Assembly (NCBI GenBank): GCA_002163155.1
Contig: MAAO01000008.1
Coordinates: forward strand, 62,001 to 126,000
Origin: Halobacteriovorax marinus
GTDB lineage: Bacteria; Bdellovibrionota; Bacteriovoracia; Bacteriovoracales; Bacteriovoracaceae
Direction: 5' to 3'
Length of the DNA: 64,000 nt
The translations under genes and the position numbers were made by a program. This document shows, one piece after another, positions 1 to 64,000 of the stretch (within the stretch, counting starts at the first letter, position 1; every line of letters starts with the position of its first letter). The notes below the pieces were generated by a model that saw nothing but the letters and a program-made list of their open reading frames with translations, had not been told where the DNA came from and searched no databases.

Positions 1-514
1 TTCTCTTATACTTATTACTTATGAGAAACCTCTTATCATCATCGATGAGAACCACTCGGCTTAAATCACTATTAATCAATCTCACATCTTTTTTATAGCG
101 CTCTGTAAAAGATAAACTGGCCTTAGTGCTAACTACCGTTAGATCACTCTTGCTTAAGACTTTATGGGCCAGATCATAAGCGTTGGTATCACCTACACGA
201 ATTTGCTTTAAAACAGAGGTGTTTCTCTCACGTCCTCCGCCGCTAAAGAAACTAATCCTTACGTTCTCTCTACTAGCTACACTTGCCAGTAGCTCAGAGG
301 CACCCTCTTTTATGCGATAAACTTCGCCTTCAAAAGTTGCGTACTTTGACTTATCACTATGCTCAATTGAACTTTCAACTTGTTTAATAAGGGTCCAATC
401 GAGGTCAAAAATCAGATCGATCGGTGCTTTATCGTTTAAAGCTGTAGGTTTGCGCCCAATATTTTGGCAGGAAACGAGATTTAGAAATATGAGTATAAAG
501 GACAGGATTCTCAC
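1..514 (-). CDS. HAD-superfamily phosphatase-like lipoprotein (C-terminus beyond window)
   Basis: The gene enters from the left edge, so its C-terminus is missing; 171 codons are visible. The start is a GTG at 514: the reading frame closes just upstream, and the GTG gives a compact lipoprotein signal with lipobox LNLVSC (Cys16). After a short linker comes DLIFDLDWTLI, with the HAD motif I Asp37-x-Asp39-x-Thr41. A motif-II-like FFSGGG and a motif-III/IV-like VVLIDDD follow. This is the layout of HAD phosphatases of the NLI-interacting-factor or acid-phosphatase kind, here anchored in the envelope. The Shine-Dalgarno sequence is poor: GGGGGAG lies about 18 nt away and is better placed for an ATG that encodes only two residues (ATG AGT TAG). 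The substrate cannot be inferred. Confidence 0.72.
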   Translation of the reverse strand, partial: MRILSFILIFLNLVSCQNIGRKPTALNDKAPIDLIFDLDWTLIKQVESSIEHSDKSKYATFEGEVYRIKEGASELLASVASRENVRISFFSGGGRERNTSVLKQIRVGDTNAYDLAHKVLSKSDLTVVSTKASLSFTERYKKDVRLINSDLSRVVLIDDDKRFLISNKYKR

Positions 515-802
515 CCTAACTCATCGTAAGAACTCCCCCTTTGCTTAAGTAATTTACCCCGTTTTTCATCAATATAACTACCTAGAATTACGTTAAAGGG
601 ATCGTACAATAAAGTTTATCACTAAGTGTAAAAGTTATGGTCACCTGCAGATAAATAGTCAAAATCTTTGATAATCACTACGCTAGCCAACTGAAATCAC
701 ATTGAAAATCACCGATCTCGTGTTGATAAACTTGGAGCGAATCTTGCTTTAATATAGCTACTAATTAAAAAACACAAAGAATTATCTTTTGGGAGAAGTA
801 TA

Positions 803-1939
803 ATGAATAGTCGTTCAAATAAGCTCTTCATTCTTAGTCTAGGCCTCTTATTGAGTTCTGCTGCACTATCGGCTGAAGTCTCGACTTTAAAAAACTCTCT
901 AAAGAAAGAAACAACAGATTTGAAGATCAACCTTGGTATTGGTGGTGGGAAAGTCGACAGTACGCTTAATACTGCCAGTGTTATGGGAGTTAATATAGGC
1001 GCAGAAGCAGTTCACGACCTTTCTGATAACCTAAAAATTAAAATCAACGGTGGAATGAAAGTTCAAACAGGATCCAGCTCTAGTGCTAGAGACAATAATA
1101 TCTACGCTCCAAAGAATACAAACTACTTAAAAGAGGCACTGGCCTCTTATACACCAATAAATTATGTGAACATAGAAGCAGGTGTTATTGATCAATCTTA
1201 TTTAAACGCTCCACTACTAGTTGGTAGAACAGGTTTTATAGCTGCTAAAGAAGCACTTAACTTTAAAGTAAAAGACACTAAGATTACTCTTGTAGCAACA
1301 CAGGCGATTCCAAACAATAGAAACCTTTCACAGAAAATTAACGTACAAGATGAAGGTGATCCGAGATTCTATGCTGAATCTATTATCTTAGAACAAGAAT
1401 TATTCGTAGGAAATCTTAATCTTGCGGCCACTCACTTTGCATTTGACGATATTTCAAATGCTGTTGCTTATAGATCAATTCTACTCGGAAATAGCGGGTC
1501 AGTTATAAATAATGAAAATGGGAAATTATCAAACGACTTCCAAGGTTGGCATGGAAACCTAGGGTATGCAGTGGATATCAACAATAACCACAACCTTGCT
1601 TTTAACGGAAGCTACCTTACAAATTCTGGAGCCAGCGAAAATAATACAGGAAAGATCATTGGCACTACTTATACCTACAATATTAAACAACATAGCCTAG
1701 CACTTGGATTAGAGAACTTCTCTATCGGATCAGATGCATCAGTGGCCTACTATAACTCTTCTAAGTATGGACTTGCTAATAAGAAGGGAAATAGAGTTCA
1801 AGTTGAATATAACAACTCTGATCAAGACTTAAGAGTAAGAGCAGCCATCACTCAAAACGAAGTTATAAATAAGAATATATATCAGTCAGATGAAACAGTA
1901 TTTACTTTAAGTTTAAGGAAAATCTATGATCTTTTCTAA
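803..1939 (+). CDS. Secreted outer-membrane beta-barrel protein, unknown function
   Basis: A 378-aa protein with a classical signal peptide (Lys7, then LFILSLGLLLSSAALSA and cleavage before EV). The mature part alternates short hydrophobic and polar stretches, has many Asn/Ser/Gly turns and ends in Phe (KIYDLF), all typical of an outer-membrane barrel. GGGAGAAG sits 4 nt before the ATG. The 3' end overlaps the next gene by 14 nt, so this protein and the 931-aa lipoprotein are probably translated together and may work as a pair. I do not recognise a named family. A porin-like or surface role is inference from the C-terminal Phe and composition. Confidence 0.8.
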   Translation: MNSRSNKLFILSLGLLLSSAALSAEVSTLKNSLKKETTDLKINLGIGGGKVDSTLNTASVMGVNIGAEAVHDLSDNLKIKINGGMKVQTGSSSSARDNNIYAPKNTNYLKEALASYTPINYVNIEAGVIDQSYLNAPLLVGRTGFIAAKEALNFKVKDTKITLVATQAIPNNRNLSQKINVQDEGDPRFYAESIILEQELFVGNLNLAATHFAFDDISNAVAYRSILLGNSGSVINNENGKLSNDFQGWHGNLGYAVDINNNHNLAFNGSYLTNSGASENNTGKIIGTTYTYNIKQHSLALGLENFSIGSDASVAYYNSSKYGLANKKGNRVQVEYNNSDQDLRVRAAITQNEVINKNIYQSDETVFTLSLRKIYDLF

Positions 1940-4721
1940 GAGACTTTTATCTCTATTACTCACTTTGGCCTTTGTCGCAAGTTGTTCTTTTGGAACAAAA
2001 GACAAAGATGAATCCAAAGGCGAAAGCGCTTTACAACTAAGTCGTTTTTTGAAAGTGAATACTCGAACACTACGAGCAGAGGGAAGCACTTCCTTGCAAG
2101 TAGCAAAAGATATTCAATTTCAATTACTTGTTTGTTTAAAGGACCCTACTGGAGTACGTAACTTAAATGCTAAGTCCGTAACTATTAGTGGAATTCAAGG
2201 ACCTCTTACAACAGACGCTTCAGGTTGTGTAACTTGGAATGAAACTAGAACAATAAATTATGCAAAACTTATTAACTGTAGTGAAATAACTAGAACACTT
2301 GCAATCCCTTCAGAGGGTGCCAATATAACACTAAAATATTCACTTGATCCTACAACTGCAACTTTTATCGACCTAACTAAGGCCGGAGCAGTTGGTTGTC
2401 AAAAAGCGGCTCAAGAAACATTAGAGAAAAATGACGTCACTTCAAAACTTATTTTAGATGAAGTAAGAATGTCGATTAAAGTAGCTGCTACATTAGAGAG
2501 AAGAAGTGATACGAAATTCCAAGAATACCAAATGGAATTCTCTTCATGTATTTATGCAAAGAGAACTGAAGCTCCTATTAAAAATAGAAAAGTAGAAGTG
2601 ACAATTCAAAATCCTGAAACAAGTGAGAAAATTAAAACGATTATTGATACTAATCATAAAGGGTGTTTTAAAAATAGAATTAAAGCAATTTACGAACAAC
2701 ATAACTACTCTCACTGGATGAATGCGAATTTTAGCGCAAGAATTCTTGATGGCGTATTAAAGGATGAAGTAGTTGCTACGACGATTCTTTTAAATCCATG
2801 GGACAATGATCTTGTTGACGCGAGATTTGGTAAAGCTGAAGAAAATCCTATTAAAAAGACGAATCAATTCCAAATTGATGGAGTGATGTATATCTTAATT
2901 GGAAATAATGTAGATAACTTTAAAGTGAATAATCACTTGAATCTAACTATTGCTAAGACTTATCAAATTGTACTTAGCCCAAGAGTAGATCGTGGTCACA
3001 GATTTAATACTCAGAGATATTCAAGGTTAGACCGCGGTAAATTTAAATTGAAATTTATGCTTCTAGCACCAAATCATGCTGAAATGGAAATAAATGAAAC
3101 GAATTTTGATCAATTTACTTATATCACTGGTGCTGAAAAAGAAGTTGAAGTTATAAATGGAACAATAAACACATTGATTGATCTCCCAATTAAAGTGGCA
3201 GATCTTCCAAGACTAGCACTTAGAACAGTATCAATTTTTAAACTTGAGCCAATTGATGAAAACATTGGACTTAGATCTAAAGTTGTAACAGGTTTCTTTA
3301 AGGCAAAGATTCCTTGGATTAAGACAAACGTAATGAGTAACGAAGCTTTAAATGATAATAACAATGATTCAGCTGTATCTAGGTACACACCAGAGAAACA
3401 CAACTCGACGACGACTAAAGTGAATAATAACATTTTAGAAGGAAAGATTGATTCTGTTGACTTCTTTGATGTAGAGAATATGGGAACTGTTGAAAAATCA
3501 GAAGAAGATGTAAGAGGAACGCAATTTAAAAACTATGTAGACTACTTATTTGAAAACATTAATTACTTTACAGAACAAAGGGCCTTTGCCAGTAAATTTA
3601 AGGCCTCTGCTCTTGATATTTATGTCTCTCAAAGAAAAGCTAAGAATAAAAACTTTGAATACCTAGATATCGAAGACGCACAAAAGCTACTTAATACACG
3701 AAAGTTAGAAAACAGATTAATCTACATTGCAAAACAACAATATAAGACAGGAAAAATAAACCTCCTAAGCGGTGGACAAACTACTGAACAAAGAAATTCT
3801 TTTAAAGCGAGCATTTGTACTCTCGCCCTAGGGAAGAGCAAGACGCATGAGCCTGCAATGTTTGGTGGAGATAGACCGACTTATGACTTCAAAAGATGTA
3901 TTAAAGACCCTAGTTTATACATGGACCTAGAAGTAAAGAGACATGTAGACAAGATAGTGAGCTCAACTCCTAAGTACTCTAACGGGTTTAACTTTGCTGT
4001 AGGCTCAAGATTCTCTATCTACAAAGGTTCTAGTGAAACAGAATATACAAGTATTCGCTCAGGTATCGACGCTGCTATAAAAATACCTTTTGGAGAATTC
4101 TTCGGACTTGGTGTTAGATTATTTGATGTCTCAAAGGGAATTAATTATAACGATTACGAAAATGAAACTTTTGGAGATGATGTATCCGAGAGTAAATCAA
4201 TTGGAATTGAGAAATTTGTCCTAGATGTTGAAGCTAATTATAACCATTGTCTACTACTTAAGTCTAAAGGCTATAAGAACGCTAGAACAAGATCAAGGTC
4301 AACAAGTTATGGAACAAGCTACCAAGGTAGAAAGATTAAATCCTTTGGTGGAAAAGATTACTACTTCTGTTCTAGACCTTACAAAGATACGTTAGAAGAA
4401 TCTTGGTACTACCTGCAGTCATTTACTTCAGGGGCCAGTTACTTTAGAGATTCATTTGGACCAACAGAGATTAAGTTGATCAAAGTGATCAGAGGATACA
4501 AGAATTACTTAAAGTTTAGATCAGTACTTAGAGACGAAACTAAACACCTACTCTACATGGACTCTACAGGACTTGAAACTCCTGATAAGAAAATTTACGA
4601 CAACTGGAAACACCTTGTAGATAACGAAACTCGTGAACAACTAAATGAAGATGACAAAGGTGAATTCATAGAAATGGTTATCGACAATGCAGAAGGATCA
4701 CTTCCAGGAACCATTGAATAA
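1926..4721 (+). CDS. Large (931 aa) envelope lipoprotein, unknown function
   Basis: The start ATG lies inside the end of the preceding gene, with AAGGAAA 4 nt upstream. The N-terminus is a lipoprotein signal with lipobox FVASC (Cys20). Ser at +2 predicts outer-membrane sorting by the usual rule. Two Ig-like segments (about residues 40-150 and 180-300) each carry paired Cys and a 'D-x-x-G-C' turn (DASGCVTW, NHKGCF). This resembles beta-sandwich modules with a disulphide, but it is a visual impression only. The C-terminal third is rich in Lys, Tyr and Arg and contains further Cys (FRCIK-like and FCSRP segments). No catalytic motif is visible. Its coupling to the upstream barrel protein suggests an outer-membrane complex. 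Confidence 0.8.
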   Translation: MIFSKRLLSLLLTLAFVASCSFGTKDKDESKGESALQLSRFLKVNTRTLRAEGSTSLQVAKDIQFQLLVCLKDPTGVRNLNAKSVTISGIQGPLTTDASGCVTWNETRTINYAKLINCSEITRTLAIPSEGANITLKYSLDPTTATFIDLTKAGAVGCQKAAQETLEKNDVTSKLILDEVRMSIKVAATLERRSDTKFQEYQMEFSSCIYAKRTEAPIKNRKVEVTIQNPETSEKIKTIIDTNHKGCFKNRIKAIYEQHNYSHWMNANFSARILDGVLKDEVVATTILLNPWDNDLVDARFGKAEENPIKKTNQFQIDGVMYILIGNNVDNFKVNNHLNLTIAKTYQIVLSPRVDRGHRFNTQRYSRLDRGKFKLKFMLLAPNHAEMEINETNFDQFTYITGAEKEVEVINGTINTLIDLPIKVADLPRLALRTVSIFKLEPIDENIGLRSKVVTGFFKAKIPWIKTNVMSNEALNDNNNDSAVSRYTPEKHNSTTTKVNNNILEGKIDSVDFFDVENMGTVEKSEEDVRGTQFKNYVDYLFENINYFTEQRAFASKFKASALDIYVSQRKAKNKNFEYLDIEDAQKLLNTRKLENRLIYIAKQQYKTGKINLLSGGQTTEQRNSFKASICTLALGKSKTHEPAMFGGDRPTYDFKRCIKDPSLYMDLEVKRHVDKIVSSTPKYSNGFNFAVGSRFSIYKGSSETEYTSIRSGIDAAIKIPFGEFFGLGVRLFDVSKGINYNDYENETFGDDVSESKSIGIEKFVLDVEANYNHCLLLKSKGYKNARTRSRSTSYGTSYQGRKIKSFGGKDYYFCSRPYKDTLEESWYYLQSFTSGASYFRDSFGPTEIKLIKVIRGYKNYLKFRSVLRDETKHLLYMDSTGLETPDKKIYDNWKHLVDNETREQLNEDDKGEFIEMVIDNAEGSLPGTIE

Positions 4722-4729
4722 ATAAGAAA

Positions 4730-4757
4730 TTGTGAAAACCTCTTAAATCGGTATAAT
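4730..4757 (+). promoter_or_regulatory. Putative sigma70-type promoter for the Kazal gene
   Basis: TTGTGA (4730-4735) and a perfect TATAAT (4752-4757) are separated by 16 nt. Transcription would start near 4764, inside the right arm of the hairpin at 4739-4768, so the resulting mRNA could not form that hairpin. Not experimentally supported. Confidence 0.5.
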
Positions 4758-4768
4758 GATTTAAGAGG
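4739..4768 (+). promoter_or_regulatory. Perfect 11-bp hairpin covering the ribosome-binding site of the Kazal gene
   Basis: CCTCTTAAATC (4739-4749) pairs perfectly with GATTTAAGAGG (4758-4768) around the loop GGTATAAT. The right arm contains AAGAGG, the Shine-Dalgarno sequence 5 nt before the ATG at 4774. No T-tract follows, so a simple terminator is unlikely. On a transcript reading through from the upstream operon the ribosome-binding site would be hidden. Confidence 0.65.
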
Positions 4769-4773
4769 TCCCT

Positions 4774-5010
4774 ATGAAATATCTACTAATACTCCTACCC
4801 CTATCTTTTTACTCTTGTTCAACAGATGTAGTAAAAGCTCCTTCAAAAAACTCAAAAGTAATGAGTAAGAAGAATAGCAAGAAAGAAATCAAGTCTTGTA
4901 TATGTATGGAAATTTATCAACCAGTTTGTGCCAGAGATGGAACGACTTATGCAAATGCCTGTGAAGCTAGCTGTCAGGGCCTTAGTTTTAAAAATGGTGA
5001 GTGTAGATAA
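4774..5010 (+). CDS. Kazal-type serine protease inhibitor, secreted, probable lipoprotein
   Basis: A 78-aa protein: signal peptide with Cys15 in FYSC (an imperfect lipobox), a Lys/Ser-rich linker of about 30 residues, then one Kazal domain. All six Cys are present with classical spacing (C-x-C-x7-C-x10-C-x3-C-x9-C), with PVCARDGTTY and NACEASC at the expected places. By comparison with ovomucoid, the reactive-site P1 residue is the second after Cys2, here Glu, followed by Ile. That would suit a Glu-preferring or elastase-like protease; this is inference. In a predator such an inhibitor could protect the envelope from its own or prey proteases. The gene ends 3 nt from the convergent HD-GYP gene. 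Confidence 0.9.
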   Translation: MKYLLILLPLSFYSCSTDVVKAPSKNSKVMSKKNSKKEIKSCICMEIYQPVCARDGTTYANACEASCQGLSFKNGECR

Positions 5011-5013
5011 GTT

Positions 5014-6405
5014 CTAATAATCTAATTGAAGTGCTTTTCTAAGGGCAAAATAAGGCTTTTCAAAATTACCAGTGCGATAAGTTTCTCCCAACTCTTTAAA
5101 GACTGCTTCACAATTAAAATCTTCAGGTTTTTCACAACTTAATATTAAATGTTGAACAAAGTCATAACAGAGAATAAAGGCACAAGACATGGGAGGAATG
5201 GTCTTATTATTTAGACCTTTTGGAAAACCTGAACCATCAGGCTTCTCGTGATGTTGTTTAATGATATTACTCTCATCAAGCATAATTCCTTGTGAGTTAT
5301 TCTCTAATTTAGTAGCGGCCATTTCTGGATGCTTCTCAAGCATTTTCTTTTCAAGTTTACTAAGACCTTCAACATCAGGATCATTAAAAGTTAAGATATT
5401 GGCTAGATGATCTTGATCATTAGTAAAAGCAAAATCACAGAAGACAGATGAAAATATTAATTTCTTAAGTGAAGACTTTGTATTCCAACCAATTTTAGAG
5501 GCAAGACCACCTAAGAGATAATTCAAAAGACTAGATCTTGTAAAGAAAGTACTCTTGTGTTCTAACATTTTCTTAACGAGTGGTTTTAAACTCTTATTAT
5601 TTGTGATCATTTCATCAACAGAGTCTACAATTTCTTCAGTTAATTCAATCGCCAAATCAGAAATACCCATGACTCGAACAGCGTCTTGTACTTCTTTGAT
5701 AGATTTTAATTGAAGTTGAACTTTCTTTGATTGAGTAATATCTTTTATATTGAGAACTTTCTTTAAGACCGATAATTTTTGTCCTAAGAATTCTTCATAG
5801 GAAGCCGCATCTTGATAGAGATAGTATTGCTTCTTATTAATGATATTTTGAACAGTCTCACGGTTCACTTCATCGTTTGCTTTGATGACTTTGATAAATT
5901 TGCCATTTTGCAGCTTTACAAAGACATCTCCAGACACAGTTTCTCTTTCTAAGAATAAAGAGGCCCTAATGCGATAAAGCTTTTTGCCATCATGCTCTTC
6001 TAAAGATTCCTTAAAAATACCGTCTAGTTCTTGTTGATGAACTAAGTCTTGAATCAAAGGTACGAGTTTCTTTGTTAAAGAAATTTTTGTGAGAGCACGG
6101 TTATACTTATTTTCAAAAAAGAATTTATCAAAGAAAGTCTTATCATGATGATCATCACTGTCTATGACATAGAGAAGAGGTATTTGATAACGTTTGTGAT
6201 TAACATTTCTTATCAACTCTCCATCACTCTCATCAAGTTTAAAGTCTGTGATGATCATAAATATATCAGAGGCCATCTTGGGATTAGAAATAAATTCATC
6301 ACTAGTTGTTTTAATTTCTAGCGAGACGGGAAATTTCCCCTCAATCAGAAGAGATACATATTCGACAAATTCAGTGCTACTAGAGCAGACAATTATTTTA
6401 TTCAT
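5014..6405 (-). CDS. Receiver-like plus degenerate HD-GYP domain regulator
   Basis: About 463 aa from the ATG at 6405; an in-frame ATG at 6423 is possible but neither has a Shine-Dalgarno sequence. The N-terminal 120 residues fold like a receiver: the phospho-acceptor Asp is present (MIITDFKLDESDG) but the acidic pocket is replaced by CSSS. The C-terminus carries HD-GYP landmarks, EKHPEM and HHEKPDGSGFPKGL, so GYP reads GFP. The HD pair itself reads VFCDFA, with His replaced by Cys, and the later D-x-x-D is YDFVQ. Cyclic-di-GMP phosphodiesterase activity is therefore doubtful; a c-di-GMP effector role is more likely. The gene follows the FAD oxidoreductase on the same strand. Confidence 0.78.
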   Translation of the reverse strand: MNKIIVCSSSTEFVEYVSLLIEGKFPVSLEIKTTSDEFISNPKMASDIFMIITDFKLDESDGELIRNVNHKRYQIPLLYVIDSDDHHDKTFFDKFFFENKYNRALTKISLTKKLVPLIQDLVHQQELDGIFKESLEEHDGKKLYRIRASLFLERETVSGDVFVKLQNGKFIKVIKANDEVNRETVQNIINKKQYYLYQDAASYEEFLGQKLSVLKKVLNIKDITQSKKVQLQLKSIKEVQDAVRVMGISDLAIELTEEIVDSVDEMITNNKSLKPLVKKMLEHKSTFFTRSSLLNYLLGGLASKIGWNTKSSLKKLIFSSVFCDFAFTNDQDHLANILTFNDPDVEGLSKLEKKMLEKHPEMAATKLENNSQGIMLDESNIIKQHHEKPDGSGFPKGLNNKTIPPMSCAFILCYDFVQHLILSCEKPEDFNCEAVFKELGETYRTGNFEKPYFALRKALQLDY

Positions 6406-6410
6406 ATGAA

Positions 6411-6440
6411 ATAATATCGGCATTATAATTTTAAATTGAA
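6411..6440 (-). promoter_or_regulatory. Possible promoter for a near-leaderless HD-GYP mRNA
   Basis: On the minus strand TTCAAT (6440-6435), 18 nt, TATTAT (6416-6411), then 5 nt and the ATG at 6405. There is no Shine-Dalgarno sequence, so the transcript could begin at or next to the start codon. It overlaps the end of the upstream gene. Confidence 0.35.
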
Positions 6441-7459
6441 CCCTTTATTTCATTTTGAAGAAGTTTATTTGCAAGGAAGAAAGAAAAAGTATAACCGTTT
6501 TTGTAGACACCATGCAGAGAGTAAATACCCTCGCGCAACTCTCCACAAAAGGGACGTCTTCTTCTTCCCTTATGCCTAAGCCCACTGCCTAAAAAAGCTT
6601 CACTAAAGTCAGGTAAGAGATCTCCAAATAAGTTTTTATAGTAGTTGTATTGATCAATAATTTTTACGTAGTCGACACTATCCCATAGGTTATTTAAAGT
6701 TGTTCCCCCAATGAGAACAGTATGAGAGTTCGCTCTGTAGACTAAGTTATGTTGCCCAGAAGAAACCACAAATGATTTATCTCCTAGGTTTACGTCTCTA
6801 AACTTCAAGAAATCTCCAGGAACCATTTTTGAAAAATCTAGATGTTCATTGGATATATTTTTAAGAAAGTGATTTGAGTATGCTCCAAGACAACAAATAA
6901 TTTTCTTAGCACGAATCACTCTGCCATCTAAGAGAGTCACTTCTCGCTCATCTGAAACATTAACTATAGCTTCATTAATTCTCACTATATTATTTGATGA
7001 AATCACTTCCTCTAATTCGCAAAAAAGCTCTTCACTATCCACTACAAAGTTCTCGTCTTTTACACCTATGAACTCTCTATCAAGAATTTCTAATGAAGAC
7101 CCCTCTCCATGTCTTCTAATAAATTTGGCCTTATTTTTTTCGTCTGCACTTTGTAAGAAGTAGTGAGTTCCTGGATAGAAAGATTTAAGACCTAGCTTCT
7201 CTACTAACTTCTTTGTGAAGTGAAAGGAGTCAATAATCAGGTCGCCTAAGTCATTTATTCCCCTTGAGGTTCCATTAAGACCAACCACACTAGTTGTATT
7301 TAAAGTGCAGGCAGGGGCCATATGTTCACAGAAAACCTGCCCAACTTTCAAAGTGTCAAGGTCAAATGAAGGTGAATTTATCATTTCAAATAAGATAGAT
7401 TGACCACAAATACCATTTCCCAAAATTAAAATATCAAAATCTGCAATATCATGTGTCAT
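6431..7459 (-). CDS. FAD-dependent oxidoreductase (DAO/glycine-oxidase-like)
   Basis: A 342-aa protein with an N-terminal dinucleotide-binding fold (ILILGNGICGQS, a G-x-G-x-x-G pattern at about residues 10-22). A second FAD-contact strand is visible late in the N-terminal half (KKIICCLGAYSN). A C-terminal G-x-x-x-x-G stretch (GVYKNGYTFSFFLANKLL) resembles the flavin-closing helix of D-amino-acid-oxidase-family enzymes. The substrate is unknown; oxidation of an amino acid or similar small amine is a family-based guess. It is transcribed toward the HD-GYP gene and divergently from tex. Confidence 0.75.
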   Translation of the reverse strand: MTHDIADFDILILGNGICGQSILFEMINSPSFDLDTLKVGQVFCEHMAPACTLNTTSVVGLNGTSRGINDLGDLIIDSFHFTKKLVEKLGLKSFYPGTHYFLQSADEKNKAKFIRRHGEGSSLEILDREFIGVKDENFVVDSEELFCELEEVISSNNIVRINEAIVNVSDEREVTLLDGRVIRAKKIICCLGAYSNHFLKNISNEHLDFSKMVPGDFLKFRDVNLGDKSFVVSSGQHNLVYRANSHTVLIGGTTLNNLWDSVDYVKIIDQYNYYKNLFGDLLPDFSEAFLGSGLRHKGRRRRPFCGELREGIYSLHGVYKNGYTFSFFLANKLLQNEIKGSI

Positions 7460-7474
7460 TTGTGTGCTTTCTCA

Positions 7475-7503
7475 TTGTCAAAGTTGTTAAGGCCATTTAT
7501 CGT
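7475..7503 (+). promoter_or_regulatory. Possible tex promoter
   Basis: TTGTCA (7475-7480), 17 nt, TATCGT (7498-7503). The -35 is good and the -10 modest. It lies in the divergent spacer between the FAD oxidoreductase and tex. Confidence 0.35.
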
Positions 7504-7577
7504 ATATACCTGACAAATTACAATAAATAACACAGGGTTTCAAGACAGAGACCAAGAATTTCAAGGAGTACCTGATA

Positions 7578-9884
7578 ATGGCAATTGATTCAAAAGCGGT
7601 CGTCTACGCATCACAAACAACAGAGATCACAGTTAAACAAGTCATCTCTGCTCTCACAATGCTAATTGACGAGGACTGCACTATTCCATTTATCACTCGT
7701 TATAGAAAAGAAATGACGGGAGGACTGGATGAAGTTCAAATTCGTGATATTCAAATTGCTTACGAAGAGTTCCTTGAAAGAGAAAAGAGAAGAGAGTTCA
7801 TTCTTGAAACGATAAAGAAACAAGAACAAATGACTCCAGAGCTAGAGAAGAAAATTCTCGCCGCTGATACAGTGAATCAGCTAGAAGATATCTACGCACC
7901 ATTTAAAATTAAGAAGAAAACTAAAGGAATGATTGCCACGGAAGCTGGACTTGCACCATTTGCTGAACTTATCCTCTCTACAAAAGGATCTATGGCAGAG
8001 CTTGCCACAGTAGCTGTTAAATTCCTAAACCCTGAAAAGAAAGTTAAAACTTTTGAAGAAGCGGTTAAAGGTGCCTGTGACATTATTATTGAAAAATTCG
8101 CCCACGATACAGAAATCAAAGAACAACTAAGAAATGATTACTGGAAAGAGGCCATCCTAAAATCTTCTAAGAGAGATAAGGCCGAAACAGTCAAAGATTT
8201 CGAAAAATATAAAGATTACTTTGAGTTTGAACAAAAAATCTCAACTCTAAAAGATGCCAAGGCCTCACATAGATTCCTTGCCATGAGAAGAGGAATGACT
8301 CAAAAAGTTTTAAAAGTTGAAGTCTCATTTCCTGAAGAATATGCAACCAGTTTAATAAAATCTAAGTACTACGATGATGAGGCACTGACTCTTGTTTCTG
8401 TCCTAGCAGACTGTTCTAAGAAGGCCTTTAATAATTACATTCACGGATCTCTAGATTTAGAAATGAAAGGTGACCTAAAGAAACTCTCTGATGAGTCAGC
8501 GATCGATGTCTTTGGGATTAATCTTAAGAACTTACTCCTCCAACCTTACTTAGGATCTAAAGCGGTTCTAGGAATGGATCCAGGAGTAAGAACGGGAGTA
8601 AAGCTTGCAGTTATCGATAAGACGGGTAAATTTCTCGTTGATACTGTTGTCTATCCTCACCCACCAAAGAATCATGTTGTAGAGTCATGTAAAATCGTTG
8701 AGGCCATCATTGATCAATTTGATATTGAATATATCGCTATTGGTAACGGTACTTACGGTAGAGAAACATTAGATATAATTGAAAAATATGTGCCTCAAGT
8801 AAAAGACGGAAAAGTTAAGGCCACAATGATTTCTGAAGCAGGAGCTTCTATCTACTCTGCTTCTGAAATTGCTAGAAAAGAGTTTCCAGACAAGGACCCA
8901 ACAGTGAGAGGGGCCATTTCAATTGCTAGAAGATTTCAGGATCCATTAGCTGAACTTGTTAAAATTGATCCTAAATCAATTGGAGTTGGACAATACCAAC
9001 ATGATGTTAATCAAACGAGACTTAAAAAGTCTCTAGATGGTGTAGTAGAGAGTTGCGTGAATTTTGTTGGTGTTGATATAAACACAGCATCTGCCCCACT
9101 TCTTTCTTTTATTTCAGGAATTGGACCTAGTGTTGCTAAGAATGTTGTTAAATATAGAGAAGACCATAGTGGATTTAAAAATAGAGAGCAACTTTTAAAA
9201 GTTTCTCGTTTTAGTCAGAAAGTCTATGAACAAGCAGCAGGATTTCTTAGAGTTTACGGAGGTGAGAATGCTCTTGATGGAACATTCATTCACCCTGAAA
9301 GATATGACGCTATTACAAAGTGGTGTAATGGAGAAGGAATTTCTGTTCAAGACCTATTAGAAAATAAAGACCATGTCTTAAAAATGGAAAGAGATACATC
9401 TTTTGAAGACGCAGTTGGAGACTTTACACTTAAGGATATTGTTAAGTCCCTTAGGGCCCCTTCACAAGATCCAAGAACAGAATTTAAAACAACAGAGTTT
9501 AGAAAAGATATTTCAAAAATTGGACATTTAAAAGTTGATGAGTGGTATCCAGGGATAGTGACTAATATTACTCAATTTGGTGCTTTTGTAGATATTGGAA
9601 TTAAGGAAAATGGTCTACTTCACGTGTCGCAAATTGCTGATAAGTTTGTTGATAATCCTCTTGAAGAATTAAAAGTAGGGCAGGAACTAAAAGTTAGAGT
9701 GAAAGATGTTGATCTTGAAAGAGGGAGAATTTCTCTAAGTTGCAAGAGTGACGATGGGAAAGCTGAATTTAAATCAAATTATGATTCAGGTCCTAGAAAG
9801 TCAGCAGCTAAGATGCCTCAGAAACAAGCTGCGCCACTTAAGAATAATGCTTTTGCTTCACTTAAGGGATTTAAAGTTAAATAG
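7578..9884 (+). CDS. tex: Tex family RNA-binding transcription accessory protein
   Basis: 768 aa, the family's usual length. Order of domains: N-terminal helical Tex region with ITRYRKEMTGGLDE (about residues 35-50); YqgF/RNase H-like fold starting at VLGMDPGVRTGVKLAV (about 325); tandem helix-hairpin-helix with FISGIGPSVAKNVVKYRE (about 510-530); C-terminal S1 domain (WYPGIVTNITQFGAFVDIG to RISLSCKSD, about 655-725); then a short basic tail. Tex acts in the cytoplasm, binds RNA and is linked to transcription in several bacteria. AAGGAG lies 9 nt before the ATG. A strong terminator follows directly. Confidence 0.97.
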   Translation: MAIDSKAVVYASQTTEITVKQVISALTMLIDEDCTIPFITRYRKEMTGGLDEVQIRDIQIAYEEFLEREKRREFILETIKKQEQMTPELEKKILAADTVNQLEDIYAPFKIKKKTKGMIATEAGLAPFAELILSTKGSMAELATVAVKFLNPEKKVKTFEEAVKGACDIIIEKFAHDTEIKEQLRNDYWKEAILKSSKRDKAETVKDFEKYKDYFEFEQKISTLKDAKASHRFLAMRRGMTQKVLKVEVSFPEEYATSLIKSKYYDDEALTLVSVLADCSKKAFNNYIHGSLDLEMKGDLKKLSDESAIDVFGINLKNLLLQPYLGSKAVLGMDPGVRTGVKLAVIDKTGKFLVDTVVYPHPPKNHVVESCKIVEAIIDQFDIEYIAIGNGTYGRETLDIIEKYVPQVKDGKVKATMISEAGASIYSASEIARKEFPDKDPTVRGAISIARRFQDPLAELVKIDPKSIGVGQYQHDVNQTRLKKSLDGVVESCVNFVGVDINTASAPLLSFISGIGPSVAKNVVKYREDHSGFKNREQLLKVSRFSQKVYEQAAGFLRVYGGENALDGTFIHPERYDAITKWCNGEGISVQDLLENKDHVLKMERDTSFEDAVGDFTLKDIVKSLRAPSQDPRTEFKTTEFRKDISKIGHLKVDEWYPGIVTNITQFGAFVDIGIKENGLLHVSQIADKFVDNPLEELKVGQELKVRVKDVDLERGRISLSCKSDDGKAEFKSNYDSGPRKSAAKMPQKQAAPLKNNAFASLKGFKVK

Positions 9885-9890
9885 TCTTAT

Positions 9891-9924
9891 AAAAAGAGAC
9901 CCAGGTATTTGGGTCTCTTTTATT
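9891..9924 (+). terminator. Intrinsic terminator after tex (possibly bidirectional)
   Basis: AAAGAGACCCA (9893-9903) pairs with TGGGTCTCTTT (9910-9920) around a 6-nt loop; flanking A- and T-rich tracts allow it to serve both tex and the convergent dodecin gene. Confidence 0.88.
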
Positions 9925-9931
9925 TAGAAAA

Positions 9932-10141
9932 CTACTCTCCATCAAGTCTGAAACCAGCTTTGAGAGTTACTTGATATAAAGGTTTTCCTCCATCAAAATT
10001 CCCTCTAACTTCTTGCACTTCAAACCATCTTAAATTATGAATAGATTTCGATGCCTTTTCATAAGCAGCTTCAATGGCCTTTTCAATCGAAACATTACTG
10101 GCCCCAACGAGTTCAACTTTCTTATAGACTTTATCCGGCAT
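9932..10141 (-). CDS. Dodecin-family flavin-binding protein
   Basis: 69 aa, matching the 65-70 aa of dodecins. It has the single beta-strand/helix/two-strand layout: KVYKKVELVG, a helix with SIEKAIEAAYEKASKS, then LRWFEVQEVRG. The Trp of that segment is the flavin-stacking residue in characterised dodecins. The family forms hollow dodecamers in the cytoplasm that store or buffer flavins. AAGGAA precedes the ATG. The gene is convergent with tex and shares its terminator. Confidence 0.9.
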   Translation of the reverse strand: MPDKVYKKVELVGASNVSIEKAIEAAYEKASKSIHNLRWFEVQEVRGNFDGGKPLYQVTLKAGFRLDGE

Positions 10142-10288
10142 AGTATTTCCTTGGTTAAATGATTACTTATCCATTCGACAGAGAACTCCCATCCTTTAAG
10201 AAAAAGTAGCAATATTAAAGTTAAATTTAGTGGAGATAATTTCTAACAATATTATATTTGAACCTTACAACTTTTAAGGAGATTGATT

Positions 10289-10564
10289 ATGCCAAAGTAT
10301 GTCATTGAAAGAGAAATTCCTGGTGCAGGAAATCTGACACAACAAGAATTACACGGAATTTCCGAGAAATCTTGTGAAGTATTACAAGAGATGGGACCCA
10401 GAATTCAATGGGTAGAGAGTTATGTAACAGAAGATAAAGTTTATTGTGTCTACATTGCGGACAATAAACAATTGATTGAAGAACATGCAAAAAAGGGAGA
10501 TTTCCCAGCAAACCAAATATCAGAAGTTAAGAATATTATTGATCCCACAACTTCAGAAGCATAA
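10289..10564 (+). CDS. DUF4242-type (SCO4226-like) small protein
   Basis: About 91 aa. The start is the ATG at 10289, because AAGGAG (10276-10281) lies 7 nt upstream; an in-frame TTG 6 nt earlier is too close to it. The sequence MPKYVIEREIPGAG, then WVESYVTEDKVYCVYIADN and EEHAKKGDFPANQI, matches the DUF4242 pattern. The structurally known relative SCO4226 is a nickel-binding homodimer, but a metal role here is only family inference. The stop is 1 nt from the convergent aapP stop with no terminator between. Confidence 0.8.
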   Translation: MPKYVIEREIPGAGNLTQQELHGISEKSCEVLQEMGPRIQWVESYVTEDKVYCVYIADNKQLIEEHAKKGDFPANQISEVKNIIDPTTSEA

Positions 10565-10565
10565 A

Positions 10566-11300
10566 CTAGTGAAGAATTTGGTTGAGAAATTTCTTTGTTC
10601 TCTCACTCTTGGGATTATTAAAGAATTCTTCTGGACTAGATTCTTCAACTATTTTTCCTTCATCCATGAAAACCATGCGATCAGCAACTTGCTTTGCAAA
10701 ACCCATTTCATGAGTCACACAAATCATCGTCATTCCCTCTTCTGCCAATTTCGTCATTACATCTAGAACCTCTTTAACCATTTCTGGATCAAGTGCACTA
10801 GTGGGTTCATCAAAGAGCATAATTTCTGGTTTCAAACATAAGCTTCTAGCTATTGCGACCCTTTGTTTTTGACCACCACTTAACTGTCCTGGATACTTAT
10901 GCGCCTGATCTGCAATTTGTACAATATCTAGGTACTTATTTGCAATTTCTAGCGCCTCGTTCTTATTTAACTTCTTCGCCCACATAGGTGCGAGAGTTAA
11001 ATTCTCAAGAATTGTTAAATGAGGAAAGAGGTTAAAATGTTGAAAGACCATACCCACAACTTTACGCGTACTTTCTATAACTTCAACATTATCAGTCAGC
11101 TCAATTCCATTAACTCGAACACTTCCCTCTTGATGAACTTCCAGTCGATTGACACATCTAATGAGAGTGGACTTTCCAGAACCAGAAGGACCACAGATAA
11201 CAATCTTCTCACCTTTTTTCACGTTGAGATTAATATCTTTTAAAACTTGAAAATCATCAAACCACTTTGAGAGGTTTTTTATTTCTATGACTTGATTCAT
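10566..11300 (-). CDS. aapP: Amino-acid ABC transporter ATPase AapP
   Basis: 244-aa ABC ATPase of the polar-amino-acid type. Walker [11 protein letters not shown]-loop in [11 protein letters not shown], signature [15 protein letters not shown], Walker [13 protein letters not shown] and switch His in VTHEMGF are all intact. It is the last gene of aapJQMP and overlaps aapM by 4 nt (ATGA), indicating translational coupling. It would drive import of L-amino acids across the inner membrane. In a predator, prey-derived amino acids are the obvious substrate (inference). Confidence 0.95.
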
Positions 11301-12355
11301 GTGAGTGTTCCTTTACGATTGAATTTCTTTTCAAGAGTTCTGGAATACTTCCCCATTGAAAAGCAAAACATAAAATATATGAGAGCTATAAAAATATATC
11401 CTTCAACGTTAAAACCTAGCCACTCAGGATCCTTAAGCGCTGTCTTCATAGTACTCATCAAATCAAATAATGCGATAATGATCACTAGAGAAGTATCTTT
11501 AAACATTCCTATGACGGTATTCACTGTGGGAGGGATGACGACCTTTAAGGCCTGAGGAAGAATCACTAATCGCATAGTTTGAAAATAATTTAGACCTAAG
11601 GCCTCGGCCGCTTCATATTGCCCTCTAGGAATGGCCTGTAATCCACCTCTCACGACCTCCGCCATATAGGCACAGACAAACATAATGATAGCAATTTGAG
11701 CACGTATGATCTTATCAATCACCACTCCTTCAGGCAGAAAGAGTGGAAACATTACTGAACTCATAAAGAGAAGTGAGATCATAGGAACGCCTCTAATGAG
11801 CTCAATATAACAGGTAGAAAATATTCTAATGATGGGCATCTTAGATCTGCGCCCTAGGGCCAAGACAATACCTAGAGGATAACTGACAAATATTCCTACC
11901 ACAGAGAGAATAAGAGTCAGAGGCAGTCCTCCCCACTGATCACTCTCAACAATTGGTAGAGAGAAGATTCCTCCTCCCATGAGAATAGTTGAAACTAAGA
12001 AGAGTAGCGCCCAAAGAATGAGAGTACACTTTTTCCAATTTTTTTCATAACTAGAGTAAATAACAAGACTTAAGAGTAAGACAATGCAGAGAATGGGTCT
12101 ATAGATCTCTGCTCGTGGATAGAAACCAAAGAGAATAAAGTTATACTTCTCTTTAATAAAAACGACACAAGCTCCACTGGCCTCTCTACAAGCAGCTGCA
12201 TCTCCTATCCATACGGCATTGGTCACAAACCAAGCGTAGAAGTAACTCAAAAATTTAAAAAGAATAACAACGATCACCACAGAGAGAAATGAATTCATTT
12301 TTGAATTGAAGAGATTCTTGTGGCACCAAGTTCTTAAGGCCTTTGACTTAAACAT
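11297..12355 (-). CDS. aapM: Amino-acid ABC transporter permease AapM
   Basis: 352 aa, close to known AapM/BztC proteins. N-terminal membrane segments are followed by the conserved permease core LGLGRRS-like region ([14 protein letters not shown]), [36 protein letters not shown] and [14 protein letters not shown]; the EAA-type loop contacts the ATPase. AAGGAGAGG is a strong Shine-Dalgarno sequence. It starts 2 nt after the aapQ stop and overlaps aapP. Confidence 0.93.
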
Positions 12356-12357
12356 AA

Positions 12358-13506
12358 CTACCTCTCCTTCAGAGTCACGGATCTATTATAGATATTCATG
12401 ACAAGAGAGGTTGATAAACTTATAGAAAGATAAACAAGCATAATAAGCAAAACAAGTTCCACCGCTTGCCCTGTAATATTGAGCGATGTATTGGCCACAG
12501 AGACAAAGTCTGGGTAACCAATCGCCACAGCTAGAGAGCTATTCTTGGTCAGGTTCAAAACCTGACTAATAAGTGGTGGGATGGCCACTCGCAAAGCTTG
12601 GGGAATCACAATCAGTGACAGTGTTTGATTTTTATTTAAACCTAATGAACTGGCAGCTTCCCATTGACCATGATCAACAGAGAGAATTCCTGCACGTACT
12701 ATTTCAGCGTTAAAGGCACTCGTGTAAAGTACTAGACCTATGAGAAGGGATGAGAACTCGGGCGAGAGATGAACCCCTCCTTCAAAATTAAATCCAGCTA
12801 GTGTAGGCCAAGACAATTCACGTGGAAGTCCTGCCACTAACCACAGCGCAAAGCTTACTAAAATAAAGAAGAGTAGCGTTGGAAGAAATATTTTTCTCGC
12901 AACTCCTGTTCTCTCCAATGACTTAATCGATCTCTTCTTAAAGAAGAAAAAGGCCACAACGGAAAGTATCCCTATAAGAGGAAGTATATTAAAGAACCAA
13001 TGATCTGAAAAAGAGACTAGATACAACCCTCTATTAGAGAGATAAACACCACCTATAGGGTTTAAGGCAGAGCGCACAGAAGGAAAGACTTCAGTAAAGA
13101 TTGAATACCAGAAAAAGAGTTGCAGTATAAGAGGAATATTTCTAATAGACTCCACGTAGAATTTTGAAAGTTTCGCCACGAGATAATTATCAGAGAGGCT
13201 TGTAACTCCTACGATAAATCCAAGAGCAAGTGCCAAGATATTACCAATGAAGGCCACCTTAACAGTATTTAAAAAACCTGAGAGTAGTGCCAATTGATAA
13301 GTATCGTCGGAGAAGAAGTCAATAATAGACTCTCCAATTTCAAAACCTGCTTCCTGAGAGAGAAAAGAAAAGCCCGAAGCAATCCCTTGTTTATCAAGGG
13401 CCGATTGAGTGTTTCTTAAAATGAAAGTAAAGAAAGCTATGATAGAGAGAGTAAATAGGACTTGCCAGAGATACTCTCTATTCTTTTCACTCTTTAGGAA
13501 GTTCAT
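12358..13506 (-). CDS. aapQ: Amino-acid ABC transporter permease AapQ
   Basis: 382-aa inner-membrane permease with several hydrophobic helices and a long periplasmic insert, as expected for AapQ/BztB. The conserved segments are ESIRNIPLILQLFFWY, EIVRAGILSVDHGQWEAASSLGL and VIPQALRVAIPPLISQ. It pairs with AapM to form the transmembrane channel. It begins 6 nt after the aapJ stop with only a weak AGG upstream, so translation probably depends on coupling. Confidence 0.93.
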   Translation of the reverse strand: MNFLKSEKNREYLWQVLFTLSIIAFFTFILRNTQSALDKQGIASGFSFLSQEAGFEIGESIIDFFSDDTYQLALLSGFLNTVKVAFIGNILALALGFIVGVTSLSDNYLVAKLSKFYVESIRNIPLILQLFFWYSIFTEVFPSVRSALNPIGGVYLSNRGLYLVSFSDHWFFNILPLIGILSVVAFFFFKKRSIKSLERTGVARKIFLPTLLFFILVSFALWLVAGLPRELSWPTLAGFNFEGGVHLSPEFSSLLIGLVLYTSAFNAEIVRAGILSVDHGQWEAASSLGLNKNQTLSLIVIPQALRVAIPPLISQVLNLTKNSSLAVAIGYPDFVSVANTSLNITGQAVELVLLIMLVYLSISLSTSLVMNIYNRSVTLKER

Positions 13507-13512
13507 CCGAAC

Positions 13513-14520
13513 CTAGCGCATAGGAGATGAATACATGATACCGCCTTTATTCCAAAGAGCGTTCAGACCTCTTTCTAATTTAAGTGGACTATCCTTTCCT
13601 ACATGGCGCTCAAAAATCTCGCTATAGTTCCCTACAGTTTTAATAATGTAATAGGCCCATTTTTCATCTAGACCTAGAGCTTTACCATTGCCAATAGTTT
13701 TTCCAATGAATCTTGCAATTTTTGGATCACGGGTCTTCTTAAAACTATCTATGTTCTTAGAAGAAATCCCTAGTTCCTCAGCTGTTAAAAGAGCGTTCAC
13801 TGTCCAAGTCACAACATCCAACCACTTGTCATCACCATGTCTTACAGCAGGGGCCAGTGGTTCCTTAGAAATAATTTCAGGAAGGATAATATAGTCATTG
13901 GGATTTTTAACTTTTGATCTCTCAGATGCTAGTCCTGAAGCATCCGTAGTTAAGGCATCACATCTTCCCTTCAAGAAGGCCTGTGTCACTTCGTCATTAC
14001 TCTCAAAGACTACTGGTTTAAGCTTCATTCTATTGGCCCTGAAATAGTCAGCCAGATTAAGCTCAGTGGTTGTTCCCTGTTGGGTACATACGCTAGCGCC
14101 ACTTAAATCTTTTGCACTTTTTATACCATCTTTCTTTCTCACCATGAAGCCTTGCCCATCATAGTAAATGACTGGAGCAAAATTTAGCCCTAGTGAAGTA
14201 TCTCTTGAAAGTGTGTTGGTAGTGTTTCGGCTTAAAATATCAATCTCACCTGATTGCAGAGCAGTAAATCTCTGCTGAGCACTGAGAGAGACGAACTTTA
14301 CTTTCTTTGGATCTTTAAAGATAGCAGCAGCGAGAGCGCGACAAATGTCTACATCGATACCATTCCAAACTCCTAAACCATCTGGAGCAGAAAAACCTGC
14401 TAACCCTTGGCTAACACCACAGGAAACATGTCCCTTCTTCTTAATTTTATCTAAAGTTCCAGCGTTAGCTGCAAATACGAAACAAAGCATTGAAAATGAA
14501 ATAAGTATATTAGTACGCAT
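13513..14520 (-). CDS. aapJ: Amino-acid-binding periplasmic protein AapJ
   Basis: 335 aa with a signal peptide cleaved after AANA. It has the SBP_bac_3 fold of general L-amino-acid receptors: GVSQGLAGFSAPD, GVWNGIDVDICRALAAAIF, SLSAQQRFTALQSGEIDIL, VCTQQGTTTELNL, and a C-terminal GLDEKWAYYIIKTVGNYSEIF. It delivers amino acids to AapQM. It is first in the operon, behind GGGAGAAATT and a good promoter at 14541-14568. Confidence 0.95.
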   Translation of the reverse strand: MRTNILISFSMLCFVFAANAGTLDKIKKKGHVSCGVSQGLAGFSAPDGLGVWNGIDVDICRALAAAIFKDPKKVKFVSLSAQQRFTALQSGEIDILSRNTTNTLSRDTSLGLNFAPVIYYDGQGFMVRKKDGIKSAKDLSGASVCTQQGTTTELNLADYFRANRMKLKPVVFESNDEVTQAFLKGRCDALTTDASGLASERSKVKNPNDYIILPEIISKEPLAPAVRHGDDKWLDVVTWTVNALLTAEELGISSKNIDSFKKTRDPKIARFIGKTIGNGKALGLDEKWAYYIIKTVGNYSEIFERHVGKDSPLKLERGLNALWNKGGIMYSSPMR

Positions 14521-14540
14521 AATTTCTCCCTTAGCATTCT

Positions 14541-14568
14541 ATTATAAGGAAATTACACGAAACGACAA
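14541..14568 (-). promoter_or_regulatory. Promoter of the aapJQMP operon
   Basis: On the minus strand TTGTCG (14568-14563), 16 nt, and a perfect TATAAT (14546-14541), about 20 nt before the aapJ start. Confidence 0.7.
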
Positions 14569-14697
14569 ATAAGTTTAATTTATTAAGAAAAACACTCATC
14601 TATTAATATTTTTTATCACACTACTAAGTTTATCTAATTTTTATTTATCTATCCACTGCGCTAAGTTAGTTGCAACCGAATAACAATGGAGAGAAAA

Positions 14698-15246
14698 ATG
14701 AATAACTTATTAAAAATGATCGCAATTCTAGCAGTAACAATAGTGACAACTCAGGCGAATAACTTTAGCCGAATAATTAAAGACAGAACTCATGAGACTA
14801 CAATCAAGCTCGACAGGAGTACTGTACGATGTTCAGCTTTGGGTTATGGATCAGCAGAACTTAAAATTACCGTTCCCTCATTAAAGTGGAATGCCATATT
14901 TGATCATAGCAATACAGACGGAAGAGGGCCTTGTGTCACGGCCGGGAGAATGAGCTGTTCAGCTTTCTTACAATTCCCTGCGATAACTCCTGGATCACTA
15001 CCTGATCTTTCTTTGCCAAACAACTCGATTCCTGATGTATTAATTGATGCTGAAAAACCAGAAGAGAGAATTTCTGTGAGAGTCTTTTTAACTGAAGAAT
15101 TTAATATTCGAGAAGAGATTTGTACAAGAACTTTAAAAGAAAATGTTGTGACAATGGTGCGAGGAATAGAGTTTAAACATCAAAGAGTAAAAAGTATTGG
15201 AGAGCTCCCTATAAGTGAGTGTGTAAAAGTAGAAAGTTCTCTCTAG
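14698..15246 (+). CDS. Secreted Cys-containing protein, unknown function
   Basis: 182 aa from the ATG at 14698; GGAGAG just upstream selects this start over the ATG 12 nt earlier, and it puts the signal peptide (MNNLLKMIAILAVTIVTTQA) at the terminus. The mature protein has about five Cys (VRCSALGYG, PCVTAGRMSCS, EEICTR, SECVK), so disulphides are likely, which fits a periplasmic or secreted site. I recognise no family. It stands alone with its own terminator. Confidence 0.7.
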   Translation: MNNLLKMIAILAVTIVTTQANNFSRIIKDRTHETTIKLDRSTVRCSALGYGSAELKITVPSLKWNAIFDHSNTDGRGPCVTAGRMSCSAFLQFPAITPGSLPDLSLPNNSIPDVLIDAEKPEERISVRVFLTEEFNIREEICTRTLKENVVTMVRGIEFKHQRVKSIGELPISECVKVESSL

Positions 15247-15250
15247 AGTT

Positions 15251-15287
15251 ATCACCTTCTGCAAGAAATTGTAGAAGGTGATTTTTA
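15251..15287 (+). terminator. Intrinsic terminator after the secreted protein gene
   Basis: ATCACCTTCT (15251-15260) pairs perfectly with AGAAGGTGAT (15273-15282) around a 12-nt loop, followed by TTTT. Confidence 0.85.
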
Positions 15288-15295
15288 AGAATTAT

Positions 15296-15706
15296 TTAGA
15301 AATCAAAAATACTATAAGCTTCTTCTTCTAATTCCGTAATACAGTCACTAAGTCTAAAGTAGAAATCATCATTTAAACTTCTCCATCTCCTAGACTCATC
15401 TACTAAGTCAGAATACTTAGCTAACTTTCCAATAGAGCAAGTTCCTGAGTAGATAGTTTCATTACAAAGAGATTCATCTTCCTCATAGCAACCTTCAAAA
15501 AGCTCCATTTCTATTTCACAAACCGAAGACTCAGAGTCACATTTAATTTCGTTAAAAGAAAAATCGAAATCTCCCTCACACCAAGTGTCTCCGCAGATAT
15601 TATCAATTTCTTCAAGAACTGTAGCTTGCTCTGTACTAGATAAGAATTCAGCAGCATTAGTGCTACTCATTAAAACTAAAGAAATGATCATTAAGAATTT
15701 TTTCAT
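15296..15706 (-). CDS. Small acidic Cys-rich secreted protein, unknown function
   Basis: 136 aa with a signal peptide (MKKFLMIISLVLMSSTNA, cleavage before AEF). The mature part is strongly acidic and has eight Cys, most in closely spaced pairs (NICGDTWCEGD, KCDSESSVCE, EGCYEEDESLCNE), consistent with a disulphide-rich or Ca-binding secreted protein. GGAGATAT precedes the ATG. No family recognised. Confidence 0.7.
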   Translation of the reverse strand: MKKFLMIISLVLMSSTNAAEFLSSTEQATVLEEIDNICGDTWCEGDFDFSFNEIKCDSESSVCEIEMELFEGCYEEDESLCNETIYSGTCSIGKLAKYSDLVDESRRWRSLNDDFYFRLSDCITELEEEAYSIFDF

Positions 15707-15789
15707 TATATCTCCACACGTTAATTTTTAAAGTGTGTGATATATATGACAAAGGCCATGACAGGTAAATTATATTATATTGATAAGAA

Positions 15790-15918
15790 CTATCTAATTA
15801 TTTTATGATTGAATTGTTCTAAAGACTCTGTACCTATCGATTCGTCAGCAAGAGAGCGCGGACCAAGAAAAATAAGAGAGAGAATACCAGTGAGAATTAA
15901 GCTTGTGAGTGGTTTCAT
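15790..15918 (-). CDS. Short (42 aa) secreted or membrane peptide
   Basis: The ATG at 15918 has AGAGGAAAG 6 nt upstream and encodes a Lys then a hydrophobic run (SLILTGILSLIFLGPRSLA) like a signal peptide, leaving about 20 mature residues. A longer frame starting at 15975 has no such support. It may be a genuine small envelope peptide. Confidence 0.45.
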   Translation of the reverse strand: MKPLTSLILTGILSLIFLGPRSLADESIGTESLEQFNHKIIR

Positions 15919-15969
15919 AAATAACTTTCCTCTAAAATAGTGCTTTATGCATTCTCGGCCATATACTAA

Positions 15970-15994
15970 TTTCACACAAGAGTCTTATGTGAAA
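15970..15994. promoter_or_regulatory. Inverted repeat, possible operator
   Basis: TTTCACA (15970-15976) and TGTGAAA (15988-15994), 11 nt apart, lie between the divergent 42-aa peptide gene and the membrane-protein pair. The arms point outward compared with a CRP site, so it is not a CRP box. Confidence 0.35.
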
Positions 15995-16078
15995 TCAATA
16001 GGTTATGATATGTATTTTCATAATAGCAGGCAAAAATTCAAGGCAGTAAAACGATCTATTATCGGCTATACTGCTCCT

Positions 16079-16459
16079 ATGACATTAAAGAGGTACTCCC
16101 TTAAATTTATAGCTTTCTTCATCGGTTGTTACGGCTGCTTCATGGTTAGAGACCTGCTAGGACTCTCTCCAGTTGTCTCCTCCGCTATTGTGGGACTCTT
16201 GGGTACACTTATTCCCCTTCCTTCTAAGCTCAATAAGTCGAGCATTTACGACGCCATTTACTGTGGCTCATTTGCAGGCATGTGTTCTGCGGAATATTTA
16301 AATACTCTAACAGGCTTCATAGTGATCTCAGCCATTGGCTCCCTAGTTTATCTACTGTGCGTTCCGCACTTTAAGGGTCATGGAGGAAAGTTTGGAAGTA
16401 TGGCCTTTGTGACATTTCTTCTCTTTCTCATTACTAAGAGGAATTTATGGACTTTCTAA
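16079..16459 (+). CDS. Small multi-spanning membrane protein A, unknown function
   Basis: About 126 aa from the ATG at 16079, with four or five hydrophobic segments. A longer frame to 15947 exists, but it would contain the inverted repeat and a soluble N-terminus without a Shine-Dalgarno sequence. The ATG chosen has TATACT exactly 6 nt upstream, fitting a leaderless mRNA. The C-terminal half (GSFAGMCSAEYLN ... HGGKFGSMAFVTF) aligns by eye with the next gene (GAFVGTVCATKYN ... YGGAIGTSAFVS), so the two are tandem paralogues. They overlap by 13 nt. Family unknown. Confidence 0.6.
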   Translation: MTLKRYSLKFIAFFIGCYGCFMVRDLLGLSPVVSSAIVGLLGTLIPLPSKLNKSSIYDAIYCGSFAGMCSAEYLNTLTGFIVISAIGSLVYLLCVPHFKGHGGKFGSMAFVTFLLFLITKRNLWTF

Positions 16460-16857
16460 TCTATGCCAGTATTGCCTGTATTTCAGCATTAGTGACACAT
16501 GAATTTTCGAAAAAAAGAAATATTGGGGCCGTTCGCGCTTCGGCCATTTACACGCTAGTCACAACAGCTATTCTCTACTCCATTCATTCCTCATCCCCAC
16601 TAGCAGGACTAGCTAACTATGAAGGGTTAATTTTTGGAGGGGCCTTTGTAGGAACAGTTTGTGCCACTAAGTATAATAGGATTATGATTACTATTGGTGG
16701 CCTTATTCTCGCTCTGATTTTCTTCTTTATAAGACCCCATACTTACGGTTATGGCGGAGCGATTGGAACTAGTGCTTTTGTCTCTTGCATGAGTATCTAT
16801 TTACTAAGAGCACTACTTTTAAAGTCTAAACCTATTATTTTAAGAAATCGTATTTAA
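16447..16857 (+). CDS. Small multi-spanning membrane protein B, paralogue of A
   Basis: 136 aa with five likely membrane helices and almost no soluble part. AGAGGAA precedes the ATG inside the upstream gene. Shared positions with protein A include G-x-F-x-G, a Tyr-Asn step, and a GG-x-x-G-x-x-x-F segment before the last helix. An inner-membrane hetero-oligomer is a reasonable inference; no transported substrate can be named. The 3' end overlaps the convergent SRAP gene by 23 nt. Confidence 0.7.
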   Translation: MDFLIYASIACISALVTHEFSKKRNIGAVRASAIYTLVTTAILYSIHSSSPLAGLANYEGLIFGGAFVGTVCATKYNRIMITIGGLILALIFFFIRPHTYGYGGAIGTSAFVSCMSIYLLRALLLKSKPIILRNRI

Positions 16858-17539
16858 AGAGACCCTCACGTGGCTCCTTCAGTATATTGTAGGCAGTCTC
16901 TGAGTCTAGTTTTTGAGAATCCAACCAAGTATCAATATTTTCATTCTTTAAAAGAATAGGACAACGGTCGTGACCAGCGGCCAAGACTTCCCTTGGAGGA
17001 TCATCAGTAATAATGGCGAAGGAATTCAAAGTTTCACTGCCATCAACACTCTGCCAACGATCAAAGAGTCCAGCGGCAAGCATGAGCTCCTCTCCCTCTT
17101 GGTAGAATGCTGCCACCTCAACTTTACTCTTTCTTGGAATGTACTCATAGAATTTTCTAAAAGGAATGAGTACATGATGATTTAAGAAATTCCCCTTCCA
17201 AGCATGTCTTGATTCAAGAGCATCTAATCTCGCGTTATAAGATTTAACTAGATTCTTTCTTCCCGTTTTCTCATTAATTCTCGTGTACTTAGTTTCTTTA
17301 CAAAAACTAGGCAACAATTGATAGCGCATGGGTGTAATGGTACGAATACCATTTTCTAGAATCACCACTGGAGCGTAGTAATTCGGGTAAATTCTATTTT
17401 CAACGTCAGGTGCTTTAAAAGATTGGGGATCTTGTTCTTTTGATTTTAAGAACTTATCAAAGGCCTGTGCATCTATCTTCGCATTTAGAAGTTTTGATAA
17501 TTTTCTTAAATCTCTTTCTACTTGGACACTGAAACACAT
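16835..17539 (-). CDS. SRAP (YedK/HMCES-like) abasic-site DNA-protein crosslinker
   Basis: 234 aa beginning Met-Cys: Cys2 is the residue that, after Met removal, forms a thiazolidine crosslink with abasic sites in single-stranded DNA. Other SRAP landmarks are MRYQLLPSF, the Glu in FRKFYEYIPR, AGLFDRW, FAIITDDPP and the catalytic His in AGHDRCPILL. Usual length for the family. There is no Shine-Dalgarno sequence; a -10-like TTTAAT lies 6 nt from the ATG, so the mRNA may be leaderless. Confidence 0.92.
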   Translation of the reverse strand: MCFSVQVERDLRKLSKLLNAKIDAQAFDKFLKSKEQDPQSFKAPDVENRIYPNYYAPVVILENGIRTITPMRYQLLPSFCKETKYTRINEKTGRKNLVKSYNARLDALESRHAWKGNFLNHHVLIPFRKFYEYIPRKSKVEVAAFYQEGEELMLAAGLFDRWQSVDGSETLNSFAIITDDPPREVLAAGHDRCPILLKNENIDTWLDSQKLDSETAYNILKEPREGLFKYDFLK

Positions 17540-17545
17540 GGTAGT

Positions 17546-17574
17546 ATTAAAGCGGTAATTCTATTTATTTACAA
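17546..17574 (-). promoter_or_regulatory. Promoter for a leaderless SRAP mRNA
   Basis: On the minus strand TTGTAA (17574-17569), exactly 17 nt, TTTAAT (17551-17546), 6 nt, then the ATG (17539). Transcription would start at the A of the ATG. Confidence 0.55.
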
Positions 17575-17596
17575 GTTAAACTTATTTGGAGCAATC

Positions 17597-18097
17597 ATGA
17601 AAAAAATCATTCTATGTTCACTTCTTCTCATTAATTTACAGGCGGCCAATATTCTTCCCACTGTAAAGATTGCAGATAAAGACGGTGGAAGGTTAGATGG
17701 CTCAGCTTGGTCAACTAGTGAGATGAAAGGAAAAGTTCATGTGCTCTTCTACGTTGACCCCGATGAAAAAGATCTCAATGAAGAGGCCTCTCAGGCCATA
17801 AAGAAAGAAAACTTCCCTCTTGATAAGTACGCGGCAGTAGCCGTAATAAATATGAAGGCCACATGGCTTCCAAACTTTGCTCTAGACAGTGCCTTAAAAG
17901 AAAAACAGAAGGAATATCCAGACACGCTTTATGTAAAAGATTTAACTAAGTCACTTCTAAAAAAGTGGAGTCTAAAAGATGACTCCAGTAACATTCTGCT
18001 CTTTAATAAAAAGGGAGAAAATATCTACACTATTTTTGGAAAGGCCAAGAGTTCGCAAATTAAAGTCCTCATCTCACTTATTAAATTAAATCTCTAA
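17597..18097 (+). CDS. YtfJ-family periplasmic thioredoxin-fold-like protein
   Basis: 166 aa from the ATG at 17597, chosen for GGAG 5 nt upstream and because it begins the signal peptide (MKKIILCSLLLINLQA). The mature protein follows the YtfJ pattern: LPTVKIADKDGG, GKVHVLFYVDPDEKDLNEEA, FPLDKYAAVAVINMKAT, SALKEKQKEYPDTLYVKD and a C-terminal FNKKGENIYTIFGKA. No CxxC is present, so it is not an obvious disulphide reductase. The function of YtfJ is not established. It ends overlapping the convergent REC gene by 4 nt. Confidence 0.8.
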   Translation: MKKIILCSLLLINLQAANILPTVKIADKDGGRLDGSAWSTSEMKGKVHVLFYVDPDEKDLNEEASQAIKKENFPLDKYAAVAVINMKATWLPNFALDSALKEKQKEYPDTLYVKDLTKSLLKKWSLKDDSSNILLFNKKGENIYTIFGKAKSSQIKVLISLIKLNL

Positions 18098-18486
18098 ACA
18101 AAACCAATTTCTTTAATCTGCTTCTTCAGTTGATTAAAATCAAGGGGCTTACTAAGAAAACCAGTGGCCCCTAATTCATTTGCTTTACTTACTAATTCTT
18201 CTGTCTCATAAGCCGTGATCATAAAGACTTTAACGTAGCCGTAGTTATTGTGCACTAATGTCAAGAGAGTGAGACCATCCATTACGGGCATATTTACATC
18301 TGAGAGAATGAGTAGGATTTCAACTTCATCTTTATTTCTTTCTAAGAATTCATAACATTCTTCTCCATTTTCAAAAAAGAAAAAATTATACAATCCAGAG
18401 CGAATTTCTTTTCGAAAATGCATTTTAAACAGATTGAATACTTCAACCTCATCATCAACAAGGGCTATATTAATTATATCAGTCAT
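18094..18486 (-). CDS. Single-domain response regulator
   Basis: 130-aa stand-alone receiver with every canonical residue: acidic pair in LVDDEVEV, phospho-acceptor Asp in LSDVNMPVMDG, Thr in FMITAYET and Lys in FLSKPLD. There is no output domain. It begins in the last base of the ethylene-receptor-like kinase (TAATG), so the two are coupled and the kinase is its presumed phosphodonor. Confidence 0.92.
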   Translation of the reverse strand: MTDIINIALVDDEVEVFNLFKMHFRKEIRSGLYNFFFFENGEECYEFLERNKDEVEILLILSDVNMPVMDGLTLLTLVHNNYGYVKVFMITAYETEELVSKANELGATGFLSKPLDFNQLKKQIKEIGFV

Positions 18487-19730
18487 TAAGAGTTCCTCCC
18501 CTTCATTTTAAGTGGTAAGAGAATTGTGACTTCAGTAAAGTCATGAATTTTCGAATCAAAGAGAAACTCTCCCTCATGAGACTTTATAATATCATTGACC
18601 ATAGAAAGTCCCAGTCCGGCGCCTTCGCCCGCTCTCTTAGTGGTATAGAAGGGCTCTAAGACACGATCAAAAATATCATCAGGAATCCCTGAGCCATTAT
18701 CATGAATTTTTAAACAGGCATGAGTTTGATCTTTAAGTGTTAATTCTACTTTAAGCTTTGGTTTAAAGTGTTCACCTAAGTCATTCTTCTTCTTTTTAAG
18801 AGCGTAAAAACTATTATCAAAGATATTTGTTAAGGCCCTACCAATATCCACTGCTATTAAATCCATTTCTCCAATATTAACCAACGTAAGATCAGTTTTT
18901 ACATCCATAACATATTTCACTCTGGCAGAATGGAAAGATAAATTAAGATATTCAGTTACGAGATCTTTTAAATTACATAGTTTAAAAGTCACTTTTCCGG
19001 AGCGAGTTTGTGCCAGCATATTTTTAATTATGGCATCCGCTCTTTTTCCATTGTTGGTAATTATGCTACACCCGTGAATCGCCTCATCTAGATCTTCCTC
19101 AAAATCTTTCTTCTTATCTAATTGAATTTCTTTCAACAATATATCCTTATGAATCAAGAGATCTCCCTCCATGAAATCCTTTATATAATCAGCTGAATTA
19201 ATCATGAGATTGATAGGGTTTTTTATTTCATGGGCAATACCTGCGGCCACTGTCCCAAGGGAAGCTAATTTCTCCTGAGAAATAAGTGACTTCTGGAGTC
19301 TTTCTTTTTGTTCTAAAGCTTCTTTTAATTTTTTATTAATTTCCATTAACTCAGTGGGAGTAGGCAATTTTAGTATGGCAGGAATAATGGGAATGATTAC
19401 TGCTACTGACAACACAGATGCCGTGGCCGTGAGGGCCTTCAAAACTCCTCCTAACCAATAATTAGAGTGCCAGAGGTTCCAAACCTCCATGAGATGCGTG
19501 AAGCCGCAAAATAGAAATAAACTCGCTATTACTGTAATCGCCCAATCAAAGGGAATCTTCTTTCTCGACTTCATGACAATGACCATTAAAATCACTAGGA
19601 TTATTTCAAAACTAAGAAATAATAAGAAATCAGAAATGACGTGTAGCCAAACCAGACTAGGCTTCCACAAGTAACAATGCCCGTGGGGCATGAAATCACT
19701 TTCAGAAAAAAAGTTAAAAAGACTCTCCAT
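18486..19730 (-). CDS. Histidine kinase with ethylene-receptor (ETR1-type) transmembrane domain
   Basis: 414 aa. The N-terminus (about residues 20-120) has three membrane helices and matches the ETR1 sensor layout: ISDF with Asp34 (ETR1 Asp25), then FLFCGFTHLMEVW with Cys75 and His79, the equivalents of the copper ligands Cys65 and His69 that bind ethylene in plants and Synechocystis. ETR1 Tyr32 is Phe here and Pro36 is Leu. A coiled coil (about 127-155) leads to HisKA with AHEIKNP (His167) and HATPase boxes (NIFDNSFYAL, DNGSGIPDD, GEGAGLGLS). GGAG precedes the ATG. It is followed by a coupled REC gene and preceded by a solute-binding protein gene. Confidence 0.9.
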   Translation of the reverse strand: MESLFNFFSESDFMPHGHCYLWKPSLVWLHVISDFLLFLSFEIILVILMVIVMKSRKKIPFDWAITVIASLFLFCGFTHLMEVWNLWHSNYWLGGVLKALTATASVLSVAVIIPIIPAILKLPTPTELMEINKKLKEALEQKERLQKSLISQEKLASLGTVAAGIAHEIKNPINLMINSADYIKDFMEGDLLIHKDILLKEIQLDKKKDFEEDLDEAIHGCSIITNNGKRADAIIKNMLAQTRSGKVTFKLCNLKDLVTEYLNLSFHSARVKYVMDVKTDLTLVNIGEMDLIAVDIGRALTNIFDNSFYALKKKKNDLGEHFKPKLKVELTLKDQTHACLKIHDNGSGIPDDIFDRVLEPFYTTKRAGEGAGLGLSMVNDIIKSHEGEFLFDSKIHDFTEVTILLPLKMKGRNS

Positions 19731-19795
19731 TATCTACTCCAATATATTTTCTATGTAGTCTAACTCATATTTTAGAAAATAAAAATTATAGAGAA

Positions 19796-20581
19796 TCAGT
19801 CGGTAATGTATTGATCTCCCCTAGAGATCTTTAGTCGGTCTAGAGAATACTTATCTCGTAATTTCTTAAGATAACTTTTAGATTTAAGATCTAGGATTCT
19901 TGCATTAATGAGATCAAGATCATCAAGTAAAACGGATTTCTTTGAGATGCCAAAATGAAGCTGCATAGGATCGATGGGAACACTACTACACTCAACCTTG
20001 CCGGCTACGTCAGGGTTGCTGGAAATAAGGTTTCTTACAACCGTTTCATTAAATATGGCAGCATCCACGCGCCCACGTAGAAGAATTTTTAAATTAGTTG
20101 AGGCATATTTAACAATAACGGCCCTAACATAATTTCTTCTAATAGCGTCATTCAATTCTTCTCCATAATAAAAGTCTTTAACCACACCTACTTTTTCATT
20201 ATAGAGCTCTACAATGTTTGTAATATTTGAAAATTTAGACTCGGAGTTTTCGCTAAGATAGCAAATAGAAAACCTCTCTAAATAAAGAGGTTCAGTGTAA
20301 ACCAAATACTCTGACCTCTCTAAGGTTTTAAAAAGAGGTCCTGTTATATCGGCACGACCTTTTTCCAGTAACTTTAAGGCAGTATGCCACTCTATACTCT
20401 TTGTTTCATACTCAGAAATACCAATTAAAATTTCAGCTAAAAGTTCAATAATTACCCCTTTATGGAGCTTCCCCTCTCTTTCATAAGTAAATGGAGGATA
20501 GGGATCGCAGACAAAGAGTACCTTGCCATAAGAGAGGTTACAGCTCAGCACTAATACCATAAATATTATTTTAAACTTCAT
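19796..20581 (-). CDS. Periplasmic solute-binding protein (SBP_bac_3 type)
   Basis: 261 aa from the ATG at 20581, which begins the signal peptide (MKFKIIFMVLVLSCNLSYG); the longer frame starts with an unsupported TTG. The core is typical of family-3 binding proteins: FVCDPYPPFTYEREG, then GVIIELLAEIL, LEKGRADITGPLFKT and a switch segment with VGVVKDFYYGEEL. No transporter genes are adjacent, and the next gene on the strand is the ETR1-like kinase 65 nt away, so a sensing role is possible. No Shine-Dalgarno sequence; TATAAT lies 6 nt before the ATG. Confidence 0.83.
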   Translation of the reverse strand: MKFKIIFMVLVLSCNLSYGKVLFVCDPYPPFTYEREGKLHKGVIIELLAEILIGISEYETKSIEWHTALKLLEKGRADITGPLFKTLERSEYLVYTEPLYLERFSICYLSENSESKFSNITNIVELYNEKVGVVKDFYYGEELNDAIRRNYVRAVIVKYASTNLKILLRGRVDAAIFNETVVRNLISSNPDVAGKVECSSVPIDPMQLHFGISKKSVLLDDLDLINARILDLKSKSYLKKLRDKYSLDRLKISRGDQYITD

Positions 20582-20587
20582 GGATAT

Positions 20588-20593
20588 ATTATA
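20588..20593 (-). promoter_or_regulatory. -10 element for a leaderless solute-binding-protein mRNA
   Basis: Perfect TATAAT on the minus strand, then ATATCC and the ATG. No convincing -35 at 16-18 nt. Confidence 0.45.
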
Positions 20594-20643
20594 TTTTGAT
20601 AGTGCGAATATTGTATTTATCAATAATTAAGATATTGAGAGAT

Positions 20644-21810
20644 TTAACCAATCGAGCGAACGTAATCTAAGTAACTACTCTCGTCTCTCTTAAACTGAAA
20701 AACAGCAAGCCAACTAAAGGCGATAGAAATACAGTAAGGAATAATAAAGGAAATAAAGAGCCCTTTGCTTGTTATCAGAACGGGAATCTGACGATCAACA
20801 AAGACATCGGGCATAATATTTGGCGCGTAGATTTTCATAAGAGCTAGGAAGCCCAGACCAAAACCAAGCCCCAAAATGATACTCGAAAGCGTTGTTATAT
20901 TGAGAAAGACTTTCATAGCAAATTCAAGTTTCTTCTTAGATCCACCTAGGATCCAAAAAGAGACAAGATCACCTTTAACCTTACCTAAGAAAATCATAAG
21001 GCCTGAAGTAATACAAAGTGAAACCAATAAAGTCATTCCCGAGAAGAGAAATAACATCACTCGGTTCTCTAACTTTAAGGCCCAGACAAGGTTCTTATTC
21101 TTATCTGCCCAAGTTTTAAGCCTTACTCTATCGCCGTACTTAGAAAGAATTTCTTCTCTTAAAACAGTAAAGTCACCATCTTTATACAGCCTAATTCTAT
21201 TAACTGCTCTCTTTCTAACCAGATTTTGTACAACAGGAAGTCTCACCCATGCATTGAACATATCAACTTCAGGCACATCTGTTCTGACAATATTTGAAAC
21301 GGTCACATTGATTAAACGTGGAATATCATCCATGAGAGAATCAACATGAGAGGGAGAAATGAAACTAACATCGTCCCCGGGGATAATTGATACTTTATAG
21401 GCCAAGTCTGTTCCCAGCACTACATTAGATAAGTCCTGATCCTGGAGGAAAGTCGGAATTCTTCTCTTTAGATCAATTCCTCTTAGAACAACAGGTGTTA
21501 TAAAATTCATATGACGAAGGAGAAGTTCTATTTCGAATTCTACAGTTGGATTATACTGAAGATTAATAAGCTCATTAAAGAGTTTATCAACTTCCTCATT
21601 CTCCATAGCGACTAATTCAATAACGGCACTACCGTCAACAGTCTTAGAGCGAGTCGTGAGTTTATTCTGAAGCCCTCCCATAGTACTTTGTAGTACTAAG
21701 AGAGCAAAGCTCGAAATGAACAGTCCAACGATTGCCAAAAAGAGCAATCGCTGTCTTGTTCGAGCTTTAAAGATATAACTAAAAAAATAGAGACAAAAAT
21801 TAAGTATCAT
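20644..21810 (-). CDS. LolC/LolE-type (FtsX-like) ABC permease
   Basis: 388 aa with the four-helix LolC/E plan: one N-terminal helix ([20 protein letters not shown]) followed by MGGLQNKL, a large periplasmic domain (about 45-245), then three helices at about 255-280, 305-330 and 350-375. Lol proteins extract lipoproteins from the inner membrane with the ATPase LolD. No lolD is in the window, so the ATPase is elsewhere or the substrate differs. The gene starts 3 nt after the fadJ stop with no Shine-Dalgarno sequence, so it appears to be translated as part of the fad operon, an unusual partnership. Confidence 0.78.
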
Positions 21811-21813
21811 ACG

Positions 21814-23934
21814 TTAAATATCGTAGAACTTCTTCTTATCAGCAGCAAGCTTCAATAAGTATTCACATGGAGTGTATCTCGACTCATCTACTGACTTAGC
21901 TCGCTCTTCCATGGCCCCTATAAGTCTATCGAGACCTTCAGAGTCAGCATACTTAAGTAGTCCACCTCTAAATGGAGGAAAGCCTATTCCAAAGATTAAA
22001 CCTAAATCAATATCTGCCGCAGAGTTCACTATCCCATCAGCTAACACAGTGGCCGCTTCATTAATCATAGGAAGGAAAATTCTTAACTGAATCTCAGTCT
22101 CATCCATTTTCTTCTTAGTCTTAGGTAACATGGCCATAACTTCTTCGTTTGGTCCCTCTACCTTTCCTCTCTTATCGTAAATGTAGAAACCTTTACCATT
22201 CTTTTTTCCAAAGAAATTCTTCTCTACTAATTTAGAAGAAAAAGGTGAAGACTTAACTCTATCCCCAAGACCGTCGTGAATAATTTTTGCCACTTTTTCA
22301 CCAACGTCAATTCCTACTTCATCAAGTAGACGACATGGTCCCATCGGCATTCCAAAATTCAAACAAGCATCTTCAATATCTTTCATGGGCACACCTTCCT
22401 CTAAGAGAAAGCCTGCTTCATTCATGAATGGCATTAAGATTCTATTTACAAGAAAACCTGGTCCATCTTTAACAACGACAGGAGTCTTCTTAGCTTTAAT
22501 ACACCAGTTATAAAGAGCTTCAACAGTTTCAGGAGCTACTTTATCGTGAGTGATAATTTCGACAAGAGGCATCATGTGTACTGGATTAAAGAAATGTAGA
22601 CCTGCAAAACGCTCAGGCTTAGAGAGAGCTGTACTCATCTCTTGAACAGAGAGAGAAGAAGTATTAGAAGTGATAACAGCGTCATCTCTTACATGCTCTT
22701 CTAGCTCACTGAATACACTCTTCTTAATATTCATATTTTCAACAATGGCCTCAATGACCAAGTCTACTCTTTGAAATCCTTCAAACCCTAATTGTCCTTG
22801 AATAGATCTCTGTTGTCTTTCAAAGGCATCATAAGTCATCTTCTTTCTCTTCACTTGTCCCATGAAGTTTGATGATGATTGCTTAAAACCTAATTCGAGT
22901 GCTTCTGTCGTTAAGTCTTTCATGATTGGCGCCATACCATTGCTGGCCATGAGCCACGCAATTCCACCACCCATTGTACCAGCTCCAAGAGCGGCACCTT
23001 TTTTAAACTTAGGAAGATCGTTTGAACCTGTAACACCTGAGTATTTTTTAGCTTTTTCAGTCATAAAGAAAATATGCTGTAAGTTCTTACTCTGCTCACT
23101 TACACACAACTCTCCAAAAGCTTGGGATTCACTAGAAAGATAACCTGATCTTCCTTTCATGATTCCCGCTTCCATAACATCTAGAATTTTAAGTGGTGCT
23201 TGGTAGAAACCTTTCGTTTTCTTTAGAACACTTTCTCTCGCTTTTTGAAAAATAATTTTCTTAGCAAAGAAGTTATCACTCGCCATATGTTCAAGCGATT
23301 CTTTAAGACCACCTTTTTTCTCATCAACTTTAAAGTGGAATAGGGCCATTCTCTTCAATCTTTCTTTTGGATAAACTCCAGCAACAAGACCTAATCTCTT
23401 GGCCTTTTTTGCCTTGAGCATCTTACCTGTTAAAATGAGATCTAGAGATTTTGGAAGCCCTACTTTTCTTGGAAGCCTATAAGTCCCACCAAAGCCTGGA
23501 ATCAATCCAAGTTTAACTTCTGGTAGACCCATCATTGTTCCTTTATCATCAGAGGCAATAATATTTGTACAAGCTAGAGAAAGCTCAAGCCCTCCGCCCA
23601 AACAAACACCATGAACGGCCGCTACTGTAGGACACTTTAAATCTTCAATTTTATTAAATAAAGTTTGTCCTGCTTCTGCACCGTATGCGCCATCGCTCTC
23701 TGTCTTCATAGAAGCAATTAAATTAATATCTGCTCCTGCTAGAAAACATCTGTCTTTATGAGACCAAAAAACCACACCCTTTAGAGACTTATTCTTATGG
23801 AGCTCATCCAAAATATTTCCAAGCTCAGTGATCGTTTCTTCATCTAAAGTAGTCATCGATTTATCGCAGTTATATCCAAAACCAACATAAGCTACGTCTT
23901 CTTTCAATTCTAAACTTATTCTCTTCGTTTCCAT
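21814..23934 (-). CDS. fadJ: Multifunctional enoyl-CoA hydratase / 3-hydroxyacyl-CoA dehydrogenase
   Basis: 706 aa, the size of FadJ (about 714). N-terminal crotonase domain with the oxyanion segment LAGADINL and both catalytic Glu contexts (GGGLELSLAC, GLPEVKLGLIPG). The NAD-binding domain starts near residue 308 (GAALGAGTMGGGIAW), with SNTSSLSV and the His motif AGLHFFNPVHMMPLVEI. A C-terminal dehydrogenase domain pair follows. It performs steps two and three of fatty-acid beta-oxidation. AAGGT precedes the ATG, 7 nt after the thiolase gene. Confidence 0.95.
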   Translation of the reverse strand: METKRISLELKEDVAYVGFGYNCDKSMTTLDEETITELGNILDELHKNKSLKGVVFWSHKDRCFLAGADINLIASMKTESDGAYGAEAGQTLFNKIEDLKCPTVAAVHGVCLGGGLELSLACTNIIASDDKGTMMGLPEVKLGLIPGFGGTYRLPRKVGLPKSLDLILTGKMLKAKKAKRLGLVAGVYPKERLKRMALFHFKVDEKKGGLKESLEHMASDNFFAKKIIFQKARESVLKKTKGFYQAPLKILDVMEAGIMKGRSGYLSSESQAFGELCVSEQSKNLQHIFFMTEKAKKYSGVTGSNDLPKFKKGAALGAGTMGGGIAWLMASNGMAPIMKDLTTEALELGFKQSSSNFMGQVKRKKMTYDAFERQQRSIQGQLGFEGFQRVDLVIEAIVENMNIKKSVFSELEEHVRDDAVITSNTSSLSVQEMSTALSKPERFAGLHFFNPVHMMPLVEIITHDKVAPETVEALYNWCIKAKKTPVVVKDGPGFLVNRILMPFMNEAGFLLEEGVPMKDIEDACLNFGMPMGPCRLLDEVGIDVGEKVAKIIHDGLGDRVKSSPFSSKLVEKNFFGKKNGKGFYIYDKRGKVEGPNEEVMAMLPKTKKKMDETEIQLRIFLPMINEAATVLADGIVNSAADIDLGLIFGIGFPPFRGGLLKYADSEGLDRLIGAMEERAKSVDESRYTPCEYLLKLAADKKKFYDI

Positions 23935-23941
23935 ATATACC

Positions 23942-25237
23942 TTACTTTACCAAATTCTCAATAATACAAGCACCACCTTGACCGCCACCGATACAAAGTG
24001 AGGCCACACCATACTTACCTTTCCTACGTCTTAACTCATGCATAAGAGTCACAAGTAATCTGGAACCTGTTGAACCCACAGGATGTCCAAGAGCAATGGC
24101 ACCACCATTAACATTTAACTTGTCTGCAGGAATTTCTCCAAGAGCTGAATCCATACCAAATCTAGCGGCAATGTCTTTGTCTTTTGCAGCGGCCGTAACG
24201 GCCATTAACTGCGCCGCAAAGGCTTCGTTAATCTCCACAAGATCCATGTCCTTTAGTCCAAGACCAGTTCTTTTGAAAACTCCGTCCATGGCAAGTAGTG
24301 GACCCATTCCCATTCTCTCTGGCTCAAGTCCATGAAAGTGAAAATCGACAATTCTAGCAATAGGCTTAAGATTATATTTCGCAACAGCTTCTTCACTAGC
24401 AAAAATAAGTGCAGATCCACCATCAGTGATAGGACAAGAGTTACCAACTGTAACCGTCCCAGATCTCTTCTCAAAGTAAGGCTTCATCTTGGCCAGTCCT
24501 TCAACGGTAGAGTTTCCTCTAGGGCCTACATCCTTAGACAGAAGTTTATTTAATTTTTCACCAACGAGAATAGGAACAATTTCTTCTTCAAATTTCCCCT
24601 CGTTTTGCGCGGCTATCGCTTTATGATGAGAAGCATTGGCATACTCATCTTGCATTTCGCGGGTAAGATCAAATTCACGGGCCAAGACTTCAGCAGTCTG
24701 TCCCATATTTAATCCACAAAATGGATCCGTTAAACCTTGCTCAATAGCAATTATAGGTGAAAGAAATGGAGGTCTAAAACTACTGACAGCTTTAATTTTG
24801 TCAGCAACTGTTTTTGACTTCATGACACTCACAAAGAGCTCAGTCATTTCCTTGTTGTAGATAAGTGGCATTTGAGACATACACTCAACACCACCAGCAA
24901 TAATCACATCACTTCTTCCACTTGCGATTTTTAAAAAAGCTTGAGACACAGCTTCCATACCTGAGGCACAGTTTCTGTGAACAGAGTAGGCCGAAGTCTT
25001 CTTATCGAGTCCTGCTTCAAGAGCAATAACACGAGAAATATTTGGATACTTAGCAGGTGTTCCTGTGTTTCCAAAAATAACTTCATCTACTTCGTCATAA
25101 GGAATGGATGTTTTATCCATCATATGACTAACCAAATAAGCTCCCAAAAAAGGCGCATCTACATCTTTAAGATCTGCACCGGCCTTCGCATGAGGTGAGC
25201 GTTTGCCATCGATAATGTATACGGGTTTCATGGCCAT
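23942..25237 (-). CDS. fadI: Acetyl-CoA acyltransferase (thiolase), FadI-like
   Basis: 431 aa from the ATG at 25237, selected by GAGGAG 6 nt upstream; the longer frame starts at a TTG overlapping that site. Thiolase landmarks: nucleophile Cys in HRNCASGMEA, GGVECMSQMP, INEAFAAQ, the His in GGAIALGHPVGSTGSR and the second Cys in CIGGGQGG. The insert and C-terminus (HELRRRKGKYGVA) are closer to FadI than FadA. It cleaves 3-ketoacyl-CoA in beta-oxidation and heads the fadI-fadJ-permease operon. Prey lipids are a plausible source of substrate. Confidence 0.93.
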   Translation of the reverse strand: MAMKPVYIIDGKRSPHAKAGADLKDVDAPFLGAYLVSHMMDKTSIPYDEVDEVIFGNTGTPAKYPNISRVIALEAGLDKKTSAYSVHRNCASGMEAVSQAFLKIASGRSDVIIAGGVECMSQMPLIYNKEMTELFVSVMKSKTVADKIKAVSSFRPPFLSPIIAIEQGLTDPFCGLNMGQTAEVLAREFDLTREMQDEYANASHHKAIAAQNEGKFEEEIVPILVGEKLNKLLSKDVGPRGNSTVEGLAKMKPYFEKRSGTVTVGNSCPITDGGSALIFASEEAVAKYNLKPIARIVDFHFHGLEPERMGMGPLLAMDGVFKRTGLGLKDMDLVEINEAFAAQLMAVTAAAKDKDIAARFGMDSALGEIPADKLNVNGGAIALGHPVGSTGSRLLVTLMHELRRRKGKYGVASLCIGGGQGGACIIENLVK

Positions 25238-25345
25238 TTTTTCTCCTCTAATTTTCAAATTAGTAATAAGCTAAAAGCTTGTAATAAAGTGTTTTATCAC
25301 GAAAATTGTAGAGCAAAAATGTATAAAGTGAAAGAGAATAAGACG

Positions 25346-25383
25346 AAAAAAAAAGCAGAAAAGGCGCCACACCCTTACTGCTC
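25346..25383 (-). terminator. Intrinsic terminator for the outer-membrane protein gene
   Basis: On the minus strand AGCAG (25383-25379) and an inner AAGG pair with CCTT and CTGCT, followed by a run of nine T (complement of 25354-25346). Confidence 0.78.
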
Positions 25384-25416
25384 TTTTTTATATTGAGAAG
25401 AAAACCTTTTATCTTA

Positions 25417-25436
25417 ACCGACCTTTTCGGGTCGGT
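25417..25436. other. Second hairpin downstream of the outer-membrane protein gene
   Basis: ACCGACC (25417-25423) pairs with GGTCGGT (25430-25436) around TTTTCG. It is stable but lacks a T-tract on either strand. It lies between the gene and its terminator, so it may protect the mRNA 3' end. Confidence 0.5.
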
Positions 25437-25448
25437 ATAAAAAACTTA

Positions 25449-26513
25449 TTAGAATTTTATGAGAAGACCAGCGTTTAGACTCATGTTGTTAGCTTTTTCG
25501 ATAGCACTACCAACGTTTTCTAGTCTAACTTGATCTGGGTTTGAATTGGTAGAAGCGCTTGTTGTGTTAAACGAATCTCCAAGACCTTTTTGATATTTAA
25601 ACTCAATGTTTGCACCTAGAGTTTCAGTGAAGTGAACTTCTGATCCAACAAGTACTGATCCGGCCACATATGAAGAAGAAAACTCTTCGTTACCTAACTG
25701 AACATTTCCTAAGTTGTACTCTGAATTGTCTTCATAACCTAAATCATGACGATTGTATCCAAGTCCTAGTCCTACGTATGGTCTAATTGTATTTTCAACA
25801 GAGATAAAGACTTTTGAATTCACTTCAAGACTTAATCTTGAATAACCCATTTCTCTACCTTGACCGTAAGTATTGTTATAACCAGTATTATAATACGGGG
25901 ATACATTATTAAAAGTATTGTAATTAGTATAATTAGTTCCAGCATACTGATTCGCAGTATCTGTGATCGCTAGTTTTGTATAACCAACTGAGAGACCAAT
26001 ACTAATTCTTTCGTGCACTTGATTTTCCATGGCAAGATTGAAGTTTGTACTCGACTCTAGATCTAATCCGTTTTCACCACTAATGGCCATTAAACCAAAA
26101 GAAGGGATCACTTTATTTTTCTTAACTTTCTTCTTTTTAACTACTGGTACTGGAGCTACAACGACTTTCTTAACAGGTGCCGCTTGAGTCATATTGACTG
26201 AGTCCATATTTCCACTGAAAGCTTTATTTAGCTTAGTAGCAAGTCTCATTTCTTCTTTCATTCGCATATCTTCAATTTTCTTTTGAACCATTTGTTCATT
26301 TCTTTCTTCCAACTTCTTTCTCATAGCTTCGATACGATCAGCTGCAGTTGGTTGTTTTGGAGCATTGAAGTTTCCATCAATGTTTATTTGCTCAGAATTT
26401 AAAATACTCTGAGTGTCTTCTAAAAGTGGGTCACCTTGAGCGTTGGCCCCTTGAAGTGAGAATCCCATTAAAAGCAGCATAAGAAGTGCTTTTTGATTGT
26501 GGCGTGTTTTCAT
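25449..26513 (-). CDS. Outer-membrane beta-barrel protein with coiled-coil periplasmic segment
   Basis: 354 aa from the ATG at 26513 (AAGGAG 6 nt upstream). Signal peptide ends GANAQG. Residues about 50-95 are a charged helical or coiled-coil stretch (AADRIEAMRKKLEERNEQM), then a Lys/Val/Pro-rich linker (VVVAPVPVVKKKKVKKNK), then a barrel of about 210 residues with paired amphipathic strands (RISIGLSVGYTKLAI, IRPYVGLGLGYNRHDL) ending in Phe. The linker and helix could contact peptidoglycan or nucleic acid in the periplasm, but no OmpA peptidoglycan motif is visible. Probably abundant, given its strong terminator. Confidence 0.8.
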   Translation of the reverse strand: MKTRHNQKALLMLLLMGFSLQGANAQGDPLLEDTQSILNSEQINIDGNFNAPKQPTAADRIEAMRKKLEERNEQMVQKKIEDMRMKEEMRLATKLNKAFSGNMDSVNMTQAAPVKKVVVAPVPVVKKKKVKKNKVIPSFGLMAISGENGLDLESSTNFNLAMENQVHERISIGLSVGYTKLAITDTANQYAGTNYTNYNTFNNVSPYYNTGYNNTYGQGREMGYSRLSLEVNSKVFISVENTIRPYVGLGLGYNRHDLGYEDNSEYNLGNVQLGNEEFSSSYVAGSVLVGSEVHFTETLGANIEFKYQKGLGDSFNTTSASTNSNPDQVRLENVGSAIEKANNMSLNAGLLIKF

Positions 26514-26675
26514 AATTTTCTCCTTGGAAAATACCAAAAGGTATTTCTCGTGTTTTTAATGCACAAAGTCATATTTCATAAGCTTTATATCAAACTGAGA
26601 GAAAAAAGGGAGATTTGATGACGCAACGTGTAATAGTTACAAGTGATCCTATTTATTTGACGTAATCTTAAGGAC

Positions 26676-26891
26676 TTATCTCTTAATAGTAAAACGTCTC
26701 AAGTCTTGAACATTAAGAGTTCTTTCGAAATTACAGATAACTGATCTGGAAGCAGGAGTACAATTGGCAGAATCCCCAAGAATACGAGTACGAACTGTGG
26801 CCAGAATGGAGGTCATTATAGCAACCATTACTGCAAGCAGAAGAATGTATTCAACAGCAGTCTGTCCATTTTCATTTTTTACGAGGCTCAT
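26676..26891 (-). CDS. Flp/type IVb pilin-like prepilin
   Basis: 71 aa with a short basic leader and the prepilin cleavage context NENG|QTAVEYILLLA: Gly at -1 and Glu at +5 as in type IV prepilins, followed by one long hydrophobic helix. The C-terminal part has two Cys (NCTPASRSVICN) that could close a small loop. No tad assembly genes lie in the window, so this would be an orphan pilin or minor pseudopilin exported by machinery encoded elsewhere. Confidence 0.82.
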   Translation of the reverse strand: MSLVKNENGQTAVEYILLLAVMVAIMTSILATVRTRILGDSANCTPASRSVICNFERTLNVQDLRRFTIKR

Positions 26892-26944
26892 TTAATCATT
26901 ATATACTGTTTTTATAAGTAATAGCGCCAAAGGGTAAATCTATC

Positions 26945-28330
26945 CTAGAGAAATTGCTGAGCTTCCTTAATATCGACCATGGCAGTCAATAATCCTAAGT
27001 GAGAGTCTTTATAAGGACCGAAGTAGAAGACGTTATTTAACTTCTTCTTATAAAGAGGGTTGGCACTATCATAAATTTTTATCTTCTTTGGAAGATGTAG
27101 ATTTGATCTAATTTGAAAACTTAGAGTTTCGGCCACAAAGACCTCCTCTCCAAACTTTGGTTCAGACAAAACCTCAAAATCAGAAGATCCAGCTAAGAGC
27201 TCATGTAAATCGTCAACCAGCCATTTATGTAAAGGTTCTTTGAAAAAGGAGATTTTCTGTCCTTTTCGTTTTAAAACAAATTGTTGGACGTAAGTTTCTT
27301 CTGTAAAATTATTAATGACAATAAGAGCGTGATCTGTCCCAATTCGATTATTTTTAACAAGTACTGAAATCCCTTTTAAAAGAGTACTCTCATTTTTAAA
27401 TGCAATTTTTGTCACAATATTCTTGTAACATTTATTATCTGGGTAAACGCTAAGAGGTAATTTTTCAGGGATACCACCAAGCAGAGAAACTCGCGAAGGA
27501 TGAATAATGCCTTCATAACTAGCAAGCTCTAAACTCCAGGGACTTTGCTTATAAAACTTCCACTCCCTCACATGTGTTCTCTTTAATTGTCCACCACGTC
27601 TTTCGAATATTGGAAGTAATTCAGCATTTAACTTCGCCTCATTCAAAATATAAAAAGGAGAAAGTAAACAATGAAAGAGATGAAAGAGCTCAAGATCATT
27701 TGAATTTAAGGCCATACGACTTTGATAAAATCCTTTAGCCCCGTACAAGAAACTCTTGTAAATCCAATGTTCATTTTCTTCACTCATCATTTTCTGAATA
27801 CTGGTTTTAAAATCTAAGAAAACATTTTTAATGATCTCAGGGCAATGATTTAAAAAAGCATCATAAGAAAGGTTCTGTAGACTACTGAAGCGACAGGCGT
27901 TTCTCCCCATACGATGGCAAAAGGTAAGAAACGAATCGTTAAACTCAGCTTGATACTCAGAACTCCAATTAAAGGAAAACTCTCCCTCAAGATTTGTAAA
28001 CATTTTAGGAAATTTTCTAGCAAGCTCTATAAGGTTATCAAAAGGAGTTGCCCCAAGTTTGACTCTTACATTATCAACCATGAAGTAAACAGGAGTCGTC
28101 GTTAGAAAACGATCGATATTTATGAATGGCTCGAGTTTATTATCCTCACCCCAAGTTTTTAAAAAGACTCGCTCTAACTCAGAGATTTGTTTTCCAAAGA
28201 GGGGGCCATACTTTAGCCTTTCATCATCAAGAATGAGAACTTTTTGATTCTTAAGCAGTAAATCAAAACTAAGTAGGTAGGATAAGTAATTGTGCCCTAT
28301 CAAGGCCATATCTATATTTTTTTCTAACAT
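26945..28330 (-). CDS. Oxidoreductase-like protein with degenerate N-terminal Rossmann motif
   Basis: 461 aa. The N-terminus (ALIGHNYLSYLLSFDLLLKNQKVLILDDE) resembles a betaalphabeta dinucleotide fold ending in Asp/Glu, but the G-x-G-x-x-G reads G-x-N-x-x-S. The layout recalls FAD-dependent amine or phytoene oxidoreductases without a clean cofactor site. The rest has no motif I recognise. Its ATG lies inside the last codons of the Kdo-transferase-like gene (7-nt overlap), so it is coupled to a putative envelope-glycan gene. Confidence 0.6.
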   Translation of the reverse strand: MLEKNIDMALIGHNYLSYLLSFDLLLKNQKVLILDDERLKYGPLFGKQISELERVFLKTWGEDNKLEPFINIDRFLTTTPVYFMVDNVRVKLGATPFDNLIELARKFPKMFTNLEGEFSFNWSSEYQAEFNDSFLTFCHRMGRNACRFSSLQNLSYDAFLNHCPEIIKNVFLDFKTSIQKMMSEENEHWIYKSFLYGAKGFYQSRMALNSNDLELFHLFHCLLSPFYILNEAKLNAELLPIFERRGGQLKRTHVREWKFYKQSPWSLELASYEGIIHPSRVSLLGGIPEKLPLSVYPDNKCYKNIVTKIAFKNESTLLKGISVLVKNNRIGTDHALIVINNFTEETYVQQFVLKRKGQKISFFKEPLHKWLVDDLHELLAGSSDFEVLSEPKFGEEVFVAETLSFQIRSNLHLPKKIKIYDSANPLYKKKLNNVFYFGPYKDSHLGLLTAMVDIKEAQQFL

Positions 28331-29616
28331 TTAAATTCATCCATTAAAGATAGGAATCTCAATTTATAAGTGTCTACGATTCTAGCTCGTTTGGTAAGTT
28401 CTTTTTCACGGTCATAACTTGTTAAGAGATGATAGAAAGTTTCTAACTCATTCACCACAACCACACAGTCCGAAGAATGAGTTTCTATGAAGTCAAACTC
28501 CGTTGAACGATGAATTCTAGGTCCAGTGTAAACGATACCTCCGGCCAAATAAGGCTCAAGAACCGAGTGAATACTTCTTCCGTGTCCTCCACCAATAAAG
28601 CAGTGAGAAAAATATTTAAACGACTCTAAGAGTACACCAGGAGTTGGATTTATATAGATACACGGAGAGCTAGGTAGCTCTGTGTCCCCTATGAGATGAA
28701 TGCCAACGTCTTTAGTTATTTCTTCAATACTAGAGACGATTTCAGCAATGGCCGCCTCACCTAACGTATGTGGAGCAATACAAACTAAGATCTCTCCAGA
28801 TTTAATCTTTTCTATAAATTCTGCGTTCTTAAAGACCAGCATCTCATTAGGCCAAGCAGAACCTAAGATAATATTCTTCTGTGGACCTCTAGACTTTAGC
28901 AGTTCAATGAAGGGCCTAATGAGCTGAACTTCATTTAATTTTCCTTCACTATTTGAAACTCTATTATGAATTTGCAGTAATCTAAATTCATACTCTTCTA
29001 AAGCTCCCTCTACTCCAAGAGTTTTAAACCTCTCAACATCTTTTAGACTGGCACAGAAAATTCCATCAAAGAGATTAAATTTTCCTAGGGCGAAGTGCTT
29101 TGTCACTGCTCCTAAATTATCTTTCCCTTTTAATGTGGCCGACAAGAGATAGAAAGAGACATCCTCTCTAGCTCCGTAGAGCATAATTTCGCTAAAGAAA
29201 TCATAGCGACACATGAAGAGAGTCTTAGCACTCACCCACCTTCTAAATGAATAAAAGGGGAAAGACAGAAGTGGCATTCTAAAGGAGCGAAGATTTTGAT
29301 GGGTCTCATCTAACAAGCGACACTTTCTCTCTACAGAGGGCGAAGTATAGACAAGTTCCACCAACTTCCCTTTGGCGAGAAAGTCGTCAATGAGAATTAA
29401 ACACTGCTCAAGTTCACCTTCACTGGAGACATGAAAGCAATAGTCCGCCCTTTTTCCGATTGATTTAAACGAAGGGTTAAACCTATTCTTAGCTTCAAAG
29501 TCAGCCCTCTTACTTAAAAAGGAGAAAAATGGTCTCAATATATAGAGAAGCGGAAAGACAAGGTATTGAAATATGATGATGATTTTCTGTAGAAATTTGT
29601 AAGTATTGAACAACAT
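28324..29616 (-). CDS. Kdo-transferase-like (WaaA/GT30-related) glycosyltransferase, divergent
   Basis: 430 aa. A hydrophobic N-terminal segment (IIIIFQYLVFPLLYILRPF) would tether it to the inner membrane, as in WaaA. Recognisable GT-B positions are VSSEGELEQCL (where WaaA has the catalytic-Glu SVGE segment), ILGSAWPNEMLV, IAPHTLGEA and the C-terminal FIGGGHGRSIHSVLEP, which parallels the WaaA GG-x-x-x-H-x-x-LEP. Sequence between motifs is unlike standard WaaA, so donor and acceptor are uncertain; a modified lipopolysaccharide core is likely. GAGAG lies 8 nt before the ATG. Confidence 0.68.
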   Translation of the reverse strand: MLFNTYKFLQKIIIIFQYLVFPLLYILRPFFSFLSKRADFEAKNRFNPSFKSIGKRADYCFHVSSEGELEQCLILIDDFLAKGKLVELVYTSPSVERKCRLLDETHQNLRSFRMPLLSFPFYSFRRWVSAKTLFMCRYDFFSEIMLYGAREDVSFYLLSATLKGKDNLGAVTKHFALGKFNLFDGIFCASLKDVERFKTLGVEGALEEYEFRLLQIHNRVSNSEGKLNEVQLIRPFIELLKSRGPQKNIILGSAWPNEMLVFKNAEFIEKIKSGEILVCIAPHTLGEAAIAEIVSSIEEITKDVGIHLIGDTELPSSPCIYINPTPGVLLESFKYFSHCFIGGGHGRSIHSVLEPYLAGGIVYTGPRIHRSTEFDFIETHSSDCVVVVNELETFYHLLTSYDREKELTKRARIVDTYKLRFLSLMDEFKC

Positions 29617-29703
29617 GAGGAAATTCTCTCAAAACGGTGCCAAACTGTCATCCAATTACTTAAGGGGCCCTTTTGCTCCAAAAAAACTATCAGAATATTA
29701 CAT

Positions 29704-29727
29704 TTTCTTACATTGACGCGTAAGAAA
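29704..29727. promoter_or_regulatory. Perfect inverted repeat overlapping a -35-like element
   Basis: TTTCTTAC (29704-29711) and GTAAGAAA (29720-29727) are separated by 8 nt that contain TTGACG (29714-29719). It lies 98 nt before the barrel-protein gene at 29825 and could be a repressor operator. The matching -10 is weak. Confidence 0.4.
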
Positions 29728-29824
29728 GCCCTTTCTCGTAAATAATTATTGATATTTGGTCGCAATCTTGACAAAACTACCTCGGCAATAAAAAAGTAAG
29801 AAAAATTTAGAGAGGAGAGAGAAT

Positions 29825-30763
29825 ATGAATCTTAGTAAGATTATCGCATTAGTTGCGATTATTTCAATGACGGGTGCAAATGCTGCTGAAACTACAGCTG
29901 CAACTACTGCAACTCAAACAACAACAACAACATCATCAAACAGTTTATCTGATCTTTACAAGCAATTAGAAGATGGACCTGCAAGTCTTTCTTACTCTGC
30001 TTCTTTTGGATTAAGCAGAAATGCTGCTCACGAGTACACGGGTTACACTCAGTCTCACTCAATAACTACAGGTTATTCACTAACTGACGTAGACAGAGTT
30101 AGTCTTTATACAAAGTATGCAATGAAAGAAAATATTAATATTTCTGATGAAGAACAAGAAAACATGAGTACAAGTGAAAAAATCGGTGCTGGTGGAGACT
30201 ACGGTTACTGGGACAGAATTCAACTCACTTACAAGAGATCTGGACTTAGAAACCAAAAAGATCACGGTTACAACTTAAGTGCCGGAATCGACTACAGATA
30301 TTACCCAAATGCTCAGTACAGAGAGCAATTTGCTAATAGACGTGGACTTATCAGACCACATATCACACTTACAAAATCATGGGATAACGGTTTTGGAATT
30401 TGGAATAAGTTTAATATCGCAAAAGACATTCGTAAAAATAACAGTAAGAACGTATCTCAAGGTTACTTCTACCTAATTACTGATCAGTCTTACTCAATTA
30501 ATGATAAGTTTGCTGTTGGTATCACTGAAGAGTGGTTCTCTGCTCATAATCCTAAGCAAGGTGAAGACTATGAAGGCGCTACAGTTAGAAGTAGCTACGA
30601 CATGACAGCAACTGCTTATGCTTCTTACCAAATTCTTCCAAAGGTTTCTCTATCTCTTGAAGTTGGTTCAACTATCTTCAAAGGTTTTGATCAAAGATTC
30701 TTTGCTCACGACATTTGGAATAGTGCCTCTTGGGCCCTTGGTGCAAGTTTCTCAGTATTCTAG
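29825..30763 (+). CDS. Outer-membrane beta-barrel protein, unknown function
   Basis: 312 aa with a signal peptide cleaved after GANA, a Thr-rich linker (about residues 24-42), then a barrel-like sequence of alternating strands such as SLSYSASFGLSRNA and VSLYTKYAMKE, ending in Phe (GASFSVF). AGAGGAGAGAG is a very strong Shine-Dalgarno sequence and a strong terminator follows, so it is probably abundant. No named family recognised. Confidence 0.8.
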   Translation: MNLSKIIALVAIISMTGANAAETTAATTATQTTTTTSSNSLSDLYKQLEDGPASLSYSASFGLSRNAAHEYTGYTQSHSITTGYSLTDVDRVSLYTKYAMKENINISDEEQENMSTSEKIGAGGDYGYWDRIQLTYKRSGLRNQKDHGYNLSAGIDYRYYPNAQYREQFANRRGLIRPHITLTKSWDNGFGIWNKFNIAKDIRKNNSKNVSQGYFYLITDQSYSINDKFAVGITEEWFSAHNPKQGEDYEGATVRSSYDMTATAYASYQILPKVSLSLEVGSTIFKGFDQRFFAHDIWNSASWALGASFSVF

Positions 30764-30787
30764 AAAACAAATACATATTTCATAATC

Positions 30788-30817
30788 AAAGACGACTATT
30801 ATAGTCGTCTTTTTTTT
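30788..30817 (+). terminator. Intrinsic terminator after the barrel protein gene
   Basis: AAAGACGACT (30788-30797) and AGTCGTCTTT (30803-30812) with a 5-nt loop, running into a T-tract to 30817. Confidence 0.93.
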
Positions 30818-30915
30818 GGCATTTTTTTCCGAAAGCGAATGCCTCAAGCATTAGATTAAGTCCCAAGCAATTAGGTCCGATAGGTTAATGGATAAATTGT
30901 AAAAGGATTGAGACC

Positions 30916-32097
30916 ATGTCTAATGTACAAATTAATGACCAGCCCGAGTTTAACGAACTATTCTTAACGGATGAGCAGGTTTCATCTGGACAGTATCCCT
31001 TAAATGAAGTTTATCAAGTTCGATGTGGCGATCAAGTTTACGGACCAATTTGGCAACAAGATATAAAAGAGTTCCTCCACAGCATTTCAAGCTTCGTTGA
31101 AGAAACAAGCTTAAAAAGTATGGACTCGGAAGAGTGGGAATCTCTTTTTGATCATCCCGCATTTCAAAGAAGAAAACCACAACTCATATCCACACAAACT
31201 CTAGACACAGAAGAAACGACTTACTACCTACTCATTGAAGGACAAAAACACGGCCCCTATAATTCATTTGAAATTAGTAGTATGCTCGATAGCAATGAGG
31301 TCCTTGTGACCGATGAAGTGTCCATTGATAATGGTGGAAGCTGGGGACAACTCTTCAACATCGAAGAGTTTGACAGAAGAAACTTAAAGTCAAATGAAGA
31401 ACTTCCAGGTTTACCTGAGGATCAAATATTTCAAAGTTCAACATTGAAAACTACTCAGAGAATTCATGCCTCTAACGATGAGGAAACTAATCTCATTGCA
31501 GGGCTCGCCTATATTGGAAACTTAAAAATTGGTAAGGCCAAAGCAAAGGCCACTGAAGAGAAATCTCATACGGAAACTTCTTCAGAATTACCATTTGAAG
31601 AGTTTGAGCAAGAAGAAACTTCTAGAAGTTATTTGTGGCCTATTCTCTTTGTAATGTCTCTCGTTGGAATTACAATTGTCATAGCGACCTGGTCTAGCAA
31701 TAAACCAAAAACACAAACAATGAAAACAAAGACTAGCAAGACTGTTAGAGCAAAGCGGATCGAGCCTATTAAATTGAAACCCATTTCTAAAACAAGAGCA
31801 AAAACTCCTTCAAACTTTAATTCAAATACGAGAATAAATTCAAGACCTACTTCATTCAAAAGAAGTAAAGCCTTTAGACAAGCAGGAAAAAGAAAGAAAC
31901 TCTCAGAAAATGCTCTAATGAAAAAAGATAACGCAGACTTCTACTACGATGATGCATCGGACCCAGTTGAACTAGACCCTATTCGCTCGACTCTTAGTAA
32001 GGAAACAATCGACCCTGAGTTTGGTGATGAGTATGATGAAGAAGGTGAAAGATCACCTGCGTCAGAAGAGATTTTTGATCAAGAAGTAGAGTTCTAG
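30916..32097 (+). CDS. Membrane protein with two GYF_2-type domains
   Basis: 393 aa without a signal peptide. Two similar modules occur at about residues 31-85 (YQVRCGDQVYGPIWQQDI ... EEWESLF) and 104-155 (YYLLIEGQKHGPYNSFEI ... GSWGQLF). Each has the G-x-x-x-GP core and late Trp of GYF_2, a bacterial peptide-binding-like domain. A single membrane helix (WPILFVMSLVGITIVIATW) lies near 235-253, followed by a basic segment and an acidic C-terminus that would be in the periplasm if the GYF modules are cytoplasmic. The role is unknown. AAAGGA precedes the ATG. It lies just upstream of tmk. Confidence 0.75.
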   Translation: MSNVQINDQPEFNELFLTDEQVSSGQYPLNEVYQVRCGDQVYGPIWQQDIKEFLHSISSFVEETSLKSMDSEEWESLFDHPAFQRRKPQLISTQTLDTEETTYYLLIEGQKHGPYNSFEISSMLDSNEVLVTDEVSIDNGGSWGQLFNIEEFDRRNLKSNEELPGLPEDQIFQSSTLKTTQRIHASNDEETNLIAGLAYIGNLKIGKAKAKATEEKSHTETSSELPFEEFEQEETSRSYLWPILFVMSLVGITIVIATWSSNKPKTQTMKTKTSKTVRAKRIEPIKLKPISKTRAKTPSNFNSNTRINSRPTSFKRSKAFRQAGKRKKLSENALMKKDNADFYYDDASDPVELDPIRSTLSKETIDPEFGDEYDEEGERSPASEEIFDQEVEF

Positions 32098-32164
32098 CAG
32101 GAATTCTACGTTTCCTATTAAATTTCTGTGACTTCCCATGTTTCTTCATGATAAAAATATATAC

Positions 32165-32854
32165 ATGAATCCAATCAATAAAGAATTATTACAACAATTT
32201 AGGTCACCTGCATTTCCAGGATCATTCTTTCTAAGTTTTGAGGGAATTGAGGGAGCAGGTAAATCAACTCAAATAATTAGTGCCAAAGAATACTTAGAGT
32301 CCCAAGGATTTAGAGTACTCATTCTAAGAGAGCCAGGAGGGACACCTTTTGGCGAAAAGCTAAGACAGGCCATATTAAATTCTAAGACTGAGCTTGAACC
32401 TATTTCAGAAGCCTATCTCTTCGCTTCATCAAGAGCACAACTCTTAACTGAAGTGACACTCAAAGAGCTCAACGTACCTGGTACCATCATAATATATGAT
32501 CGCTACATCGACTCTTCAATAGCCTACCAAGGGATTGCAAGAGGTCTAGGGATAGAGACCATACTGGGCATTCACAGCACTTTTCCGCTCAACTTGATGC
32601 CACATAAGACATTCTATTTAAAAATCTCTCTTGATACTTCTTTTGGTAGACAGAGAGTCAGAAACTCACCAAAAGACTACTTCGAAAGCCGTGGCAAAGA
32701 TTTCTATGAAAATCTTGTGACTGGATTTGAAACATCTTGTGAGTTATTTCCTGATAGAATATGTGTCATTGACGGAAATAGAGGACTAGATGAAGTTTTT
32801 GAATCTATAAAAGCTGAGATAGACGAACTCATTATGAAAAAAGATGAGCAATAG
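32165..32854 (+). CDS. tmk: Thymidylate kinase
   Basis: 229 aa from the ATG at 32165; an ATG at 32138 would add nine residues, and neither has a Shine-Dalgarno sequence. P-loop FEGIEGAGKSTQ, the DR-x motif in IYDRYIDSSIAYQG and the LREPGGTPFGEKLR substrate region identify dTMP kinase, which makes dTDP. The tmk-holB-ricT order matches the cluster conserved in Firmicutes. It overlaps holB by 11 nt. Confidence 0.93.
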   Translation: MNPINKELLQQFRSPAFPGSFFLSFEGIEGAGKSTQIISAKEYLESQGFRVLILREPGGTPFGEKLRQAILNSKTELEPISEAYLFASSRAQLLTEVTLKELNVPGTIIIYDRYIDSSIAYQGIARGLGIETILGIHSTFPLNLMPHKTFYLKISLDTSFGRQRVRNSPKDYFESRGKDFYENLVTGFETSCELFPDRICVIDGNRGLDEVFESIKAEIDELIMKKDEQ

Positions 32855-33668
32855 AGATTTAAAAGAAAAGCTTGTACAACTTTGGGTCAATAAGAAATTG
32901 GCCCATTTTTATATAGTTCAACCTTCGCCTTCAGAAGTAAATCCACGAGATTTCACTAAAGATTGGACGCAAGATTTCCTTAGCCGTGTACTTCAAAGTG
33001 AAAAATCAATGAGTGCTCAAAGCTCAATTGAATTACTTGAACACGGCCATGCTGACATTCTCTTTGTTAGAAAAGAGGATCCTCATCAAAACTATAGCGT
33101 AAAAGAAGATCATTTCTCTGAATTCTTTAGATTTCAGAATTTTAAGGCACTTGAGTTATCTCACCGTTTCATAGTTATTGATGATGCTCATTCCATTACA
33201 ACAATACTTGCTAATAAACTCCTAAAGACCCTAGAAGAACCTGCGGAAAATACAACAATCCTTCTACTTGATCCTTTTAGACATGAAATTCTACCCACAA
33301 TATCATCTCGTGCTATTTATCTTAGAATTCATTCAAAACTTGTTGGAGATGAAGAACGCGCAGCGCTAAATATGGCGCAACACTTTAAGGCCTCAGGCTT
33401 TGATGAAGATTTTGTGGCAGCAATTGAGTGTTTTGAAAAAAACTCATCACACTTAACACCTTTGTTTGAGTACTTGAAAAATAATAAGTCACTAGAGAAG
33501 GACTTTATTAAACATCTCGTTAATTATGTCTCCAGCTCAGACCTAGGCTATAAAGCTCAGCAATCCTTTATGGACGCCCTGCAATGGTATGAGAAGGCCT
33601 CAACCTTCAATAATTATTCACCAGAGAAAGTCACAGGTTTACTACAGTCCCTAACTGTTTCGAAATAA
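32844..33668 (+). CDS. holB: DNA polymerase III delta-prime-like subunit
   Basis: 274 aa, shorter than E. coli delta-prime (334). Recognised by FIVIDDAHSITTILANKLLKTLEEPAENTTILLL followed by EILPTISSRA, which corresponds to the Walker-B-like helix and the sensor/SRC region (SRA here). The P-loop is absent, as expected for the non-hydrolysing delta-prime. It would work in the clamp-loader complex. Translation is coupled to tmk by overlap. Confidence 0.88.
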   Translation: MSNRDLKEKLVQLWVNKKLAHFYIVQPSPSEVNPRDFTKDWTQDFLSRVLQSEKSMSAQSSIELLEHGHADILFVRKEDPHQNYSVKEDHFSEFFRFQNFKALELSHRFIVIDDAHSITTILANKLLKTLEEPAENTTILLLDPFRHEILPTISSRAIYLRIHSKLVGDEERAALNMAQHFKASGFDEDFVAAIECFEKNSSHLTPLFEYLKNNKSLEKDFIKHLVNYVSSSDLGYKAQQSFMDALQWYEKASTFNNYSPEKVTGLLQSLTVSK

Positions 33669-33745
33669 GCTGCCTTGTACCTAGACAAATCCCTTAAAAT
33701 TCAAGACTATAGTAATTCAGATTAAATTTAATTGGAATTTATATA

Positions 33746-35140
33746 ATGCAAGAAAATGCAAACGAAAATAGCGAAGAAAATAACCAAGAAGATAAAGTAA
33801 AGGCTCCAGTGATTGAAGCTACAACTACTACTACAGATTCGAGTAACAACACTTCCAGTCAGAGCTCAGCTAAATTCACGCCAGGCGAGAACATTACTCT
33901 AGTGAGAGTACGCTTCCCTGGAAATGCTAAGTCTTTTCCATTCCTCATTGGGAAAAGAAAATTCATGTATGGGCAGAAAGTCATGGCCATGAGTGACCGT
34001 GGAATGACCGTAGGTTATATAAATTCTTTTCCTTACGAAATTCCTTTTGATAAGAATATGTTACCTCTAAAAAGTATTAACAAAATTGCCACCGAAGAAG
34101 ATATGGAAGAGCAAAAGAGTTACTACTTAAAAGAAAAACATGCTGAGAAACTTTGTATTAGACTCATTGATACTCATAAATTAGATATGAATTTAACTCA
34201 TGTTGAATTTATTCAATTTGGTAAGAAAGCTGTCTTCTATTTCAATGCTCCAGCGAGAGTTGATTTCAGAAACTTAGTTAAAGATCTCGTAACAGACTTA
34301 AAAATGAGAATTGAATTAAGACAAATTTCAGTGAGAGATCGTGCAGCGGCAATAGGGGCCGTTGGTGTTTGTGGACTACAGACATGTTGTTCGAGCTTTT
34401 TAAAAAATTACGGTAGCGTAAATATAAAAATGGCGAAGAACCAAAACTTGGCGTTAATTCCAGGTCGTATAAATGGAATTTGCGGACAAATTAAATGTTG
34501 TATTAAATATGAAGATGAAGTTTACCTACAAAAGAGAACGAAACTTCCAAAAGAAGGAATCTTCTTAAAAGTAAAAAATGGTGACATTGGTAGAGTTCAA
34601 AAGTTACATATTCTAGCTGAACAATTCGACATGATTACAGAAAAGGGTCTAATTCGAAGATACGCCATCAATCAATATGATAAAGAGAAGTACACAATTC
34701 CAAAAGAATGGAAATTTCCAAATGACCTTAGACATATCATCAATGAAACAAGCACAGTAATTGGCCTCACAGATGAAGAACAAAAGAAAACAGAAGAGTT
34801 CTTAAAGAAATACAATGAGGGTCATGACGAAGAAATTCAGGAAGTCTTCATTGATGATTTAGAAGATGGTAGCGATAACATAAATAAAGAACTCAATGAA
34901 ATAAGCTCTCTTGAAGGCGAAATAGAAAAGAAGAAGCCTCAGCATGCAAAACCTAGAAGAGATGGAGAGAAGGGCGCTCAAAATAGAAATCAAAATAGAA
35001 ATAGAAACAGAAATAGAAACAAGAATAAGAGCGCTACAGCAGGGCAAAATAAAACAGAGGGAAATAAACCCAATCCCAATGCTAACAAATCTGGAAACAG
35101 AAATAAAAAGCCTCAAAGTAAACCTAAAACTGATTCATGA
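33746..35140 (+). CDS. ricT: PSP1/RicT (YaaT)-like protein with basic disordered tail
   Basis: 464 aa. The PSP1 domain is clear: VRVRFPGNAKSF, then RVDFRNLVKDL, ELRQISVRDRAAAIGAVG, and two Cys clusters, GVCGLQTCC and GICGQIKCC, which in Bacillus RicT help bind Fe-S clusters of the Ric complex. An N-terminal Asn/Glu/Thr-rich stretch of about 45 residues and a C-terminal tail of about 80 residues rich in Arg-Asn and Lys repeats are additions that may bind RNA (inference). RicT influences mRNA maturation and sporulation in Firmicutes. It sits after holB and overlaps sbcD by 4 nt. Confidence 0.88.
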   Translation: MQENANENSEENNQEDKVKAPVIEATTTTTDSSNNTSSQSSAKFTPGENITLVRVRFPGNAKSFPFLIGKRKFMYGQKVMAMSDRGMTVGYINSFPYEIPFDKNMLPLKSINKIATEEDMEEQKSYYLKEKHAEKLCIRLIDTHKLDMNLTHVEFIQFGKKAVFYFNAPARVDFRNLVKDLVTDLKMRIELRQISVRDRAAAIGAVGVCGLQTCCSSFLKNYGSVNIKMAKNQNLALIPGRINGICGQIKCCIKYEDEVYLQKRTKLPKEGIFLKVKNGDIGRVQKLHILAEQFDMITEKGLIRRYAINQYDKEKYTIPKEWKFPNDLRHIINETSTVIGLTDEEQKKTEEFLKKYNEGHDEEIQEVFIDDLEDGSDNINKELNEISSLEGEIEKKKPQHAKPRRDGEKGAQNRNQNRNRNRNRNKNKSATAGQNKTEGNKPNPNANKSGNRNKKPQSKPKTDS

Positions 35141-36345
35141 GAATAGTTCACACTAGCGACTGGCACCTTGGTAAAAAGCTCTATCGGGCCAGTCGAATAG
35201 ACGAACAACATTTATTTCTAACTTGGTTAAGCGACTACCTTATTACAAACAAAGTTGATATTCTGCTTATTAGTGGAGATGTCTTCGATGTCCCCACTCC
35301 CCCAAATGAAGCACTTAAACATTACTTTAACTTCTTAAAAGAATTAACAACAAAGAGTCATATCCAAATTTTCATTATTGGTGGAAATCACGATAGTTCT
35401 CACTTTCTTGAGGCACCCTCACCTTTTCTAAAGCTTAGTGGTATTCATGTTATAGGAAACCTCACTGAGTTTATAAAAGGAAATATAGAACCTTACTTAA
35501 AAGAAGTAACTATAGCAGGTGAGACAACAACCATTGTCATGCTTCCCTACTTTAGAACCCATGAGCTCTATAATCTTGGGAAGAAATGGGATATTGACCC
35601 AGAGCTTGGCCTGCTACCAGTCATTGAAAAATGTCTAAGTATAATGAGTGACTCTGCCTCAGGAAAAAAAATTCTCATGGCCCACCACTTATTTGGAAGT
35701 TATGAAGAATCTGGCTCAGAACAAGGTCTTTCCCTATCAGGAATAGACTCCATTCCCACGGCCATCTTAGAAGACTTCGACTATGTAGCGCTCGGACATA
35801 TACATAAAGCGCAAACCTTAAGAAAAGAAACTCCAATCATTCACTATAGTGGCTCACCCATGTCCTTTAGATTTAGTGAAACAACAACAAAGACTATGTC
35901 ACAGATTGAAATTAGTAATGGGAAACTAACAAATGAGCTTATAGAGATTAAACAATTTGATAAGCTTTTAAGGGTGAATTGCAATTATCAAGATCTAGAC
36001 ATATATAAAGATGAAGTGATTTCAAGCTGGAAAGATCAAAGCGATATAAAAGTCTATTTAGAAATGAAAGTTAAAACGAGCGAACCTATCGCCTCGCTAG
36101 CTGAAAAGTTGCGGGAGGAGTTTTCTGAAAATGGAATAACTCTGCTTTCTTTTCAAACAATAGTAATAGATAATTCTGAAAAAGAGGAAGAAGAGCATTT
36201 TCTCGAAAAATCACTTCGAACAGAAGAACTCTTTGATATGTACTATAAGAAGAAATATCCTGAATCAGAGGAAGTTCCAAGACCCCTACGTGAAGACTTC
36301 TATTCACTTTTGGAATCAGTGAGAGGAGATCTAGATGAGGCTTAA
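35137..36345 (+). CDS. sbcD: Exonuclease SbcD (Mre11-type nuclease)
   Basis: 402 aa. All five phosphoesterase motifs are visible: HTSDWHLGKKLY, ISGDVFD, IIGGNHDSSHFL, MAHHLFG and LGHIHKAQTL. It forms the SbcCD complex, which opens hairpins and processes double-strand ends in the cytoplasm. It starts in the end of ricT (ATGA overlap) and overlaps sbcC by 11 nt, so the pair is made together. Confidence 0.96.
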   Translation: MRIVHTSDWHLGKKLYRASRIDEQHLFLTWLSDYLITNKVDILLISGDVFDVPTPPNEALKHYFNFLKELTTKSHIQIFIIGGNHDSSHFLEAPSPFLKLSGIHVIGNLTEFIKGNIEPYLKEVTIAGETTTIVMLPYFRTHELYNLGKKWDIDPELGLLPVIEKCLSIMSDSASGKKILMAHHLFGSYEESGSEQGLSLSGIDSIPTAILEDFDYVALGHIHKAQTLRKETPIIHYSGSPMSFRFSETTTKTMSQIEISNGKLTNELIEIKQFDKLLRVNCNYQDLDIYKDEVISSWKDQSDIKVYLEMKVKTSEPIASLAEKLREEFSENGITLLSFQTIVIDNSEKEEEEHFLEKSLRTEELFDMYYKKKYPESEEVPRPLREDFYSLLESVRGDLDEA

Positions 36346-39300
36346 GTCCATTGAGATTGAAAATATCACTAGCTTGAGTGGCAAACACTCAATTGATTTT
36401 GAAGACATCTTAAAAGAAGGTGAACTCTTTGCCATAACAGGAGCAACAGGCTCAGGAAAGAGTTCAATACTCACCGCCATTAGTTTGGCCCTATATGGAA
36501 GAAATTATAAAAAGAATTTAGACAGTAAAGACTTCGTGACTCTAGGAACAACACACGCCAATATTAAACTCTACTTTAGCACCAAAGGCGATGATTATTG
36601 TGCTCAGTGGACGCTAAAGATACTTAAGAAGAACGGGGAAGCGATCAAGAAGCCAACTCCTCAAAGAGTGATAACTAAGAACGAAATCGCAGTAGATAAG
36701 AATATAGAAGAGATTATAGGTCTTACTTTTGACCAATTCACTAGATCTGTTGTTCTTAATCAAGGACAATTTTCAAAATTCTTAGTTTCAAATTTTTCTG
36801 AGAGAAGAAAAATTCTTGAAAGACTCTATTCAGAAAATGAACTCTCCGAATTGAATAAGAATTTAAGAGAGAAAATTAATACATATAATCAGAAGATTAA
36901 TTTACTAAATGTAAAATTAGAACATGCCCTCCCCTACACTGAGGGAGAAATCATAGAAGCAGAACAAATGCTTCCTGTTCTTGAAAAAGAAAAAAAAGAA
37001 ATCTCTAAATCCATAATCTCATTTGATCTTATATATACAAAACTTAAAGATATAATTGAATTTTCCAGTAAGAGAATAACATTCCTTGCTAAAACTAGGG
37101 AAAATGAAACCAAGATTGCCATTACTAATGATGAGAGAAATAAATACACCATCGAACATAAGAATAAATCTACAGAGTTTGAAACTTTCAAAATAAACTA
37201 CGACAACAAAAGAGAAGAACTTAATAAAGCACTTGTTTTAAAAAATGATCTGGGAAATATCCAGAAAAACCTAGAAGCATTGATCTCAGGAATTGCCTCT
37301 AGTGAAAATATAATCAATGAGCTCTCCAAGACTATCTCCACGAAATTAGAGCTAAGTATTGATCTTGATAAAACAAAACTACTGCTTGAAGAAGAGAATA
37401 AACTCTCTCATTTAGAAATTTCAGAACTAGAACTCATCGAAGAGAAGGTCATTTCATGTAATTCTCTCATTGAAAATAACAATATTCATGAGGAAAACCT
37501 CAAAACGCTAAATCTAGAACTTGATGAGATTACGAGTACTGGTAAGAGCTTAGCGACAGAAAAAGAAAAACTCTCATTACAATATTCTCAACATGCAATG
37601 GAATCTTTAGGGAAAGAAATCAAAATCTCAGATGAAGCCCCCTACGAAAAAGATCTAAAAAGAATTGAGCTAGAGAACTTAGAAGTTAATGAAGCGCTTA
37701 CTCACATAAAAAATACATTGCAAAGATCAAACGAAGTCAAAAATGAAATTGATTCAATTAAACATAGTGGACTAGCAGAGAAAATAGATACGCAAAGAGA
37801 AAAGCTAGTTAATGCTCAAAGTGATCTAGAGAAGGCGCAAAGCTTTTTTAAAATCAAAGGTAAAGAGCAACTTCTAGTTGAAATGATTGACCATTCAATT
37901 CAGGAAAAGTCCTGTGATCTCTGTCATCAGAGCGTAGATGAGATTAATCTAGATGATATAAAAGAAAATCTTTTAAACCATCTCAACTCTGGCCCAGATC
38001 AAAACGAGCTTGATAAGTTAATAAATATTGAAAAAGAAATATCACAACAAATTCATACGGATATACATTTAAAAGAAAAAACAGATGGATTACTCATCGA
38101 GTTGAATAAGAAATACTTATCTCTCACAGAGAATTTGAAAGACGACGAAGCTCTAAAAGAGAAATTCAAAAGTCTCAACAAACAAAGAGAAAAACTCGCA
38201 AAGGCCCAGCAATTATCACGTAAGCTCTCAAAAGAGATAGAACTTATTTCTATAAAGATGGATGACCTTAGAGAAAATTATTCTAAGAAAAATAAGAATC
38301 AAAAAAGCTTAGAGAAATTAAAAATTGACAATGAAACAGTAATCTCTGATCAGCTTAAACAAATTTTCAAATATACCAATATTGAATTTGAAAAAGGCAC
38401 ACTACCTCTTTTAAAACAAAACATTAAACAGGCCAAAGATTTCTTAGAGATTGTAAAACAAATCGAGCACAACAGAGATCTCTTAACTAGTATACAAAAG
38501 CAATCTTTTGATGAAGAAAGAAAAATCGCAGAGAATCAAAATACACTTGTAGCATTTAACGACTCTATAAAAATGAAAAGTGATGAATTGCTCAAGATTA
38601 CCGAAGGAGAGGATGTTACCCTCGCTCTCTCTAACCTTGAAGCACAGAGAGAAGAAAAAGAAGTCGCGCTAAAAGAGATTGCAAAGAATCTATCAGAGAG
38701 TGAGATGCAACATGCAAGACTTTTAACCTCTTTAGAGTCAATAAGTGATCAAATGAAATCCCTTGAAAATTCACTCATGTCTTCCATTGGTCATTTGAAT
38801 ACTGAGGCACAAAAAGAAAACACAGCTCAATTTAAAAATCAGGAGACGAATATTCTCCTTTCTAAACTTGTAAGTTTAAAAACTTATCCTGACACAATTG
38901 AGACTATTACAGCTCTAGAAAAAGGAAATAGTGATCTTATCATTCACGAACTAGAAGCAGCGAAGACAAATCTAGAAGACCACTCAAATGAGATCACGAG
39001 AAATACTGAAAAAATAAAACTCTTTAGATCTAAAGAAAAAGAACAAGGTGCAGATCAAGACGAACTAACTAAGTTAAATACTGAAAATGGTCGCCTTAAC
39101 AATTTAGCAGAAGTTCTAGGTAAGAATAAAGATGAGTTTAGAAATTTCGTTCTAGGCTTCATTGAGCAACAACTTATCCTCAGTACAAATACTGAACTTA
39201 GTAAAATTTGTGATGGAAGATACAAACTCATTCAAAAAGAAAGCACACACGGACATGACTTCTTTATCATTGATAGTTGGAATGGTGCCCTAGAAAGAAA

Positions 39301-39598
39301 GGTATCAACACTCTCTGGAGGTGAGACGTTTCTTGTCTCCTTAGCGATGGCACTCACTCTAGCGGAAATGACTAGAGGTCAGGTCGACATAGATTGTTTC
39401 TTCATTGATGAGGGATTTGGAAGTTTAGATAGAGATAGTATCGAAGATGCTTTTAATGCTCTTATGTCAGTGAGATCAAGAGGTAAACAAATTGGGATTA
39501 TTTCGCATATCAAAGAACTCACGAGTAGAATTCCAGCAAATATTCATCTAAACAAATCAGCAGAAGGTCAGTCGAAAATAGAATATATTTTCAACTAA
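36335..39598 (+). CDS. sbcC: Exonuclease SbcC (Rad50-type ATPase)
   Basis: 1087 aa. N-terminal P-loop GATGSGKSSIL; two long coiled coils around a central zinc hook CDLC (Cys527, Cys530); C-terminal signature LSGGETFLVSLAMAL and Walker B CFFIDEGFGSLD. The Q-loop lies in VVLNQGQFSKFL. Partner of SbcD in DNA end and hairpin processing; length is normal. Convergent with asnS, 28 nt apart. Confidence 0.97.
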   Translation: MRLKSIEIENITSLSGKHSIDFEDILKEGELFAITGATGSGKSSILTAISLALYGRNYKKNLDSKDFVTLGTTHANIKLYFSTKGDDYCAQWTLKILKKNGEAIKKPTPQRVITKNEIAVDKNIEEIIGLTFDQFTRSVVLNQGQFSKFLVSNFSERRKILERLYSENELSELNKNLREKINTYNQKINLLNVKLEHALPYTEGEIIEAEQMLPVLEKEKKEISKSIISFDLIYTKLKDIIEFSSKRITFLAKTRENETKIAITNDERNKYTIEHKNKSTEFETFKINYDNKREELNKALVLKNDLGNIQKNLEALISGIASSENIINELSKTISTKLELSIDLDKTKLLLEEENKLSHLEISELELIEEKVISCNSLIENNNIHEENLKTLNLELDEITSTGKSLATEKEKLSLQYSQHAMESLGKEIKISDEAPYEKDLKRIELENLEVNEALTHIKNTLQRSNEVKNEIDSIKHSGLAEKIDTQREKLVNAQSDLEKAQSFFKIKGKEQLLVEMIDHSIQEKSCDLCHQSVDEINLDDIKENLLNHLNSGPDQNELDKLINIEKEISQQIHTDIHLKEKTDGLLIELNKKYLSLTENLKDDEALKEKFKSLNKQREKLAKAQQLSRKLSKEIELISIKMDDLRENYSKKNKNQKSLEKLKIDNETVISDQLKQIFKYTNIEFEKGTLPLLKQNIKQAKDFLEIVKQIEHNRDLLTSIQKQSFDEERKIAENQNTLVAFNDSIKMKSDELLKITEGEDVTLALSNLEAQREEKEVALKEIAKNLSESEMQHARLLTSLESISDQMKSLENSLMSSIGHLNTEAQKENTAQFKNQETNILLSKLVSLKTYPDTIETITALEKGNSDLIIHELEAAKTNLEDHSNEITRNTEKIKLFRSKEKEQGADQDELTKLNTENGRLNNLAEVLGKNKDEFRNFVLGFIEQQLILSTNTELSKICDGRYKLIQKESTHGHDFFIIDSWNGALERKVSTLSGGETFLVSLAMALTLAEMTRGQVDIDCFFIDEGFGSLDRDSIEDAFNALMSVRSRGKQIGIISHIKELTSRIPANIHLNKSAEGQSKIEYIFN

Positions 39599-39626
39599 CA
39601 ATCCTGCTTTTAATTTGATTAATTTC

Positions 39627-41024
39627 TTAAAAGTCGCAGTTCTTAACTGTTCTTGGAAATGGTATGACATCTCTAATATTAGACATACCAGTGATATACA
39701 TAATGGCGCGTTCAAAACCTAGGCCAAACCCAGCGTGAGGAACAGATCCGTATTTTCTAAGATCTAAGTACCACCAGTAACCATCTTTATCCATATTGTC
39801 TGCGTCCATCTTGGCCACTAGTTTTTCATAGTTCTCTTCTCTTTGAGATCCACCAATAATTTCGCCGACACCAGGCACTAGTACATCCATTGCACGTACA
39901 GTTTTCCCATCTTCATTCTGTTTCATGTAGAAGGCCTTACAATCAGATGGATAATCCGTCACAATAACAGGGGCCTTATAATGCTTTTCAGTTAAGTATC
40001 TTTCGTGTTCTGTCTGAAGTTCATTTCCCCAAACAGTTGGGAATTGAAATTTCTGACCAGAAGCATTTAGGATATCAATGGCCTCAGTATAAGTGATTTT
40101 TATAAATGGAGTGTCTCTTACATGCTTTAGCATTTCTAAGTGACCTTCCTCTACTTCAGCACCCTTTCTATTAACTAAAAACTCTAGTTCTTCACCACAA
40201 GTCTCAAGCGCATGCTTTATCATATATTGAATATACTCACTAGCAAGCAGGGCCACATCATCTAAGTCTGCAAAAGCAAGCTCAGGCTCAATCATCCAAA
40301 ATTCAGAAAGGTGACGAGGCGTATTTGAATTTTCAGCTCTAAAAGTTGGACCGAAAGTATAAATGGCACCAAGTCCTGAAGCGAAACATTCTCCTTCTAA
40401 TTGACCTGTTACACAGAGGGAAGTGTCTTTACCAAAGTAATCCTTTGAAAAATCTACATCACCTTTATCAGTAAGCGGAGGGTTCTTAGCGTCCAAAGTG
40501 GTCACTCTAAAAGTTTCACCAGCACCCTCACCGTCTACGGCAGATACAATGGGTGAATTTAAATAGTAAAATCCTTTATCAGAAAAGAATTTATGAGTGG
40601 CCTGGGCCAATTCATGTCTAATTCTAAAAATAGCACCAAAGGCATTTGTTCTTACTCTTAAATGGGCCTGCTCACGGAGAAATTCAAGTGAAGTCGCTTT
40701 CTTTTGCAGAGGGTAACTATCGTCACTCTTTCCAATAATTTCTACCGCCATACCTTGCATTTCAACTTTCTGTCCCCTACCACCTGAAGGTACGAGGTTT
40801 CCTTTGATTGCAACTGAAGAACCTATGAGAAGAGTTGAAGCTTCTTCATAGTTTTCTAAATCTGCATCAATGATGATCTGTAAACTTCCTTGGCAAGTTC
40901 CATCATTAACAACCATAAAAGAAAATTTCTTTGATTTTCTTATACTTCTAACCCATCCTTTAATGAGGGCTTCTTGGTCTACTAATTCGTCTTTAAAAAT
41001 TTTCTTTATAAGAGTTCTTTCCAT
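39627..41024 (-). CDS. asnS: Asparaginyl-tRNA synthetase
   Basis: 465 aa, the usual class IIb length. N-terminal OB fold (VRSIRKSKKFSFMVVNDG), motif 2 FRAENSNTPRHLSEFWMIEPE, and motif 3 GFGLGFERAIMYITG. The sequence GGSQREENYE is typical of AsnS. It charges tRNA-Asn. GGAG lies 9 nt before the ATG. It follows a PfkB-family kinase gene by 15 nt on the same strand. Confidence 0.97.
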   Translation of the reverse strand: MERTLIKKIFKDELVDQEALIKGWVRSIRKSKKFSFMVVNDGTCQGSLQIIIDADLENYEEASTLLIGSSVAIKGNLVPSGGRGQKVEMQGMAVEIIGKSDDSYPLQKKATSLEFLREQAHLRVRTNAFGAIFRIRHELAQATHKFFSDKGFYYLNSPIVSAVDGEGAGETFRVTTLDAKNPPLTDKGDVDFSKDYFGKDTSLCVTGQLEGECFASGLGAIYTFGPTFRAENSNTPRHLSEFWMIEPELAFADLDDVALLASEYIQYMIKHALETCGEELEFLVNRKGAEVEEGHLEMLKHVRDTPFIKITYTEAIDILNASGQKFQFPTVWGNELQTEHERYLTEKHYKAPVIVTDYPSDCKAFYMKQNEDGKTVRAMDVLVPGVGEIIGGSQREENYEKLVAKMDADNMDKDGYWWYLDLRKYGSVPHAGFGLGFERAIMYITGMSNIRDVIPFPRTVKNCDF

Positions 41025-41039
41025 TACTCTAACTCCAAA

Positions 41040-42035
41040 TTATGAAAGTAATTCTTTCTTTATATCGTCTACTTGTTCTTGCTTAAGTCTGGCTCCGAAT
41101 TGAGTCACGAGCTTACTTGAAGCACGACAAGCTAATTTTCCAGCTTCTCCATAAGAGAGACCATTCGTAATACCGTAGAGGAAAGCTCCAGCAAAAAGGT
41201 CTCCTGCTCCGTTAGTATCAACAGCACTAACTGTATTTGTTTCGACTTCGATTTCTCTTTCACCGTCAAAAACAATAGCTCCCTTAGGACCTAAAGTAAT
41301 AGCGAAAGACTTAGCTAATTTCTTAAGTTTCGTGGCCGCTTCATCTACATTGTCAGAATCTGTATAACTCATAGCTTCAGACTCATTGCAAAATAAAAGA
41401 TCTAGCTTCTTATCACCAATCATTTCTTTGAAACCATCTTTAAAGAAACCGACGATTCCTGGATCAGAGAAAGTTAGTGCAGTTTTAACACCATTTGCTT
41501 GTGCAATATCACGCGCCTTAATAGCAGCAGCTTTTCCAGTTGGAGAAGTTACAAGGTAACCCTCCATATATAGCCATTCCGAATCAGTAAGTTCACTTTC
41601 AACAAGCTCATTTTCAGAAAACGTTTCAGTAATACCTAGAAATGAATTCATAGTCCTATCGGCATCAGGAGTTACGAAAACCATACACTTTCCAGTGACG
41701 CCTTCTTCGCGTTTCTCACCCATATTAGTCGACACACCATTGCCGATTAAATCCTTATAATAAAACTCACCCACTTCATCATTGGCGACTTTACAAGAAT
41801 AGAAAGATTTAGCTCCAAATTGGCTTACTGCAATAATTGTATTTGCTGCAGAACCACCACAACTTCTTGAATGAGTTATGCCTTCTAAGTGATTTAAGAG
41901 CTCAGATTGTCTATTTTGATCCACTAAAGTCATAAGACCTTTCTCTACCTTCATTTTCTCAAGGTAACTAGGCTCAACTTCAAACTCCATATCTACTAGG
42001 GCGTTTCCAATTCCATATACATGGTTCTTTTTCAT
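41040..42035 (-). CDS. PfkB-family carbohydrate/nucleoside kinase (adenosine-kinase-like)
   Basis: 331 aa from the ATG at 42035, since AAGGA is 6 nt upstream; the ATG two codons earlier abuts that site. Family motifs: N-terminal GIGNALVDMEFEV, SCGGSAANT (substrate side) and the C-terminal catalytic NGAGDLFAGAFLYG with the general-base Asp. This grouping includes adenosine kinases and ribokinase-like enzymes; adenosine is the best guess from overall sequence feel. It forms an operon with asnS. Confidence 0.9.
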   Translation of the reverse strand: MKKNHVYGIGNALVDMEFEVEPSYLEKMKVEKGLMTLVDQNRQSELLNHLEGITHSRSCGGSAANTIIAVSQFGAKSFYSCKVANDEVGEFYYKDLIGNGVSTNMGEKREEGVTGKCMVFVTPDADRTMNSFLGITETFSENELVESELTDSEWLYMEGYLVTSPTGKAAAIKARDIAQANGVKTALTFSDPGIVGFFKDGFKEMIGDKKLDLLFCNESEAMSYTDSDNVDEAATKLKKLAKSFAITLGPKGAIVFDGEREIEVETNTVSAVDTNGAGDLFAGAFLYGITNGLSYGEAGKLACRASSKLVTQFGARLKQEQVDDIKKELLS

Positions 42036-42237
42036 TTCCATTCCTTATTAAAAATCATCTAAATTAAAGGCATATGATAACCTAGAAAGTTAACCATTGT
42101 CATAAAAAATACCATAGGAAAACAATGAGCTAATTATAGTGGCCAGAATATAAACGAATAGTTAAAATGTCCTATATCTAAAACTATAAATATAAGTACA
42201 ATAGTTTGGAGTTAAGTAATTTAAAAAAAGGTAATTC

Positions 42238-42852
42238 ATGAGTATTCCAGCATTCCTAAAAAAGAAACAAGAACAATTTAATAAGAAATCATCTTCAAAA
42301 AAGAATGATTTTAGAAGCAAGTGCGAAGATCTACTCGATCAAATAAAAACATATAACGAAGAGCGCCATGGTGAATTGATTAAAATCTTCAAGACTCGCT
42401 ACGACAATATCAATATTCAAAAAAAGAAGATTCTTGGATTCTACGGACAATTAGTTAATGAACTCAAGTCTCTCAAACTGAAGGCCGGAGAAAACATTAT
42501 CTCAACTCCTGTCATTAAAAAGGCAAAGAGCACTATAAAAAAAGTTGTAAAACAAGTCGAAGAGGCCGTTGAAGAAGCTGTTGTTGATGCTAAGAATAAA
42601 GTGACAAAGAAAGCAACGAAGAAGGTTGCTAAAAAAGTTGCAAAGAAAGCAACTGTAGCTAAAAAGAAAGTCACTAAGAAAGCAACTGCTGCAACAACAA
42701 CAAAAAAGAAAGTCGCAAAGAAAGCAACTGCTGCAACAACGACAAAAAAGAAAGTCGCAAAAAAAGTAACGAAGAAAGTAACTAAGAAAGTTGTAGCTAA
42801 AAAAGCTGTAGCAAAGAAGAAAGTTGCAAAGAAAAAGACAACTAAGAAATAG
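42238..42852 (+). CDS. Histone-H1-like Lys/Ala-rich DNA-binding protein
   Basis: 204 aa. Residues 1-90 are a mixed helical domain of about 90 residues; the rest is a KKATKKVAKK-type repetitive tail like eukaryotic H1 tails and bacterial H1-like and AlgP proteins, which compact DNA or bind RNA. Two nearly identical 42-nt units encode the motif KKATAATTTKKKVA. AAGGT precedes the ATG and a terminator follows. In predators with condensed attack-phase nucleoids such a protein is a natural candidate for DNA packing (inference). Confidence 0.85.
   Translation: MSIPAFLKKKQEQFNKKSSSKKNDFRSKCEDLLDQIKTYNEERHGELIKIFKTRYDNINIQKKKILGFYGQLVNELKSLKLKAGENIISTPVIKKAKSTIKKVVKQVEEAVEEAVVDAKNKVTKKATKKVAKKVAKKATVAKKKVTKKATAATTTKKKVAKKATAATTTKKKVAKKVTKKVTKKVVAKKAVAKKKVAKKKTTKK
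42676..42759 (+). repeat. Two tandem 42-nt repeats in the H1-like gene
   Basis: Units 42676-42717 and 42718-42759 differ at one base. Each encodes 14 residues, so copy number can change without shifting the frame. Confidence 0.88.
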
Positions 42853-42878
42853 TCATATAAATTTAAATATATTTAATT

Positions 42879-42916
42879 AAGTCCGGTACAACCCTTTGTT
42901 TTACCGGACTTTTTTA
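42879..42916 (+). terminator. Intrinsic terminator of the H1-like gene
   Basis: AAGTCCGGTA (42879-42888) pairs with TACCGGACTT (42902-42911), then TTTTTA. Confidence 0.9.
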
Positions 42917-42965
42917 TTTCCTTGTTTAACTAGACCAAGAATAGAAAAGGGCCTATACTACCCTT

Positions 42966-43931
42966 ATGAAAAAAATTCTCTTGGTAATATTATTATTCTC
43001 TTCCTTCTCTATAACAGCTACTAATTGGCGCATAAATTGGCAACACTCTCGTGTGGGGTTTAGCGTAGATTACATGGGTATTTCAGAGGTTGAAGGTAGC
43101 TTCAATAAATTTGACGGTGCTTTTGATTTTGACCAAAAGACAAAGAAGTTAAATAATGTTGAGCTAGTTATACAAACTAAGAGTATTGATACAGATAATC
43201 AAAAAAGAGATGCTCATATTAGAAAGAAAGATTTCTTTCATGTGAAAAAATTTCCTCAAATAACTTTTAAATCTACTAAGACTTATTACAAGTTATCTAG
43301 CCCAGTTAAGCTAGAAGGACTCATGACTCTCCTTGGAGTGACTAAACCAGTTACTTTTAAAATTACCTATCAAGGAATGAGAAACGATCCTTGGGACACA
43401 TCTAAGAAGGCCATTTTCTTCAAGGCTTCTGCCCTTGTGAATAGAAAGGATTTTGGTTTAACATGGAACAAGTCTATGGACACTGGTGGATTTGTTCTTG
43501 GTGATAAAGTGACTCTCAATTTAAAAGTTGAGGCCTTCAAAGAAGGAGTTAGACCAGCTTTTTCTCGCTTCTATCTACCTACAAAAATAATTAAGAAATC
43601 TGTTAAAGCTCAAATTCTTAGTCAGCCTATCGTAGAAGTGGTGGCTCCCAAGAAAGCAGTAAATGTTCAGAAAGTAGTTAAACAAGAAGAAGTTGAAAAT
43701 GAAGCTCAATCAATTTTTCTAAATCTTGTTGTTGGATTTGTTTTCTTTGTTCTACTTATTGGAACAGCGATTATAATACAAATTAAACTGACAAAATTTC
43801 TAGAGAGAAAGGAATTTGGCTATAGAGCAACTTTTATTATCCCAAATCTTACCGTCATGATCTTCATCTATATAGTAGCGATACAGCTGGCTCCGTATAT
43901 GGGATACGGTCCACATCCTTGGCTAAAGTAA
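42966..43931 (+). CDS. YceI-like lipid-binding domain fused to a C-terminal membrane anchor
   Basis: 321 aa. Signal peptide (KKILLVILLFSSFSITA), then a YceI barrel of about 175 residues: WRINWQHSRVGFSVDYMGI, VEGSFNKFDGAFDFD, RDAHIRKKDFFHVKKFPQITF and GLMTLLGVTKPV. YceI proteins carry isoprenoid-type lipids in the periplasm. Unusually, a Val/Lys linker (about 215-245) leads to two membrane helices (FLNLVVGFVFFVLLIGTAII and TFIIPNLTVMIFIYIVAIQL) at the C-terminus, so the barrel is tethered to the inner membrane. A lipid-handling role linked to a membrane partner is inference. Confidence 0.88.
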   Translation: MKKILLVILLFSSFSITATNWRINWQHSRVGFSVDYMGISEVEGSFNKFDGAFDFDQKTKKLNNVELVIQTKSIDTDNQKRDAHIRKKDFFHVKKFPQITFKSTKTYYKLSSPVKLEGLMTLLGVTKPVTFKITYQGMRNDPWDTSKKAIFFKASALVNRKDFGLTWNKSMDTGGFVLGDKVTLNLKVEAFKEGVRPAFSRFYLPTKIIKKSVKAQILSQPIVEVVAPKKAVNVQKVVKQEEVENEAQSIFLNLVVGFVFFVLLIGTAIIIQIKLTKFLERKEFGYRATFIIPNLTVMIFIYIVAIQLAPYMGYGPHPWLK

Positions 43932-43934
43932 ATT

Positions 43935-43968
43935 TATAAAAATCTGGCACACCTAATTCTTGGTGTGC
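43935..43968 (-). terminator. Hairpin terminator between the YceI and yaaA genes
   Basis: GCACACC (43947-43953) pairs with GGTGTGC (43962-43968). On the minus strand it is followed after CAGA by TTTTT, so it mainly serves yaaA; read from the plus strand it has only a weak T-rich tail. Confidence 0.65.
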
Positions 43969-43983
43969 ATATTGTCTTGCATT

Positions 43984-44742
43984 TTATCTAGTAAAAACTA
44001 ACTCATTATTCTCAGACATTGATTTACTAAATTTATAACCATCCATCTTGAATTTTTTAAGTTCAGCAACAGTAGTGACCTTGTTTTCTATAACAAATCT
44101 CGCCATCATTCCCCTTGCTCGTTTGGCAAAGAGACCAACAACTTTAAACTCATCACCTTTCTGTTGTTTAAAAACAGGAGTGATAATTGTAGCGGCAACA
44201 TTTTTAAAATCAACGGCACTAGAATACTCAACAGAAGCGCAATTTAAGAGAATTTCTTCTTTTTTTATAAGGGAATTGATTTCAGCGGTTAAGTCCTCTT
44301 TCCAATATTCATAGAGATTTTTATTTCCATTACATGGGAACCTAGTCCCCATCTCTAATCTATAGGGCTGGATAAGTTCAAGTGGAGAGAGAATTCCATA
44401 GAGACCAGAAAGAATTCTTAAGTGGTCCTGAGCGTACTTTATTTGCGAAGTAGAAAGAGTTTCCGCATCTAGACCTACATAGGTATCACCCTTAAAAGCA
44501 AACACAGCTTGTTTGGCATTTTTCAAAGTAAAAGGAGCTTTAAATTTCTTATAGCGCTCGACATTCAAATCAGTAAGGGTTGTAGAGAGTTTCATAAGTT
44601 TAGAAATTTCACTAGGCGTACATTTCTTTAAATCACTTATGAGTTTCTTAGACTTAGTTAAGAATTTTGGCATTACATGTGTATCTACAGGTGCAGCACT
44701 TTCAAAATCTAACTTTTTAGCGGGTGAAACTATCACTAACAT
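43984..44742 (-). CDS. yaaA: Peroxide-stress protein YaaA
   Basis: 252 aa, the usual DUF328 length. Characteristic strings: LVIVSPAKKLDFE, AVFAFKGDTYVGLDAETL, HLRILSGLYGILSPLELIQPYRLEMGT split over the core, NLYEYWKE, NCASVEYSS and FAKRARGMMARF near the C-terminus. E. coli YaaA lowers free iron during peroxide stress and binds DNA. A Shine-Dalgarno GAGGAG precedes the ATG. Confidence 0.95.
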   Translation of the reverse strand: MLVIVSPAKKLDFESAAPVDTHVMPKFLTKSKKLISDLKKCTPSEISKLMKLSTTLTDLNVERYKKFKAPFTLKNAKQAVFAFKGDTYVGLDAETLSTSQIKYAQDHLRILSGLYGILSPLELIQPYRLEMGTRFPCNGNKNLYEYWKEDLTAEINSLIKKEEILLNCASVEYSSAVDFKNVAATIITPVFKQQKGDEFKVVGLFAKRARGMMARFVIENKVTTVAELKKFKMDGYKFSKSMSENNELVFTR

Positions 44743-44919
44743 TAAAACTCCTCACGACATATTTCTGAGTATTCTACTTCTTTTTAGTGCCCATTGGCCA
44801 TGGCACAGGGGCCATAATTACGTGTTTTTAGGTAAACATTTTGAACGTATTTTACCTCTTTTTAATTAATTTCGCTGAATGCTATACTCCATGCACCAAG
44901 TTCTAAAAGTGAGAGAAGT

Positions 44920-45675
44920 ATGAAGAATAGACCTCTTTTATTTATTATCCTAAGCCTAATGCACTTAGTGGAACCCTTAATTAAGATCCTCTATTTTAAG
45001 GCCGATACGGGATTTCCTCTCTTACAAATTGTAGAAAATATTACTCATTTAAATTCTGCAAGGGCCATTTTTGAATTTTGGTTTCTCTTTCCTATTGGAG
45101 GTCTTGCTTTACTAGGAGTAAAGAAATGGAGTTACCCAATTTTCGTAGGTGTTCAAAGTTATAGTATTTATTCCCATATCAATTACGAGTCTTTTGCCTG
45201 GCCATATGTTAGTCAGTCTCCCATGTGGCCGAGCCTTGCTATATTGAGTTGTAATGTAGCGATTATAATCTACTTTCTCTTACCTGAAATTCGAAAACCA
45301 TTCTTTGACCGCGACATGCGTTGGTGGGAACATCGTGAGAGATATTCCCTACGAATTCCATGTTCATATAGTATCAACTCTAATAACGCACTGAAAGATG
45401 CAGAGATTCTGAATATTTCGCAATCAGGTGCATTTCTTACGATTGAGCATAAGCTGTTAGAGAAAAATCAAACAGTGACATTAAATATAAGCTTTATGGA
45501 TGAACATATTTCACTTGATGCAAGAGTTGTAAGTTTACATACTTTTGATCATCAAGACGGAATTGGGGTTAATTTTGAATACGAAAATATTTGGGAAAAG
45601 CTGCAAATGAAGAAAGTTATTAAGAAGATATCTAAGGCCTCTAAGAAACACTACAATAGGGCCCTGGCCGCTTAA
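44920..45675 (+). CDS. Membrane protein with C-terminal PilZ (c-di-GMP-binding) domain
   Basis: 251 aa. Residues 1-130 form about four membrane helices with short loops. The PilZ domain (about 140-245) keeps both nucleotide motifs: R-x-x-x-R in RYSLRIP and N-x-S-x-x-G in NISQSGAFL. It therefore probably binds cyclic-di-GMP at the inner membrane and passes the signal through the membrane part. Together with the HD-GYP-like protein at 5014-6405 it points to c-di-GMP control. The 3' end overlaps the convergent rsmJ by 4 nt. Confidence 0.85.
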   Translation: MKNRPLLFIILSLMHLVEPLIKILYFKADTGFPLLQIVENITHLNSARAIFEFWFLFPIGGLALLGVKKWSYPIFVGVQSYSIYSHINYESFAWPYVSQSPMWPSLAILSCNVAIIIYFLLPEIRKPFFDRDMRWWEHRERYSLRIPCSYSINSNNALKDAEILNISQSGAFLTIEHKLLEKNQTVTLNISFMDEHISLDARVVSLHTFDHQDGIGVNFEYENIWEKLQMKKVIKKISKASKKHYNRALAA

Positions 45676-46394
45676 GGAAAAACGTAGAGATCGTAACGAG
45701 CGGTTTTCCCCACGAACTGCGAAGAGGGTTTTGACTTTAATGTAGGCGACTTCACTCCCCTCTTAATGACAAATCTCTTAACGCCACTTCTCTTTGCCCA
45801 ATCAAAAACATCCTCAATATCCTCATCTCTACCTACCAATTCTCGAAACACTTGCATCTCCTTTCTAGGAAGTGCAGTTTTCTTCTTACCTTCTTCTGGA
45901 TACATAGGATCATAGTAGAAAACATCTGGAGGATTTATGGCCAAGAGTTTAAGATGTTTTGAGGCCTGTCCATAATGAACTTCAAAAGATTTTGATTCGA
46001 ACTCAGTTTGCGCCAAAAGCAATAGGGCCGCAACGCTGGGGTTTCTTTCAAAAGCTGTGACTTTTGCGCCAAATTTTAAAATGAGAATTGAATCTTTTCC
46101 ACTGCCACAAGTTAAATCCCACACATGAGTTTCACCGGCCCTCTTAATTCCTAAGGCCTTAGCAAGAGGCTCTTTTGAATTTGTATATTTTTTATTGGAA
46201 TGTGACTGCCACAATTCACTAAATGAAAATTGAATGTGGCCTCTTTCTAGGGATTTATAAAACAAACCTTCTTCATCATAAATGAGTCCACTGTCACAAG
46301 GTTCAGAGCACTGCTGTACGTCAAAAACTCGTGTGAGAATCTCTAGAATAACAGGGTCGATAGGGATTTTGGAATGAATCATTAAACTTTGCAT
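45672..46394 (-). CDS. rsmJ: 16S rRNA (guanine-N2)-methyltransferase RsmJ
   Basis: 240 aa. SAM motif I VWDLTCGSGKDSILIL, acidic end of strand 2 in AFERNP, and the RsmJ signature YYDPMYPEE followed by LPRKEMQVFRELVG. A late VIKRGVKSP matches the family's VVKRP-like segment. RsmJ methylates G1516 of 16S rRNA in E. coli. No Shine-Dalgarno sequence; an extended -10 is 6 nt upstream, fitting a leaderless mRNA. Confidence 0.92.
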   Translation of the reverse strand: MQSLMIHSKIPIDPVILEILTRVFDVQQCSEPCDSGLIYDEEGLFYKSLERGHIQFSFSELWQSHSNKKYTNSKEPLAKALGIKRAGETHVWDLTCGSGKDSILILKFGAKVTAFERNPSVAALLLLAQTEFESKSFEVHYGQASKHLKLLAINPPDVFYYDPMYPEEGKKKTALPRKEMQVFRELVGRDEDIEDVFDWAKRSGVKRFVIKRGVKSPTLKSKPSSQFVGKTARYDLYVFP

Positions 46395-46400
46395 GAGCCT

Positions 46401-46409
46401 ATTATAACA
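46401..46409 (-). promoter_or_regulatory. Extended -10 promoter for a leaderless rsmJ mRNA
   Basis: TGT-TATAAT on the minus strand (46409-46401), then AGGCTC and the ATG. An extended -10 can work with a weak -35; TTGACT lies 21 nt upstream. Confidence 0.5.
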
Positions 46410-46494
46410 GTTAATTTAGCTAGATAAAGTCAAATATTTCATGATATTAAGAGTATATAAATTTTTAAACACATCGCCCATAGGAAGAGACCTC

Positions 46495-49494
46495 ATGACT
46501 AGAAGATCAAACTTACCTTACAATCCCGAAAATTTAGATAGAGAATTAAAACCATACTATATTACAGCCACTGAACAAGAGATAAATGAAATGATGGATA
46601 CTGTTGGTATCAACTCATTTCAAGACCTATTCTCTCATATTCCGAAAGAAATCTTAATGGATCAAAAGCCTCAGTTTGGTGACAGACTAGAGTACGATGA
46701 TCTCATTGCTGACGTTGAAAATCTCTCAAAGAAGAATAATTTAAAAACTTCTTTTCTAGGAGATGGTCTACAACAATATAAAGTTCCCCCAATTGTTCCT
46801 TTTGTCTGTGACATTAGAGGACTTACGACGGCTTACACTCCTTACCAACCAGAACGCTCACAAGGAACACTGTGGACTATGTGGATGTACTCTAGCACTA
46901 TTTCTATGCTCACAGGTTTTGAGGCCATCAACGCTTCTTTTTATGAGAGAGCAACTTGTCTCTTTGAGGCCTGTAGTACAGCTACTAGAATTAAGAAGAA
47001 AACTAATACTGTTATTGTCTCGGCAGGAGTCCATCCTGGAGATATGGAAGTTTTAAAAACTCAATCATTAGAGACAAATCTAGAAATTTTAATATTACCG
47101 CTAGATCAAGAAACAGGTCTTACTAATATTGAAGCTGCCAAACAAATGATTAATGACAACCTAGAAGATCTATCTGGATTTGCTTTTTGTCAGGTTAACA
47201 ACTTTGGTCTACTAGAAGATGTAAATGCCTTAACTGACCTTTGTTACGATGCTGAAATTCAATCTATCGCTATAATTGATCCAATGCTACTAGCGACAGA
47301 GGGACTTGTTCAACCTTCTCTTTATGGTTCTAATGACCAAGGTGCTCATATGATCGTAGGTGAAGGACAACATCTGGCGATTGGACCAAACTACGGCGGG
47401 CCAGGACTAGGGATTTTTGGAATTCGTTATAACGAAAAAAATAAATTATCTATCAGGTCTACTGCAGGAAGATTTATTGGAAAAGGAAAAGACGACAAAG
47501 GTAAGACGGCCCTTGCCATGGTACTTTCAACTCGTGAGCAACATATTAGAAGAGAGAAGGCCACGAGTAATATCTGTTCTAACCAATCATACATAGCAAC
47601 TGCTGCTGGAGCAGGAATTCTCGGTCGTGGTGAAAGTGGAATGACTGAAGCCTGTATGGCCGGTAGAGAATTGGCCACTCAGGCCTTTATTGAATTGAGT
47701 AAATATGCTGAGTTAACTCCAGCATTTCCACACACACCTTTCTTTAATGAAATAACTTTTGAGTTCACAGGAAATTTAGAACAACTCATAAGTGAAGCTT
47801 CAAAAGCTGGAATTCATATTGGTCTCAACATTAGTAAGAGACACGATAGTAAGAGTCTATTAAAACTAAGCTTTTCTGATATCCAAACTGATGATGATTT
47901 AAATAAATTAATGGAATTTCTAGATTCAAAGCTCAATCGTAATGATAGCGAAGTCGATCTTCCAGAAATTCCAGAGACTTTGAGAAGACTATCAGCAGTA
48001 GGTCTTCCTGAGTTTACACAAGAAGAAATACAAAGTTTTTACACTGAACTAGGAACAATGAACGTCTCTCCAGACGACAGTATATATCCCCTAGGTTCTT
48101 GTACAATGAAGTATAATCCCTACATCAATGACTACGCAGCTTCTCTTACAGGATTCACAGACACTCACCCACAAGCACCAGAAGAAGACGTTCAAGCGAA
48201 CTTAGAGATTCTATTTGAAACTCAAGAGATGTTTAAATCCATTACAGGGCTTCCAGGAATTATCACTCAGCCAGTGGCCGGTGCTCAAGGCGAACTAGTT
48301 GGATTGAAATTATTCCAAGCTTATCATCAAGATAAAGGAAATGGAGAAACAAAGAATATTCTTCTCATTCCAAAAAGTGCTCACGGAACAAATCCTGCGA
48401 CTGCAACAATGGCTGGATACCAGACAAAGAAAGTAGCAGGAGTTGAATATGGAATCATTACTCTAGAGGCCAATGACCATGGAGAAATTGATTTTGAAAG
48501 ATTTCAAGAAGTTGTTGCAAAGTACAGTGAGAGAATCGCTGGAATCATGATCACCAATCCAAATACTGCAGGAATATTTGAAACTAACTTTAAAGCAATA
48601 GCTGATCTTATTCATTCTGTAGACGGACTTGTCTATATGGACGGAGCCAATATGAATGCTATTGCAGGTTGGGTTGATCTGGATAAAATGGGCGTCGATG
48701 CAGTCCATAATAATCTCCATAAAACTTGGAGTATTCCACACGGTGGAGGTGGCCCAGGTGATGCTATTGTTGGAGTTAGTACAAGACTGATGGATTTTAT
48801 GCCAGGAATTCAGGTAGAGAAACATGGTGAGAAGTTCTCAACTTTTAAAGCAAAGAAATCAATTGGTAGCTTTCACAGACACCACGGTAACTTTGCTCAC
48901 AAAGTAAGATGTTACACTTATATAAAAGCGCTCGGAGGGGAAGGCGTAAGAAGAATGTCAGCAGTGGCCGTTCTCTCTGCCAAGTACCTCTATGAAAAGC
49001 TTAAAGATACATACCCTACTCTTCCTCCAGGATCTGTTGATGTTCCAAGAATGCACGAGTTCATTTTAACTATTACTGATGATGAATTTTCAAAAATTAT
49101 CAATGCCGGTATTCCTAAGTCCACCGCCATTGCAAAGATTGGAAAGCTCTTCTTAGACTTTGGTTTACATGCTCCTACTGTGGCCTTTCCAGAAGTTTAC
49201 GGACTGATGATTGAACCTACCGAGTCTTTTTCAAAAGCTGAGCTAGACGCTTTCATCGAAGTGGTAAAAGAAATTAAACTCATAATAAATGAACATCCAC
49301 AGGTTCTAGCAACTGTCCCTCACTTTACTCCTGTTGGAAAAGTTGACGAAGTTAGTGCGAATAAGAATTTAGTTCTTAGCGAGAGTCTTACAAGTTTTCC
49401 TCAATTGCCTAAGAATGTAATTGAGCCTGGTGTTCTCATGTCTCTTACTCCAAAAGAAGTGACAACAAAAATACTAGATTCTCACGAAGCATAA
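46495..49494 (+). CDS. gcvP: Glycine dehydrogenase (P-protein), GcvPA-GcvPB fusion
   Basis: 999 aa from the ATG at 46495 (AGGAAGAG upstream); an ATG at 46441 adds a tail not seen in the family. The first half (about 1-490) resembles the GcvPA subunit: YYITATEQEINEMM, LFSHIP, TAYTPYQPERSQGTL, GPNYGGPGLGIFGIR. The second resembles GcvPB: IYPLGSCTMKYNP, GAQGELVGLKLF, MTNPNTAGIFE-like segment and the PLP Lys743 in NNLHKTWSIPHGGGGPG. It decarboxylates glycine in the glycine cleavage system. Neither gcvT nor gcvH is nearby. Confidence 0.93.
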   Translation: MTRRSNLPYNPENLDRELKPYYITATEQEINEMMDTVGINSFQDLFSHIPKEILMDQKPQFGDRLEYDDLIADVENLSKKNNLKTSFLGDGLQQYKVPPIVPFVCDIRGLTTAYTPYQPERSQGTLWTMWMYSSTISMLTGFEAINASFYERATCLFEACSTATRIKKKTNTVIVSAGVHPGDMEVLKTQSLETNLEILILPLDQETGLTNIEAAKQMINDNLEDLSGFAFCQVNNFGLLEDVNALTDLCYDAEIQSIAIIDPMLLATEGLVQPSLYGSNDQGAHMIVGEGQHLAIGPNYGGPGLGIFGIRYNEKNKLSIRSTAGRFIGKGKDDKGKTALAMVLSTREQHIRREKATSNICSNQSYIATAAGAGILGRGESGMTEACMAGRELATQAFIELSKYAELTPAFPHTPFFNEITFEFTGNLEQLISEASKAGIHIGLNISKRHDSKSLLKLSFSDIQTDDDLNKLMEFLDSKLNRNDSEVDLPEIPETLRRLSAVGLPEFTQEEIQSFYTELGTMNVSPDDSIYPLGSCTMKYNPYINDYAASLTGFTDTHPQAPEEDVQANLEILFETQEMFKSITGLPGIITQPVAGAQGELVGLKLFQAYHQDKGNGETKNILLIPKSAHGTNPATATMAGYQTKKVAGVEYGIITLEANDHGEIDFERFQEVVAKYSERIAGIMITNPNTAGIFETNFKAIADLIHSVDGLVYMDGANMNAIAGWVDLDKMGVDAVHNNLHKTWSIPHGGGGPGDAIVGVSTRLMDFMPGIQVEKHGEKFSTFKAKKSIGSFHRHHGNFAHKVRCYTYIKALGGEGVRRMSAVAVLSAKYLYEKLKDTYPTLPPGSVDVPRMHEFILTITDDEFSKIINAGIPKSTAIAKIGKLFLDFGLHAPTVAFPEVYGLMIEPTESFSKAELDAFIEVVKEIKLIINEHPQVLATVPHFTPVGKVDEVSANKNLVLSESLTSFPQLPKNVIEPGVLMSLTPKEVTTKILDSHEA

Positions 49495-49507
49495 TAAAAT
49501 CTATTGT

Positions 49508-49540
49508 TTAAGGTGCGGTATTTCTCGCACCTTAATATTT
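49508..49540 (+). terminator. Intrinsic terminator after gcvP
   Basis: TTAAGGTGCG (49508-49517) pairs perfectly with CGCACCTTAA (49526-49535) around an 8-nt loop, followed by a short T-rich tract. Confidence 0.72.
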
Positions 49541-49606
49541 CCTCAAAAAGCTCCATAGCATTACTCTCCATATAGATTCTTCCGATAATTAATAAAAGGA
49601 AGGATT

Positions 49607-50038
49607 ATGTTTAAACTCATTAGTGAATTATTACGTCTAAAAGACTTCGAGCAAGTTAAGCATGCCATTGTTCTAAAAAACGATACGAGTGGTACTGAAA
49701 TAATGAATTATAAACAAATCACTATTGGTGAGATAAAACTTACGGGCATTTGTCTTGCTGTTCCTCCCAAGTCCTTTGGGGCAAATCATAATCTGACACT
49801 CTATATCTACAAAGCCCCGCTTAATAAAGAGACACTAAAGAAAATAAAAAATAAGAATTTTAAAGGAAGCTTACAGCTCATAGGTAAGATTAAAGAAATC
49901 GAAAATGAAGAAGAAACACAATACATAGAAGTAGAATTCACTCAATTTGATCCTCAGAACTGGAAATCATTTTACAATGATTACACTCATGCCCAAGACA
50001 CAATTCAAGACTATATTGAAGCAGGAGAAGCTGAGTGA
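49607..50038 (+). CDS. Cytoplasmic protein of unknown function, coupled to a TPR protein
   Basis: 143 aa, no signal peptide or membrane helix. Central beta-rich part (ITIGEIKLTGICLAVP, NLTLYIYKAPL, LIGKIKEIENEEETQYIEVEFTQF) and a helical C-terminus. The strand pattern could be a small barrel such as PilZ, but PilZ motifs are missing. AAGGAAGG precedes the ATG. It overlaps the TPR gene by 4 nt (GTGA), so the two products are probably made in fixed ratio and interact. Confidence 0.7.
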   Translation: MFKLISELLRLKDFEQVKHAIVLKNDTSGTEIMNYKQITIGEIKLTGICLAVPPKSFGANHNLTLYIYKAPLNKETLKKIKNKNFKGSLQLIGKIKEIENEEETQYIEVEFTQFDPQNWKSFYNDYTHAQDTIQDYIEAGEAE

Positions 50039-51372
50039 GTTTTGATAAGAACGATAAGAAGAACAAGCATATTGTTGATTGGTTTAGAAATAAATCTGCA
50101 GTGATCTATGAGCCTGCCAGTATGAATCGAACATCAATTAAAAAAATGCTTATAGTTTATGGTTTAAATATGGATAAAATCTATGTACCAGAAACATTTG
50201 TAGATGCTAAGGATTTTATTGCTAATGAGAAACCTGATATTGTGTTTACAAGAGATGACAATAAAGGAGAGAAAGGATTAGACCTTTTGGATCTTCATAT
50301 TGAAACTATCCCAAATCGATTAAACACAGGTTTTTTCTTAGTTAGTGAAGATAACTCTCCATCGATATCGGCCGTTGTTCTAGATACTGAAGTTGATGGC
50401 ATACTTACCCTACCTTTCACAGGAGCTTCTCTAGAGAAAATCATAAAACTAGGTTTAAAGAAGAAGTATAAACCCAATCCCTATAACAAAATGATCGAAG
50501 AGGCTAAAGGAAAAATGGTTCAAGGAGATGTTGAGGGAGCCCTTCAAATTCTTAAAAGTGCTAGTGATATGAATAAGACACCCGTTCTCTCAAACTGTTA
50601 TATAGCTAAGATATTAATCTCTAATAATGATGAAAAAGAAGCAGAAGAGATGCTACTTGAAAATTTAAATCAAAATACTAAACATTACTTAAGTTTAAAA
50701 GAGCTAGCAAAACTCTATAAACATCAATCAAGATTTAAAGATCAATATGATATGACTTCACGAATACTTGATGAATATGCAATGAATCCAGAAAAAATTC
50801 CTGACCTCACTAAGCTTAGTATTCAAAATGAAAAGTATGAAGATATTTGGAATTATGCAAAGGTATTTTCTACCATTAAAACCCCTTCTCTTAAAATCAC
50901 TCAATTTATTTCTGCCGGCCTAGCAATTTGTGGCAGATTCATGGTGAAAACGAGCAGACCCGATGAAGGAAAAAAGGCCATACTAAAGTCAGCAAAAATG
51001 GCGCATGGAAAATTTGAAATATTAAAAAGCCTAGCTGAATCGCTACTTTTAATTGGTGATAAAGAAGGGGCCAGTAAACTCTTAAATGATCATGCTAATG
51101 AGAACACAGATGAAATTGCTCTGGAAGTTTTTCAATTTGAAATATTTGCAAGAGAGTCTCTCACTCCACAAACTCTTGAAAGGGGAAGAAAACTCTTAAA
51201 CTCAGAATTCAAAGCACCGGAAATTTATCAAATTCTGATAGAGAAACTCATAAGCGGTAATATGAAAATAGGTATTATCGAAGAAATGGTAGATTCAGCA
51301 AAGAAAGATTTTCCTGACCTTAGCGATCAATTTCAGCAACTTTTAGAAAAGGCGCAAAGTAATGCAGCTTAG
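50035..51372 (+). CDS. Pseudo-receiver plus TPR-like repeat protein
   Basis: 445 aa, GTG start overlapping the preceding gene. Residues about 17-135 look like a receiver fold (SAVIYEPASMNRTSIKKML, PDIVFTRDD, VDGILTLPFTGASLEKII) but the usual phospho-acceptor position is not a clean Asp and the acidic pocket is absent. From about 150 on, helical pairs like VQGDVEGALQILKSA and LSLKELAKLYKHQSRFKDQYD indicate TPR repeats to the C-terminus. Such proteins act as scaffolds; the partner may be the 143-aa protein. Convergent with the UshA-like gene, overlapping by 4 nt. Confidence 0.75.
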   Translation: MSFDKNDKKNKHIVDWFRNKSAVIYEPASMNRTSIKKMLIVYGLNMDKIYVPETFVDAKDFIANEKPDIVFTRDDNKGEKGLDLLDLHIETIPNRLNTGFFLVSEDNSPSISAVVLDTEVDGILTLPFTGASLEKIIKLGLKKKYKPNPYNKMIEEAKGKMVQGDVEGALQILKSASDMNKTPVLSNCYIAKILISNNDEKEAEEMLLENLNQNTKHYLSLKELAKLYKHQSRFKDQYDMTSRILDEYAMNPEKIPDLTKLSIQNEKYEDIWNYAKVFSTIKTPSLKITQFISAGLAICGRFMVKTSRPDEGKKAILKSAKMAHGKFEILKSLAESLLLIGDKEGASKLLNDHANENTDEIALEVFQFEIFARESLTPQTLERGRKLLNSEFKAPEIYQILIEKLISGNMKIGIIEEMVDSAKKDFPDLSDQFQQLLEKAQSNAA

Positions 51373-53066
51373 AGGATTTCTCTTCTAAAAGGAATTTTAA
51401 TATCTTTCACAAACTTTTTACGAAGCACTGACGTACGGTGATAACCATCTCCCTTACCATAATTCTTAGTAATGACTCCTACGCTTCTGACCTTATTGGC
51501 CACGGCATCCCAAATAGTCACTTCAGATCTTGAAACTTTTCTAAGTAGGTGTCTTACTGATCCATTAATACCAAAACCGCCGACTACAATCCCCTCAGGC
51601 ATTGATACGCGATACTTTCTATAGGGCTTAATCTTCTTTCCATTCACTTTAATATTAACCACATTAAAGTCACTATCTACGCCTAGAAATTGTCCAAGGA
51701 CACCTAGAGGATGATCAGGATCAGTAGAGATATCCCTTCTTACAATGGCTGCATTGATATCAATGATTTCATTTTGATCGTCAATTAGATCAAATGTAAC
51801 CCCTGAGAAAGTTACCGGAAATTGTCCTTTTAGAAAGAGTCTAATGAAAGATTTTAGGACTACACCAAAAATATCAACTTTATAAACATGCCAACCATAT
51901 TTATTTTCAAGATCGAAAACTCTGGGGTAGGAGTTAAAAATCATCTCTCTAGTAATTTCACCATTTGGTAGGCTCGCTCCACCAAAACCTGGAGAATGAA
52001 AACTAATATCAGCATCAACAGATTCTTTGATGGCGTCAGTAATCAACTTTGACCAAGGAGTTAGTCTAGAGACACTATTTCTTAATTTTATATGAGAATA
52101 ACCCATCACCTCTTGTAGGTAATCTTCACCGTACTTATCATTTAAAATTTCTCTTGTGTCATGAATATATTGGTCAATTTCTTCATCCCGTTCATCTGCT
52201 GTGTAGATGGGAATGAGTTTGTAATCGAGAATTTCAAGAGGTTTACCTTTTTCAAGACGAAGAAGAGTTTTTCCAAGAAACCTTGCATGGGCACCTGTTT
52301 GAACAACTGGTCTCTTAATCCCACTGGCATCTTTAACCATCAACGGCTTCATAATAGCAGTATGAGAGTGACCTCCAATTAACATATCAATGTCAGAAGA
52401 CTTTTTGATTATCTTCTTATCACCGTTAATACCCACGTGAGTAAGAGCTATGACAAAATCATGCCCATGGTGCTCTTTCATTTTCTTAGAGAGTTTGGCG
52501 CCTACTTTAGCAGGTTTTTTAATCACTCCACCATTGAAGCGCCACTTGTAAAAGAGCTCATTGGTAGTAAGCCCCATGACTCCAATTTTTAAATCATCAA
52601 TTCTAAAAGTTGCGTAAGGCTTTATATGTTTTTTTATAGAGGTATAAAGAGGATTGGTGGCCTTAAAATTTGCACCAAGGTATTCAAATAATGGAGGTTG
52701 TTCCTTTAAAAGTTTATTTAAATCACTTCCACCCATGAGCCAATCATGATTTCCCACAGCGACGGCATCGTAACCCATCTCATCCATCAGTTTAAAGCTT
52801 CGCTTCCCATTATCGGCCATATAATAAATATTACCTTCAAGAAAATCACCTGCATCAAAACGTAACGTAGCTATTCCTTGTGCGGTAGCACGGGCCTCGA
52901 GCTCATCCATCTTAGTCTTTAGAGCAGAATAACTTCCGCGAGTTTCGTCAATAATTGTGTGATCATAATAAGAGTGTAAATCATTTGTATGCAGAATTTG
53001 CACAATCGTAGCACTAGCATTTAAGGTAAATAGAACGGCTAAAATTGATAGAGAAAGCTTTTTCAA
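51369..53066 (-). CDS. UshA-family 5'-nucleotidase / cyclic phosphodiesterase, TTG start
   Basis: 565 aa from a TTG at 53066, chosen because AGGAG lies 5 nt upstream and it opens a standard signal peptide (KKLSLSILAVLFTLNASA); the ATG 63 nt earlier has neither. N-terminal calcineurin-like domain: LHTNDLHSYYDH, GNHDWLMGG, ALTHVGINGDK and GGHSHTAI with the metal ligands. C-terminal 5_nucleotid_C domain: FGGASLPNGEITREMIFNSYP (split) and a substrate loop. It would hydrolyse nucleotides in the periplasm, fitting salvage of prey nucleotides. It is divergent from a maltoporin-like gene. Confidence 0.9.
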   Translation of the reverse strand: MKKLSLSILAVLFTLNASATIVQILHTNDLHSYYDHTIIDETRGSYSALKTKMDELEARATAQGIATLRFDAGDFLEGNIYYMADNGKRSFKLMDEMGYDAVAVGNHDWLMGGSDLNKLLKEQPPLFEYLGANFKATNPLYTSIKKHIKPYATFRIDDLKIGVMGLTTNELFYKWRFNGGVIKKPAKVGAKLSKKMKEHHGHDFVIALTHVGINGDKKIIKKSSDIDMLIGGHSHTAIMKPLMVKDASGIKRPVVQTGAHARFLGKTLLRLEKGKPLEILDYKLIPIYTADERDEEIDQYIHDTREILNDKYGEDYLQEVMGYSHIKLRNSVSRLTPWSKLITDAIKESVDADISFHSPGFGGASLPNGEITREMIFNSYPRVFDLENKYGWHVYKVDIFGVVLKSFIRLFLKGQFPVTFSGVTFDLIDDQNEIIDINAAIVRRDISTDPDHPLGVLGQFLGVDSDFNVVNIKVNGKKIKPYRKYRVSMPEGIVVGGFGINGSVRHLLRKVSRSEVTIWDAVANKVRSVGVITKNYGKGDGYHRTSVLRKKFVKDIKIPFRREIL

Positions 53067-53325
53067 ATGAACTCCTATTATTGAGTAAAAAGTTAACCAT
53101 GAAGATATTAAATTGACAACAAACATCAAGTATAAGTCTTAGGAAATATTGAACTCTGTCATATTTTCACACTCAAAGTGGAGCCTTAATTTAATATAAA
53201 CTTTTCCTAGAAGCCTTCCAAAAAAACACTTTCACCACTATATTTATTTAGTAACTATGAATTGATAATAAAAACAAACTCCTGACGCGCTACGCATAAG
53301 CTACGCTTTAAGGAAAGGAAAGAAT

Positions 53326-54624
53326 ATGAAGAGTACGCTTACATTTATTTTCTTATTAACAACATCTTTGGAAGCTCACGCTCTCACAAAAGGTGACTTT
53401 GAATATAAAGGCTATTTTAGGTCTCAATCAGCTACGAACTCAAAAGGTGGTAAACAGGAATGCTTTAACAATGCTGGAGCACCGGGTAATGAGTTTCGCT
53501 TAGGAAATGAATGTACAACTTTTACTGAATTTACTCTTGTAGGTCATCATCTCAATAAAATGGTAGGTGGTAGCAAGAACATTTCTTCCGTCATGACTTT
53601 TTCTACAAATCCTAATGGTGATACAGGTTTTGAAGCAACCAGCATGTTTCTCGCAGAAGCCTATATCAAAATGGACAATCTCTTTGAAAAGGATATTACC
53701 TACTGGGTAGGAAGACGATATTACAGAGAGTTCGATGCTCATATAAATGATTGGAAGTATTTCATGAAAGTAGATGGTCTCGGAGGTGGAGTTGAAAATA
53801 TAAAACTCCCTTTCGGAAAACTCGCTGTTGCACAGTTTATGGAAACAGGTACAAACACAAGTCATAGAGGAACACATATAATGAATTTTACTGATATCAG
53901 AATCAAAGATATCAAGTTAGCAAAGAAGTTCACATTGGATATTTGGTCTGCCTATGCTTTTGCACCAGGGGGCTATTCCTCAAGCACACAAACGTTTAAT
54001 GCTAACAAAGGGTATATGGTTGGAGGAACCTTCACCAATACTTTTGAAACAGGTGATAACCGCGTAACCATTCAATGGGGAGAAGGTCTAGTACAAGGAC
54101 TAGGTCTAGGAAACGGAAACGGTGCCACAGATAACAGGGCCTCAAGACAGATTAACAAAAGTGCCAATAGATTTAGAATAGTAGAAAATCTCACTGTGGG
54201 CATCACTAAGAATTGGGAGACTCACCTAGTTGCGGCCTTTGAAAATTGGTCAACGGGTGAAGGAAGTGATGCAGATGGAAACTGGTACGATGTAGGAATA
54301 CGACCCGTTTACATACATAATGATCACTTCCAATTGGCCTTTGAAGCTGGACACTCATCTATTCAAGCAGATGCTGAAAAAAACTATGCAGGAGCGAAAC
54401 TCGGAAGAAGAAAACTGACTCGTTTTACTATTGCCCCTCAACTCGCAATGAGCAAAGGAATTTGGGCCAGACCAGTGATTCGTGCTTTCTACACTAAGAC
54501 TTTTTGGAATTCTAACAATACAGCAAGTAAGCAGGCAGCTGGGCAAACTCATGTTGGAGGAACTGCTTATGAGTCCGCTACTTATGGATCATCTTGGGGA
54601 CTTCAAGCTGAAGTTTGGTTTTAG
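53326..54624 (+). CDS. Maltoporin-like (LamB-family) outer-membrane porin
   Basis: 432 aa. Signal peptide ends EAHA; then the LamB start FEYKGYFRSQSATNSKGGKQ, CFNNAGAPGNEFRLGNEC with its disulphide Cys pair, and YWVGRRYYREFDAHINDW, a hallmark of maltoporins. It ends in EVWF with C-terminal Phe. LamB channels pass maltodextrins; the actual sugar here is unknown, as residues of the greasy slide cannot be judged by eye. AAGGAAAGG is a strong Shine-Dalgarno sequence. Confidence 0.88.
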   Translation: MKSTLTFIFLLTTSLEAHALTKGDFEYKGYFRSQSATNSKGGKQECFNNAGAPGNEFRLGNECTTFTEFTLVGHHLNKMVGGSKNISSVMTFSTNPNGDTGFEATSMFLAEAYIKMDNLFEKDITYWVGRRYYREFDAHINDWKYFMKVDGLGGGVENIKLPFGKLAVAQFMETGTNTSHRGTHIMNFTDIRIKDIKLAKKFTLDIWSAYAFAPGGYSSSTQTFNANKGYMVGGTFTNTFETGDNRVTIQWGEGLVQGLGLGNGNGATDNRASRQINKSANRFRIVENLTVGITKNWETHLVAAFENWSTGEGSDADGNWYDVGIRPVYIHNDHFQLAFEAGHSSIQADAEKNYAGAKLGRRKLTRFTIAPQLAMSKGIWARPVIRAFYTKTFWNSNNTASKQAAGQTHVGGTAYESATYGSSWGLQAEVWF

Positions 54625-54673
54625 AAGTTAGAATAATCAAGAAGCAAATAACATCATGATTTGAATTTAGATA

Positions 54674-55471
54674 TTACTTGCCTCTTTGTAGTCTATTGAT
54701 AACAAGTTTAAAGGCGCTTGCCCCGTCTTTCTTGTCGACGTAAGAAAAGACACCTCGCTGTAGAATTTTTTTAAGATCTTCTCTATCAGCATTAGCAGAA
54801 AATAAAACAATAGGAATATTTAACTTTATGGTATTTAAAACATCGACTAGATAGAGTCCATTGTCATCAGGCATCTTGTAGTCACAGAAAATTGCATGGT
54901 ATAGGCCAATATTATCTCTAAGTTTATTCAACCCCTCTTGTGCTGAAGAGCAGAAGTCGAGCTTGCAAACATCAGAGAGTTTCACTCTAGCTATTGTTTG
55001 ATAATCAATATCATCATCAACGAAAAGAACGTTTAATTGATCTGAAGAACTAGTGGTTATTGATTTTTTTTGAATTAAAGTTTTACTAATCTCACAAGAA
55101 TGGTCACCTAGAAGATGCTTTATATCATCAAAGAGATGTGGAGATAAACTATGATCCTTACCTTCCATACGATAAGCGACAACAGCAAGAGAACTTAAAA
55201 TAGCATTCAAATCAAACTCATCAAATTCTGACTTCGATTCATAAGCAGTAAAAATGTCTTCTATTTTATGAATTAGATGAGATTCACTTAAGAAACCAAA
55301 CATCCCAAGAGAGCCCTTCAGTGAGTGAAAACTATTAAAGATAGTATTATACTGCTTATTAAGTGTACTCTCGTTACTCATGATAAGCTGTATAGACTCT
55401 TCTGCCTTTTCGATCAACTCTAGAGCATCAATCTTAAACTCCGATACCAAATTTTGATTAGAATTATCCAT
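54674..55471 (-). CDS. HPt-REC phosphorelay protein
   Basis: 265 aa. N-terminal HPt domain (about 1-110) with the phospho-His49 in NSFHSLKGSLGMFGF. A receiver follows (about 140-262): LFVDDDIDY, phospho-acceptor Asp in IFCDYKMPDDNG, Ser in LFSANAD, Lys in YVDKKDG. It can therefore carry phosphate on both His and Asp. GAGGAG precedes the ATG. It is divergent from the pseudo-receiver genes and opens the signalling cluster that continues to the right edge. Confidence 0.9.
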   Translation of the reverse strand: MDNSNQNLVSEFKIDALELIEKAEESIQLIMSNESTLNKQYNTIFNSFHSLKGSLGMFGFLSESHLIHKIEDIFTAYESKSEFDEFDLNAILSSLAVVAYRMEGKDHSLSPHLFDDIKHLLGDHSCEISKTLIQKKSITTSSSDQLNVLFVDDDIDYQTIARVKLSDVCKLDFCSSAQEGLNKLRDNIGLYHAIFCDYKMPDDNGLYLVDVLNTIKLNIPIVLFSANADREDLKKILQRGVFSYVDKKDGASAFKLVINRLQRGK

Positions 55472-55683
55472 AGACTCCTCGAAAAATTATTAAATGAATA
55501 TTACATAAGATTCTAACTCCCAACCAAAGATTTCAATCTTAAGTTATGTGTAATTTTCAAAAGAGATCCTTGAGGAAATCAACCTTCCAGGAGAAGTACA
55601 TATTACCAATCTTAAATAAGTATTGAGTTGATATAAATATATATTCAACAAATAATATTCTATCTATCAAACAAGAGGACCAT

Positions 55684-56484
55684 ATGAATAAATACAGTTT
55701 CATTCTCCAAGTAGGAAGTTCAGAGTTATCTACCTATATGAATCAATTACTTAAAGATGAAAATGATTACAAATCAGTTACGGCAAATTCATACAATGGT
55801 GCGACTAGAAAGCTTGAAAACCAAACTTTTTCAACTGCAATTCTAGAGCACAAAGTAAAATCTCTAGATGCAATGCAAATGTATAACTACATTCGAGAGA
55901 AACTTCCCATAATTCCAATCTGCATCATCGTAAGTAATGACAAAATTGAACTGTTTAACTCTTTGAAAAATCTAGATTGCAACTTGGAAATCATATCAAA
56001 ACCTTTAAAGGATGATGATTCAAAACATTTCTCAGAATGTTTAATAAAATTCGTTCATTCCGTAAGAAGCCGAGATGTTGAACTAAGTAATCTTCTTAAA
56101 TTCTCAAGGTTTCTAGTTGTAGATGATGCAAAGATAAACAGAGTTTATCTAAAAGACTTTATTCAAACATACTTCACAAGTGACAAAGTAAAAATTGATG
56201 AAGCCGAAGATGGAATACAAGCGATAAAGAAAATAAAAGAAAATACTTACGACATTGTTCTACTAGATTTCACTATGCCTAAAATTGAAGGAGATGACAT
56301 TCTCCGCATAATTAGAAAGAAGTACAGCAAGACTGAGTTACCTGTCATTGTTATATCTGCACAAGATAATCTAGAAAAAGTTAAAGAACTAATCACGGCA
56401 GGGGTAAATGACTATGTTCCTAGACCTATTGATCATGACATTCTCTTAAGTAAAATTTCGAGAACACTTAAGAGATGCGCATAA
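55684..56484 (+). CDS. Pseudo-receiver plus receiver protein, copy 1
   Basis: 266 aa. Residues 1-130 are receiver-like but non-phosphorylatable: the acid pocket is lost (ILQVGSSE) and the acceptor Asp is Glu (AILEHKVKSLDAMQM). Residues about 140-262 are a full receiver: LVVDDAKIN, Asp in LLDFTMPKIEGD, Ser in VISAQDN, and an Arg-Pro-Ile at the usual Lys-Pro. That Lys becomes Arg (YVPRPID). AAGAGG precedes the ATG. It is followed by a paralogue, and both seem to be adaptors in the relay. Confidence 0.87.
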   Translation: MNKYSFILQVGSSELSTYMNQLLKDENDYKSVTANSYNGATRKLENQTFSTAILEHKVKSLDAMQMYNYIREKLPIIPICIIVSNDKIELFNSLKNLDCNLEIISKPLKDDDSKHFSECLIKFVHSVRSRDVELSNLLKFSRFLVVDDAKINRVYLKDFIQTYFTSDKVKIDEAEDGIQAIKKIKENTYDIVLLDFTMPKIEGDDILRIIRKKYSKTELPVIVISAQDNLEKVKELITAGVNDYVPRPIDHDILLSKISRTLKRCA

Positions 56485-56539
56485 AGCACATACTACTAAA
56501 GAAGGAAATAAAAGCAGATGAATGAATACGGGAAATAAA

Positions 56540-57334
56540 ATGGATACAGATAAATTTGTTCTCTCCATGGGTACCGAAAGTTTCTTGACGACTATAAAGG
56601 AAACTCTGGACTATGCAATTGAATTTAAACTAGTGACTGCAATATCTTTTAGTCATGCCGTATTCAAATTAAGAAATCAGAGTTTTGTAGCAGTTATTAT
56701 TGAAGATAAGGAAAATAGATTCGATGCTCTTAAGATGTACAAATTCATGAATGACAAATATGAAAAGATTCCTCCCAGCATGATTGTCAGCTACGGAGAC
56801 CTAAAAAACAAACATCTCATAAGTAATGAAAAATGTAAATTAGAATTCATAGAGCTCCCTCAGGGTGAAGATTTACAAGAACTACATATTCATGAAAAGA
56901 TCTTGCCTTTTGTTCAAAGGTCAATGGAGCTCCAATTAGACATAAGTCACTTACTTAAGAATCAGAGAGTCCTAGTAGTAGATGATTCAAAAATAAACAG
57001 ACTCTTCTTAAAGGACTTTATTCTTAATCATACAACTCACAAAACTATTAAAATAGACGAGGCGAAGGATGGATTTCAAGCACTTCAAATGATAAAGGAG
57101 AATAAATATGATTTGGTATTGCTCGATTACATTATGCCTAAGCTCGAAGGTAATGAGATTCTTTTAATTATTAGAAATACATTTAGCAAGAAACAACTCC
57201 CTGTAATTGTTATTTCATCTCAAGACAAATTAGATATTGTTAAAGAATTGATAAATTACGGAGTAAATGACTATATAACCAGACCTATTAACCTCAACGC
57301 CCTTCTTAAAAAAATAACACAGGTATTAAAATAA
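56540..57334 (+). CDS. Pseudo-receiver plus receiver protein, copy 2
   Basis: 264 aa from the ATG at 56540, supported by alignment with copy 1 and GGGA upstream; the ATG at 56522 is less likely. Same design as copy 1: first receiver with Glu at the acceptor position (VIIEDKENRFDALKM), second receiver with LVVDDSKIN, Asp in LLDYIMPKLEGN, Ser in VISSQDK and Arg in place of Lys (YITRPIN). The identical substitutions in both copies indicate selection. It ends in the first base of the REC gene. Confidence 0.87.
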   Translation: MDTDKFVLSMGTESFLTTIKETLDYAIEFKLVTAISFSHAVFKLRNQSFVAVIIEDKENRFDALKMYKFMNDKYEKIPPSMIVSYGDLKNKHLISNEKCKLEFIELPQGEDLQELHIHEKILPFVQRSMELQLDISHLLKNQRVLVVDDSKINRLFLKDFILNHTTHKTIKIDEAKDGFQALQMIKENKYDLVLLDYIMPKLEGNEILLIIRNTFSKKQLPVIVISSQDKLDIVKELINYGVNDYITRPINLNALLKKITQVLK

Positions 57335-57723
57335 TGAATAGTGAAAAGAAAGTAGATATTCTAGTAGTTGAGGATCATCCAATTGACCTTAAGTATATGG
57401 AGGACATATTAGAACAAATTGATCTAAGTGTTCATACATGTACTAATGGTACAGATGCGCTGGAAAGCTTACTTAAACTAAAACCACGTCTCATGATTCT
57501 TGACTTAAATCTTCCCGACCTTAATGGTGATAAAGTACTCATTAAAATTAGTGAACTAATGGCCTGGAGTAACCTTAGTACTTTCATTGTTACTGGAAAT
57601 GACTTAACAGAAGAAGATAAAATAAAGATTCACACACTGGGAGCAGAAAAATCGTTTTGTAAACCAGTCGACCCCACACTATTTCGACAAGAGATTAGGG
57701 CCCTCTTCATTGGAGACTGGTAA
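57334..57723 (+). CDS. Single-domain response regulator
   Basis: 129-aa canonical receiver: LVVEDHPID, acceptor Asp in LILDLNLPDLNG-type segment, Thr in FIVTGND and Lys in FCKPVD. No output domain, so it may act as a phosphate relay or sink. Its ATG overlaps the stop of the pseudo-receiver copy 2 (TAATG), and it ends 5 nt from the convergent HPt gene. Confidence 0.9.
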   Translation: MNSEKKVDILVVEDHPIDLKYMEDILEQIDLSVHTCTNGTDALESLLKLKPRLMILDLNLPDLNGDKVLIKISELMAWSNLSTFIVTGNDLTEEDKIKIHTLGAEKSFCKPVDPTLFRQEIRALFIGDW

Positions 57724-57728
57724 AACCA

Positions 57729-58097
57729 TTAAAGCAATTTTTTTTGAAATTCAATAACTGATGCTTTAAATATTCCAGCCTCTTCCTTAAGTTTATCGAA
57801 TAACATATCGACTTCGTCAAACTTACCACTAGACCCCATAGACTCCAACTCTTTTAAAACAGAGGACACTCTATGGGCATAAAAGTACTTAATCGATCCA
57901 TTAAACTTATGAGAATGAGAAGCTAACAACTTACCTTCTCTTCTTTCTATCGAATCGTAGATAGAATCAATATGCACGGGCAAATCGTTAAGAATAGTAG
58001 AACATATATCAAGAAGTAACTCTTCATCACCCATACAGGTTTTCCTAATGGCCACTTCATCAATGATAACTTTTTCTGTAGATAAGTTTTCTGACAT
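57729..58097 (-). CDS. HPt-domain protein
   Basis: 122 aa. Helical, with the HPt phospho-site region SHSHKFNGSIKYFYA (His61 the likely phospho-His, Lys64 nearby). Residues before it form the first helices of the bundle, and the C-terminus (EVDMLFDKLKEEAGIF) the last. It can shuttle phosphate between the receivers around it. AAGGA lies 11 nt before the ATG, somewhat far. Confidence 0.85.
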   Translation of the reverse strand: MSENLSTEKVIIDEVAIRKTCMGDEELLLDICSTILNDLPVHIDSIYDSIERREGKLLASHSHKFNGSIKYFYAHRVSSVLKELESMGSSGKFDEVDMLFDKLKEEAGIFKASVIEFQKKLL

Positions 58098-58227
58098 TTT
58101 AATATATCCTTTTTAAACATTACTTAAGTTGGAGCTAGTAATCGCCTACTATACAATAATTCTAGAATAACTAACAACGTAAAAAAACAACACGTAAGAA
58201 AAATTAAAAGTTATCTGGAGCAGCAAT

Positions 58228-60720
58228 ATTAAGCCAAAGCGATTAATAAACATATTAATAGTTGATGATGAATTCATTGCTAGAGAAGTCTCAAGGAGAT
58301 ACTTTCAAAAACTAGGTCATAGACCTGAGATTGCTAGTAGTGGAGAAGAAGCTTTAGCAAAATGTATAAATAAAAAATTCGACCTCATCATCATGGACAA
58401 CAAAATGATGGGTATGAACGGATTTGAAACGACTCAGAAAATTAATGAAGTTTACAGTTCAGAAGATCGTCCAGTAATATTTTTTTTAACAGTTAATGCA
58501 TCGGAAGAAGTAAGGACGAAGTGTAAGAGCCTAAGAATAAATGATTGCCTTGAAAAGCCTGTATCCTTTGAAATCCTATTTGATTTATTGGTTAAACATA
58601 AATTTGTGACGACAGGAGTTTTTCCTCTCGAAGAAGATCACTTAGAAGTTTATCAAAAAAACAATGTAGATAAAACAAAGGATCAAGTTGAAAACTTAGT
58701 CATAAATATTCTTGTTGTTGATGATGAAAATATCTCGTTGAAAATAGTTGGAAAAATACTCAATCAGGCAGGATTTAAATTTACAACTTGCAACAATGGA
58801 AAAGAAGCACTTAAGCATTTTGCAAATGGAATTTATAATTATCTCCTTGTAGATCTCCAAATGCCTGTTATGAACGGTGAAGAATTTATTCAAGAAATCA
58901 GAAAAATAAATAAAAATATTCCAATCACTGTTCTTACAGGTCATGCAGGATTACAAGAAGCCACGAATCTCTTAAAAGACTATCGCATTTCAGACTTTAT
59001 TCAAAAACCAATAGAAACTCCTGAAAGACTAATATTTTCCATTAAAAACGCTCTTTCTAAATGTGAGTTAGAAAATAGAATCATGAACTACACTTCAGAC
59101 CTTGAAAAAATGGTAGAAGCAAAAACTTCGAGTCTTAATGAAGCGCTAAAGAAGGCCACTGAATCAAGTGAAGCGAAATCACAATTCTTGGCCAATATGA
59201 GTCACGAAATAAGAACACCTTTAAACGGTATTATTGGAGTGATTAGCCTACTACGCAACACTCAGTTAGAAGCAGCAAAGAAAGATGAATACTTAGAAAC
59301 TATACGTGTGTGCGGACATTCACTCATGGAAATAATAAACAATATACTGGATTTTTCAAAAATTGAAGCTCATAAGGTTGAATTAGAAATGCACGATTTT
59401 AATTTGGCCTCAATTATAGAGAGTGTCATATCTTTATTTACACCTGAGGCAAACTCTAAAGGAGTTAAGCTCACAAGAACTATAGAAACGGAAGTTCCTA
59501 TATATATTCATACAGATTCGAGTAGGTTGAGACAAATTTTAGTAAACCTTTGTAACAATGCCTTAAAGTTTACAAAGGAAGGTAGTATTTCAATAAATGT
59601 TAAGTGTATGGAATCAGATACACACAATAAGAAGTTACTTTTTTCAATTGCTGATACAGGTATTGGTATAGCAAAAGAAAAATTCGATGCTGTGTTTAGT
59701 ACTTTTTGTCAAGCTGACAATACAGTCTCCAGAGAGTACGGAGGAACAGGCCTTGGACTGGCGATCAGTTCAAATTTAGCGAACCTTCTAGGTGGTGAAT
59801 TAACCCTAGAGAGTGAAGAAAATGTTGGTTCTACTTTTTCCTTTTCAATTACTTATGAAAAGGCATTCGATCATTTCACTGGAGAAAGGTACCCAAATTC
59901 CAAAAAATTTGATGAACTTCCAGAAATATCTTCTCAAATGATAGCAAAAGAAAAATTTCCAGATATCACAGTATTAATTGCAGAAGATCATTTAATTAAT
60001 CAAAAAGTGGCACAAGATATTCTTCATACATTTGGAATAGAATCAGAAATTGCAGCAAATGGAATTGAAGCAATAAAGTTTTTAGATCAAAGAAAGTTTG
60101 ACCTTGTATTTATGGATGTACAAATGCCTGAAATGGATGGAATCGAAGCCACGAAGATAATAAATAGAATAGTTCCAAAAAGAAGACGACCAAAGATTGT
60201 AGCCATGACGGCCAATGCTTCAAAACAGGATAGAGATCAATGTATTGAAGCCGGAATGGATGACTACATATCTAAACCTATTACTATAGAAAGCATATAC
60301 AATATATTAAAGAAATGGCCCTTAGAAAAGTTCAATAACTCTAAGCCTCTCTCTAGTGACGAAAAGACAATAAGAAAAATCACTAGTCCAATAATCGATG
60401 AAATCGTTGTATCTAAAATGTCACCAAAACTTTTAAAGAGCCTTGTTGAATTATTCTTAGATGAAGGACCATCTATCGACGGTATTCAAGATTTCTTAGA
60501 TAAAAAGGATTCAGAAAAAATGTGGAAGGCAGCTCATAGAAGTGCTAGCGCATGTCTCACTATGGGAGCTGCTGCCATGGCAGAGTTGGGGAGAGAAATC
60601 GAAAGAAAAGGAAAAAATGGAGATTTTGAAGGAGTTGAAGAGCTCATAATTGAGCTAAGAAAATGTTTCGCTAAAACCGCAGAAGAGTTTTTAAAACGTA
60701 CTGAGGATTCAGCATCATGA
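58228..60720 (+). CDS. Hybrid histidine kinase REC-REC-HisKA-HATPase-REC-HPt with ATT start
   Basis: 830 aa from an ATT at 58228 with GGAG 7 nt upstream. No ATG, GTG or TTG occurs in frame from the stop at 58195 to 58393, yet this stretch encodes the first half of receiver 1 (ILIVDDEF; Asp57 in IIMDNKM). Receiver 2 follows (Asp165/166 acid pair, LVDLQMP), a coiled coil, HisKA (His326 in MSHEIRTPLNG), HATPase (NALKF, DTGIGI, GGTGLGLAI), receiver 3 (Asp630 in MDVQMPEMDG) and HPt (His770 in AAHRSASACL). No membrane segment, so it is cytoplasmic. It overlaps the next gene by 4 nt. Confidence 0.9.
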   Translation: MKPKRLINILIVDDEFIAREVSRRYFQKLGHRPEIASSGEEALAKCINKKFDLIIMDNKMMGMNGFETTQKINEVYSSEDRPVIFFLTVNASEEVRTKCKSLRINDCLEKPVSFEILFDLLVKHKFVTTGVFPLEEDHLEVYQKNNVDKTKDQVENLVINILVVDDENISLKIVGKILNQAGFKFTTCNNGKEALKHFANGIYNYLLVDLQMPVMNGEEFIQEIRKINKNIPITVLTGHAGLQEATNLLKDYRISDFIQKPIETPERLIFSIKNALSKCELENRIMNYTSDLEKMVEAKTSSLNEALKKATESSEAKSQFLANMSHEIRTPLNGIIGVISLLRNTQLEAAKKDEYLETIRVCGHSLMEIINNILDFSKIEAHKVELEMHDFNLASIIESVISLFTPEANSKGVKLTRTIETEVPIYIHTDSSRLRQILVNLCNNALKFTKEGSISINVKCMESDTHNKKLLFSIADTGIGIAKEKFDAVFSTFCQADNTVSREYGGTGLGLAISSNLANLLGGELTLESEENVGSTFSFSITYEKAFDHFTGERYPNSKKFDELPEISSQMIAKEKFPDITVLIAEDHLINQKVAQDILHTFGIESEIAANGIEAIKFLDQRKFDLVFMDVQMPEMDGIEATKIINRIVPKRRRPKIVAMTANASKQDRDQCIEAGMDDYISKPITIESIYNILKKWPLEKFNNSKPLSSDEKTIRKITSPIIDEIVVSKMSPKLLKSLVELFLDEGPSIDGIQDFLDKKDSEKMWKAAHRSASACLTMGAAAMAELGREIERKGKNGDFEGVEELIIELRKCFAKTAEEFLKRTEDSAS

Positions 60721-61826
60721 AAAAAGTCATACGATATCTTTTATTCTCTATCTTAATCTTCCTAGTATCGTCTCCACACAAAGTTTTTGCAGAATCTTTT
60801 AAAAAGGTAAAGATGTTTATAGTAAGTAGTTATCACCGTGAATATTTATGGTCTCAGGATACGAGTAAAGGTTTGGTCGATGGGCTATTAAAAGGAAAAT
60901 ATCTAACAAATAATATTCATGTTGATGAATTAATAAAGAATGATCAAGTCGAGACCAAGAAAATCATAATCAAAAAAGTTTGGATGGACACAAAGAGAAG
61001 AAATTCTTACGTTGAGATTATAAATTCCACGGAGAAAATTATAAATCAAATCAATAATTTTAAGCCTGATATATTACTTCTAGGTGATGACAATGCTGCA
61101 AAATACATAGGTGACGAATTCTTAGATACAAAATTACCCATTGTTTTTTGGGGGGTAAATGGGACTCCTGTAAAATATGGACTTTTAGACTCAAAAGAAA
61201 AACCTGGTCACAATGTTACAGGAGTTTATCAGGCAGGTTACTTAAAAGAGAGCATGGAACTTTTCTTACGTATCGTTCCTAATCTTAAAACAATTGCGGT
61301 CATAGCTGATGACAGTACTACTGGTCGATCCAAGACAAGAGAGCTAAAGGTGCTTCACAAGAAAGGATTGTTAAATATAAAAATTGAAAAAATACTTAAT
61401 ACTGATAATTATGAAGAATGGAAGAGAAACCTCTTACAACTACAAGACAAAGTAGATGGATTCATTATTTTTAACCATAATTCACTGAAAGATAAACTTG
61501 GTAAACCGATTGACCAAATGACTGCAGGAAAATGGTACCTCAAGAATATTAAACGACCAGAGTGCTCTCATGAAGCACAATTTGTGCAGGAAGGACTTCT
61601 ATGTGCCACCGATGATTCAGGATATAAGCAAGGTCTTAATGCTATTAAGATTGCTCGTCTTATTCTTGAACAAGGAAAGAAACCTGCCTCAATTCCAGCT
61701 TATGCCCCTTCAAGAGGAAAACATATGATTAACACCCAAAGGGCAGAACAACTAGGAATAACCATTACTAAAAAAATGGGTATAGAAAAATTTATTAAAA
61801 CATCAAAGGCGTTACAAGTACCTTAA
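60717..61826 (+). CDS. Periplasmic ABC_sub_bind-type sensor protein
   Basis: 369 aa with a signal peptide (MKKVIRYLLFSILIFLV ... KVFA). The mature protein has the type I periplasmic-binding layout: KMFIVSSYHREYLWSQD, then DILLLGDDNAAKYIG, LPIVFWGVNG, HNVTGVYQ, ELFLRIVPNLKTIAVIAD and a second lobe ending ACATDD-like CATDDSGYKQGLNA. This matches PF04392-type proteins, often paired with kinases. No transporter genes adjoin. It is coupled to the hybrid kinase (ATGA overlap) and directly abuts the next kinase, so it is a likely ligand sensor for that kinase. Confidence 0.83.
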   Translation: MKKVIRYLLFSILIFLVSSPHKVFAESFKKVKMFIVSSYHREYLWSQDTSKGLVDGLLKGKYLTNNIHVDELIKNDQVETKKIIIKKVWMDTKRRNSYVEIINSTEKIINQINNFKPDILLLGDDNAAKYIGDEFLDTKLPIVFWGVNGTPVKYGLLDSKEKPGHNVTGVYQAGYLKESMELFLRIVPNLKTIAVIADDSTTGRSKTRELKVLHKKGLLNIKIEKILNTDNYEEWKRNLLQLQDKVDGFIIFNHNSLKDKLGKPIDQMTAGKWYLKNIKRPECSHEAQFVQEGLLCATDDSGYKQGLNAIKIARLILEQGKKPASIPAYAPSRGKHMINTQRAEQLGITITKKMGIEKFIKTSKALQVP

Positions 61827-64000
61827 ATGAATATATTTAAAACATTAAAATACAAATTTTTATTTATCTTTATTGCGATTATATCCATAACTCTCAGTGG
61901 TTTATATTTATTAGACGACTTATCCAAACAAAGGATGACCAAATTAAATCAAAAACGTGAATTAGAATTAGCTTTAGAAGTAATAAGAAGAGAATTTAAC
62001 TCAACGATAAAAGATCCACTACTTACAAGTGTACAATACCTTTCTAAGTCTCCAGTTATTTTTAGTTATATAGATTCAGCGAAGAAAGAAAAGAGATATT
62101 ACCGAAAAAATGTTGAATCCTTCTTTTTAAATATTATTAAATCTAATAACACACTTATTAAATCTATATCCCTGGCAAATGAAAACGGTAAAAAAAGTAT
62201 TAGTATAGTGGGAAATAAGAGATATAGACATAGTGAGACTTCCCTAGGAGATTCATCTATTTTCTTAAACTACATAGATAAGAACTTAACAATGGATTTA
62301 AAACAGAATTCACACATTCAAAACTATATTTCTAATTTAAAAGCACACACTGACAATCCAGGGTACTTTACGCTCGGTATTTCTATCAATGAACCCCTTT
62401 ATAATACCTTCGTAGGTCTTCTAACGATTACGTTTGATATTACTCAATTTCTTGACTATATAAAAGAATTTGAATTTAGACATGAAAATATATTCTATGC
62501 ATTTAACAGCAATTTTATAATTCTTCAAAAGGGATACTCAGACAATGCTGTTATTAATGCTAAACATATACCTAAAAGCCCTATCGTTAATAAGCTCTCT
62601 ATTACTGAGAGCAACAATTTACTTTTAGGGCTTCTTCCATTAAACCTCTACGATAATTCCAAAAAATCAATGCTTATAGTTGCCACAAGGTTTGATCCAC
62701 AATTACTGGAAGACACAAATGAAAATTTCGATAATAATGTTCTCATTCTTGCCTTAATTTCATGTCTGTTAATTTTCATCGTGACCATAATATTTAACAG
62801 AAACGTCATCTCCCCCATCATAAAGCTTTCAAAGTACTTTGAAGACTATGTTTCGCAAAATCGTACAAGTGACTTGCCTTGCCCAATCGTTAGCACCTCT
62901 AGCGATGAGATAGGGATTCTTAACCAATCCTTAGTCAAGATGACACTTGGTTTAGATAACCTACAACAAACAAGAGATATATATGAAAAGAACCTAAGTG
63001 ACAAAATTTCTCAGAGTACGAAACAAATTGCAGATGAGAGAAAATTACTTCGTACAGTAATCGATGCTGACCCTACTTTAATTTTTGCCAAAAATAGAGA
63101 TGGCAAAATAATTTTTGCTAACCATTCATTTGCAAGCCTATATCAAGAAACAGTGGAAAATATTGAGGGTCTATACTTGCGAGACTTTCATCCACAAATC
63201 CAAGAAATTGATAAATTTTTAGAAACAGACAAAGAAGTAATTGAAAATCAAGTTGAGATTTATATTCCAGAACTCTGCCTTACTCGACATGACAAATCAA
63301 AGATTTGGCTCGAAATCATAAAAGTTCCTGTCTCACTTACAGATAATGAGCAATGTGTTCTTATAATTGCAGTAGATATTACACAATCACATAAAAATGA
63401 AGTTCTACTCACAAAAGCAAAGATTGAAGCAGAGAGAATTAGTTACTTAAAAACTCAATTCGTGGCCAACATGAGTCATGAAATACGAACTCCTCTAAAC
63501 TCAATTGTTGGATTTGGTAAAATACTACTAACTATGGCCAAAGAGTATGGTCTTGAAAAAGATGCTCTAAAGTATGTAAACAATATAGTTTCTAGTTCTA
63601 TTCATTTAAAAAGCCTCGTAGATCAAACTTTGGATTTAAGCAAGTTAGAAAGTTCTGGAAAAGATCTCATTATAGAAGAAATTTCTATTAAAAAATTAAT
63701 AGAACCAGTTTATGAAGTGGTCTCACAAGTGGCCCGTACAAAAAAAGTCACTTTCACTTGCGATTACGATAGTAATCAAGATTCGTTAATAACCACAGAC
63801 GTCACAAAACTTAGACAGACACTTATCAATTTAATTCACAACGCAATAAAGTTCACAACAAAAGGTAGGGAAGTTAAATTAAGCATCACTACTGAAGATA
63901 AATACATTATATTCAAAATCATAGATCAAGGGATAGGCATTGCTAAGACAGAAATGAGTGATATCTTTATGCCCTTTCACCAACTAGATGACTCTCTCAC
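61827..64000 (+). CDS. Membrane-bound sensor histidine kinase (3' end beyond window)
   Basis: Open from the ATG at 61827, immediately after the previous stop, to the right edge (724 codons). One N-terminal membrane helix (FLFIFIAIISITLSGLYLL), a periplasmic sensor region of about 270 residues, a second helix (VLILALISCLLIFIVTIIF), a HAMP-like stretch, a PAS domain (about 405-520, with IDADPTLIFAKNRDGKI) and HisKA with His551 (MSHEIRTPLNSI). The HATPase N-box NAIKFT and DQGIGIAK follow, with the rest cut off. The periplasmic region is well placed to read the adjacent binding protein. Confidence 0.9.
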   Translation, partial: MNIFKTLKYKFLFIFIAIISITLSGLYLLDDLSKQRMTKLNQKRELELALEVIRREFNSTIKDPLLTSVQYLSKSPVIFSYIDSAKKEKRYYRKNVESFFLNIIKSNNTLIKSISLANENGKKSISIVGNKRYRHSETSLGDSSIFLNYIDKNLTMDLKQNSHIQNYISNLKAHTDNPGYFTLGISINEPLYNTFVGLLTITFDITQFLDYIKEFEFRHENIFYAFNSNFIILQKGYSDNAVINAKHIPKSPIVNKLSITESNNLLLGLLPLNLYDNSKKSMLIVATRFDPQLLEDTNENFDNNVLILALISCLLIFIVTIIFNRNVISPIIKLSKYFEDYVSQNRTSDLPCPIVSTSSDEIGILNQSLVKMTLGLDNLQQTRDIYEKNLSDKISQSTKQIADERKLLRTVIDADPTLIFAKNRDGKIIFANHSFASLYQETVENIEGLYLRDFHPQIQEIDKFLETDKEVIENQVEIYIPELCLTRHDKSKIWLEIIKVPVSLTDNEQCVLIIAVDITQSHKNEVLLTKAKIEAERISYLKTQFVANMSHEIRTPLNSIVGFGKILLTMAKEYGLEKDALKYVNNIVSSSIHLKSLVDQTLDLSKLESSGKDLIIEEISIKKLIEPVYEVVSQVARTKKVTFTCDYDSNQDSLITTDVTKLRQTLINLIHNAIKFTTKGREVKLSITTEDKYIIFKIIDQGIGIAKTEMSDIFMPFHQLDDSL

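Follow-up and report, generated by a model that had tools for sequence, protein, structure and literature searches.

Ethylene receptors of the ETR1 type sense their ligand through a three-helix membrane domain that holds Cu(I), as in Arabidopsis ETR1 and in tomato ETR3, the Never-ripe receptor. Ethylene binding by ETR1 requires seven residues (PMC11819568), most of whose positions are given in two further reports (PMC6586836, PMC8879215). Ethylene binding by AtETR1 is lowered by Y32A, F61A, and I62A, and the equivalent Y, F, and I make up the bottom of the pocket as modelled for tomato LeETR2 (PMC8879215). Tomato Never-ripe is the Pro36Leu allele of ETR3, whose product is described as incapable of ethylene binding (PMC6727826). 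P36L is also found in squash etr1a (PMC8012379), and Arabidopsis etr1-4, a receptor mutant, is insensitive to ethylene (PMC2923533).

Two bacterial receptors are among the closest known systems to the protein considered here. AzoEtr1 of Azospirillum brasilense (EBD-PAS-HK, 525 aa) binds ethylene, carries all seven ethylene residues, including D35, C75, and H79 alongside K98, and lies next to a gene for a single-domain response regulator (REC) of 135 aa (PMC11819568). Synechocystis SynEtr1 (slr1212) places an ETR1_N domain with a PHGHC motif on a histidine kinase, is accompanied by a response regulator, binds ethylene, and also senses light. The window, a 64,000-nucleotide stretch of Halobacteriovorax marinus DNA, encodes a kinase with the sensor-kinase order of AzoEtr1 and the aligned residues D34, C75, H79, and K98, together with an adjacent REC gene (Table 1). 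Unlike AzoEtr1, it is built without a PAS domain and retains four of the seven ethylene residues. The family was already known; in this member the pocket wall appears to have been rebuilt.

Membrane Domain, Kinase, and Partner Response Regulator

The N-terminus of the kinase matches the Pfam family ETR1_N (PF25487) at an E-value of 2.4e-25, scoring 89.1 bits where the cut-off is 27, and covers positions 2-97 of the 97 in the model. AlphaFold2, supplied with an alignment of 56 sequences, predicted three helices (aa 24-54, 62-87, and 91-120; mean pLDDT 87.7). With this score, the three helices, and the Cys and His both on helix 2, membership of the ETR1_N family is secure, and the three-helix topology proposed in the first-pass annotation is borne out. 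It is the sole ETR1_N domain in the host genome, where a second copy was sought and not found; a sequence search returned no solved structure for the domain, and a fold search gave no meaningful match.

In multiple alignments that include ETR1 and SynEtr1, D34, C75, and H79 of the kinase fall on D25, C65, and H69 of ETR1, as the first-pass annotation had placed them. When helix 2 was slid along the family profile, one register scored 59.7 and all others -9.1 or less, which rules out a misplacement of Cys75 and His79, and misalignment of helix 2 was rejected as the source of the pocket changes described below. The copper ligands are intact, as are D25, K91, T94, and S98 (ETR1 numbering) and the N-terminal PHGHC, and from the retained ligands the domain is predicted to bind copper. 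The P, H, G, and C of PHGHC are 94-95% conserved in bacterial ETR1_N members, about as strongly as the pocket, and the motif could serve as a copper entry site.

Table 1. Positions of the features discussed (window coordinates unless a locus is named).
Feature	Position	Strand	Remarks
Stretch of ~4.9 kb absent in congeners	15707..20643		two small membrane proteins, SRAP, YtfJ-like, REC, kinase, SBP
Single-domain response regulator (REC), 130 aa	18094..18486	-	start overlaps kinase stop
Sensor histidine kinase	18486..19730	-	414 aa: ETR1_N aa 26-122, short linker, HisKA, HATPase_c
ETR1_N (ethylene-binding-type) domain	19365..19655	-	aa 26-122; Pfam and AlphaFold2
C75-G-F-T-H79 copper-ligand motif	19494..19508	-	C65/H69 of ETR1, intact
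Helix-2 pocket face, I68..L71-F72	19515..19529	-	F58I, F61L, I62F in ETR1 numbering
Helix-1 pocket residues	19596..19631	-	D34 kept, F41 (Y32F), I44 (I35 kept), L45 (P36L)
P15-H-G-H-C19 motif, before helix 1	19674..19688	-	kept in bacterial members, missing from ETR1
SBP_bac_3 solute-binding protein	19796..20623	-	65 bp upstream of kinase; Pfam
Stand-alone ETR1_N ORF, L013	1471-1818	-	
Stand-alone ETR1_N ORF, L015	1447-1833		
Stand-alone ETR1_N ORF, L016/L065	446-802		
Stand-alone ETR1_N ORF, L017	1447-1839		same as L054:6004-6396
Stand-alone ETR1_N ORF, L026	1426-1827		
Stand-alone ETR1_N ORF, L024	1453-1815		

The kinase reading frame is uninterrupted, with coordinates and strand exactly as first annotated, and contains neither a PAS nor a GAF domain. 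HATPase_c is recognized by Pfam at 63.9 bits (2.3e-17), HisKA weakly at 22.2 bits, under the cut-off of 26.9 with its H-box present, and all catalytic boxes can be found by eye: the H-box (HEIKNP), the N-box (NIFDNS), DNGSGIP, and GAGLGLSM. HisKA, HATPase_c, and a partner response regulator together identify a two-component sensor kinase. The nearest kinase core elsewhere in the genome (G000 C1, 525 aa) is 41-43% identical, carries a different N-terminal sensor, and is overlapped by a REC 40% identical to that of the window. A paralogous REC thus accompanies the paralogous kinase, which supports the lone REC that the first-pass annotation had noticed beside the gene as the partner of the window kinase, and core and REC look like one paralogous module fitted with different sensors. 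Lone REC genes lie downstream of ETR1_N proteins in at least 13 of about 80 loci.

Pocket Wall Among Homologues

The full list of required residues, reportedly set out by Wang and colleagues in 2006, comprises D25, Y32, I35, P36, I62, C65, and H69. At these positions the window domain reads D F I L F C H, with Y32F, P36L, and I62F as the three alterations, and on this sequence standard it would not be classed as a functional ethylene receptor. F58I and F61L are further departures on the same face of helix 2, in columns that are 98-99% conserved. Y32F and P36L, the two changes named in the first-pass annotation, are thus real; its total of two was too low, for it had overlooked I62F as well as F58I and F61L. 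We take I62F to be the substitution of Arabidopsis etr1-4; a literature search found no paper for I62F. SynEtr1, by alignment, carries the consensus residues at the changed positions. The window protein is no plant mutant allele: the Never-ripe P36L occurs in it naturally and together with I62F, in addition to Y32F, F58I, and F61L.

The domain was compared with 217 distinct homologues from Bdellovibrionota, Pseudomonadota, Myxococcota, Cyanobacteriota, Bacteroidota, Acidobacteriota, Verrucomicrobiota, and others. Neither F58I nor I62F occurs in any of the 217, while leucine at F61 is present in 2, Y32F in 6, and P36L in 3. P36 commonly varies among bacterial members (46 have S and 15 have A), so P36L by itself says little, and the rare changes are Y32F, F58I, F61L, and I62F. 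Of 21 columns that are each at least 88% conserved, 10 belong to the helix 1-2 core, where the window domain differs at 4, and 11 lie elsewhere, where it differs at 1. Seven other homologues have four or more core departures; these are degraded throughout, with 7-15 of the 21 columns altered, and six of the seven have lost C65 or H69. The change in the window domain is therefore local to the pocket wall. Since F61L and I62F together shift a phenyl ring to the next position, and since all five exchanges replace one hydrophobic residue with another, the pattern looks more like remodelling than decay.

Relatives and Genomic Setting

In a tree of the domain, the window sequence, on an end branch of 1.08, has its nearest group in stand-alone ETR1_N proteins from other Bdellovibrionota, with support that is not decisive (SH-aLRT 92). 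These proteins (L013, L015-L017, and L026) have a similar extra residue in the loop that joins helices 1 and 2; unlike the window protein, they are ~120-135 aa long, are encoded without a kinase in the same ORF, and keep all seven ethylene residues. In five of the six stand-alone loci read, a separate kinase-type gene lies within about 60 bp, the gap in L015 being about 350 bp; Pfam was run on five of these kinase-type partners. Such pairs of ETR1_N and histidine-kinase genes, some followed by a REC gene, appear to be split ethylene receptors of the Bdellovibrionota. Elsewhere in the family, an Arsukibacterium protein (L079:6001-6930) fuses ETR1_N to a GGDEF diguanylate cyclase, an arrangement that would tie the sensor to c-di-GMP, and eight diverged domains (L135, L136, L138, L140, L141, and L197-L199), most of them without the Cys or His ligand, are candidate metal-free sensors.

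Of 369 genomes from the phylum, 63 carry ETR1_N; none of four congeners of the host does. In all four, the 4.9 kb stretch that holds the kinase is missing between conserved neighbours, and the kinase gene was rejected as a genus trait; a lolC-like gene lies near the homologue of window 15296-15706 in three of the congeners and near another gene in the fourth. Base composition, with GC of 0.33-0.41 across the stretch and no clear contrast, did not sustain a call of recent transfer. The SRAP gene in the stretch encodes an SOS-associated protein. Promoter-like matches near the window genes were no more frequent than expected by chance. Several loci of the host's family are identical to metagenome-assembled genomes named Bacteriovoracaceae or Bacteriovorax, so a predatory lifestyle, as first proposed, is likely.

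Several weakly similar solute-binding genes occur in the genome, among them the one beside the kinase, and some of them lie near kinases. At L281, L282, and L283 of the same genome, SBP_bac_3-like genes adjoin histidine kinase genes, which suggests recurring neighbourhoods of this kind. Across the family, only 2 of about 80 loci (L079 and L089) have an SBP-like gene adjoining the ETR1_N gene. The link drawn in the first-pass annotation is one of gene adjacency only. No copper gene was found among the neighbouring genes scanned; a CopA-type Cu(I) ATPase, the sole Cu ATPase over the cut-off, is encoded on another contig, and its presence in the genome agrees with a copper-holding sensor.

Candidate Ligands and Signalling

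The first-pass annotation had asked whether the receptor senses ethylene, another small gas, or copper, and the pocket sharpens this question by shifting it, on sequence grounds, against ethylene. Somewhat better than even, in our estimate, are the chances that the kinase is a two-component sensor that holds Cu(I) and in which ethylene recognition has been lost or altered. Such a sensor would be a dimeric membrane protein with Cu(I) held by C75 and H79 and the site positioned by D34 and K98, while the rebuilt hydrophobic wall beside the metal would preclude ethylene binding of useful affinity. It would respond either to some other small ligand that arrives at the buried Cu(I) by way of the membrane, or to the filling of the site with Cu(I) itself. 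Occupancy of the site would shift helix 3 and, through the short linker, alter autophosphorylation of the HisKA histidine, from which the phosphate would pass to the overlapping REC.

Against this reading, the hydrophobic exchanges and the swap of bulk between F61L and I62F could mean that the changes offset one another and that ethylene still binds at Cu(I), as in an ordinary bacterial receptor. Every metal-site residue is kept, bacterial homologues often have S or A at P36, and the layout of histidine kinase and lone REC is that of the functional AzoEtr1 (PMC11819568). Such compensation nevertheless appears unlikely, given that three of seven ETR1-required residues are altered, that P36L alone disables a plant receptor (PMC6727826), and that F58I and I62F are without precedent among the homologues. 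Less probable still is that the domain is decaying and persists as a membrane anchor and dimeriser of a kinase that is constitutive or signalled by the solute-binding protein or another partner. The long end branch and the closeness of the SBP_bac_3 gene are in keeping with this account, as is the inability of plant receptors that do not bind ethylene to be switched off (PMC6727826), but the metal site and PHGHC are intact, unlike those of most other diverged members, and an SBP-like neighbour is rare in the family.

Within the preferred reading of a copper-holding sensor whose recognition of ethylene is lost or altered, the signal may be Cu(I)/Ag(I) status itself, read as metal loading. Retention of the metal ligands and the Cys/His-rich PHGHC, and not of the ethylene wall, speaks for this sub-case; the lack of a copper-handling gene among the neighbours scanned, which also counts against the preferred reading as a whole, makes it rather improbable, and such probability as it has is already included in that of the parent reading. 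It is a tentative proposal, and clearly less probable than the preferred reading, that the wall was exchanged for a non-ethylene ligand around a kept Cu(I) site, a natural specificity switch; to our knowledge, none has previously been described in the ethylene-receptor fold. Because only one genome carries the kinase, selection on the new pocket is not demonstrable.

Alanine scans and plant mutants have supplied most of what is known about the ethylene pocket of ETR1_N. With its metal site kept and five wall residues replaced, a natural protein would separate copper binding from ethylene binding, and the window protein thus offers a direct test case for the determinants of ligand specificity. 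It also counsels caution, in that bacterial ETR1_N proteins should not all be named ethylene receptors.
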